Positions 1 to 34,120 of a stretch of DNA of 34,120 nt are shown in pieces. Numbering within the stretch: position 1 is the first letter of the stretch; every line of letters starts with the position of its first letter. The position numbers and the translations under genes are program-made. Below the pieces are notes generated by a model. The model ran no database searches and was not told the DNA's origin. It was given only the letters and a program-made list of their open reading frames with translations. The DNA is from Candidatus Falkowbacteria bacterium RIFOXYC2_FULL_36_12 (GTDB taxonomy: Bacteria > Patescibacteriota > Patescibacteriia > UBA11705), in NCBI GenBank assembly GCA_001778235.1, contig MFGJ01000006.1, forward strand, positions 162,092 through 196,211. The letters are read 5' to 3'.

Positions 1-1
1 A

Positions 2-733
2 ACCGCACAATCAAAATCTGATATTGGTTCTGTCCAATCAAGAATAATGTTATTTGAGGATAAAACAAAAATAAATAGTTTAGGCAACAAGATTCATTTT
101 CTAGGTTTTGGTTATAGCGGAGAATATAAACAAGAATATTCCGGACAAGAAGTCTCGGCTGAAATTGTCTATCCATCTGGTTGTTCTGTTTTAGTTCCAT
201 CTGAAGTTTTTGAAAAAATTGGCAGGTTTACACCTGAATTTTTTATGTATCATGATGATATGGAACTTGGTTTGAAAATCAGATTGCTTGGTTTGAAAAA
301 TTATATTGCATTTAACTCTGTTATATTTCACAAATATGAATTTTCAAGGAGCATTGCTAAATATTACTGGATGGAACGAAATCGTCTAATTGTTTGGGCT
401 ATGATATTTAAGTTTCCAACTTTGATTTTGTGGTGGCCTGCTTGGCTGGTTATGGAAATCGGTTTGAATATTTTTGCGATTAAGGGTGGTTGGTGGCGAG
501 AAAAATTCAAAGTGTACAAATGGTTTTTGAATTGGGAGAATTTGAATGATTTATTGAATTGGAGAGAAAAAGCTCTGCAACTACGAAAAGTCGGTGATCG
601 AGAAATTATTCGTGGGTTTAGTGGAAAAATTGAGTTTCAGGATAGTGATGTTGATAATTGGGTGGTTCAAAAAATTGCAAACCCAATTTTTAATATATAT
701 TTTCAAATAAGTAAATTTTTAATATTTTGGTAA
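2..733 (+). CDS. Glycosyltransferase family 2, C-terminal part (5' end outside window)
   Basis: The frame is open from base 2, so the gene begins upstream of the window; the ATG at 47 is internal. The readable 243 residues are the C-terminal half of a GT2 (GT-A fold) transferase of the rhamnosyltransferase/WbbL kind. The YPSGCSVLVP segment followed by FFMYHDDMELGLKIRLLG is the usual acceptor-side motif, with HDDMELG supplying the ED-type acidic residues. One hydrophobic stretch (IVWAMIFKFPTLILWWPAWLVMEIGL) probably lies in or on the membrane. The donor-binding DXD part is outside the window. It is followed after 24 nt by a GT4 gene, so it likely belongs to a surface-glycan operon. Sugar and acceptor are unknown. 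Confidence 0.85.
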   Translation, partial: TAQSKSDIGSVQSRIMLFEDKTKINSLGNKIHFLGFGYSGEYKQEYSGQEVSAEIVYPSGCSVLVPSEVFEKIGRFTPEFFMYHDDMELGLKIRLLGLKNYIAFNSVIFHKYEFSRSIAKYYWMERNRLIVWAMIFKFPTLILWWPAWLVMEIGLNIFAIKGGWWREKFKVYKWFLNWENLNDLLNWREKALQLRKVGDREIIRGFSGKIEFQDSDVDNWVVQKIANPIFNIYFQISKFLIFW

Positions 734-757
734 AATTGATTTTTTAATTGTAAATAT

Positions 758-1897
758 ATGAAAATAGCTCAAGTTGTTTGTACTTTGCCACCATATGGTG
801 GTGGTATTGGTGTGGTGGCCTATCATTATGCCCGGAATTTGACACTAAAAGGACATGAAGTCACGGTTTATATTCCGAAATCAACAAAATCTGTTCAAAA
901 AATTGATTATGAATATCAGGTCAAGCAGTTATGCCCAGTATTGAAAAGTGGTAATGCTGCTATTTTGCCACAATTATTTTGGAAATTGTGGAAGTACGAT
1001 ATTGTACATTTGCATTTTCCTTTTTTCGGGGCTGCTTTTTTTGTTTTTTTATTGAAGATGATTAGAGGTAAGAAAATGAAGCTCGTCAGTAATTATCATA
1101 TGGATGTAATAGGTGCTGGAGTGAAGAAAAGTTTTTTCAGTTTTTATAATAAATACTTGTTGAATTGTGTCGTGAAATTCAGTGACAAAATTATTGTTTC
1201 ATCGATAGATTATATTGAGAACTCGAATTTACGAGAATATTATCATAAACAACCTGATAAATTTATTGCAATTCCATTTGGCGTTGACGAGAGGTACATG
1301 CCACAAAAGAAAAATCCAAGTTTGATGTCAAAATATTGTTTTTCATCATTGGATAAAATAATTGGTTTTGTTGGCGGACTTGATTCTGCACATTATTTCA
1401 AAGGAGTGAATTATTTGATTACGGCCATTAGTAAAATCAATGACCAAAATATTAAGCTACTGATTGTCGGTGAGGGAAATCTGAAGAAAAAATACATTGA
1501 ACAAGCAAAGTTATTAGGAGTTGAGTCTCGAGTAATTTTTACGGGATATGTACCAAATGAAATTTTACCTGAACATTATAATTTATTTGATGTTTTTGTC
1601 TTGCCATCGGTTGATAAATCAGAATCTTTTGGTTTGGTTTTGCTAGAAGCAATGGCTTGTGGGAAGCCATTGGTAGCCTCAAACTTAAAAGGTGTTAGGT
1701 CAGTGGTAATTCCTGGTGAAAACGGATTATTGGTTGAGCCAAAAAATGCTCAAGATATTGTTGATAAGGTAATGCATATTTTGAAAGATAAAAGACTTTA
1801 TGAACAATTTGGATTAAATGGGGTGAGATTAACTGAAGAAAAATATCGTTGGTCGGTTGTTGTTGACCATGTACTCGAGGTCTATAATAAAATATAG
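758..1897 (+). CDS. Glycosyltransferase family 4 (GT-B)
   Basis: The 379-residue product has both GT-B halves. The N-terminal Rossmann domain starts MKIAQVVCTLPPYGGGIG, with the glycine-rich acceptor loop. The C-terminal donor domain has GFVGGLD, LLIVGEG, VIFTGYVP and the E-x7-E motif (ESFGLVLLE), followed by AMACGKPLVAS. This arrangement is typical of retaining GT4 enzymes using nucleotide sugars at the inner membrane face. No SD is visible; the start lies in an A/T-rich ...aaatatATG context. A short hairpin plus T-run follows the stop codon, only 24 nt before the next GT4 gene, so the downstream gene may be partly uncoupled. Sugar specificity cannot be read from sequence. Confidence 0.9.
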   Translation: MKIAQVVCTLPPYGGGIGVVAYHYARNLTLKGHEVTVYIPKSTKSVQKIDYEYQVKQLCPVLKSGNAAILPQLFWKLWKYDIVHLHFPFFGAAFFVFLLKMIRGKKMKLVSNYHMDVIGAGVKKSFFSFYNKYLLNCVVKFSDKIIVSSIDYIENSNLREYYHKQPDKFIAIPFGVDERYMPQKKNPSLMSKYCFSSLDKIIGFVGGLDSAHYFKGVNYLITAISKINDQNIKLLIVGEGNLKKKYIEQAKLLGVESRVIFTGYVPNEILPEHYNLFDVFVLPSVDKSESFGLVLLEAMACGKPLVASNLKGVRSVVIPGENGLLVEPKNAQDIVDKVMHILKDKRLYEQFGLNGVRLTEEKYRWSVVVDHVLEVYNKI

Positions 1898-1917
1898 ACT
1901 ATTTTAATAGTTTTTTT
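1896..1917 (+). terminator. Weak intrinsic terminator or attenuator between two GT4 genes
   Basis: ACTAT/ATAGT pair around a TTTA loop, extendable by two pairs into the stop codon, and are followed by seven T residues. The stem is short and AT-rich, so read-through into the next gene is likely. Confidence 0.4.
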
Positions 1918-1921
1918 CAAT

Positions 1922-3124
1922 ATGAAAATTGCTGTAATTTCCAATTTATTTGAACCATATCAGCGTGGAGGAGCAGAGAAAATAGCCAAAATTATGGCTG
2001 ATACCTTGGCAGAAAATCACGATGTTTTTGTAGTCTCATCAAAACCTTTTGTCACGCTAGATTCATTTAAAACATCAATGGATAGCTATCAAGCTTCATT
2101 TGGCAAGGAAATAAAGGTTTATAGATATTATCCTCTTAATCTTTTTTATTATTTAAATGATTTCAAATATCCGGCGATTATTCGTTTATTCTGGCATATT
2201 ATAGATGTATTTAATTGGGACTCGGCAAATCAAATCGCGAAAATTCTTGAAGCTGAAAAACCGGAAATTGTTATTTGTCACAATTTAAAAGGTCTTGGTT
2301 ACATGTTGCCTAGGAAATTAAAGAAAATGAATATTAAACAAATATTGGTTCTGCATGATGTGCAATATGCTGTGCCATCAGGATTAATCATAAAAGATCG
2401 GGAAAATAGTTTTGCCTCTGATGGATTATTTACAGGCTGGTATCAAGACATAAATAAATTATTACTAAAAAATATTGATATTTTGATTTCACCTTCAAAG
2501 TGGTTAGGTGATTTTTATAAAGAAAAAGGATTTTGGTTGGATAAAAAAATTGAAATATTAAATAATCCGATTAAAGTTGATGAAAAATTGATTATAAAAA
2601 AAACAACTTTTGATAATAAAAAAATTAACTATTTATTTGTTGGACAATTGGAAACCCATAAAGGGATTGAATTGATTTTGAAGCAATTTGAAAATAAAAA
2701 TGATATACTTCAGGTTGTTGGTGATGGTACGAGGTTTAATGAACTCAAAACAAAATATAATAAAATAAATATTATTTTTCATGGTAAAATGGAAAATAGT
2801 AAGTTGAAAGAACTTTATAGCCAGGCTGATTATGTGATTGTGCCATCTGTGTGTTATGAAAATTCACCGACTGTGATTTATGAAGCTTTTAATCAAGGGA
2901 TCCCGGTAATAGCCTCAAATATTGGAGGCATTCCTGAATTGGTTGCTCATAATCAAACTGGTTGGTTGTTTGAGGCTGGAGATAGTATTTCGTTGCAAAA
3001 AGCATTAGAAAATTCAGCAAAAACAGTAAATTATGAGGCTATGCAACAAAACTGCTTGAAAAAAGTCAGGGAATTTGATATAATAAAATACAATGAAAAG
3101 TTGAACAATTTATTGAAATCATAA
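1922..3124 (+). CDS. Glycosyltransferase family 4 (GT-B)
   Basis: This 400-residue GT4 protein starts MKIAVISNLFEPYQRGGAE, with the classic GGAE acceptor loop. The donor domain shows LFVGQLETHKGIE, VVGDG, the E-x7-E motif (ENSPTVIYE) and GIPVIASNIGGIPELV. It is only distantly similar to the preceding GT4, so it likely adds a different sugar or linkage in the same glycan. No SD is seen before the ATG. The last 70 bp of the coding sequence carry a near-consensus promoter reading into tRNA-Trp. The stop codon is 22 nt before the tRNA and abuts a long stem that encloses it. Confidence 0.9.
   Translation: MKIAVISNLFEPYQRGGAEKIAKIMADTLAENHDVFVVSSKPFVTLDSFKTSMDSYQASFGKEIKVYRYYPLNLFYYLNDFKYPAIIRLFWHIIDVFNWDSANQIAKILEAEKPEIVICHNLKGLGYMLPRKLKKMNIKQILVLHDVQYAVPSGLIIKDRENSFASDGLFTGWYQDINKLLLKNIDILISPSKWLGDFYKEKGFWLDKKIEILNNPIKVDEKLIIKKTTFDNKKINYLFVGQLETHKGIELILKQFENKNDILQVVGDGTRFNELKTKYNKINIIFHGKMENSKLKELYSQADYVIVPSVCYENSPTVIYEAFNQGIPVIASNIGGIPELVAHNQTGWLFEAGDSISLQKALENSAKTVNYEAMQQNCLKKVREFDIIKYNEKLNNLLKS
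3056..3084 (+). promoter_or_regulatory. Sigma70-type promoter inside the GT4 gene, for tRNA-Trp
   Basis: TTGAAA (3056-3061) and a perfect TATAAT (3079-3084) are separated by 17 nt. A TG one base upstream of the -10 gives an extended -10 (TGATATAAT). Predicted start is near 3091, about 56 nt before the mature tRNA, so the transcript would include the leader strand of the alternative stem. Confidence 0.6.
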
Positions 3125-3233
3125 AAGTATTTGTGGTAGGGGTCATGGGGGTGTAGTGTCAACGGTTAGCACGAAGGTCTCCAAAACCTTTTGTCTGGGT
3201 TCGAATCCTAGCACCCCTGCCACAAGTACTTTT
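3123..3233 (+). other. 21-bp inverted repeat enclosing tRNA-Trp (alternative precursor stem, terminator-like)
   Basis: Bases 3123-3143 pair with 3213-3233 over 21 uninterrupted pairs. Two are G.U wobbles (3130:3226 and 3137:3219), so the match is better as RNA than as DNA. The stem uses the 3' acceptor strand, discriminator and CCA of the tRNA, and therefore excludes the mature acceptor helix; the D, anticodon and T arms can still form inside. T-rich sequence (ttttgttt) follows, so it may also end transcription. Confidence 0.6.
3147..3222 (+). tRNA. trnW: tRNA-Trp (CCA anticodon), 3' CCA encoded
   Basis: The cloverleaf folds by eye. The acceptor is GGGGGTG/CACCCCT (first pair G.U). The D stem is GTGT/GCAC with GG in the loop. 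The anticodon stem AAGGT/ACCTT has loop CTCCAAA (anticodon CCA at 3181-3183). The T stem CTGGG/CCTAG has loop TTCGAAT. The discriminator base is G, as expected for tryptophanyl-tRNA synthetase, and CCA is encoded at 3220-3222. The variable loop is 4 nt. The leader carries a second, near-identical acceptor strand (AGGGGT) that can pair with the same 3' strand in a longer stem. Confidence 0.95.
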
Positions 3234-3265
3234 TGTTTAGATTTAGGTTGTTTTTGCAATTGTAA

Positions 3266-3294
3266 TTGACTTTTATTGTTAATTAGCTTATAAT
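3266..3294 (+). promoter_or_regulatory. Strong sigma70-type promoter for the 106-aa orphan gene
   Basis: TTGACT (3266-3271), a 17-nt spacer and TATAAT (3289-3294). The predicted start is near 3301, leaving a leader of about 98 nt. Confidence 0.7.
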
Positions 3295-3329
3295 ATCAAA
3301 TCAAAATCAGTTTTCACATGAAGCAGTGA

Positions 3330-3381
3330 GTTCTTGTACCCGAACAAGGAACAAAGCCAGGGTTAATTTTTCAACTTTGGC
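3330..3381 (+). promoter_or_regulatory. Two-hairpin 5' leader of the 106-aa orphan gene
   Basis: Hairpin 1 pairs GTTCTTGT (3330-3337) with ACAAGGAAC (3344-3352) around one bulged base. Hairpin 2 pairs GCCAGGGTT (3356-3364) with AACTTTGGC (3373-3381), nine pairs including two G.U. The strong SD (AGAGGAGGT) starts 4 nt after hairpin 2. This suggests mRNA stabilisation or leader regulation; no known riboswitch class was recognised. Confidence 0.45.
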
Positions 3382-3398
3382 ACTAGAGGAGGTCAAAG

Positions 3399-3719
3399 AT
3401 GCTAATGCCGTATGAAGTTATTGTAAGTGTGTTTGATGATGGGACTCTGGCTGCCAGTGGAAAAAGTACTGATGAAGGTGACCACAGTGGTTGGTATAAG
3501 TTTAGAACAGAACTTCAAATGCCGGTTGAACTTGGTGATTATGTTATCTTGTCTGTGGCGGGGAATGAAGTACCATTTGATTTTGATGAACATGCCAATT
3601 GGGGTTGGAATAATGTAAAAAAGGTCTATGAATTAAGGCTAACAATTTCTAAGCATTATAAGCGAATTGTTGCAAGAGAAGATTTTGACTCTGATCATAA
3701 TTGGAAACGCGTAAAGTAG
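3399..3719 (+). CDS. Orphan small protein, 106 aa, unknown function
   Basis: I do not recognise this protein. It is an acidic, aromatic-rich, probably beta-rich soluble polypeptide without signal or membrane segment. Visible segments include YEVIVSVFDDG, GWYKFRTELQMPVELGDYVIL and NWGWNNVKKVYELRLTI. The start is well supported: AGAGGAGGT lies 6 nt before the ATG at 3399. It is a complete transcription unit with its own promoter, structured leader and a terminator that overlaps the stop codon. Such full regulatory signals contrast with the SD-less large genes nearby and point to high, autonomous expression. It sits directly downstream of a tRNA gene, a common place for acquired DNA. Confidence 0.8.
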   Translation: MLMPYEVIVSVFDDGTLAASGKSTDEGDHSGWYKFRTELQMPVELGDYVILSVAGNEVPFDFDEHANWGWNNVKKVYELRLTISKHYKRIVAREDFDSDHNWKRVK

Positions 3720-3745
3720 ATATTAATCTACTTTTTTTATTTTAG
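3713..3745 (+). terminator. Intrinsic terminator overlapping the stop codon
   Basis: A perfect 9-bp stem AAAGTAGAT/ATCTACTTT with an ATTA loop (3713-3734) is followed by a T-rich tail. The TAG stop (3717-3719) lies inside the 5' arm. Confidence 0.8.
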
Positions 3746-3753
3746 TCATGATA

Positions 3754-3781
3754 TTGACAAAGTATATATTTATGATAATAT
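3754..3781 (+). promoter_or_regulatory. Sigma70-type promoter for the 115-aa orphan gene
   Basis: Perfect TTGACA (3754-3759), a 16-nt spacer and TAATAT (3776-3781). Confidence 0.6.
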
Positions 3782-3789
3782 TTCATATT

Positions 3790-3811
3790 ACCTCTAGCCA
3801 AGAAGGGAGGT
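3790..3811 (+). promoter_or_regulatory. Possible SD-sequestering hairpin
   Basis: ACCTC (3790-3794) is exactly complementary to the GAGGT (3807-3811) of the ribosome-binding site, extendable by one G.U, with a loop of about 10-12 nt. It could modulate initiation at 3816, but the stem is short and may only reflect the SD-like composition of the leader. Confidence 0.3.
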
Positions 3812-3815
3812 CATG

Positions 3816-4163
3816 ATGTCTGTTCAAAATCATTTAGACAATCCATTTGTTGTGATTGAAGTTAGTGGAAAACTTGGGTTTAAAGATGGTAAACCGGCCA
3901 AAACTCGTACTTTTAAATGTCAAAAGCAAATTAAAATGGATTCAAGACTTCTAGTTGCCCCAAATCCACCATTTATCTATACTTTGAAAGTCGGTAGTGA
4001 AAGTGTGGATTTTCAGCGTCTAACGCCGAGCTGTAATATTGTAGAGGATGACAATCGGTTGCATGTTGTTGTTGAGCCTCATCTCGGTATGCAGCAGGCG
4101 GTCTATGAAATGCTAACATGTTATAATTCTGGCTGGAATGTCGTTTGGGAGCAAGAGGGGTAG
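3816..4163 (+). CDS. Orphan small protein, 115 aa, unknown function
   Basis: No family is recognised. The product is soluble, with no signal peptide or membrane segment. Alternating segments such as NPFVVIEVSGKLGF, PPFIYTLKVGSESVDFQRLTP and RLHVVVEPHLG suggest a beta-rich fold. Two cysteines (SCNIV, LTCYN) could form a site or disulfide. ATG codons occur at 3813 and 3816; the GGAGG core is only 2 nt from the first and 5 nt from the second, so 3816 is preferred. Promoter and terminator are its own, the same autonomous arrangement as the preceding orphan gene, suggesting both arrived or are maintained as independent units. Confidence 0.75.
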   Translation: MSVQNHLDNPFVVIEVSGKLGFKDGKPAKTRTFKCQKQIKMDSRLLVAPNPPFIYTLKVGSESVDFQRLTPSCNIVEDDNRLHVVVEPHLGMQQAVYEMLTCYNSGWNVVWEQEG

Positions 4164-4252
4164 GGATTTGCATATGAACGAATTATGAAGTATTGATGTA
4201 ATTCTAAATCATCCTGTCGGAAAAAGGTGTTGATTGTTTCAGTACAACTATT

Positions 4253-4328
4253 ACGAGTAATGGAGTTGATCATTTTAGCCGAATTTCAATTGAAAAAGAA
4301 TTTAGGACGATATTACTCGTTCTTTTTT
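4253..4328 (+). terminator. Long-hairpin intrinsic terminator after the 115-aa orphan gene
   Basis: ACGAGTAAT (4253-4261) pairs perfectly with ATTACTCGT (4312-4320), followed by TCTTTTTT. The enclosed 50 nt can continue as an imperfect stem (4269-4278 with 4302-4311) and a small TTTC/GAAA hairpin. The rest of 4164-4252 shows nothing recognisable. A small RNA ending here cannot be excluded. Confidence 0.6.
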
Positions 4329-4338
4329 AATATAAATT

Positions 4339-4367
4339 TTGATATCATATAAACTTTTTGCTATAAT
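4339..4367 (+). promoter_or_regulatory. Sigma70-type promoter for the AI-2E-family gene
   Basis: TTGATA (4339-4344), a 17-nt spacer and TATAAT (4362-4367), with a short leader of about 23 nt and no SD before the ATG at 4396. Confidence 0.65.
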
Positions 4368-4395
4368 AAGAATATAAAAATAAATACAAATATTT

Positions 4396-5442
4396 ATGAA
4401 TTATAAAAAGGTTCAAATTGGTTTTTTTCTTGGGCTTTTATTGCTCGTGCTTGTAATTAATTTCATGGTTTTTCTGCCATATTTGTATGCTTTGATTTTC
4501 GCCGCTATGCTGGTGGTTATTTTCGATCCATTGTATCAGAAAATGCTTAAATTTAGAGTTTGTAAAAAATTCCCTAGTTTGACATCGTTTATAGTCGTTT
4601 TACTGGTATTATTAATAATCCTGATTCCATTAGTCTCTCTCGGATTTTTAATGGTGAAAGAAGCAACTCAACTATACTCAACGGTCATTTCTGGTCAAAC
4701 AAGTTATTCTCTGATTGCTAAAATTGAAGAATCCATACACTCCTATTTTCCAACATTAAACATTGATTTGGTTTCAGATTTTGCTGATTATAGTAAGCAG
4801 GCATTAAATTTCCTGATAACAAATTTAGGACAAATATTTTCAAATGTAGCTGGAGCTGTGTTTAGTTTCTTTATAATGTTATTTGCTTTATACTATTTCT
4901 TGAAAGATGGACATAAATTGAAACAAAGATTAATTGTATTTAGCCCGCTTAATGATAAATATGACAAGAGAATTTTTGAGAAATTATGGTTGGCAGTGAA
5001 TTCAGTTATTCGGGGAACATTGCTAGTAGCCTTGATTCAGGGATTGCTGGCTGGTTTAGGGTTTTTAATTTTTGGTGTGCCAAATCCGGTTTTACTTGGC
5101 GCCATTACTATAATAGCAGCACTAGTTCCGGTTGGTGGTACTGCGGTAGTTGTTATTCCAGCAATCTTATATTTGTTTTTGACAGGTCAATTTTTTGCTG
5201 GTTTTGGTATGCTGATTTGGGGATTTTTCTTGGTGGGAATGATTGATAATTTTCTAAGACCAAAGTTGCTTGAAAAGGATATCAAGCTACATCCGTTTTT
5301 AATATTTATTTCCGCACTTGGTGGAATTGCGGTTTTTGGAGTTTTTGGTTTTATTCTCGGGCCGTTAATTTTAAGCTTGTTATTTGCCTTGCTGGATATT
5401 TACCAGGAGGAGTTTCATCAGTATATTGTGAAGAGTCGGTAG
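4396..5442 (+). CDS. AI-2E family transporter (PerM/UPF0118-like membrane protein)
   Basis: A 348-residue polytopic membrane protein with the topology of PF01594: two hydrophobic helices at residues 8-50, one near 62-85, a central soluble part, and a C-terminal block of four to five helices. The conserved-looking core is PNPVLLGAITIIAALVPVGG followed by DNFLRPKLL, typical of this family. Family members are annotated as AI-2 exporters, permeases or Na+/H+ antiporters, and the true substrate is usually unknown, so no transport specificity is claimed. The gene has its own promoter, no SD, and is followed by a 368-nt repeat-filled spacer, so it is probably monocistronic. Confidence 0.85.
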   Translation: MNYKKVQIGFFLGLLLLVLVINFMVFLPYLYALIFAAMLVVIFDPLYQKMLKFRVCKKFPSLTSFIVVLLVLLIILIPLVSLGFLMVKEATQLYSTVISGQTSYSLIAKIEESIHSYFPTLNIDLVSDFADYSKQALNFLITNLGQIFSNVAGAVFSFFIMLFALYYFLKDGHKLKQRLIVFSPLNDKYDKRIFEKLWLAVNSVIRGTLLVALIQGLLAGLGFLIFGVPNPVLLGAITIIAALVPVGGTAVVVIPAILYLFLTGQFFAGFGMLIWGFFLVGMIDNFLRPKLLEKDIKLHPFLIFISALGGIAVFGVFGFILGPLILSLLFALLDIYQEEFHQYIVKSR

Positions 5443-5525
5443 TTTTAAAGTTTTCTGAATTGACACTAGGGGAAGGGATAAAAAAAAATTTATTAAGGAA
5501 TTAAATTTGAATTTTGTAGAATTAT

Positions 5526-5612
5526 ACCCTGAAATCCATCTTCGTTAAAACTTCCGACTACGCTCTTTTGGGAGCTTCGACGGACAAGTCGATGGACAAG
5601 TAAATTCAGGGT
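5526..5612 (+). repeat. Palindromic repeat with a second repeat nested in its loop
   Basis: ACCCTGAA (5526-5533) and TTCAGGGT (5605-5612) form the same 8-bp stem position as the CCTGAA...TTCAGG palindrome family, but the usual ACAAG loop is replaced by 71 nt. That insert (5540-5600) is a copy of the second dispersed repeat also found at 7651-7717. It contains its own hairpin, GCTCTT/GGGAGC. Confidence 0.55.
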
Positions 5613-5642
5613 GAGAAGTGGGAGATCCTGAAAACAGTACCC

Positions 5643-5678
5643 GGAGATCCTGAAACAAGTTCAGGATGACGAGTGTAG
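5643..5678 (+). repeat. Dispersed palindromic repeat, copy 1
   Basis: Stem ATCCTGAA/TTCAGGAT with loop ACAAG (5647-5667), followed by GACGAGTGTAG. The 36 nt from 5643 to 5678 are identical to 16315-16350. A broken copy (ggagatcctgaaaac) precedes it at 5621. The family is a REP- or MITE-like non-coding element; no transposase is visible in the window. Confidence 0.8.
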
Positions 5679-5685
5679 GGTTCAG

Positions 5686-5736
5686 GGTGACGAGTGAGTG
5701 ATGGTGACGAGTGAGTGATGGTGACGAGTGAGTGGT
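5686..5736 (+). repeat. Tandem repeat, 3 x 17 bp
   Basis: Three copies of GGTGACGAGTGAGTGAT (5686-5702, 5703-5719, 5720-5736, the last with one mismatch). The unit derives from the GATGACGAGTG tail of the adjacent palindromic repeat. The rest of the 5443-5810 spacer holds only repeat-derived sequence and AT-rich DNA before the ABC gene; no convincing promoter was found. Confidence 0.85.
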
Positions 5737-5810
5737 GGTGTGAGAAATAAGTATGAGTTATAGGAATAAATAATTAATAGTTATTGATAAAAATTTTATA
5801 TTAAAAAACT

Positions 5811-7532
5811 ATGGCATTACCTATGGAGCAAATACAACCCAGGGAGGGACTTTTTGAAAAATTTGTAAAAGCGGTTGACGAACATATTGTGGATGTTGAG
5901 ACTGTTTCTGAAGGAAATAGAGATAAATTAGCTAATATTCAGGGAAATGCGTTTGGTGTGGAAAATGTTTTAATTGATCGTTGTGATCCTCCGGTAATTG
6001 TTGAATCTCTAGCTTTTGAAGCTGGCAGATCAATTGTTTTAATTGGTCCTAATGGTTCAGGTAAATCCACGATTTTTGATGCAATCATGGAAAAAGCAGA
6101 CGCTAGATTTAATCTCAAACAGGGTAAAGGCGCTTTGGTCTTTGGAAAACCTGTGCACATGAGAGACAGATTGAGAATTTCACGATTAAACCAAGAAGAA
6201 ATTCTTGAACCTATAAAGGATGTTCCAGCTGGTGATGTCTTGGATATGGCGGTTGAAAAATTTAAAACTGAATTTGAGGTAGATTGGATGGATGATAATA
6301 AATATGACCAAAATTTGGCCAATGAAGAAGCAAGGCAGAGAATTGAAGAACTTCGAGGGCAGATTGTGGATTTATTTGATATGAAAGAATTTTTGGTGAC
6401 TGAAGTTGGCAAATTAAGTGGAGGAGAGAGAACAAAATTATCAATTTTTATGGTTCTTTTGAGTGAACCTGACATATTATTGCTTGATGAACCAACAAAT
6501 CATCTTGACCTTGAGAGTATTGCCAAACTGGCGGCATTATTTAAAAAATATAATGAGGCTGGTGTGTCAATTGCCAATGTTTCACATGTTCATTGGTATC
6601 TGGAGCAAGCAGGAAATGGTGGAGTAATTGAAATTCAAATGGATGGAAAACAAAGGACTGTGAAAAAATCAAATTCTCCTTATATAAAGTTTATCAAAGA
6701 CCAATCAAGGTCAGAATTTACAACTATTGAAAAACCGCTTGAATGGGCTTGCAAAGACAATGTAAAAGCTGGCGATCACATCACAACCATGACTGAAATA
6801 ATTACAGTGCCAGATTCTCCACTGATTGATATTGAAATGGATGGATTGCATGCTGGTGAAGTCTGGGTTTTGAGTGGAAATAATGGTTCTGGAAAAACAA
6901 AATTAATGGAAGCCATTGCTGATAAAAAGAAAAGACGGGGACTGTTTGTAAAAGAAAAAGGAGTTAATATTGCCTATATGCCACAATTTTGGCCAAAAGA
7001 AGTGGCTGAAGGTACAGTAGAGGAATTTTATTACTGGATTCAAGATCAAATTAATCCAAATTCTCCTCTTGTGGCAAAACATTTATCTGATGCAGCTAGA
7101 GATATTGGATTTACACGCCAAGGCAAATCAGAAAGACTGGATAAAAGTTTCTTGCACAAGAAATTGAGTGCTTTTTCAGGTGGTGAACAGAGATTGTTGT
7201 GGTTTTTAGCAGTTTCAACTTTTCCTGAAGTTGATTCCTTGTTCCTCGACGAACCAACAAATCATATGGATAAAAATCTTCAGCAGTTTGTAATAGATGC
7301 AATAAGATCATTTGAAGGTTCTGTAGTGATGTCAACTCATGATATAAAGTTACTTGAAGCAATCACTGAAAGTATCGGACACAAAGTTGGCTCATCGGTC
7401 AAGGCCAAAAATATGGTATTGGATAAAAAAGATGGTAAAACAACAATATCCAATTCTGAAGATAATCCTGTAGAATATATGAAAAAGAAACTGATTGCAG
7501 CTCAAAATGCAGCTAAAAAATTCAAAATTTAG
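5811..7532 (+). CDS. Tandem-domain ABC ATPase, ABC-F-like
   Basis: 573 residues with two nucleotide-binding domains and no membrane segment. Domain 1 has Walker A GPNGSGKST (79-87), signature LSGGERTK (about 202), Walker B ILLLDEPTNHLDLES (about 222) and an H-loop histidine in VSHVHW. Domain 2 has GNNGSGKTK (about 355-363), signature FSGGEQRL (about 454), LFLDEPTNHMDKN (about 476) and STHD. The DEPTNH(L/M)D motif in both domains is characteristic of ABC-F ribosome-associated factors. The linker (about 260-330) lacks the charged helical pair typical of ABC-F, and there is a 60-residue N-terminal extension, so a canonical ribosome role is uncertain. It is flanked on both sides by repeat-rich spacers. 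Confidence 0.8.
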   Translation: MALPMEQIQPREGLFEKFVKAVDEHIVDVETVSEGNRDKLANIQGNAFGVENVLIDRCDPPVIVESLAFEAGRSIVLIGPNGSGKSTIFDAIMEKADARFNLKQGKGALVFGKPVHMRDRLRISRLNQEEILEPIKDVPAGDVLDMAVEKFKTEFEVDWMDDNKYDQNLANEEARQRIEELRGQIVDLFDMKEFLVTEVGKLSGGERTKLSIFMVLLSEPDILLLDEPTNHLDLESIAKLAALFKKYNEAGVSIANVSHVHWYLEQAGNGGVIEIQMDGKQRTVKKSNSPYIKFIKDQSRSEFTTIEKPLEWACKDNVKAGDHITTMTEIITVPDSPLIDIEMDGLHAGEVWVLSGNNGSGKTKLMEAIADKKKRRGLFVKEKGVNIAYMPQFWPKEVAEGTVEEFYYWIQDQINPNSPLVAKHLSDAARDIGFTRQGKSERLDKSFLHKKLSAFSGGEQRLLWFLAVSTFPEVDSLFLDEPTNHMDKNLQQFVIDAIRSFEGSVVMSTHDIKLLEAITESIGHKVGSSVKAKNMVLDKKDGKTTISNSEDNPVEYMKKKLIAAQNAAKKFKI

Positions 7533-7553
7533 TTAAATATCGTCCCCAAATAG

Positions 7554-7587
7554 GCTCTGTAAAAAATTTGTAAATCAGAGCTTTTTT
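7554..7587 (+). terminator. Intrinsic terminator after the ABC gene
   Basis: GCTCTG (7554-7559) pairs with CAGAGC (7576-7581), followed by six T residues. The loop can extend the stem with ATTT/AAAT. Confidence 0.75.
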
Positions 7588-7595
7588 GATATAAT
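7568..7595 (+). promoter_or_regulatory. Extended -10 promoter for apt, overlapping the terminator
   Basis: TGATATAAT (7587-7595) is an extended -10; TTGTAA (7568-7573) lies 16 nt upstream inside the terminator hairpin. A perfect 8-bp hairpin, ATGAAAAA/TTTTTCAT with GTG loop (7614-7632), lies about 12 nt into the predicted transcript. Confidence 0.45.
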
Positions 7596-7650
7596 AAAAT
7601 GTAGTTATTTAGGATGAAAAAGTGTTTTTCATGAATAGCGAATTTGCCAC

Positions 7651-7717
7651 CTGCCTACGATGACTTCAGCTTCCTCCTGCGCTCTTTAGAGCTTCGGTGG
7701 ACAGGTCAGCAGACAAG
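7651..7717 (+). repeat. Second dispersed repeat, copy 2, in the apt leader
   Basis: Similar to 5540-5600: both share cgctctttt-like sequence, gagcttcg, ggaca(a/g)gtc and a gacaag end. The central hairpin is perfect here (GCTCT/AGAGC with TT loop), and G.U-paired in the other copy. It is followed by cgaatccacgaattg, which resembles a third repeat type at 17961. Confidence 0.6.
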
Positions 7718-7780
7718 CGAATCCACGAATTGAGTTGAAGTTTGTATTTGTGTTTTTGTTGGGATTAAATAGTAAAAGAT

Positions 7781-8302
7781 ATGGATTTAAAAAGTAAAAT
7801 CAGAGAAGTGCCAAATTGGCCGATTGAGGGGGTTAATTTTAAGGATATAACTACTCTGCTTGAAGATGGTGAGACATTTAGATATGTGATAGATAAGATG
7901 TCTGAACCATTCAAGGAAATGAAAATTGATAAGATTGTGGTGCTTGATGCTCGAGGTTTTCTTCTAGGAACGCCAATTGCTTATAATTTTGGGGTTGGAG
8001 TTTGTTTGGTGCGTAAAAAGGGTAAATTGCCCTATAAAACAATTGAAGCAACTTATGAAAAGGAATATGGGCCAGATACAGTTACAATGCACGAAGACAC
8101 GATTAAACCTGGGGAAAAGGTTTTGATAGTTGATGATCTACTCGCGACCGGAGGTACTTTGGGGGCAGCCATTGAGTTGGTGGAGAAGCTGGGGGGTGAT
8201 ATAGTTGGAGTAAGTCTAATAATTGATTTGCCGTTCCTGGGTGGAAGTGGTAAATTTGAGAAATATAACATAAAAGTTTTAGTTCCATATGATTCAGAAT
8301 AA
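7781..8302 (+). CDS. apt: Adenine phosphoribosyltransferase
   Basis: 173 residues, the usual Apt length. The enzyme converts adenine plus PRPP to AMP and pyrophosphate. The PRPP-binding signature VLIVDDLLATGGT (about residues 112-124) is intact. The N-terminal IREVPNWPIEGVNFKDIT and the RGFLLG, VRKKGKLPYKT and EYGPDT segments match the type I adenine-specific family. No SD is seen before the ATG. The 3' end overlaps the next ORF by 14 nt. An MTA/purine nucleoside phosphorylase 1.8 kb downstream would supply adenine, so the block probably encodes purine salvage, important for organisms lacking de novo synthesis. Confidence 0.95.
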   Translation: MDLKSKIREVPNWPIEGVNFKDITTLLEDGETFRYVIDKMSEPFKEMKIDKIVVLDARGFLLGTPIAYNFGVGVCLVRKKGKLPYKTIEATYEKEYGPDTVTMHEDTIKPGEKVLIVDDLLATGGTLGAAIELVEKLGGDIVGVSLIIDLPFLGGSGKFEKYNIKVLVPYDSE

Positions 8303-8753
8303 TTTTGAGCAACCACAATTTAATAATGAAATAAAAGTAACAAGTAAAATTGAGAAGAATATTGAAGATATTAAAATTTCTATAGGTGGAAGTTTTTATA
8401 GTTGTTATTTTGTTGATGGTGTAATATATGACGGATTAATGAAGGTCCCTGAAAAAGATAGGCGGAACGGGTTTGGGACAATGATGGTTCAGAAAATGAT
8501 TGAAATTGCCAAAGAAAGAGGAGTAAATAAGATTATTCATCATTTTCAAAGTTTAGAAGGTTTAATTCTAATAAGCAAAAAATTAAAAATGAATGAGAGA
8601 GAATATTATGATAATAAGGGACTAAAAGTTGAGTTTGAAGAAGCAAAGGAAATTTTAACTGCAAAGAAACAATCTGATAATAAAGATAATTTAGCAATTT
8701 TTATAAGTTCAACTACTTTCGTTAATTCATTAAATCCAGCTAATTTAGATTAA
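8289..8753 (+). CDS. GNAT-like acetyltransferase domain protein
   Basis: 154 residues starting inside the apt 3' end (14-nt overlap), so translation is probably coupled to apt. The segment LMKVPEKDRRNGFGTMMVQKMIEIAKERGVNKI fits GNAT motif A, where (Q/R)-x-x-G-x-G binds acetyl-CoA pyrophosphate. The following SLEGLILISKKLKMNER resembles the motif B region. The first 40 residues and the Lys/Asn-rich tail are not recognisable. No substrate can be assigned. Confidence 0.6.
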   Translation: MIQNNFEQPQFNNEIKVTSKIEKNIEDIKISIGGSFYSCYFVDGVIYDGLMKVPEKDRRNGFGTMMVQKMIEIAKERGVNKIIHHFQSLEGLILISKKLKMNEREYYDNKGLKVEFEEAKEILTAKKQSDNKDNLAIFISSTTFVNSLNPANLD

Positions 8754-8943
8754 TAACCTAGCTTTGCATTCCTCGCAGAAACGAATTTGTTTGAATATTG
8801 GAACAGGCAAAAGAAGTAAATGGAGTTGTTCGTGTTTTTGTCCATCCTTTCGAAAATTGTGTTGGATTGGCTATACATATCAGGGTTTAGTGCCCCCAAA
8901 ATTTAATTAAAGGATTGTGATAGAGATAGAAGGAGAAAAAAAT

Positions 8944-9306
8944 ATGACAAGTAAATTAATTGCGACTGTTTTCTTTTTACCCTTGAAAGATAGACCGAAA
9001 AATTTCCCTCGTTTAAAGAATTTTCGAGGTAAGTTTTGGCATACAGGGATTATTTTCAATGATGAAATTTATGAATGTTTTAGTAATAATATATGGAGCA
9101 TTTCTGGGATAGAAAAGCTGAAGAAAGCAGAATTTAAAAATGCTGTTTTATTGCCCGCAAATGTTGATAAAAAAAAATTAATTGATGAATTGAAAAGTGG
9201 AACTGATTGTGCTGAATATGTTGCCCGTTGTATTGGGTTATCCGTTCTTAAGGGACGCAATAAAGGTGAAATGTTTCCGGAAGATATCTATAATTATCTG
9301 AAATAA
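8944..9306 (+). CDS. Possible permuted papain-like (NlpC/P60-superfamily, YiiX-like) hydrolase
   Basis: 120 residues from ATG 8944. This start is chosen over GTG 8917 because AAGGAG lies 8 nt upstream. FWHTGIIFNDEIYECF (about 31-46) places a histidine before a beta-hairpin, and GTDCAEYVARCIGLS (about 86-100) places a cysteine at the start of a helix. That His-first, Cys-last order is seen in circularly permuted papain-like proteins such as YiiX/YaeF and LRAT-type enzymes. No signal peptide is evident, so it is likely cytosolic. The assignment rests on motif order only. The 190 nt upstream hold no feature beyond a short coding-like fragment (8798-8890). Confidence 0.5.
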   Translation: MTSKLIATVFFLPLKDRPKNFPRLKNFRGKFWHTGIIFNDEIYECFSNNIWSISGIEKLKKAEFKNAVLLPANVDKKKLIDELKSGTDCAEYVARCIGLSVLKGRNKGEMFPEDIYNYLK

Positions 9307-9336
9307 TATGAAAATTGTAATTTGTAAAATTTAATA

Positions 9337-10023
9337 ATGAATATTATGTCAATGGAGCATTTCAGAAGAACCAAAGAAAGCTTTACAAACGATGATGATA
9401 TTTTTGATTCAACTACATTTGAGCAGATAGCCAGAGAGTTGAAAGAATCTGATTTTTATATTCTCCAAAATGTTGATAGCGTGAAATTGTCTGCAGAGCA
9501 AAGAAGATTATATGAACAAGTGAAACAATTTTGTTTGGAAACAAGCGCAGAGTTCAAACAAGAATTTGTACTACTACTTGATAGGTATAAGGACAAAAAT
9601 AAAGTATTATCTGACAAGATTATTGAATTTTTGGTGAAAAATAAAATTGATGTACCTAAATTTGAACTCTTAAATGGTGTCGCTGCGCTGAAGGCACTGA
9701 AAACAAGTAAGCTGGAAACTCACGATATTGCTCCCAATGACCTTATTGTTATTTTTAATTTACCTACTCCGCTTGCAGTTTATTGGTGGAAAGGTGGTGT
9801 TGAAGAATGGGGAGATAGTTCGGTGAAAATTGATGGACAAATTATTGAATGGGGTTTGTTTTATAGACGGTTAATGAATGTGATTTGGGGGATGCAAGGG
9901 TATTATGAAAATGAGAAAAATCTTAAGTTTGAGCGACTGAACGAACCCTGTCAACATGATCCAAAAAATTATTATTATGTTTGGCGAATTACAAGTTATC
10001 AGCCTTTTGACTTCAAAAATTAA
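9337..10023 (+). CDS. Conserved-looking protein of unknown function, 228 aa
   Basis: I do not recognise this protein. The first 130 residues are charged and probably helical (ELKESDFYILQNVD, EQRRLYEQVKQFCLE). The C-terminal part is rich in Trp and Tyr (YWWKGGVEEWGD, IIEWGLFYRRLMNVIWGMQGYY), suggesting a compact beta/alpha domain with an aromatic pocket. There is no signal or membrane segment. Three in-frame ATGs (9337, 9346, 9352) lie close together with no SD to decide among them. It is 30 nt after the papain-like gene and 64 nt before the phosphorylase gene, in the same direction. Confidence 0.75.
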   Translation: MNIMSMEHFRRTKESFTNDDDIFDSTTFEQIARELKESDFYILQNVDSVKLSAEQRRLYEQVKQFCLETSAEFKQEFVLLLDRYKDKNKVLSDKIIEFLVKNKIDVPKFELLNGVAALKALKTSKLETHDIAPNDLIVIFNLPTPLAVYWWKGGVEEWGDSSVKIDGQIIEWGLFYRRLMNVIWGMQGYYENEKNLKFERLNEPCQHDPKNYYYVWRITSYQPFDFKN

Positions 10024-10087
10024 AATTAGTGTTTGGGTTTAATATTTTAAATGTGATCAAGGAACTATTACAGATATATAAAAAAAT

Positions 10088-10819
10088 ATGAAGCTAGGAA
10101 TAATTGGCGGTAGCGGGCTTGATGACCCGATGATACTGGAAAATTTTGTAGAAAAAGAAGTGGAGACTCCATTTGGTCGGCCATCGAGTGTTTTGACGAC
10201 TGGGAAAATTGGGAAAAATGAAGTTGTGATTATTTCCAGACATAATAAGGATCATTCTATTATGCCGACAAATGTGCCGAATCAAGCAAATATTTGGTCA
10301 TTGAAACAAGAGGGTTGTGAAGTTATTCTTGCGACGACTGCTTGTGGCTCTTTGCGGGAACAAATAAAACCCGGTGATTTTGTTTTTGTTGATCAATTTA
10401 TCGATTGGACAAAACATAGAAACCTGACATTTTTCACTGATAAAGTTATTCATACTCCAATGGCTGAACCATTTGATAAAGATTGGCGTAAAAGATTGGT
10501 AGATCAAGCTGCCAAGATGGGGTTGCGTTATCATGATCGAGGAACTGTAATTACAATTGAGGGACCAAGGTTTTCAACCAAGGCTGAAAGTAAACTTTTT
10601 CAACAATTTGGTGCTGATGTGATAAATATGAGCACTTCACCAGAAGCAATTTTGGCTAATGAAATTGGATTACCTTATCAAACAATTGCAATGAGTACGG
10701 ATTATGACTGCTGGAAAGAAGGAGAAGAGCCGGTAACTTGGGATTTGATTGTTGAGAGAATGAATGGAAATTCAGCCAATGTAATAAAATTATTAATTCA
10801 AACAATAATAAACATATAA
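10088..10819 (+). CDS. mtnP: S-methyl-5'-thioadenosine / purine nucleoside phosphorylase
   Basis: 243 residues of the PNP/MTAP family (PF01048). The N-terminal GIIGGSGL binds phosphate; ISRHNKDH, ATTACGSLRE, TIEGPRFSTKAES and NMSTSPEA are family motifs, and STDYDCW carries the base-contacting aspartate. The enzyme cleaves methylthioadenosine or a purine nucleoside with phosphate, releasing the base. MTAP versus PNP specificity is not certain from motifs alone. MTA is made in polyamine and some SAM reactions, and the released adenine can be used by Apt upstream. The stop codon TAA abuts the likely non-canonical start of the flippase gene. Confidence 0.9.
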   Translation: MKLGIIGGSGLDDPMILENFVEKEVETPFGRPSSVLTTGKIGKNEVVIISRHNKDHSIMPTNVPNQANIWSLKQEGCEVILATTACGSLREQIKPGDFVFVDQFIDWTKHRNLTFFTDKVIHTPMAEPFDKDWRKRLVDQAAKMGLRYHDRGTVITIEGPRFSTKAESKLFQQFGADVINMSTSPEAILANEIGLPYQTIAMSTDYDCWKEGEEPVTWDLIVERMNGNSANVIKLLIQTIINI

Positions 10820-12087
10820 TTTTTCAAAAATTAAAACAAAGTCCATTACTTTTAAATAGCATTATTTTCTTTATTGGTTCATCATTGGCAAATGTTGGAA
10901 ATTTTGGATTTCATTTAGTCCTTAGCCGAATGCTGGATATAAAAACTTTTGGCGAAGTAGAGGCTCTTGTTAGCTTGCTATATATTATATCTGTACCAGC
11001 TGGAACCTTGGCAACTGTAATTATCAAATATGCCTCTGAATTTGAATCAATGGATCAGTCGGAAAAGATAAATAAGATGTTTGCTTATTTCACAAAAGTA
11101 TTTTTGTTTTGGGGAATAATTTTGTTTATTTTGTTTTATATTGCCAGTCCATTTATTGCTGTTTTTCTCAAAATTAATACTATTTGGCCAGTAGTTATAC
11201 TGGGGACTGTATTTTTCGTTTCATTTTTTGATTCAGTTACCAGCGGAGTTCTAAATGGTGTGCAAAAATTTTTGGCTTTGAGCTGGCTTGGGATTTTGCA
11301 GGTAAGTTTGAAAATTATTTTAACAATAGTTTTTATAAAAATGTCGTTTGGATTAAGTGGAGTAATGGGTGCCATGAGTTTGTCAATGTTGGTAGTCTAT
11401 TTTGTTAGTTTATTACCCATAAGAAAGTATGTTAGTTTGAAAAAGGGAAATTTTTCTGAATTAAAACAAATGGTTTATTTCATGATGCCAACTGCTGTAA
11501 TTTTGCTGGCGATTAATTTGTACTGCAGTATAGATATGATTCTGGTAAAGTATTTTTTCTCTCCAGAAGAAGCTGGTATGTATGGCGCAATTTCAATTAT
11601 AGGTAGAATAATATTTTTTATTACCGGTGCAATTGTGACTGTGATGTTCCCAATGCTGGCTAAAGCGAAAAAAGAGGGTAATCAGCATAATTTATTTATA
11701 AAATCTTCAATGCTTGTAATGCTTTGTGCAATTGCTACCTTGGCATTTTATTATTTTTTCCCAGAATTGGTGGTGAAAATATTGGTCGGTAGTAAGTATC
11801 TTGAAATTGCTCCATATATTGTTTGGTTTGGACTGGCAATGCTGATGTACTCATTTGTAAATATTTACTCAAGATATTTTTTATCAAACAATAATTATAG
11901 CAGTTTATACATTTATGTCTCTGGATTTGTGTTACAATTATTGATGCTGTATTATTTTCATACCAGTATTAGCCAAGTAATCTGGATGATGAATTTATCA
12001 ATGGGAATTATTTTAATTGCATTATCAACATATTATTTATACCAAAAAAAATCGGAGGGAAAATTATTGAACAAGTCCTATGGCTAA
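10819..12087 (+). CDS. Wzx-type polysaccharide flippase with apparently non-canonical start
   Basis: A polytopic protein of the MOP/polysaccharide biosynthesis family, about 12 helices, moving lipid-linked oligosaccharides across the membrane. Motifs such as GFHLVLSRMLDIKTFGEVEALV are typical of its N-terminus. The first ATG/GTG/TTG is TTG 10885, but that would remove most of helix 1. The frame is open upstream and encodes LNSIIFFIGSSLANVGNFGF after a basic QKLKQ segment, as expected for this family. No ATG, GTG or TTG occurs between the in-frame stop at 10753 and 10885. ATT at 10819 overlaps the mtnP stop by one base and is the start drawn here. TTG 10885 remains the formal alternative. Confidence 0.8.
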   Translation: MFQKLKQSPLLLNSIIFFIGSSLANVGNFGFHLVLSRMLDIKTFGEVEALVSLLYIISVPAGTLATVIIKYASEFESMDQSEKINKMFAYFTKVFLFWGIILFILFYIASPFIAVFLKINTIWPVVILGTVFFVSFFDSVTSGVLNGVQKFLALSWLGILQVSLKIILTIVFIKMSFGLSGVMGAMSLSMLVVYFVSLLPIRKYVSLKKGNFSELKQMVYFMMPTAVILLAINLYCSIDMILVKYFFSPEEAGMYGAISIIGRIIFFITGAIVTVMFPMLAKAKKEGNQHNLFIKSSMLVMLCAIATLAFYYFFPELVVKILVGSKYLEIAPYIVWFGLAMLMYSFVNIYSRYFLSNNNYSSLYIYVSGFVLQLLMLYYFHTSISQVIWMMNLSMGIILIALSTYYLYQKKSEGKLLNKSYG

Positions 12088-13036
12088 ATTAATATCTGTG
12101 GTGATTCCGATTTTTAATGAACAACAAAATATTTCTTTGATTTATAAAGCGATTAAAGAACAGTTTTTGTATCTAAAGGATAAATATGATTATGAGATAA
12201 TTTTTGTGAACGATGGTAGTATAGATGAGAGTCAGGAAAAATTATTCAAATTAGCTGAAATTAACAAAAAGGTTAAAATTGTGTGTTTTAGCCGAAATTT
12301 TGGCAAGGAATTTGCAACCAGTGCTGGACTGTATAATGCTAATGGAGAAGCAGTTATTGTGATTGATGCGGATATGCAACATCCACCAGAGAAAATACCT
12401 GAATTGTTGTTTCAATGGGAAAATGGTAAGAAAGTTGTTATCGGAATTCGAACAAAAAACAAGGGCGAAGGCTTAATTAAAAATCTTGGATCAAAAGTAT
12501 TTTATTGGATAATAAATATAATTGCTGAAACAAAAATCAGATCAGGAGGAACAGATTTTAGATTGATTGATAGAGAAGTGGTAAATCATTTTAATCAGTT
12601 TACTGAAAAAAATCGGATGACTCGTGGCTTGATTGACTGGCTAGGATTTGAAAAAGCTTATGTGGAATTTCAAGCAAATCCTAGGGTATATGGCAAAGCC
12701 GGTTATAGTCTGGTAAAATTGATCAAATTGGCGATGTCAACCTTTGTGGCTAATAGTTTATTTCCTTTGAAGTTTGCAGGATATTTGGGGTTAATAATTA
12801 CATTTGTGTCTGGATTCATGGGGTTTATTGTTCTGATTGAACAACATTTCTTAGATGACCCTTGGCATTTACAATTTACTGGAACTGCCCAGCTTGCAAT
12901 ATTAATCATATTTTTTATTGGCATTGTTTTATCAAGTTTGGGTTTAATAGCCTTGTATGTTGGAAATATTCATCAGGAAGTTTTGAATCGTCCTTTATAT
13001 ATTGTCAGTAAAAAAATAAATTTTGATGAAAAATAA
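12080..13036 (+). CDS. Polyprenyl-phosphate glycosyltransferase, GT2 (GtrB/ArnC-like)
   Basis: 318 residues. The GT2 domain (1-230) has [21 protein letters not shown] and the DXD-containing [23 protein letters not shown] and the [12 protein letters not shown] segment match the dolichyl/undecaprenyl-phosphate sugar transferase subgroup. Two C-terminal membrane helices (about 232-256 and 272-300) end in [18 protein letters not shown], typical of GtrB/ArnC proteins. The likely reaction is transfer of a sugar from a nucleotide to undecaprenyl phosphate; the donor is unknown. It overlaps the flippase by 8 nt, consistent with making the lipid-linked sugar that is flipped. Confidence 0.9.
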
Positions 13037-13037
13037 T

Positions 13038-13979
13038 ATGAGGATATTGATTACCGGTGGAGCTGGTTTTATTGGTTCACATTTGTCAAAAAGATTATTG
13101 AGTGAGGGCAATGAAATTATGTGCCTCGATAATTTATTTACTGGTAATAAAAAAAATATTGCAGAATTATTTTATAATAAAAATTTTGAATTTATCAGAC
13201 ATGATGTTATAGAGCCGATATTGCTAGAAGTTGATCAGATTTATAATTTAGCTTGTCCGGCTTCGCCGATTCATTACCAATACAACCCGATAAAAACCGT
13301 TAAAACATCGGTCATGGGCACGATCAATATGCTTGGATTGGCAAAAAGAGTTAAGGCTAGAATCTTATTATCATCCACCTCTGAAGTTTATGGCAATCCA
13401 GCTATTCATCCACAAAAAGAAGACTATTGGGGCAATGTTAACCCAATTGGTATCAGGTCTTGTTATGATGAGGGTAAAAGGTGTGCTGAAACCTTGATGA
13501 TGGATTATCATCGACAAAATAAAGTTGATATCCGAATTGTAAGGATTTTCAATACTTATGGTCCGAATTTACATCCAAATGATGGAAGGGTGGTCTCTAC
13601 TTTTATTGTTCAAGCCTTGAAAAATCAGCCATTGACGATTTGTGGTAATGGAGAACAGACTAGATCATTTCAATATGTGGATGATCTAATTGAAGGAATG
13701 ATTAGAATGATGAATAATAATAAAAATTTTATTGGTCCGGTCAATATTGGTAATCCAAATGAATTTACGATGAATCAGCTGGCTAAATTAATTTTAAAAT
13801 TAATCCCTGAATCATCAAGTCAAATTATTTTCAAAGACTTGCCAAAAGATGACCCGAAAAGACGCCGACCTGATATTTCTTTGGCAAAAGAAATGCTTGA
13901 CTGGGAACCAAAAACTGAATTGGAACAAGGTTTGATAAAAACCATTGAATATTTTAGAAAAAATAAAGATTTATTATGA
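13038..13979 (+). CDS. UDP-glucuronate decarboxylase (UDP-xylose synthase)
   Basis: 313 residues, extended SDR family. It converts UDP-glucuronate to UDP-xylose with bound NAD+. The N-terminal [10 protein letters not shown] is the Rossmann glycine motif. The family signature is clear: [41 protein letters not shown] and the catalytic YDEGK (Tyr-x3-Lys). The start at 13038 is chosen because [11 protein letters not shown] is the normal N-terminus and it lies 1 nt after the previous stop; TTG 13023 and ATG 13026 would only add a few residues. It overlaps ugd by 4 nt, which supplies its substrate. Confidence 0.93.
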
Positions 13980-15274
13980 AAATTGTTGTTGTTGGCACAG
14001 GTTATGTTGGTTTGGTGACTGGAACATGTTTAGCTAGTTTAGGTAATGAAGTGACTTGTGTTGATATAGATTCTAATAAAATTGAGAATTTGAAAAATGG
14101 GATAATTCCAATTTACGAACCAGGATTAGAGGATTTGGTAAAAAGAAATTATGAAATCGGTAGATTGAAATATTCAACATCGTTAGCACAAGCATTGTTT
14201 GGAGCAGAAATTGTTTTTATTGCAGTTGGGACTCCACCAAAGGAAAATGGTGAGGCTGACTTGCAATATGTTGAAGCTGTTGCTCATGAGATTGGAAAAA
14301 ATCTTAATGATTATATTGTAGTTGTAAATAAAAGTACTGTACCGATTGGGACTGGTGATTTGGTAACACGAATTATAAAAAATTATTACGCAGGAGAATT
14401 TGATGTTGTTTCTAATCCTGAATTTCTGCGTGAAGGTTCAGCTATAAATGATTTTATGCAACCTGATAGAATAGTGATTGGCTGTGATAATAACATGAAA
14501 GCGGTTGAAATCATGAAAAATTTGTATTTGCCATTAAATTGTCCAATTTTAATTACTGATTTGAAAAGCGCTGAAATGATAAAATATGCTTCAAATGCAT
14601 TTCTGGCAATGAGTATTTCTTTTATAAATTCAGTGGCCAAGATTTGTGAGCAAGTTGGAGCTGATGTTGAAAAAGTTTCAGAAGGAATGAAACTTGATAA
14701 AAGAATTGGTAAGAATGCTTTCTTGTCTGCTGGTTGTGGCTATGGTGGGTCTTGTTTTCCTAAAGATGTTCAAGCTTTGGTGAATATTGGTCGACAAAAT
14801 AATGTACCATTTACTATTCTTGAAGAGGTAGAAAAAGTAAATTGTCAGATGAAAAATTTATTATTTGAAAAATTGTTAAATATTTATAATGATTTGTACC
14901 AAAAAAGAGTAGCTATTTGGGGGATTGCATTTAAACCAAATACAGATGATATTCGCTTTGCACCAGCATTAACAATTATTGAAAATTTACTTAATCATGG
15001 TGTTCAAATTAATATATATGATCCAGTTGCTCAAGAAAATGTCCGGAAAATGTATCCTGATTTAAATTATTTCAATGATCCTTACCAGGCTTTGCACCAA
15101 GTAGATTGTTTGTTGGTAATAACTGATTGGCATGATTTCAAGCAAGTTGATAAAAGTAAAATAAAAGAATTGATGAGAGGAAATTTAATTATTGACGGCA
15201 GGAATATTTACCAACCAGAGGAAATGTTCGGTTTGGGGTTTAATTATCATTCAATTGGAAGAAAAAAAATATGA
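13976..15274 (+). CDS. ugd: UDP-glucose 6-dehydrogenase
   Basis: 432 residues, normal family length. It oxidises UDP-glucose to UDP-glucuronate with two NAD+. [16 protein letters not shown] is the NAD-binding motif, [11 protein letters not shown] and [14 protein letters not shown] follow, and the catalytic cysteine lies in [12 protein letters not shown] (about residue 260). The C-terminal domain has [21 protein letters not shown] overlaps link it to the decarboxylase before and a GT2 after, so expression is probably coupled. With the decarboxylase it forms a two-step UDP-xylose route for the glycan made here. Confidence 0.95.
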
Positions 15275-16242
15275 TTAAATACAGTTTTATTATACCGGTA
15301 AAAGCAATCAACGATTATATTCAAGAATCTGTGCCTCAAATTTTGAAAATCAATAGAGATGATTTTGAAATAATTGTATATCCTGATGAAAAGACAGAGC
15401 AAACTTGGTCAAAGACCAGACAAATATCTTCTGGATTTGGAGGTCCGGCTATAAAGAGAAGCTTGGCTTCAAGAGATGCGCAGGGAGAAATTTTAATTTT
15501 TATTGATGATGATGCCTATCCAGCCGAGGATTTTTTGGAAAAATTAGATTTAAATTTCAATAATTCTGAAGTTGTGGCTGTTGGCGGACCAGCCATGACT
15601 CCGGCAAGTGATAATTTTGGGCAACGAGTCAGTGGCGCAGTATTTCTTAGTAAAGTTTCTGGTGGTAATCCAGATCGCTATATTCCGATTGGAAAAAAAA
15701 GATTGGTTGATGACTGGCCGAGTGTTAATTTATCAGTGAGAAAATTGATTTTTGATCAAGTTGGTGGTTTTAATTCAGAGTATTGGCCGGGCGAAGATAC
15801 CTTGTTTTGTTTGGAATTAATGAAAAAAACTGGGAAAAAAATTGTTTATGATCCAGAAGTTTTGGTCTGGCATCATCGAAGGGCTGGATTTAAAAAACAT
15901 TTAAAACAAATAGGGAATTATGGACTCCATCGTGGACATTTTGTACGAAAATTTCCAGAGACATCCAGAAAATTATTATATTTTATTCCAAGCCTATTTT
16001 TAATTGGAGTTGTCTTGGGATTTTTTGCTTCAATAATTATTTCGAATATTACACCATACTATATTATATTTTTGTGTCTGTATGTGTTGGTTATAATAAA
16101 AGCATTTTTTGATATTTCAAATTATGAATCTATCCAAGTTAGTTTATCAGCAATTCCATATATTGTAGCGACACATTTTGTTTATGGCTGGAGGTTTATA
16201 CTAGGTTTGTGTAAGAAGGAATTAAAGAGTAAATTGAGATAA
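15271..16242 (+). CDS. Membrane glycosyltransferase family 2
   Basis: 323 residues. The GT2 domain starts YSFIIPVKAINDYI, has an unusually acidic FIDDDAYPAEDF donor motif, and WPGEDTLFCLELMKKTGKK as the acceptor-side ED motif; it ends near residue 230 with WHHRRAGFKKH. Two or three hydrophobic helices follow (LYFIPSLFLIGVVLGFFASIII, YYIIFLCLYVLVIIKAFF, and a weaker C-terminal one). The architecture suggests an enzyme working at the membrane on lipid-linked acceptors. It overlaps ugd by 4 nt and is the last gene of the run before a repeat-filled 235-nt gap, so it probably closes the operon. Confidence 0.88.
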   Translation: MIKYSFIIPVKAINDYIQESVPQILKINRDDFEIIVYPDEKTEQTWSKTRQISSGFGGPAIKRSLASRDAQGEILIFIDDDAYPAEDFLEKLDLNFNNSEVVAVGGPAMTPASDNFGQRVSGAVFLSKVSGGNPDRYIPIGKKRLVDDWPSVNLSVRKLIFDQVGGFNSEYWPGEDTLFCLELMKKTGKKIVYDPEVLVWHHRRAGFKKHLKQIGNYGLHRGHFVRKFPETSRKLLYFIPSLFLIGVVLGFFASIIISNITPYYIIFLCLYVLVIIKAFFDISNYESIQVSLSAIPYIVATHFVYGWRFILGLCKKELKSKLR

Positions 16243-16314
16243 AGTCATGAATCCGATGCCTCTAGGATAAATGAATGGTTCGCAGAGTAACTAGAGATGT
16301 TGAAAATAGTATCA

Positions 16315-16430
16315 GGAGATCCTGAAACAAGTTCAGGATGACGAGTGTAGTGGTTAGGATGACGAGTGTAGTGGTTAGGATGACGAGTGTAGTGTGGTCC
16401 CGTCACTCTGAACTTGTTTCAGAGTCTCCT
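16315..16430 (+). repeat. Composite repeat: inverted palindromes flanking a 21-bp tandem array
   Basis: The left palindrome (16319-16339) is identical to copy 1 over 36 nt. The right palindrome (16405-16425) is an inverted, diverged copy with stem ACTCTGAA/TTCAGAGT. Between them lie 2.9 copies of a 21-bp unit, AGGATGACGAGTGTAGTGGTT (16335-16355 and 16356-16376 identical, third to 16397 altered at its end). The unit is an expansion of the palindrome's tail. No gene or promoter is seen in 16243-16477. Confidence 0.8.
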
Positions 16431-16477
16431 AAATTGATCCCATGGATGACAAGCGTGGGGGGAAGTAAATAAAATTT

Positions 16478-17950
16478 ATGTTAAAAATTGCAATATCATT
16501 TCCGCCGATTGAGTCTGACAAAGGTGTTCCATTGTTGACACAAAATCGGCAATTTCAATGGTTCAATGAACCAACATATATTTATCCTATGATTCCCGCA
16601 TCAGCTGCAACTTTGCTGAAAAGCAAAGGTTATGAGGTAATATGGGATGATGGGATTGCCGAAGAATTACATTATGAAAAATGGAAACAAAGAATCTTGG
16701 CTGAAAAGCCTGATTTGATTGTGATTGAGTCAAAAACACCTGTGATCAAAAGGCATTGGGAGATTGTGAACCAGATTAAAGTTGAAAGCTCTAAAATTGA
16801 AGATTGGGACTTGAAAATTGCTTTGATAGGTGATCATGTGAGTTCTTTTCCTGTTGAAAGTTTTGAAAATTCTCAAGTTGATTTTGTTTTGGCGGGTGGA
16901 GATTATGATTTCCTTTTGCTTAATGTTGTTAATTTTCTGGCAGGAAAGGAAGAATTAAAAGGTGGTGTTTATTATCGTGAAAATAATGAAATAAAAAATT
17001 CAGGTAAGTACAGTCTGCATGAAAATAGTTTGAGTGATTTACCACAGATTGATCGAGAGTTAACGAGGTGGGAGCTATATGCTTATAAAAACGGGAATTA
17101 TAAATATTTGCCAGGAAGTTACATGATGAGTGGTAGAGATTGTTGGTGGGGTAAGTGTACTTTTTGTAGCTGGACAACATTGTTTCCTGGTAAAAGTTTT
17201 CGGACAAGAACGGCCGAGCAAGCTTTGGATGAAGTTGGTAGCTTGATCAAGCTTGGGGTAAAAGAGATTATGGAGGATTCAGGAACTTTGCCAATTGGAA
17301 GTTGGCTTGAGAAATTTTGTAAAGGGATGATTAATCGAGGCTATAATAAAAAGGTAGTTATGAGTTGTAATATGAGAATTAATGGAATTAGAGATTTGGA
17401 AACATGGCAACTGATGAAAAAAGCTGGGTTTAGGTTTATTTTGTTTGGTCTTGAATCTGCAAATCAGGAAACTTTGGATAAATTGCAAAAGAATTTGAAA
17501 ATTGAGGAAATTGAACCTGGATTAAGACTTTGTAAACAGGCAGGACTGGAACCACATATTACAACTATGATTGGTTATCCATGGGAGACAAAAGATGATG
17601 CTCAAAATACAATAAATCTCGCGAAGAATTTATTCCGAAAAGGCTATGTTGATACTCTTCAGGCGACAATAGTTATTCCATATCCTGGTACGCCTCTATA
17701 CAAATATTGTTCAGACAATGATTTATTGAATTTTACTGATTATGATAGATTTGATCAGCGAGAGCAGGTAATGAAGTCAGAATTAACTACTGATGATGTA
17801 AAGGAGTTGACTAAGCAACTGTATAAAGCTTGGATGACACCGAAGTTTGTGATAAAAAAAATATTGTCAATAAGAAAAGTAGATGATTTGAAGTTTTTAG
17901 CCAGAGCAGGAAAAAAAGTTCTTGGTCATTTGATAGATTTTGGTAAGTGA
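16478..17950 (+). CDS. B12-binding-type radical SAM protein with CX4CX2C cluster motif
   Basis: 490 residues. An N-terminal cobalamin-binding-like Rossmann region (about 1-190; YIYPMIPASAATLLKSKGYEVIWDDG, EKPDLIVIES) precedes a radical SAM barrel. The [4Fe-4S] cysteines are at 222, 227 and 230 (DCWWGKCTFC), spaced CX4CX2C instead of the usual CX3CX2C. Downstream GLESANQETLDKLQK and IGYPWETKDDAQ match the SAM- and substrate-binding strands of this group. A C-terminal helical tail follows. Such enzymes perform radical methylations, ring rearrangements or C-C chemistry; the substrate is unknown. Three more such genes occur downstream. No SD; repeat DNA precedes it. Confidence 0.88.
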   Translation: MLKIAISFPPIESDKGVPLLTQNRQFQWFNEPTYIYPMIPASAATLLKSKGYEVIWDDGIAEELHYEKWKQRILAEKPDLIVIESKTPVIKRHWEIVNQIKVESSKIEDWDLKIALIGDHVSSFPVESFENSQVDFVLAGGDYDFLLLNVVNFLAGKEELKGGVYYRENNEIKNSGKYSLHENSLSDLPQIDRELTRWELYAYKNGNYKYLPGSYMMSGRDCWWGKCTFCSWTTLFPGKSFRTRTAEQALDEVGSLIKLGVKEIMEDSGTLPIGSWLEKFCKGMINRGYNKKVVMSCNMRINGIRDLETWQLMKKAGFRFILFGLESANQETLDKLQKNLKIEEIEPGLRLCKQAGLEPHITTMIGYPWETKDDAQNTINLAKNLFRKGYVDTLQATIVIPYPGTPLYKYCSDNDLLNFTDYDRFDQREQVMKSELTTDDVKELTKQLYKAWMTPKFVIKKILSIRKVDDLKFLARAGKKVLGHLIDFGK

Positions 17951-17960
17951 GAATTTGATT

Positions 17961-18006
17961 TTCCACGAATTGCGAATCTACTACAAATTCACGAATTTAC
18001 AAATTG
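17961..18006 (+). repeat. ACGAATT-rich dispersed repeat
   Basis: CCACGAATTGCGAATC followed by CACGAATTTACAAATTG. Related strings occur at 7633-7650 (agcgaatttgccac) and 7717-7732 (gcgaatccacgaattg). The two ACGAATT blocks are direct repeats. It lies in the 102-nt gap between two genes, about 47 nt before the next start. Confidence 0.45.
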
Positions 18007-18052
18007 ATTGTATTAATTATTGATTTGTGAAAGTAGATACAACACTAAAAAT

Positions 18053-18520
18053 ATGACGCTAAAACAACATTTAATAGTTTCAACTGTGGTTGGTTTGGGC
18101 TTTGGTTGGTTTTTTCATTCATGGTCTGCTGGGTTGTATTCTTGGCTCATTGGTTGGGCAATTGATCTTGATCACCTGATTGATTATTTTATTTATTTAA
18201 TCCATTTCGAAAAGAAGTTTTCAATCAAGATGTTTTTTTCAGGGAAATATTTTGATCAGATGGGAAAAATATTTGTCATCTATCATTCATGGGAATATAG
18301 CCTGATTTCAATAATTTTTTATTACGCAACTGATATACCTATTTCAATTATTTTTTCTGTAACATTTTCTTACATCCTCCATTTATATTTGGATGTAATT
18401 GCGTATAAATCAAAATTTCGAGCTTATTCATTGCTTTATCGCTTGTCAGTAAAGTTTGATAAAAATAAAATTTGCGCCAAACAATATGAAGCCACTTGTG
18501 TCAGTGATTATTACTACTAA
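18053..18520 (+). CDS. Small integral membrane protein, YdjM/DUF457-like metal-dependent hydrolase family
   Basis: 155 residues from ATG 18053; the track start at TTG 18020 adds an unlikely extension. Four or so hydrophobic segments carry spaced polar residues: WAIDLDHLIDY, IYHSWEYSLI and ILHLYLDVI. The DxDH, H-S and H-x3-D pattern matches the PF04307 (YdjM-like) family of putative membrane-bound metal hydrolases. The family substrate is unknown. The end overlaps the start of the GT2-GT4 fusion by 35 nt, so the two are likely co-translated, which suggests a role near lipid-linked sugars. Confidence 0.6.
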   Translation: MTLKQHLIVSTVVGLGFGWFFHSWSAGLYSWLIGWAIDLDHLIDYFIYLIHFEKKFSIKMFFSGKYFDQMGKIFVIYHSWEYSLISIIFYYATDIPISIIFSVTFSYILHLYLDVIAYKSKFRAYSLLYRLSVKFDKNKICAKQYEATCVSDYYY

Positions 18521-20588
18521 AAATGAGGAAAAAAACATTGAGAATTGTTTGATTTCAATCAGAAAACAAAATTATCCAACTAATAAACTGGAAATTATTG
18601 TAGTTGATAATAATTCTGAAGATAAAACAAAGGAAATCGCTAGTAAATATACTGATAAGGTTTTTGATAAAGGGCCTGAAAGATCTGCACAGAGAAATTT
18701 GGGAGTTGGAAAGGCTAATGGCGAATATTTTCTCTACCTGGATGCAGATATGATTTTAACTGAAAATGTTATTAATCAGTGTTCTCGAAAAGTTGCTGAT
18801 GATAAAAACATTGTTGGCTTGTACCTGCCTGAAATCGTTATGGGTGATAAATTTTTCAGCAAGGTTCGAAGATTTGAGAGAACTTTTTATAATGGGACTG
18901 TAGTTGACTGTGCCAGATTTATAAAAAAGTCGGCTTTTAATAAAGTCGGTGGATTTGACCTTGATTTAACCGGTCCAGAAGATTGGGATTTGGATAAAAA
19001 ATTAAAAAAAATCGGAAAAGTTGATATTATCAAAGCTCATATTGATCACAATGAATCTGAATTCAACTTAAAACAATATTTAAAAAAGAAAGCCTATTAT
19101 TCACAGAAATTTAATGCTTATATTAAGAAATGGGGTAAAAATGATCCTGATATTAGAAAACAGTTTAGTTTGTGGTATAGATATTTTGGGATATTTTGGG
19201 AAAATGAAAAATGGAAAAAATTATTCTTGCATCCGCTATTAACTGCTGGAATGTATTTCCTAAGAATTTTAGTTGGGGTTAAGTTCCTGACATCAAGGAA
19301 TAAGAAAGATGTTAATTTTAAATATGGTGAAGGGAAAGAAAATACACAAATAATAACTCCGCCAAAGGCGGATGCGCCTATGGCACAAAATATTACAAAT
19401 GAACCTGATAACTCGACGCGACAGGATAGAGTAAAAATCCTGGTAATAACACCATTTTTCAGGCCAAATATTGGTGGGGCTGAAACCTATGTTCATGAGC
19501 TTTGTGAAAGTTTGAGATCGGATAATTATGTGGTGAATGTTCTGACTTACCAGCCGATTAATTCTTCAAAATTAAAGGGACAAAAATTAGAAAAAACTGA
19601 AAATTTAACCATAAGACGATATCAATGGATTGGGTTTGATCTGTTTCACAAGTTTCAAAATAGTCCTGTGTTAGTTTTTCTTTATATAACCCCGTATTTA
19701 TTTGTCAGAAGTTTTTTCTGGATGCTGAAACATCATAAAGAAGTTGATCTGATTGATGCACAGGGATTTAATGCTGGAATAATTGCCAGAATTCTGAAGA
19801 AAATTTTTAGAAAGAAAGCTGTCGTCAGTGTGATGAGTTTGTACAGTTTTCAACCAGGATCAATGCTGGCAAAATATGTTAATTGGACACTGAAAGGAAT
19901 AGATTTGGTAATAGTGGAAAAAGGTAAGTCAAAAGAAGAACTGATCAGTATTGGAGTTGATGAAAATAAGTTTGTGACTTTTAATCAATGGATTGATGGT
20001 GGTCAGTTTATAATTGCGGATAAAAATTTAGTAAAAAAAGAACTTGGTTGGGAAAATCAGTTTGTGGTTTTGTTTGTGGGACGAGCTAACCCTGAAAAGG
20101 GCGCGGTAGAGCTTGTAAAAGCTGCAGATCTGGTTGATAAAAATATTCAGTTTTATTTTATTACTGATAATGGTCCTGTAACAGAAAGATTGAAAAAAGA
20201 AATTAATAAGGTACCAAATGCGCATTTTGTTGGACCAGTTGATTATGAAAAATTGCATAAATATTATCAAGGAGCAGATATTTTTTCTATTCCATCTCAA
20301 TATGAAGAGGGTGTGGCGAGAGTAATACCTGAAGCAATCTCCTGTGGAACACCAATTGTAGGCTCAAATATGGGTTCTATTCCTTATGTCCTTGATGAAT
20401 CTGTGGCAATACTGGTTGAGCCAACAGATGAAAATTTGGCTAGAAAAATTCAGATACTTTACTCCGACAGATTACTGTTGCAAAAGTTAACTGATAACTG
20501 TTCTCAATTTGCTGAAGATAATTTTACTGTTAGGAATATTGAGTTTATAAAGAATGGATATAAAAAGGTTTTATTGGGTGGTGATTGA
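18486..20588 (+). CDS. Bifunctional GT2-GT4 glycosyltransferase fusion
   Basis: 700 residues from ATG 18486 (MKPLVSVIITTKNEE), preferred to TTG 18456. Residues 1-280 are GT2: VIITTKNEEKNIENC, VVDNNSEDKT, LDADMILTE (DXD) and TGPEDWDLDKKLKK. Residues about 320-700 are GT4: ITPFFRPNIGGAETYVHEL, LFVGRANPEKGAVELV, FVGPVDYEKLHKYY, EGVARVIPEAISCGTPIVGSN. Fusion suggests two consecutive transfers on the same acceptor. The linker (about 275-318) is low in conservation signals and encodes a GC-rich palindrome read as PPKADAPMAQ. The upstream gene overlaps by 35 nt; a half-copy of the palindromic repeat follows the stop. Confidence 0.9.
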   Translation: MKPLVSVIITTKNEEKNIENCLISIRKQNYPTNKLEIIVVDNNSEDKTKEIASKYTDKVFDKGPERSAQRNLGVGKANGEYFLYLDADMILTENVINQCSRKVADDKNIVGLYLPEIVMGDKFFSKVRRFERTFYNGTVVDCARFIKKSAFNKVGGFDLDLTGPEDWDLDKKLKKIGKVDIIKAHIDHNESEFNLKQYLKKKAYYSQKFNAYIKKWGKNDPDIRKQFSLWYRYFGIFWENEKWKKLFLHPLLTAGMYFLRILVGVKFLTSRNKKDVNFKYGEGKENTQIITPPKADAPMAQNITNEPDNSTRQDRVKILVITPFFRPNIGGAETYVHELCESLRSDNYVVNVLTYQPINSSKLKGQKLEKTENLTIRRYQWIGFDLFHKFQNSPVLVFLYITPYLFVRSFFWMLKHHKEVDLIDAQGFNAGIIARILKKIFRKKAVVSVMSLYSFQPGSMLAKYVNWTLKGIDLVIVEKGKSKEELISIGVDENKFVTFNQWIDGGQFIIADKNLVKKELGWENQFVVLFVGRANPEKGAVELVKAADLVDKNIQFYFITDNGPVTERLKKEINKVPNAHFVGPVDYEKLHKYYQGADIFSIPSQYEEGVARVIPEAISCGTPIVGSNMGSIPYVLDESVAILVEPTDENLARKIQILYSDRLLLQKLTDNCSQFAEDNFTVRNIEFIKNGYKKVLLGGD
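19357..19385 (+). repeat. GC-rich palindrome inside the GT2-GT4 linker
   Basis: CCGCC-AAA-GGCGG is a perfect 5-bp hairpin, followed by GCC-TAT-GGC. It is much richer in GC than its surroundings and stays in frame between two catalytic domains. It resembles an in-frame palindromic element insertion of the kind known as RPE in Rickettsia, although it may be a different element. Confidence 0.5.
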
Positions 20589-20591
20589 TGT

Positions 20592-20623
20592 TTCCTAAAT
20601 TCACTTCAGGATGACAAGCGAGT
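20592..20623 (+). repeat. Degenerate copy of the palindromic repeat
   Basis: TTCAGGATGAC followed by aagcgagtgg matches the right half and tail of the CCTGAA...TTCAGGATGACGAGTG family; the left half (cctaaattcac) is decayed. It marks the boundary between the + strand fusion gene and the minus-strand islet. Confidence 0.5.
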
Positions 20624-20625
20624 GG

Positions 20626-20664
20626 AAAAATAAAAATCATCAGAGTGTTAGACTTGATGATTTT
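20626..20664 (-). terminator. Intrinsic terminator for the minus-strand pair (possibly bidirectional)
   Basis: AAAATCATCA (20633-20642) pairs with TGATGATTTT (20655-20664), 10 perfect pairs with a 12-nt loop. Read on the minus strand it is followed by a T-rich tract (tttttattttt), and the arm overlaps the stop codon of the 79-aa gene. It may also stop transcripts from the + strand. Confidence 0.7.
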
Positions 20665-20902
20665 AATTTGAGAAGAAAAATTGAATATTTTCTTCATACT
20701 TTGATAGAAGGTGAGAGGTTGCTTCTTCGGCTGAAACTACTTTTACAACATCGATGTAATCACACATTGTTAAGTAATAAATTTGTCCTCCAGAATACAT
20801 TCTTTTGCCATACAGAGGATATTCGCCACTTGAAGTAATAAATTTTACTACAAAGATTGAATCATCACGACAAATCAGAATATCGCCTACTTTAATGTCC
20901 AT
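20663..20902 (-). CDS. Small protein, 79 aa, unknown (beta-barrel-like)
   Basis: Minus-strand gene read from ATG at 20902. AGGAG lies 9 nt upstream, which selects MDIKVGDILICRDD over the longer track start at 21016. VGDILICRDDSIFVVKFITS and GGQIYYLTMCDYIDVVKVV alternate like a small SH3- or KOW-type barrel with an added helix (AEEATSHLLSKYEE). No family recognised. Its start lies inside the 3' end of the preceding gene (11-nt overlap), so the two form a coupled pair. Confidence 0.75.
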   Translation of the reverse strand: MDIKVGDILICRDDSIFVVKFITSSGEYPLYGKRMYSGGQIYYLTMCDYIDVVKVVSAEEATSHLLSKYEENIQFFFSN

Positions 20903-21254
20903 CGTTGTTTGCTCCTGCGGGAGGTTGGATTTTGTTTTCAGCGTCTTTGCCAATATCTGATTGCAATTCAATGAGTTCTTGATAATCTCGACTAAGTTGG
21001 CTAATCGTATATGCAAAAGAATGTCCTATTACAGAGAATTTTCCTGAAAAGATTGTATGAAAATTTCTTAGTCTATACAAAATGATAATATATCTTTCAA
21101 AAGGAATCTCAACTAAACCGAGTAACCGAAGACAAGTTTCAATTTTTGTCAGTTCACGGACTAAATGAGCATGATTGAAAGCTGTACCTGCAGAATTTAG
21201 ACAGATTTCCAGTTCTGACATAAGTAGAGCATATCCAGGTTGTTTTTCAGACAT
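20892..21254 (-). CDS. Small helical protein, 120 aa, unknown
   Basis: Minus-strand gene from ATG at 21254 (MSEKQPGYALLMSELE). AAAGGAG is 9 nt upstream; the track start at 21317 would precede the SD and extend into the promoter region, so it is rejected. The protein looks all-helical (SELEICLNSAGTAFNHAHLV, ELTKIETCLRLLGL, HSFAYTISQLSRDYQELIEL) with a disordered, polar tail. No family recognised, no membrane segment. It shares one promoter and terminator with the 79-aa gene, which it overlaps by 11 nt. Confidence 0.75.
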   Translation of the reverse strand: MSEKQPGYALLMSELEICLNSAGTAFNHAHLVRELTKIETCLRLLGLVEIPFERYIIILYRLRNFHTIFSGKFSVIGHSFAYTISQLSRDYQELIELQSDIGKDAENKIQPPAGANNDGH

Positions 21255-21307
21255 GGCTTTTATCTCCTTTGGCTTTGCCTTGGGGTGAAAGGAACAATGA
21301 AAGATAA

Positions 21308-21336
21308 ATAATAGCATTTTATTTCAAGCATGTCAA
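21308..21336 (-). promoter_or_regulatory. Sigma70-type promoter for the minus-strand pair
   Basis: On the minus strand: perfect TTGACA (21336-21331), a 17-nt spacer and TATTAT (21313-21308). The leader is about 47 nt. Confidence 0.75.
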
Positions 21337-21352
21337 TATTAGATATTAAAAC

Positions 21353-21384
21353 AAAAAAGCTATTGAGATTGGACAATAACTTTT
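21353..21384 (-). terminator. Intrinsic terminator of the 87-aa membrane protein gene
   Basis: On the minus strand AAAAGTTATTG pairs with CAATAGCTTTT (11 pairs, one G.U), 8-nt loop, and two further T residues follow. The 5' arm overlaps the stop codon. Confidence 0.7.
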
Positions 21385-21646
21385 ACTTTAATACGCTATT
21401 TTTTTCAGGGTCACTGAACCACTGATTTCTTCCCTTCGGATACAAAGCAACAATGATTGAGACAGCAATGGTCAGATAAACCGGAAGCCACAAATAAACG
21501 ACGATGAGATCTTCAGGTTTATCTGTGAAACAATTATGAAGCACAACAACGGTAACATAGATAAAGGTCAAAATTACAAAGAGCGTCAAAGCTCTAACAG
21601 CAAAAAATCCATATTTTCTGATGCGGGTTAGAACGGGAGCCTCCAT
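21383..21646 (-). CDS. Small membrane protein, 87 aa, unknown
   Basis: Minus-strand gene with GGAGG 9 nt before the ATG at 21646. Two hydrophobic helices (about residues 17-37, ALTLFVILTFIYVTVVVL, and 47-68, LIVVYLWLPVYLTIAVSIIV) flank a short loop with Cys and acidic residues. Termini are basic (N-terminal TRIRKYG) and polar. No family recognised. It has its own promoter and terminator, so it is a complete separate unit upstream of the 120/79-aa pair. Confidence 0.75.
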   Translation of the reverse strand: MEAPVLTRIRKYGFFAVRALTLFVILTFIYVTVVVLHNCFTDKPEDLIVVYLWLPVYLTIAVSIIVALYPKGRNQWFSDPEKNSVLK

Positions 21647-21691
21647 GGTCGTTTTCCTCCGTGGTTTCCAGATCGAAATGTAATAAGTTTT

Positions 21692-21720
21692 ATTCTATCA
21701 TATTCCACCAACTTTGTCAA
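21692..21720 (-). promoter_or_regulatory. Strong extended -10 promoter for the 87-aa gene
   Basis: On the minus strand: perfect TTGACA (21720-21715), a 17-nt spacer and TAGAAT (21697-21692) preceded by TGA, giving an extended -10. Confidence 0.75.
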
Positions 21721-21733
21721 TGGTTAGTGAAAA

Positions 21734-21764
21734 TTGGTTAAATTATTTGTATTTATGGTAAAAT
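21734..21764 (+). promoter_or_regulatory. Possible promoter for the deoxyribosyltransferase-like gene
   Basis: Extended -10 TGGTAAAAT (21756-21764) with a weak TTGGTT -35 at 21734 (19-nt spacing). The leader contains a small GACTA/TAGTC hairpin (21789-21813). Divergent from the minus-strand promoter 14 nt away. Confidence 0.35.
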
Positions 21765-21826
21765 ACTATTAATTATTAAGACGATCCAGACTAGGTGAAG
21801 TTTACTAATAGTCAGACAATGTCCGA

Positions 21827-22204
21827 ATGAAAATGATTTATATGAATATTTATATTGCACATTCAACTGAATTTGATTACAAAAAGGAACTTTACGATCT
21901 AATTCGTCAGAGTGGTTTTAATCTTGAACACAAGTTTATTTTACCTCATGAAAATAGTGACGAAAAGTTTAGTTCTAAAGAATTTTTCAAGAATGGATGT
22001 GACTTAGTTATTGCTGAAATTTCTTATGCTTCGACTGGAATGGGAATTGAGCTTGGTTGGGCGAATATGTTTGATATTCCTATTGTTTGTATTTATAAAA
22101 AGGGGTCAGTACTTAGTAGGTCACTTGAGGAAGTTTGTGGTGAGATGATTGAGTATGACAATGACATTGAAAATGTAATAAACAAACTATTGGTCAATTT
22201 TTAG
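21827..22204 (+). CDS. Nucleoside 2-deoxyribosyltransferase-like protein
   Basis: 125 residues. NIYIAHSTEFDYKKELYDLI at the start and DLVIAEISYASTGMGIELGWANMFDIPIVCIYKKGS in the second half match PF05014: the S-T-G-x-G-x-E-L-G motif includes the catalytic glutamate and substrate loop. The family transfers deoxyribose between bases or hydrolyses nucleotides such as dNMPs, so a nucleotide salvage or sanitising role is plausible. ATGs at 21827, 21833 and 21842 are all possible starts; none has an SD. It is 3 nt before the GIY-YIG gene. Confidence 0.75.
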   Translation: MKMIYMNIYIAHSTEFDYKKELYDLIRQSGFNLEHKFILPHENSDEKFSSKEFFKNGCDLVIAEISYASTGMGIELGWANMFDIPIVCIYKKGSVLSRSLEEVCGEMIEYDNDIENVINKLLVNF

Positions 22205-22207
22205 TGT

Positions 22208-22519
22208 ATGTCTGGATTTGTGTATATAATGACTAATAAATTGAATTCTGTTTTATATACTGGATCAACTTCTGATATTGTAGCGAGGGTTAAACAGCAT
22301 AAAGAAAAATATTTCCCCAATTCTTTTACTGCGAAATATAATATAAATAAACTTGTTTATCTTGAGTTTTTTGAAACAAGGGAAGAAGCTTATATTCGAG
22401 AGCATCAAATTAAAAGAAGAAACAGAATACACAAGATAAAACTTATTGAATTAAAAAATCCGATGTATCGTGACTTAATTAATGAAATATTACAGGATGG
22501 GTTTGATAAATTTACATAG
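22208..22519 (+). CDS. GIY-YIG nuclease superfamily protein (YhbQ/UPF0213-like)
   Basis: 103 residues. FVYIMTNKLNSVLYTGST is the GIY-YIG motif in its VYI...LYTG form. Later ARVKQHK, YLEFFETREEAYIREHQIK and KNPMYRDL match the standalone single-domain UrI/YhbQ-type proteins, including the conserved glutamate in EAYIREHQIK. These small proteins occur in many genomes and their natural role is poorly defined; some nick DNA. The stop codon itself is the first bases of the repeat array that follows. Confidence 0.88.
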   Translation: MSGFVYIMTNKLNSVLYTGSTSDIVARVKQHKEKYFPNSFTAKYNINKLVYLEFFETREEAYIREHQIKRRNRIHKIKLIELKNPMYRDLINEILQDGFDKFT

Positions 22520-22812
22520 ATTTGTGAGGAACGCGAAGCAATGACGTGACAAACTTTTCGAAAATGAGTTTCTATCAGAGACCATCACGGCCTTATTTCA
22601 TAGTCCTCATGGATAATTTAAGATAGATTTGTGAGGAGTGTGTAAACACGATGTGACAATCTCTTCGGATAGTGTTATAAGAGACCATCACGTCGCAACT
22701 TCGTGCTCCTCATGGATAAGCATGAAAGAATATTCGGAAATGAGTTTATATGAGTGACCATCGTCCTGAAACAAGTTCAGGACAAGCTTGTTACTCCGTG
22801 CTACTCATGGAT
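22517..22812 (+). repeat. Array of three ~100-bp hairpin-forming repeat units
   Basis: Units 1 and 2 begin with the same TAGATTTGTGAGGA at 22517 and 22624 and share GAGACCATCACG and CCTCATGGATAA. Unit 2 folds into three stacked stems: TGAGGAG/CTCCTCA, CGATGTGA/TCACGTCG and TCTCTT/AAGAGA. Unit 1 has TGAGGA/TCCTCA, CGTGA/TCACG and AAACT/AGTTT. Unit 3 (about 22718-22812) lacks the left end and has a copy of the CCTGAA palindrome inserted (22763-22783). This fills the gap between the GIY-YIG and radical SAM genes; no promoter was found. Confidence 0.75.
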
Positions 22813-22825
22813 GTGATTGAATATT

Positions 22826-24328
22826 ATGAAAATAACATTCTGCGTGTCAGAAGATGAAAATTTGGGGGTTGAACTGCTTTCTTATTACCTAAAAAAACAT
22901 GGTCATGAGGTTGATTTGGTTTTTAATCCCAAGCAGTTTGATAAAGCTTATACTAGAAATAAAAAGCTGGCGCAGTATTTTGATTGGAAAAAAATTAATT
23001 TACAACAATTGAAAGCCCAGAAACCTGATTTGGTGGGATTTTCTTGTGTGACCGCAACTTATCCTTGGGCAGTTGAATTTGCCAAAATGATAAAAAAAGA
23101 ACTGAATGTGCCGATCATATTTGGCGGTGTGCATCCAACATTAAAACCAAAAATTGTTATGGATAATCCAGAAATTGATATGGTCTGTATTGGAGAAGGT
23201 GAAGATGCTCTGCTCGAGCTGTGTGATTCTTTTGAACAAACTGGCAAATTTAGAACAGATATCAGAAATATCTGGTCTCGAGATGGTAATAAAATTATCA
23301 AAAATGAAATTCGAAATTTGGTAGAAAACATTGATCAATTTGAGATGGATAGAAAAATGTTTTTTGATAAATTGCCAAGCAATTACCGAACTTCAGCTTA
23401 TTTTGTTATGAGCCGAGGTTGTCCATTTAACTGCACATATTGTGGCAATGAACAAAAAAGAAAAATTTATCAAGGAAAGGGAAAATATGTCAGACAAAAA
23501 TCTGTTGATCAAGCAATCAAAGAATTAATTGACTTGAAAAATCTTGGGACAAAACATGTTTTATTTGTGGATGATGTTTTGACTATGAACCGTGAATGGT
23601 TCAAGGAGTTTATTGTAAAATTTAAAAATCAAATTGGTTTACCATTTACTTGTTTTATTCATCCCAAAATGTTTGATGACGAAGAAGCAAAATTATTAAA
23701 AGAAAATGGTTGTAAACTGATTTGGTATGGAATTCAATCTGGTTCAGAAAAAGTCAGACGAGAAATTCTTGCGCGATATGAAAGTGATGCTGAAATTGAG
23801 AAGGCAGCGGAAATTTGTCATCAAAATGGCTTGAAATTTATGATTGACCATATTTTTGATATTCCTTTTGATATTGAACCGATTGAGTCTGCCAGACTGT
23901 ATAACAAAATCAGACCACAAATGATAAATTGTTATAATCTGCTATATTTTCCTTCGGCTAAAATCATTGAACATGCTTTGCGAGCTGGAAATCTGCAGGA
24001 TCAGGATGTCTACAAGATAAATAGGGCAAAAAGTATCACCTATCAAACTGGAGCTTTGTCTGAAAAAAGTGCTGAATCAAGGGATTTTTACCGAGAATAT
24101 GCACTGTTATTAACAGTTATACCTTTACTTAGCAAGAGAACAGTTGATAAAATACTAATAAGTGAAAGAAGAATTAGATTTTTCGGAAAACTGCCTTTAA
24201 TCTTAATACCGATGGTAAAGGTTATTCTTAATTTCCGAGTTGGTCACGGGTTTATTCCAATGGCAGTACTTAATACAGAGATATTTTGGCTACGAGAATT
24301 TTTCAAAGTAAAATTTAAAAAAAAATAA
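22826..24328 (+). CDS. B12-binding radical SAM protein
   Basis: 500 residues from ATG 22826 (TTG 22817 in the track is less likely). The N-terminal B12-binding-like domain has GVELLSYYLKKHGHEVDLVF, KPDLVGFSCVTATYPWA and IFGGVHPTLKP, then IGEGEDALLEL. The radical SAM cysteines are at 199, 203 and 206 (RGCPFNCTYC, canonical CX3CX2C). IWYGIQSGSEKVRREIL is the usual SAM-contacting strand. The C-terminal region contains hydrophobic segments (LPLILIPMVKVILN), suggesting membrane association. Substrate unknown. It precedes a small exported protein by 18 nt. Confidence 0.9.
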   Translation: MKITFCVSEDENLGVELLSYYLKKHGHEVDLVFNPKQFDKAYTRNKKLAQYFDWKKINLQQLKAQKPDLVGFSCVTATYPWAVEFAKMIKKELNVPIIFGGVHPTLKPKIVMDNPEIDMVCIGEGEDALLELCDSFEQTGKFRTDIRNIWSRDGNKIIKNEIRNLVENIDQFEMDRKMFFDKLPSNYRTSAYFVMSRGCPFNCTYCGNEQKRKIYQGKGKYVRQKSVDQAIKELIDLKNLGTKHVLFVDDVLTMNREWFKEFIVKFKNQIGLPFTCFIHPKMFDDEEAKLLKENGCKLIWYGIQSGSEKVRREILARYESDAEIEKAAEICHQNGLKFMIDHIFDIPFDIEPIESARLYNKIRPQMINCYNLLYFPSAKIIEHALRAGNLQDQDVYKINRAKSITYQTGALSEKSAESRDFYREYALLLTVIPLLSKRTVDKILISERRIRFFGKLPLILIPMVKVILNFRVGHGFIPMAVLNTEIFWLREFFKVKFKKK

Positions 24329-24346
24329 GACATTATAATGTTTATT

Positions 24347-24748
24347 ATGAAAAAATTTGGAGTTACAATTTTGATAATCGTATTACTGGTTGTTTTGACG
24401 ATTTTAGTTTTTTATATTGGAATTGATGTTTCAATTAAAAAGGCACAAGCTGATGATAACTTTATTGAAGAATATGGTGGCGTATATTATATAAATAAAT
24501 CAAACCAAGAAATATTACATGGAGATATTGTTGAGTTGCATTTTGCGAATTTTTCAGGGGGACCTGGGCCATTTAATTGGTACCATAGAAAAATCGTTCC
24601 GGTGATTGAAATAATTGATACCAATTTTATACGAGTTGATTATGGAGAGCCACCAACATGTCCAGATGGAATGTTTCGTGTAAATGAGATTGGATGGTTT
24701 AATCAAATAAAAACTGCTGATTTAAGAATTTCAGTTAACTGTGCTTAA
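24347..24748 (+). CDS. Small exported or membrane-anchored protein, unknown
   Basis: 133 residues (ATG 24338 would add three). MKKFG plus a long hydrophobic core (VTILIIVLLVVLTILVFYIGI) ends in a KKAQA-DD sequence that could be a signal peptidase site; otherwise it is an N-terminal anchor. The remaining 100 residues form an exported domain with YGGVYYINKSNQEIL, FSGGPGPFNWYHRKIVPVIEI and two cysteines (TCPDG, near C-terminal NCA) that might form a disulfide. No family recognised. Only 40 nt separate it from the aminotransferase gene; TATAAT at 24772 lacks a matching -35. Confidence 0.7.
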   Translation: MKKFGVTILIIVLLVVLTILVFYIGIDVSIKKAQADDNFIEEYGGVYYINKSNQEILHGDIVELHFANFSGGPGPFNWYHRKIVPVIEIIDTNFIRVDYGEPPTCPDGMFRVNEIGWFNQIKTADLRISVNCA

Positions 24749-24788
24749 TAAAAAGACTTTGAAATTATCAGTATAATAAAAAATAAAT

Positions 24789-26051
24789 ATGAATCAGCTA
24801 GCCGTACATGGAGGGGAACCAGTTCGGGATAGTTTTTTAGTATTTGGTAAACCAGCGATTGAGCAATCTGAAATTGATGAAGTTGTTGATTGTATGAATG
24901 TTGGCTGGCTTGGTACTGGTCCGAAAGTTCATAAATTTGAAAACAATTTTCGTAATTATATTGGTTGTCAAAATGCTGTGGCTGTAAATTCTTGTACAGC
25001 GGCTTTGCATTTAGCACTTGTTGTAAGTGGCATTGGAGTAGGTGATGAGGTAATTACTACTCCAATGACTTTTTGCGCCACTGCCAATGTTATCCTGCAT
25101 GTCGGCGCCACACCAGTTTTTGCGGATATTGATGTTGAGACAATGAACATTGATCCAGCTGAAATTGAGAAGAAAATAACCAGTAGAACAAAAGCGATTA
25201 TTCCAGTACATTTTGCCGGTAGACCATGTAAAATGGATGTTATCTGGCAGATTGCCAAGAAATATAATTTATTAGTTATTGAAGATGCTGCTCATGCCAT
25301 TGAGTCAGAATTTCAAGGGAAAAAAGTTGGGAATATCGGACACATTACCTGTTTTAGTTTTTATTCAACAAAAAACCTGGTAACAGGTGAAGGTGGAATG
25401 GTAACTCTAAACAATGATGAACTGACCAATAAAATAAAAGTCTATGCTCTTCATGGGATGGATAAAGATGCTTGGAAAAGGTATTCAGACCAAGGATTTA
25501 AACATTACCAAGTTGTCGCACCAGGTTATAAATACAATATGATGGATATTCAGGCGGCGATGGGCATTCATCAACTAGAAAGATTGGAAAAAAATTGGTT
25601 AAGACGACAGGAAATTTGGCAAAAATACAACAAGGCTTTTGCTGATTTACCCGTTATAACCCCAAGATATGTTGATGCTGGTGATAAACACGCATATCAT
25701 TTATACACCTTGTTGATTGATAAAGATAAATGTGGAATCGATCGTGATAATTTTCAACAATATTTATTTAAAGAAAATATTGGTACTGGAATTCATTTTA
25801 CAGCACTTCATTTGCATGAATATTACAAAAATACATTTGGCTATAATCAGGGTGACTTCCCAAAGGCAGAATACATTTCCGACAGAACAATTTCTTTGCC
25901 ACTGGCAGCCAATCTGACTGACAAAGATGTTGCTGATGTGATTTGTGCCGTAAGGAAAGTATTGGAGGAAACAAATATTCAAAAATTTCAAATACAAAAA
26001 AGCGATGATGAAAATGAAACACGAACAGGTTCAATCGGAATATTGGGATAA
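24789..26051 (+). CDS. DegT/DnrJ/EryC1/StrS-type sugar aminotransferase
   Basis: 420 residues, PLP-dependent fold type I. It would transaminate a keto group on a nucleotide sugar, usually with glutamate. The lysine for PLP lies in FYSTKNLVTGEGG; PLP contacts include SCTAALHLAL (phosphate) and IEDAAHAIE (Asp). FSFYSTK, HGMDKDAWKR and YKYNMMDIQAAMG match the ArnB/PseC-like branch. The N-terminal extension LAVHGGEPVRDS is common in the family. It is the first of nine overlapping genes; the methyltransferase starts 38 nt before its stop. The keto-sugar substrate is unknown and no obvious 4,6-dehydratase is in the window. Confidence 0.92.
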   Translation: MNQLAVHGGEPVRDSFLVFGKPAIEQSEIDEVVDCMNVGWLGTGPKVHKFENNFRNYIGCQNAVAVNSCTAALHLALVVSGIGVGDEVITTPMTFCATANVILHVGATPVFADIDVETMNIDPAEIEKKITSRTKAIIPVHFAGRPCKMDVIWQIAKKYNLLVIEDAAHAIESEFQGKKVGNIGHITCFSFYSTKNLVTGEGGMVTLNNDELTNKIKVYALHGMDKDAWKRYSDQGFKHYQVVAPGYKYNMMDIQAAMGIHQLERLEKNWLRRQEIWQKYNKAFADLPVITPRYVDAGDKHAYHLYTLLIDKDKCGIDRDNFQQYLFKENIGTGIHFTALHLHEYYKNTFGYNQGDFPKAEYISDRTISLPLAANLTDKDVADVICAVRKVLEETNIQKFQIQKSDDENETRTGSIGILG

Positions 26052-26769
26052 AGAAGCTGATAGAATTACTCGCATTAATGATGAAATGAGTCTGGTAGCG
26101 AGAAATGAAATCAGTCAGTTTTTGGATTTTGCAAAGATTGAAGCTGGAATGAAAATTTTGGAAATTGGTTGTGGTGCTGGCAGATTTACTGTACCTCTAC
26201 TAAAAAGAGATGTTTATGTCACTGGAACAGATATTTCACAAAAAAGCCTTGAGGCGCTTGACTTATATTGTAATAAACTTAATTTGGCCCATCGATTACA
26301 CTTGATAAATACTGATTTTGATAAACCTTTGTTCAAAAATGAATTTGATGTTATTATCATCGGCAATGTAATTCATCATTTCAACCCAGAAATAAAATTT
26401 GAAATTCTTCGTAATATCACCAAAGCATTAAAACCTGGCGGACAAATTGTTATTTTTGAACCAAACGGTCGCCACCCACTATATTTACCATATTATTTAT
26501 ATTTGGAATGGTCTGGCAGACAAAAAGGTATTTGGCAAGCAGAAAAAGGTGTGATGAAGAGTAAATTTAATGAATTGAAGAAAATACTCCAAAATTGCGA
26601 TATCCAATTTATAAATGTTCATTATCACACAATAATACCTCTTCGTTTGGAAGAAAGATTTAAATTTATTCCAGCAGTAAACAAAACATTAGAAAAAGTA
26701 CCGGTTTTGAAGAATTTCTCTGCTTTTCTATGGATAAAAGGGGAGAAGAGCTTCAATAAATTAATATGA
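26014..26769 (+). CDS. Class I SAM-dependent methyltransferase
   Basis: 251 residues; ATGs at 26005, 26008 and 26014 are equivalent choices, all inside the aminotransferase gene. SAM-binding motif I is MKILEIGCGAGRF, followed by VTGTDIS (acidic end of strand 2), FDVIIIGNVIHHF and LKPGGQIVIFEPNG. The remaining 90 residues, with HPLYLPYYLYLEW, likely shape the acceptor site. The substrate may be an amino sugar (N-methylation) or a lipid headgroup; this cannot be decided. Overlap with the next gene is 4 nt (ATGA). Confidence 0.88.
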   Translation: MKHEQVQSEYWDKEADRITRINDEMSLVARNEISQFLDFAKIEAGMKILEIGCGAGRFTVPLLKRDVYVTGTDISQKSLEALDLYCNKLNLAHRLHLINTDFDKPLFKNEFDVIIIGNVIHHFNPEIKFEILRNITKALKPGGQIVIFEPNGRHPLYLPYYLYLEWSGRQKGIWQAEKGVMKSKFNELKKILQNCDIQFINVHYHTIIPLRLEERFKFIPAVNKTLEKVPVLKNFSAFLWIKGEKSFNKLI

Positions 26770-27527
26770 GTACACGAAAAGACAATGATCCAACTGTTCC
26801 AATACTAAGAAAAGTTGCTGGAATAGTCGCTAGAGGGTTAGCGAAAACCAATATTACTCCTAATCAAATAACTATAGGTAGTTTTATTTTGTTTGTTCCA
26901 TTAATCTTTTATTTTTTAATCCAAGGAACTTGGCACGGAAATTTGATTGGTTTTGCTCTAATTATAGTTACGGTAATTTTTGATATGTGCGATGGCATGG
27001 TTGCTAGATTAAAAAATGTCAGTTCAACTTTTGGTGCTTGGCTCGACACGAATCTTGATCGAGTTTTCCAATATTTAATTTTCGTGGCAGTAATAATAGG
27101 CACTTGGCAGAAAACTGGCTTGACCCAAGTTTTTATTTTTGGTTTATTCCTGCTTGCAGGACAGGCAATGGCGGATTCTATGGGCTTTGTGTATCAACAA
27201 AAGTTTAACTTTGACATTTATGCTGGGTCAGAAATATTTAAAGATAAGTTCAAAAATATAAAAGTTGGGATTTTTGATAGATTTCTGAAGAACATAATCG
27301 TGCCATATAATTTATTTATTATATTTATTTTTGCTAGTAGATATTTACTAACAATTGGACTAATAACTAATCAAGCTGAATGGTTTATCTATATTTTTGC
27401 GATAACAATCAATATTCGTTGGATCTTCATGTTTTTGCTTTATGTTAAATTTTTGGCCACAGGGGAATCAAAACTGTATACTGTAAAGTTTTTACGAGAA
27501 TTGTCCAGTCAAAATTATGCTAAATAA
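26766..27527 (+). CDS. CDP-alcohol phosphatidyltransferase family protein
   Basis: 253 residues with about six hydrophobic helices. The catalytic signature is complete: D-G-x2-A-R-x8-G-x3-D-x3-D, read as DGMVARLKN...FGAWLDTNLD (about residues 75-97). The family joins a CDP-alcohol to an alcohol acceptor at the membrane, with CMP released: phosphatidylglycerophosphate, phosphatidylinositol phosphate, phosphatidylserine or sugar-alcohol phosphodiesters. Its placement in a glycan operon makes housekeeping phospholipid synthesis less likely. The acceptor is unknown. It overlaps the following GT4 by 11 nt. Confidence 0.9.
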   Translation: MSTRKDNDPTVPILRKVAGIVARGLAKTNITPNQITIGSFILFVPLIFYFLIQGTWHGNLIGFALIIVTVIFDMCDGMVARLKNVSSTFGAWLDTNLDRVFQYLIFVAVIIGTWQKTGLTQVFIFGLFLLAGQAMADSMGFVYQQKFNFDIYAGSEIFKDKFKNIKVGIFDRFLKNIIVPYNLFIIFIFASRYLLTIGLITNQAEWFIYIFAITINIRWIFMFLLYVKFLATGESKLYTVKFLRELSSQNYAK

Positions 27528-28749
27528 AATCAAAATATTGTATTTTCATCAATATGGTGACCAGCATCATAAATCAAGTGAAAAATTAAAAATAGGTGAA
27601 AAGTTTATATCTGATGGTGGTTCAAATATTCATACAAATTTTATTTTGCAAATACACGATAACTATCAAATTGATCTTCATACTTACAAAGAAAATTTTC
27701 AAGCTAGAAATTTTTTCCATGACCACGAAAATATTTGTATTTTGGAACACTGGACTTTGTCAAATTTTTTTCAACAATATCTTTTGAAGATAGAGACTTT
27801 TACACGATGCTTTTATCCTGGATTAAAATATTTATTCATGAAATTTGATCACAAATATTTGATTACGCAAACCGATTTTCTGCCTGATACATTTGCTGGA
27901 TTTTGCTGTAAAATCAGAAATCCAAAAATAATCTGGATTGCCAGCTATTTTCTTGAAGCCAGAGCTCCCTGGAAACAAAACTCTCCGTACAAAGGCAAAC
28001 GCTGGCTGGTTGGATTTTTTTATTGGTTGCAACAGCAACCATCTGTGTGGTTCATTAAACAAAAGGCTGACAAAATCATGGTTACCAGCGAGCCGGATGT
28101 AAACAAGTTTGTCAACAAAAAAAGATCTATTAATGATGTGGTTGTGGTTCAAGGTGGCGTAAATATTGATCAAGCAAATAAACACCTAAATTCAGGTCTG
28201 ATACCTTTGCGTGATCGGATGTATGATGCTTGTTTTTCTGGTAGATTTCACGCGCAAAAAGGTGTAATTGAAGCAATTGAAATTTGGAATATTGTTGTGC
28301 GAAAAATGCCCAAGGCTAAATTGGTAATGATTGGTTCAGGACCACTTGAAACTGAAGTAAAAGCTAAGATTGCTAAGTATGGTTTAGAAAATAATGTTTA
28401 TTTGGCTGGATTTCTAAGCGATGGTGAAGAAAAGTTTGACATCTTCAAAAATTCCAAGCTAATAATACACCCGGCAATTTTTGATTCAGGTGGAATGGCA
28501 GCAGCCGAAGGTATGGCTTGGGCCTTGCCAGCGGTGAGTTTTGACCTTGAAGCATTGAAAACATATTATCCGAAGGGAATGCTAAAATCTGAATTAAATA
28601 ACTGTCAGGATTTTGCTAATAATATCTTCAAGTTGCTTGAAGACAAGGAACTTTATAAAAAAACTGCTCTTGATGCCGTAGAGTTGATTAGATCGGTCTG
28701 GGATTGGGAAAAGAGAGCAAAATATATGACTGAAAGACTTTTTAATTAA
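27517..28749 (+). CDS. Glycosyltransferase family 4 (GT-B)
   Basis: 410 residues. The N-terminal domain has an unusual HQYGDQHHKSSEKLK lead, then EGG-like DGGSNIH. The C-terminal donor domain has CFSGRFHAQKGVIEAI, LVMIGSGPLE, NNVYLAGFLS and FDSGGMAAAEGMAWALPAVSFD. The E-x7-E motif is altered: the first acidic residue is replaced, leaving DSGGMAAAE, so mechanism details may differ from standard GT4. It sits 1 nt before a radical SAM gene and overlaps the phosphotransferase gene, so it belongs to the same translationally linked operon. Confidence 0.85.
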   Translation: MLNKIKILYFHQYGDQHHKSSEKLKIGEKFISDGGSNIHTNFILQIHDNYQIDLHTYKENFQARNFFHDHENICILEHWTLSNFFQQYLLKIETFTRCFYPGLKYLFMKFDHKYLITQTDFLPDTFAGFCCKIRNPKIIWIASYFLEARAPWKQNSPYKGKRWLVGFFYWLQQQPSVWFIKQKADKIMVTSEPDVNKFVNKKRSINDVVVVQGGVNIDQANKHLNSGLIPLRDRMYDACFSGRFHAQKGVIEAIEIWNIVVRKMPKAKLVMIGSGPLETEVKAKIAKYGLENNVYLAGFLSDGEEKFDIFKNSKLIIHPAIFDSGGMAAAEGMAWALPAVSFDLEALKTYYPKGMLKSELNNCQDFANNIFKLLEDKELYKKTALDAVELIRSVWDWEKRAKYMTERLFN

Positions 28750-28750
28750 T

Positions 28751-30145
28751 ATGAATACTGTATTTGTTATAAATCCGCCAGAAAAACATCTTGATGACCT
28801 ACATATTACCAAAGATATGGCTGGTGGGTTTGGTTTTAATGCTGGTAATGGAATTGTTTTACCACCACTTGAATTGATTTATCACTGTTTGAGATTAAAA
28901 GAGTTAAATTTCAAAGTAAATTTTTTTGATTTACAAGCAAATGCAAATTTTGTTCCAAGATTTTGGGATCAGATAATGCAAGAAGATAATCCAATAATCT
29001 TAATTTTAATTACTACACCAACATTAAATGCGGATTTAAAATTTATCAAAGAAATAAAAGATACTAATCCAAAATCTCGTGTTTTTGTGAAATTTAGTTT
29101 GAAAAATGAAAAAACAATTCAAGAAATTTTGGAGACAAAATTGGTTGAAAAGGTTTTACTGGGTGAAACAGAATTGATTATTGGAGAAATAATAAACAAT
29201 CAATCAACTGATGGTTGTGTATGGCTTGAAAATAATAATTTAACTTGGGGTAATGAATTGAAAATCATGGATTTGAACCGCTTGCCTGACTTTGATCTTC
29301 ACTGGCTGGATTTTTCTAGCTATCAATATGTTTTACTTGATAAATCAAAAAAGTTTTTTTTCACTTTTCAATCAAGTCGAGGTTGTCCATTTCCTTGTTC
29401 ATATTATTGTCCATATCCATTGCTTCAAGGTAAGATTTGGCGAGCCATGAGTCAAGAAAAATTGTTCAGCAATGTAAAAAAGCTATATGAACAAAATGTC
29501 GGGTCAATTTTTTTTCGTGATGCGACCTTTACAGTTGACGGAGAAAGAATAAAAAAGTTTTGCAATAATTTAATTAATAATAGGATTAAAATTAATTGGT
29601 GGTGCGAGACCAGAATGAATTGTTTGGATGAAAAACTTTTGAAAAAAATGGCAGAAGCCGGGTGTAAAGGAATCAATCTCGGAGTGGAAACGGGTGATGA
29701 TGAACTGATGAAAAAACAGGGCAAAGTCGGGGGAGACATCATACAATTAAAAAAAATTATTGATTTAGCAAAAACCTACAAGATTCAGCTTCACTTCCTA
29801 ATGATTGTTGGGTTACCAGAGGAAACAAAAAGTTCTTTGTATAAATCCTTTGATTTAATTTATAAAACCACACCAAAATCATTGGGGGTGACAACAATTA
29901 CTCCGTATCCTGGAACAGAGCTTTACACTGAAGCAATTGCCAACAATTGGATTGAAGATGATAATACGCAAAATTATAATGGTAATCAAGCTGTAATGCG
30001 ATCAAAGCATTTGACAGCTAATCAAATAAGGCATGGGAATTTTATGTTAAAAGTTGTGGGATATCTTGGTAGACACAATAGTCCAATCCATTATATAATG
30101 AAAAGAGGAATAAGAATTTATTTCTGGCTATGGAGCAAAATATGA
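28751..30145 (+). CDS. B12-binding-type radical SAM protein with CX3CX3C cluster motif
   Basis: 464 residues; the ATG is 1 nt after the preceding stop. The N-terminal region (VLPPLELIYHCLRLKELNFKVNFFDLQ, LILITTPTLNADLKFIKEI) is a degenerate cobalamin-binding-like fold without the DxHxxG histidine motif. The cluster cysteines are 212, 216 and 220 (RGCPFPCSYYC), spaced CX3CX3C. Then GSIFFRDATF, KGINLGVETGDDELMKKQGK and LMIVGLPEE follow the radical SAM barrel order. A PYPLLQGKIWR segment follows the last Cys. The substrate is unknown. It overlaps the epimerase gene by 4 nt (ATGA). Confidence 0.87.
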   Translation: MNTVFVINPPEKHLDDLHITKDMAGGFGFNAGNGIVLPPLELIYHCLRLKELNFKVNFFDLQANANFVPRFWDQIMQEDNPIILILITTPTLNADLKFIKEIKDTNPKSRVFVKFSLKNEKTIQEILETKLVEKVLLGETELIIGEIINNQSTDGCVWLENNNLTWGNELKIMDLNRLPDFDLHWLDFSSYQYVLLDKSKKFFFTFQSSRGCPFPCSYYCPYPLLQGKIWRAMSQEKLFSNVKKLYEQNVGSIFFRDATFTVDGERIKKFCNNLINNRIKINWWCETRMNCLDEKLLKKMAEAGCKGINLGVETGDDELMKKQGKVGGDIIQLKKIIDLAKTYKIQLHFLMIVGLPEETKSSLYKSFDLIYKTTPKSLGVTTITPYPGTELYTEAIANNWIEDDNTQNYNGNQAVMRSKHLTANQIRHGNFMLKVVGYLGRHNSPIHYIMKRGIRIYFWLWSKI

Positions 30146-31008
30146 AAAAGATCTTGATCACAGGAGCTAATGGTTTTGTTGGAAAAAAAGTTGCTGAATT
30201 TTTAGCTAATCAAGGATTTTTACTTACCGCGATAGTTCGGAATAAGCAGTGGGCTAATCAGAATATACAGTTCATTGAAGCTGATCTAAAGGATATTGAA
30301 AAATTAAAGCTTGATAAAGACTTTGATTTGGTAATTCATTTGGCGGCTAGTCTACAAATGTATGAAAAGAATGGTCGATTGTATGCTGATAACATTAAAA
30401 TTACCAGAAAATTGGTAGATTATTTCAAAAATACCAGAACATATTTTATCTATTCCAGCTCGATTGAGGTTGTTGGACCAACCAAAGCTCAAATGATTGA
30501 TGAAAAATCAAAATCAGAGCCAACAACACCTTATGGCTGGGTAAAGGGTGACTGTGAAGAATATATCAGAAATTCAGGGTTAAACCATGCAATTTTGAGA
30601 TTTGGTAATGTCTCTGATCAAAATACAGGCTTGGAAAAGGAAGTATTGAAAATATTAGAGCAAAACAAGCTTCAATCGTGGGTGATGAAAAATGTATTGG
30701 TTGATTATGAGCTTAATATTATTGAAGTTGAAAAAATAGTCCAGGCAATTTATAAAATAATTAAAATCAGTCCTGTCAAACAAACTTATTTTTTAACTGA
30801 TAAAATTATTTCCATTAAAGATATTGCAGTAAAAAATGGTATTGAAAGAAAAAACCGAAAAATATTCTTGCCTTTGGTGATGTTTGTGGTCAGTATTCTT
30901 GGAGTCTTTGGACGAGGAAGCCTGATCGGCTATATCTGTTCCGGCGGAATGAGTCGAAAATACAGAAGATATTCCAATGCGAAAATTCTGCAAGATTTAA
31001 ATATATGA
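30142..31008 (+). CDS. NAD-dependent epimerase/dehydratase (extended SDR)
   Basis: 288 residues from ATG 30142, chosen over ATG 30130 because KKILITGANGFVGKKVAEFL is the normal N-terminus and it overlaps the previous stop as ATGA. Rossmann GANGFVG, then AADLKDIE-like Asp, LVIHLAASLQM, SSSIEVVGPT (catalytic Ser) and YGWVK (Tyr-x3-Lys). The C-terminal part has a hydrophobic stretch (IFLPLVMFVVSILGVFGRGS), unusual for soluble sugar epimerases and similar to 3-beta-hydroxysteroid or lipid-linked-sugar SDRs. The substrate could be a nucleotide sugar or a lipid-linked one. Confidence 0.85.
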   Translation: MKKILITGANGFVGKKVAEFLANQGFLLTAIVRNKQWANQNIQFIEADLKDIEKLKLDKDFDLVIHLAASLQMYEKNGRLYADNIKITRKLVDYFKNTRTYFIYSSSIEVVGPTKAQMIDEKSKSEPTTPYGWVKGDCEEYIRNSGLNHAILRFGNVSDQNTGLEKEVLKILEQNKLQSWVMKNVLVDYELNIIEVEKIVQAIYKIIKISPVKQTYFLTDKIISIKDIAVKNGIERKNRKIFLPLVMFVVSILGVFGRGSLIGYICSGGMSRKYRRYSNAKILQDLNI

Positions 31009-31955
31009 TGCCTGAAATAAGTGTAATCATCCCAACATACAATCGGCTTGAAACACTTAAAAAATGTCTATTGGCGCTCAAAAACAATAAATTCAATCAA
31101 CCCTTTGAAGTGATTATAATTGACGATGGTTCAAACGATAATACTTTTAGTGAAATAAAACAATTTTTACAGCAAAATAATTTATCAAACTTTGAAATTT
31201 ATAATCAGAAAAATGGTGGCCCAAGTAAAGCCAGAAACCATGGGATAAATTTAGCCAAGGCTGAAATTATACTTATTATCGGCGACGATAGTATTGCTGA
31301 TCCGCAGTTACTGGCTGAACATCATAACTGGAATAAATTCAAATATTCACAAAAAAATATTGCGATTCTCGGTCATGATGAATGGGATCCGGAGATTGAA
31401 ATTACACCATTTATGAGATGGATCGATGATACAGGAATGCAATTTAGCTATCATCGATTTGACAATGAACATTCACCAACTTGGGGAGATTTGTGGACTT
31501 GCAATATTTCTCTGAAAAAAAGTTTTTTACAAAAATATGGTTTGTTTGATGAAGATTTTCCCTATGCTGCTTGGGAAGATGTTGAGCTGGGCTGGCGACT
31601 AAGCAAGTTTAACTTCGCGATCAAATACCACAAAGGAGCAAAAGTTGTTCATCATCACCCAACGGTTTTTAATAATGTGAAACAACGAATGTTTTACCAT
31701 GGATTTTCTCAAAAAATCTTGGCAGGAAAACTTGGTGATGAATATTATAATAAACTGTGGCAGGAACCATACAAGTCCAGCTTAAGAATTTTAGATAAAA
31801 TATTGACCTATAGTGGGTTACTGTTTCTACTTGATAAGACGGCTAATTGGCTTCAATATAAAAAAGTTATCAATTCAATTTTTTATCCAGTATTGTATCA
31901 TTATAAATTAAAAGGCTTTGAACATTATGACAAAACAAAAAATATTAATACTTAA
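31005..31955 (+). CDS. Glycosyltransferase family 2
   Basis: 316 residues starting in the ATGATG overlap of the epimerase gene. VIIPTYNRLETLKKC, IIDDGSNDNT and GDDSIADPQLL (donor motif GDDS in place of a plain DXD), then AAWEDVELGWRLSKFNFAIKYHKGA as the acceptor-side motif. The C-terminus has aromatic amphipathic helices (LTYSGLLFLLDKTANWLQYKK), without clear membrane-spanning helices. It overlaps the last radical SAM gene by 29 nt. Confidence 0.9.
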   Translation: MMPEISVIIPTYNRLETLKKCLLALKNNKFNQPFEVIIIDDGSNDNTFSEIKQFLQQNNLSNFEIYNQKNGGPSKARNHGINLAKAEIILIIGDDSIADPQLLAEHHNWNKFKYSQKNIAILGHDEWDPEIEITPFMRWIDDTGMQFSYHRFDNEHSPTWGDLWTCNISLKKSFLQKYGLFDEDFPYAAWEDVELGWRLSKFNFAIKYHKGAKVVHHHPTVFNNVKQRMFYHGFSQKILAGKLGDEYYNKLWQEPYKSSLRILDKILTYSGLLFLLDKTANWLQYKKVINSIFYPVLYHYKLKGFEHYDKTKNINT

Positions 31956-33366
31956 TTCAGTTGGAAAAGATGAAAATAATAATTTTTTTATCCATTTTCC
32001 GAGTCGCTGGACGGCGCTGGTAAAAGAACACAAGGCATTTACATTTTATCCTTATGAATTGGCATATCTTTCAACCTTGTTGAAGCGGGAGACTGAACAC
32101 GAGGTAAAAATGTATGATGGCAATCTGCTAAATTTAAATTGGCAAGAATATTTTGACTTAATAAAAGATGATAAACCTGATTTTGCGATTTTTGAGACAT
32201 CTACGGCTGTTTATAATGAAGATTTGAAACTGGCGAAAAAACTCAAGCAAACTTTTGGCACAAAAATAATATTCACCGGGCAACATCCGACTGCCATGCC
32301 CGAGCAAACCCTGCAAGACGGCATTGATTTTGTTTGCATTGGCGAGTTTGAAGATACTTTGCTTGATTTTTTCACCAATGGATTAAATCCAAACATTGCT
32401 GGCATATTCCCTCATGGCTATCGTCCACCATTGAATATAAACAAATTGCCTTTCCCTGAAGATGAAGATATAAAGAGAAATCAATATTATGATATTGGAG
32501 GTTGTGATTTCAAAGAAATTGAATTTTTTGCTTCCCGCGGTTGTCCGATGAAATGCAATTACTGTGTTTGTGGTAATCTATATTATGATCCAAAAACTCC
32601 AAACTATCGAGTCCGCGAGGTGAAGAGCATTATTGATGAGATAAAACAGCTAAAAGAAAAATATCCAGAAATGGAAGGAATTTTTTATGATGAAGAATAT
32701 CATAATGTAAACAAACAATTTATCATGGATTTGTGTCAGGCTAAAATTGATAATGGACTGGATAAATTAAAATATAATGCCATGTGCGGATACTGGACTA
32801 TGGATGAGGAGATGCTACGAAAGATGAAGCAAGCTGGTTATTATAAACTGCGAATTGGTATAGAAACTGTGAGTGAAGAGAGTCTCAAGGCGATTCGAAA
32901 AAATATAAATGTGACAAATCTTAAAACTATTTTGAAATTGGCCAAAGAAATTGGGATCCAAATGTATGGAACTTTTACTTTTGGCAGTCTTGGTTCAAAT
33001 GATACTGAAGACAAAAAAACCATTGAATTTATCAAAGAATGTCTAAAAGAAGATTTACTGGCTGATTATCAAATATCTCTATGTACACCTCAACCAGGCA
33101 CACCATTTTATGATTATTTAAAACAAAATAATTTATTTCTAACTAATGATTTTAGCAAATTTGATGGTGGGACTGCGGTTTACAGTTATCCAAACTATAG
33201 CAAGGAGCAGATTGAGGCCAATTGTCAGAAGGCAACACAAATTTATATCCGGAGCCAAGTATTAAGTCCGAGTATTTTCAAAATTATAAAAAGAAATATT
33301 GAGAAACACGGACTGGGGCATACGATTAAATACGGTTTTATTACACTGAAAAATATTATTAAATAA
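31927..33366 (+). CDS. B12-binding radical SAM protein
   Basis: 479 residues from ATG 31927 (TTG 31918 is less likely). The B12-binding-like domain shows FYPYELAYLSTLLKR, HEVKMYDGN, DFAIFETSTAVYNEDL and FTGQHPTAMPEQTL, followed by IGEFEDTLLDF. Radical SAM cysteines 206, 210 and 213 (RGCPMKCNYC, CX3CX2C) are followed closely by another Cys (VCGN). GIFYDEEYHNVN, RIGIETVSEESLKAIRK and GTFTFGSLGSND are the later barrel strands. Substrate unknown. It starts inside the GT2 gene and ends 1 nt before the methyltransferase. Confidence 0.9.
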   Translation: MTKQKILILNSVGKDENNNFFIHFPSRWTALVKEHKAFTFYPYELAYLSTLLKRETEHEVKMYDGNLLNLNWQEYFDLIKDDKPDFAIFETSTAVYNEDLKLAKKLKQTFGTKIIFTGQHPTAMPEQTLQDGIDFVCIGEFEDTLLDFFTNGLNPNIAGIFPHGYRPPLNINKLPFPEDEDIKRNQYYDIGGCDFKEIEFFASRGCPMKCNYCVCGNLYYDPKTPNYRVREVKSIIDEIKQLKEKYPEMEGIFYDEEYHNVNKQFIMDLCQAKIDNGLDKLKYNAMCGYWTMDEEMLRKMKQAGYYKLRIGIETVSEESLKAIRKNINVTNLKTILKLAKEIGIQMYGTFTFGSLGSNDTEDKKTIEFIKECLKEDLLADYQISLCTPQPGTPFYDYLKQNNLFLTNDFSKFDGGTAVYSYPNYSKEQIEANCQKATQIYIRSQVLSPSIFKIIKRNIEKHGLGHTIKYGFITLKNIIK

Positions 33367-33367
33367 T

Positions 33368-33991
33368 ATGGAACCACACAGTCGCAAGGTTGAAGAATTG
33401 ATTGAAAAATGGGTAACGCCTGGCTCAAAATGTTTGGATGTCGGTTGTGGAACAGGAATCAATACGGTTAAATTAAGTCACAAGACAGAGCAGGTGACTG
33501 GTTTTGATATTGCAAATTATACCAAAGAACATTTTGTTAAAAAGTTTGAGTTTGTATTAGGTCAAGACAAGAAATTGTGCTTTGATGAAAATAATTTTGA
33601 CTTTGTGACTTCTTGGGATGTGGTTGAACATGTTGATGATGATTTAAATTTTTTGAAAGAAATATATCGAGTATTGAAATTTGGCGGAGTAGGACTTGTA
33701 AGTACTCCAAACAGACAAAGGTTATCAAACCGTTTACTGAAATTAGCTGGAAAAGAAATTAAATATCCCTATTATCTTGGGACAGAAGATGATGGAGTCG
33801 GGGAAATCTGTCATTTGCGCGAATATACCATGAATGAACTGATTGAATTAGCCAGGAAAGCAAACTTCGAAGTTTTGGCTAATCATGGAGTTTATCTTGG
33901 TTTTCATGGTGGAATCAAAACAGGAATTTTCAATGTACCAAGATTTCTACAGCCTCTGACACAGCATTTGTTTATTGTTTTGCGGAAATAA
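33368..33991 (+). CDS. Class I SAM-dependent methyltransferase
   Basis: 207 residues. Motif I CLDVGCGTGINTV, VTGFDIA, NNFDFVTSWDVVEHVDDD and LKFGGVGLVSTPNRQRL are the SAM-binding core. The VGEICHLREYTMNELIELARKANFEV segment is shared by UbiG-like and glycan O-methyltransferases. The last gene of the nine-gene run; no terminator is recognisable in the 129 nt that follow. A terminal-capping O-methylation is possible but unproven. Confidence 0.88.
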   Translation: MEPHSRKVEELIEKWVTPGSKCLDVGCGTGINTVKLSHKTEQVTGFDIANYTKEHFVKKFEFVLGQDKKLCFDENNFDFVTSWDVVEHVDDDLNFLKEIYRVLKFGGVGLVSTPNRQRLSNRLLKLAGKEIKYPYYLGTEDDGVGEICHLREYTMNELIELARKANFEVLANHGVYLGFHGGIKTGIFNVPRFLQPLTQHLFIVLRK

Positions 33992-34120
33992 GTTTTTCAG
34001 AAGACTGCTTCACCCAAGCATCATGTAGGAAATGGGTTCGCAGAAGTGAGTGTCGGGTGGCGGGTGGTGAGTGGGTGATGTCAATGTCCATCTCTTTTGC
34101 GAGGAACGATTTATGAATAA
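33992..34120 (+). other. Repeat-like non-coding tail of the window
   Basis: No gene seen. GGGTTCGCAGAAGTGAGTG (34033-34051) resembles tGGTTCGCAGAgTaac at 16277-16291, and the following gggtggcgggtggtgagtggg is low-complexity G/T sequence like the tails of the palindromic repeats. The end tttgcgaggaacgattt resembles the gtgaggaacgcgaag start of the 22.5 kb array. Confidence 0.35.

Follow-up and report, generated by a model that had tools for sequence, protein, structure and literature searches.

The locus described here raises the question of why the only tRNA-Trp gene of a bacterium should encode a precursor whose own flanks can enclose it in a long helix and pair away its CCA end. The gene lies in a window of 34,120 nt (the whole stretch of DNA that was analysed) from Candidatus Falkowbacteria bacterium RIFOXYC2_FULL_36_12. 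This genome, G000, is 1.09 Mb long and 99.8% complete, and its class includes relatives of Candidatus Paceibacter. The features of the locus are as follows:

1922..3124, + strand: group 1 glycosyltransferase gene (open reading frame; Pfam PF00534, E = 1e-29)
3056..3084, + strand: predicted sigma-70 promoter, TTGAAA-17-TATAAT (consensus scan, 11/12 matches; prediction only)
3123..3143, + strand: leader, the 5' arm of the enclosing helix (sequence)
3138..3143, + strand: AGGGGT, an extra copy of the 5' acceptor strand (sequence and folding)
3147..3222, + strand: tRNA-Trp with anticodon CCA and encoded CCA (ARAGORN; Rfam RF00005)
3213..3233, + strand: 3' arm of the enclosing helix, made of the 3' acceptor strand, discriminator G73, CCA and trailer
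3229..3238, + strand: T-rich stretch CTTTTTGTTT at the helix foot, candidate terminator tail (sequence)
3266..3294, + strand: predicted promoter of the next gene, TTGACT-17-TATAAT (consensus scan, 11/12 matches)

At 3147-3222, the gene presents the cloverleaf, the anticodon CCA, the discriminator G and the CCA end of a tRNA-Trp, and the Rfam RF00005 match covers 3147-3219 with 57.2 bits. It is the sole tRNA-Trp among the tRNAs detected in G000, with no second copy, whole or interrupted, among them. The glycosyltransferase stop TAA (3122-3124) shares two bases with the start of the 5' arm. The predicted promoter at 3056-3084 lies within the end of the same gene and places the predicted start of the tRNA transcript at about 3091, and the one at 3266-3294 bounds the transcription unit downstream. 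The Rfam scan of the window retrieved no RNA family other than tRNA. Neither this type of tRNA nor the exact junction of leader and tRNA had a match in IMG/VR, so we claim no phage link.

The leader-trailer helix and its competing folds

Read directly, AAAAGTATTTGTGGTAGGGGT (3123-3143) and ACCCCTGCCACAAGTACTTTT (3213-3233) form 21 uninterrupted pairs, including the wobbles U3130.G3226 and U3137.G3219. An earlier note on this DNA had described this pairing, and also the leader copy AGGGGT (3138-3143) separated by CAT from GGGGGT (3147-3152); both descriptions are exact. The same note took the wobbles as a sign of selection at the RNA level, which is a weak argument since a G.U pair results about one time in three when a single base of a perfect inverted repeat changes at random.

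That the helix is a chance complementarity of AT-rich flanks has next to no probability. Helices of at least 10 bp do arise in about 3% of mismatched leader/trailer pairs, but when the bases of the flanks were shuffled 20,000 times, the longest leader/trailer helix never exceeded 19 bp, against the 21 bp observed, and a covarying helix exists in three other genomes (see below).

At the folding level, the minimum free energy of 3115-3245 was -47.3 kcal/mol, versus -30.9 ± 3.3 kcal/mol for dinucleotide shuffles (z = -5.0). AGGGGT can replace GGGGGT as the partner of the 3' acceptor strand, and in the resulting alternative fold the discriminator and the CCA are paired too. This fold reached -46.2 kcal/mol, against -40.0 kcal/mol with the native acceptor stem enforced. 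These Vienna energies describe secondary structure only. They leave out co-transcriptional folding as well as the tertiary contacts and the modification of the tRNA, and the last two would tip the balance toward the cloverleaf. By prediction, the CCA-hiding fold suggested earlier outcompetes the acceptor stem, with a margin of about 6 kcal/mol. The computed ensemble contains essentially no native acceptor stem and shows C74, C75 and A76 in pairs, and the native-acceptor fold retains 15 bp of the outer helix alongside the cloverleaf.

Recurrence and covariation within the class

Leader-trailer complementarity was absent as a general trend among the 45 tRNAs of G000 (permutation p = 0.56). Across the class, helices of at least 10 bp between 30-nt flanks were found in 9.5% of 137 tRNA-Trp loci, versus 2.8% when leaders and trailers were swapped (p = 0.0002). 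The helix is a minority trait of the tRNA-Trp loci of this class, present above chance.

When a strong helix is present, it is mostly in register with the acceptor stem (11 of 14 tRNA-Trp loci), which means that 4 more nt stay unpaired before the tRNA than after the CCA and that four leader bases face N73-CCA. For helices of at least 9 bp, the commonest in-register geometry (4 nt before the tRNA and 0 after the CCA) was seen six times against 0.05 expected. In five in-register loci that were folded, the helix and the native acceptor stem coexist and the advantage of the alternative fold is 0. G050 and G083, which belong to one family, share an identical dot-bracket structure with about 10 doubly changed pairs, and the mismatch positions are kept.

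We searched for the pattern TGGNAGNGG directly before a tRNA-Trp, a search in which only the leader motif TGGNAG is fixed and the trailer is ignored. It matched 4 of the 381 genomes of the class: G000, G001 (same family), G322 and G341. Their leaders are similar, namely TAAAAGTATTTGTGGTAG in the window (3122-3139), TAAAATATTTATGGCAG in G001, TAAAAGGTTTTTGGCAG in G322 and TAAATAATTGGTAG in G341. All three other genomes presented a leader-trailer helix that covers G73-CCA and extends past the CCA. Aligned in four rows, the arms form 96.6% standard pairs and 7 of the 15 pairs are changed on both sides; none of 500 shuffles reached the observed pairing or the observed score, and sliding the partners along the alignment lowered the pairing to 44-53%. 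This covariation is a result from four sequences, whose tRNA bodies differ in type. For that reason we regard the homology of their short AT-rich arms as likely rather than proved.

The alternative fold is also shared. Its computed advantage over the native acceptor was 6.2 kcal/mol in G000, 4.7 in G001, 3.5 in G322 and 4.4 in G341. In the latter three, the 5' G-run of the tRNA itself, slipped by two bases, pairs as the separate AGGGGT of the window does. Within the folding model, the decoy of the window is a local variant of a competition common to all four genomes: of the decoy proposed in the earlier note, the competing register holds in the relatives, whereas the separate second copy is special to G000. 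The alignment of related loci that the note had called for was similarly divided. Leader and trailer covary in G001, G322 and G341, but the leader complement is missing in most of the class, including the tRNA-Trp of the sister genome G002, and the note had named homologous loci of this kind as evidence against its reading.

An apparent covariation between G039 and G076 was set aside, as the leader of G076, unlike that of G039, is formed by the end of a nuclease coding sequence, so that their arms may be non-homologous.

The paired changes may also have arisen in the DNA, with one arm serving as template for the other, which would imitate covariation. More broadly, the inverted repeat could be a DNA-level trace (the end of a mobile element, or template switching at the tRNA fold) that has no function in RNA. 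GIY-YIG nucleases can act on branched DNA, template switching through a folded tRNA would give the same acceptor register (gap difference of 4) as the 11 of 14 strong helices, and at L181, L182 and L258 the tRNAs that lie within other tRNAs have inverted repeats on both sides. We consider this explanation distinctly unlikely, however, because wobble pairs are tolerated in the four-genome count (5 G.U cells versus 2 non-pairs among 58), and because copying would have erased the mismatches that G050 and G083 keep while about 10 pairs change on both sides.

GIY-YIG genes and nested tRNA-Trp copies

In G001, G322 and G341, a GIY-YIG gene of about 85 aa (Pfam PF01541, E from 2e-11 to 5e-15) lies directly upstream of the tRNA-Trp. 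It ends 11-14 nt before the tRNA, with its stop in or beside the 5' arm. A GIY-YIG C-terminus directly precedes the tRNA at 14 of 170 tRNA-Trp loci and at 0 of 194 loci of other tRNAs (p = 1.7e-5), and a few more such neighbours of tRNA-Trp were spotted by eye. The majority of these GIY-YIG-linked tRNA-Trp genes carry no strong helix. The association between helix and GIY-YIG gene was not significant alone (3/17 versus 11/152, p = 0.15); it reached p = 0.001 only after pooling nested copies, and we do not rest conclusions on it.

The window, G001, G322 and G341 all have the upstream stop codon at the outer border of the 5' arm, and a lock coupled to translation was considered: the ribosome that ends the upstream gene would cover the 5' arm and open the helix, so that the tRNA matures, while an untranslated precursor would stay locked. 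A ribosome positioned on 3122-3124 would indeed cover roughly the outer arm. Nevertheless, this is very improbable. The tRNA of the window is apparently transcribed from a promoter of its own, which follows most of the glycosyltransferase gene, so that most transcripts may be untranslated; control of this type is hardly to be expected for a sole tRNA-Trp gene, and at several in-register loci no gene ends at the arm.

The same three genomes contain remnants of a second, interrupted tRNA-Trp nearby. In G001 (L282, region 1156-1695), the glycosyltransferase gene is followed by the 5' half of a tRNA-Trp up to GGTCTC, a palindromic hairpin and the GIY-YIG gene; then come the complete tRNA-Trp with its helix, a hairpin, and the 3' half from CAAAACC. 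Once joined, the outer halves give a sequence identical to the inner copy. G341 (L284) and G076 (L062/L238) follow the same nested plan, and G050 (L297), which was partly read, a similar one; in these four genomes, the breaks lie near the anticodon and carry palindromic hairpins. The cases cited were read by eye, given that an automatic excision test for nested tRNAs returned many artefacts from neighbouring tRNAs. A literature search on nested tRNAs found nothing relevant.

The window and G001 correspond as loci, since both carry a glycosyltransferase gene at the same position before the tRNA-Trp (39% identity). Their tRNA genes do not follow: the tRNA-Trp of the window is closest to that of G039, from a distant family (91% identity), and BLAST gave no match to that of G001. 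This is the expected outcome if the tRNA gene was exchanged, and on sequence grounds it fits a replacement of the tRNA gene by cassettes.

No GIY-YIG gene adjoins the tRNA-Trp of the window, whose upstream neighbour is the glycosyltransferase; six GIY-YIG matches were found elsewhere in the G000 genome. Because the adjoining nuclease gene and the interrupted tRNA-Trp copy are both missing, we do not class the window as a member of the GIY-YIG-linked element. We regard it as related to this element, possibly as a nuclease-free descendant. A small GIY-YIG gene is located away from any tRNA at 22208-22519 (+ strand) of the window, and another begins just past the window end.

Several other tRNA arrangements were observed. 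L218 (G098, 1228-1386), L219 (G124, from 1293) and L258 (G571) present a complete tRNA-Trp within a broken tRNA-Trp, with inverted-repeat flanks TCCCGC.../...GCGGGA; the breaks are similar in different families (after the anticodon loop, resuming in the T-loop) and no nuclease gene lies between. In L022 (G046), L004 and L082, a tRNA-Thr-like gene flanked by inverted repeats sits within the anticodon of another tRNA-Thr (TTTG / TAAACC), and the outer tRNA of L022 is complete on either side. At L049, L054, L057, L072 and L075 of G000, and at many tRNAs of G001 and G002, a palindromic hairpin lies directly 3' of the tRNA and the encoded CCA pairs with TGG; TGGCnnGCCA often follows these hairpins in the three genomes. 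Upstream of some tRNAs (in L054, those for Gly, Ile and Pro), the hairpin occurs in reverse-complement form and pairs with the tRNA 5' end. The tRNA-Arg of L053 (G000, 711-786) has a trailer that contains a perfect complement of its 3' acceptor strand and CCA (CTGCACCAGAGATG...CATCTCTGGTGCAG), a mirror image of the tRNA-Trp case. Finally, in L256 (G515), mutually similar sequences, TTTT(T/A)CGC(T/C)GAC...GCCC, directly follow the CCA of three different tRNA genes (Trp, Thr and Tyr).

Termination, maturation and known systems

A consensus scan of 2900-3450 (loop of 3-8) displayed no conventional terminator-like hairpin. With none between the tRNA's own predicted promoter and the next one, the helix followed by CTTTTTGTTT is the only terminator candidate of the unit. 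The helix could then be simply the intrinsic terminator of the tRNA, with the tRNA in its loop, the leader as the 5' half, and the trailer and U-run as the 3' half. The A-rich 5' arm and T-rich tail suit this reading, and the same layout occurs at nuclease-free loci of G004 (L016: ...GCGATTTTTGTTTTGTTTTG) and G039 (L002: T8). We nonetheless hold it to be unlikely as the whole explanation. The copies of the covarying helix in G001, G322 and G341 have no T-run, which is absent in G047 and G083 as well; the presence of a leader-trailer helix at a locus does not lower the frequency of local terminators; and a plain terminator has no need to hide the CCA.

The reading that we prefer, with slightly better than even confidence, is a precursor helix conserved within a mobile tRNA-Trp lineage that is linked to GIY-YIG genes and found across Paceibacteria, and from which the nuclease is absent here. 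It builds on the computed helix, its recurrence, its covariation and the association of tRNA-Trp with the nuclease. Rather than an accident, the helix looks like something that copies of a mobile tRNA gene have in common. The tRNA-Trp gene would belong to a mobile lineage in which the helix around the precursor was kept through paired changes, and the window locus would have lost both the nuclease gene and the remnants of the second tRNA.

At the level of the precursor, the helix would pair away the discriminator and the CCA and favour an acceptor register unsuited to RNase P and to 3' processing. Pairing between the leader and the RCCA end slows E. coli RNase P by hindering formation of the active complex (PMC9433436). 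Since the window combines 15 such pairs with the wrong register, we infer that the helix most likely delays maturation of both tRNA ends until it is opened or cut. Opening or cutting must occur, as the sole tRNA-Trp still has to be made, and RNase III would be one candidate for the cutting. In G000, the helix with its U-run would also serve as terminator of the tRNA unit, a possible role suggested by the sequence and additional to the delay in maturation.

A more specific version, which we propose tentatively and place somewhat short of even confidence, is a mobile element whose two components are a complete tRNA-Trp and a small gene for a GIY-YIG nuclease. The element would insert into the anticodon loop of a tRNA-Trp and supply a replacement tRNA with a CCA-hiding, covarying locked precursor; the window would be a nuclease-free descendant that is now the cell's only tRNA-Trp. 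A nuclease gene travelling with a complete tRNA-Trp inside another tRNA-Trp would let a selfish element enter an essential gene while the cell survives. Such an invasion would also account for the strong divergence of tRNA-Trp at the same locus between sister genomes. Should maturation be under the control of the helix, the cell would make an essential tRNA, encoded by a single gene copy, through a precursor that needs active unlocking, which would bear on how tRNAs are finished in CPR bacteria with few processing enzymes.

Among known systems, the closest likeness is to the leader-RCCA anti-determinants of E. coli (PMC9433436), where the leader also pairs with the discriminator and the CCA and lengthens the acceptor stem; there, the active RNase P complex is hindered, whereas the pairing of the window is known in silico. 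The E. coli cases involve 2-4 pairs at the cleavage site, in contrast to 15 pairs past the acceptor stem plus a competing register in the window, whose helix uses leader bases 4-24 upstream. Pre-rRNA leader-trailer helices, such as the 16S processing stem (PMC10250234), are alike in that the flanks of a stable RNA pair around it before processing. The window helix differs from them by enclosing a single tRNA, by using mature bases (acceptor strand and CCA), and by occurring in a minority of tRNA-Trp genes.

Disrupted tRNAs have been covered previously (PMC10714607 and PMC4390854), and the interrupted outer copy of G001 resembles such a disrupted gene, but a complete copy sits inside it. Insertions in the rRNA genes of CPR bacteria carry GIY-YIG genes and match neither group I nor group II introns (PMC11270868). 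That report deals with rRNA genes and leaves tRNA unmentioned, whereas in the GIY-YIG-linked loci described here the insertion is in a tRNA-Trp and brings a complete tRNA-Trp.

Like intrinsic terminators, the window has an A-rich 5' arm and a helix followed by a T-rich stretch; unlike them, it has an entire tRNA as 'loop', of 69 nt in the alternative fold, and its relatives have the helix but not the T-run. In the split and permuted tRNA precursors of archaea and Cyanidioschyzon, complementary leaders or flanks hold the parts of the tRNA together. The window shares the complementary flanks with these precursors, but its tRNA is continuous and bacterial, with no halves to join.
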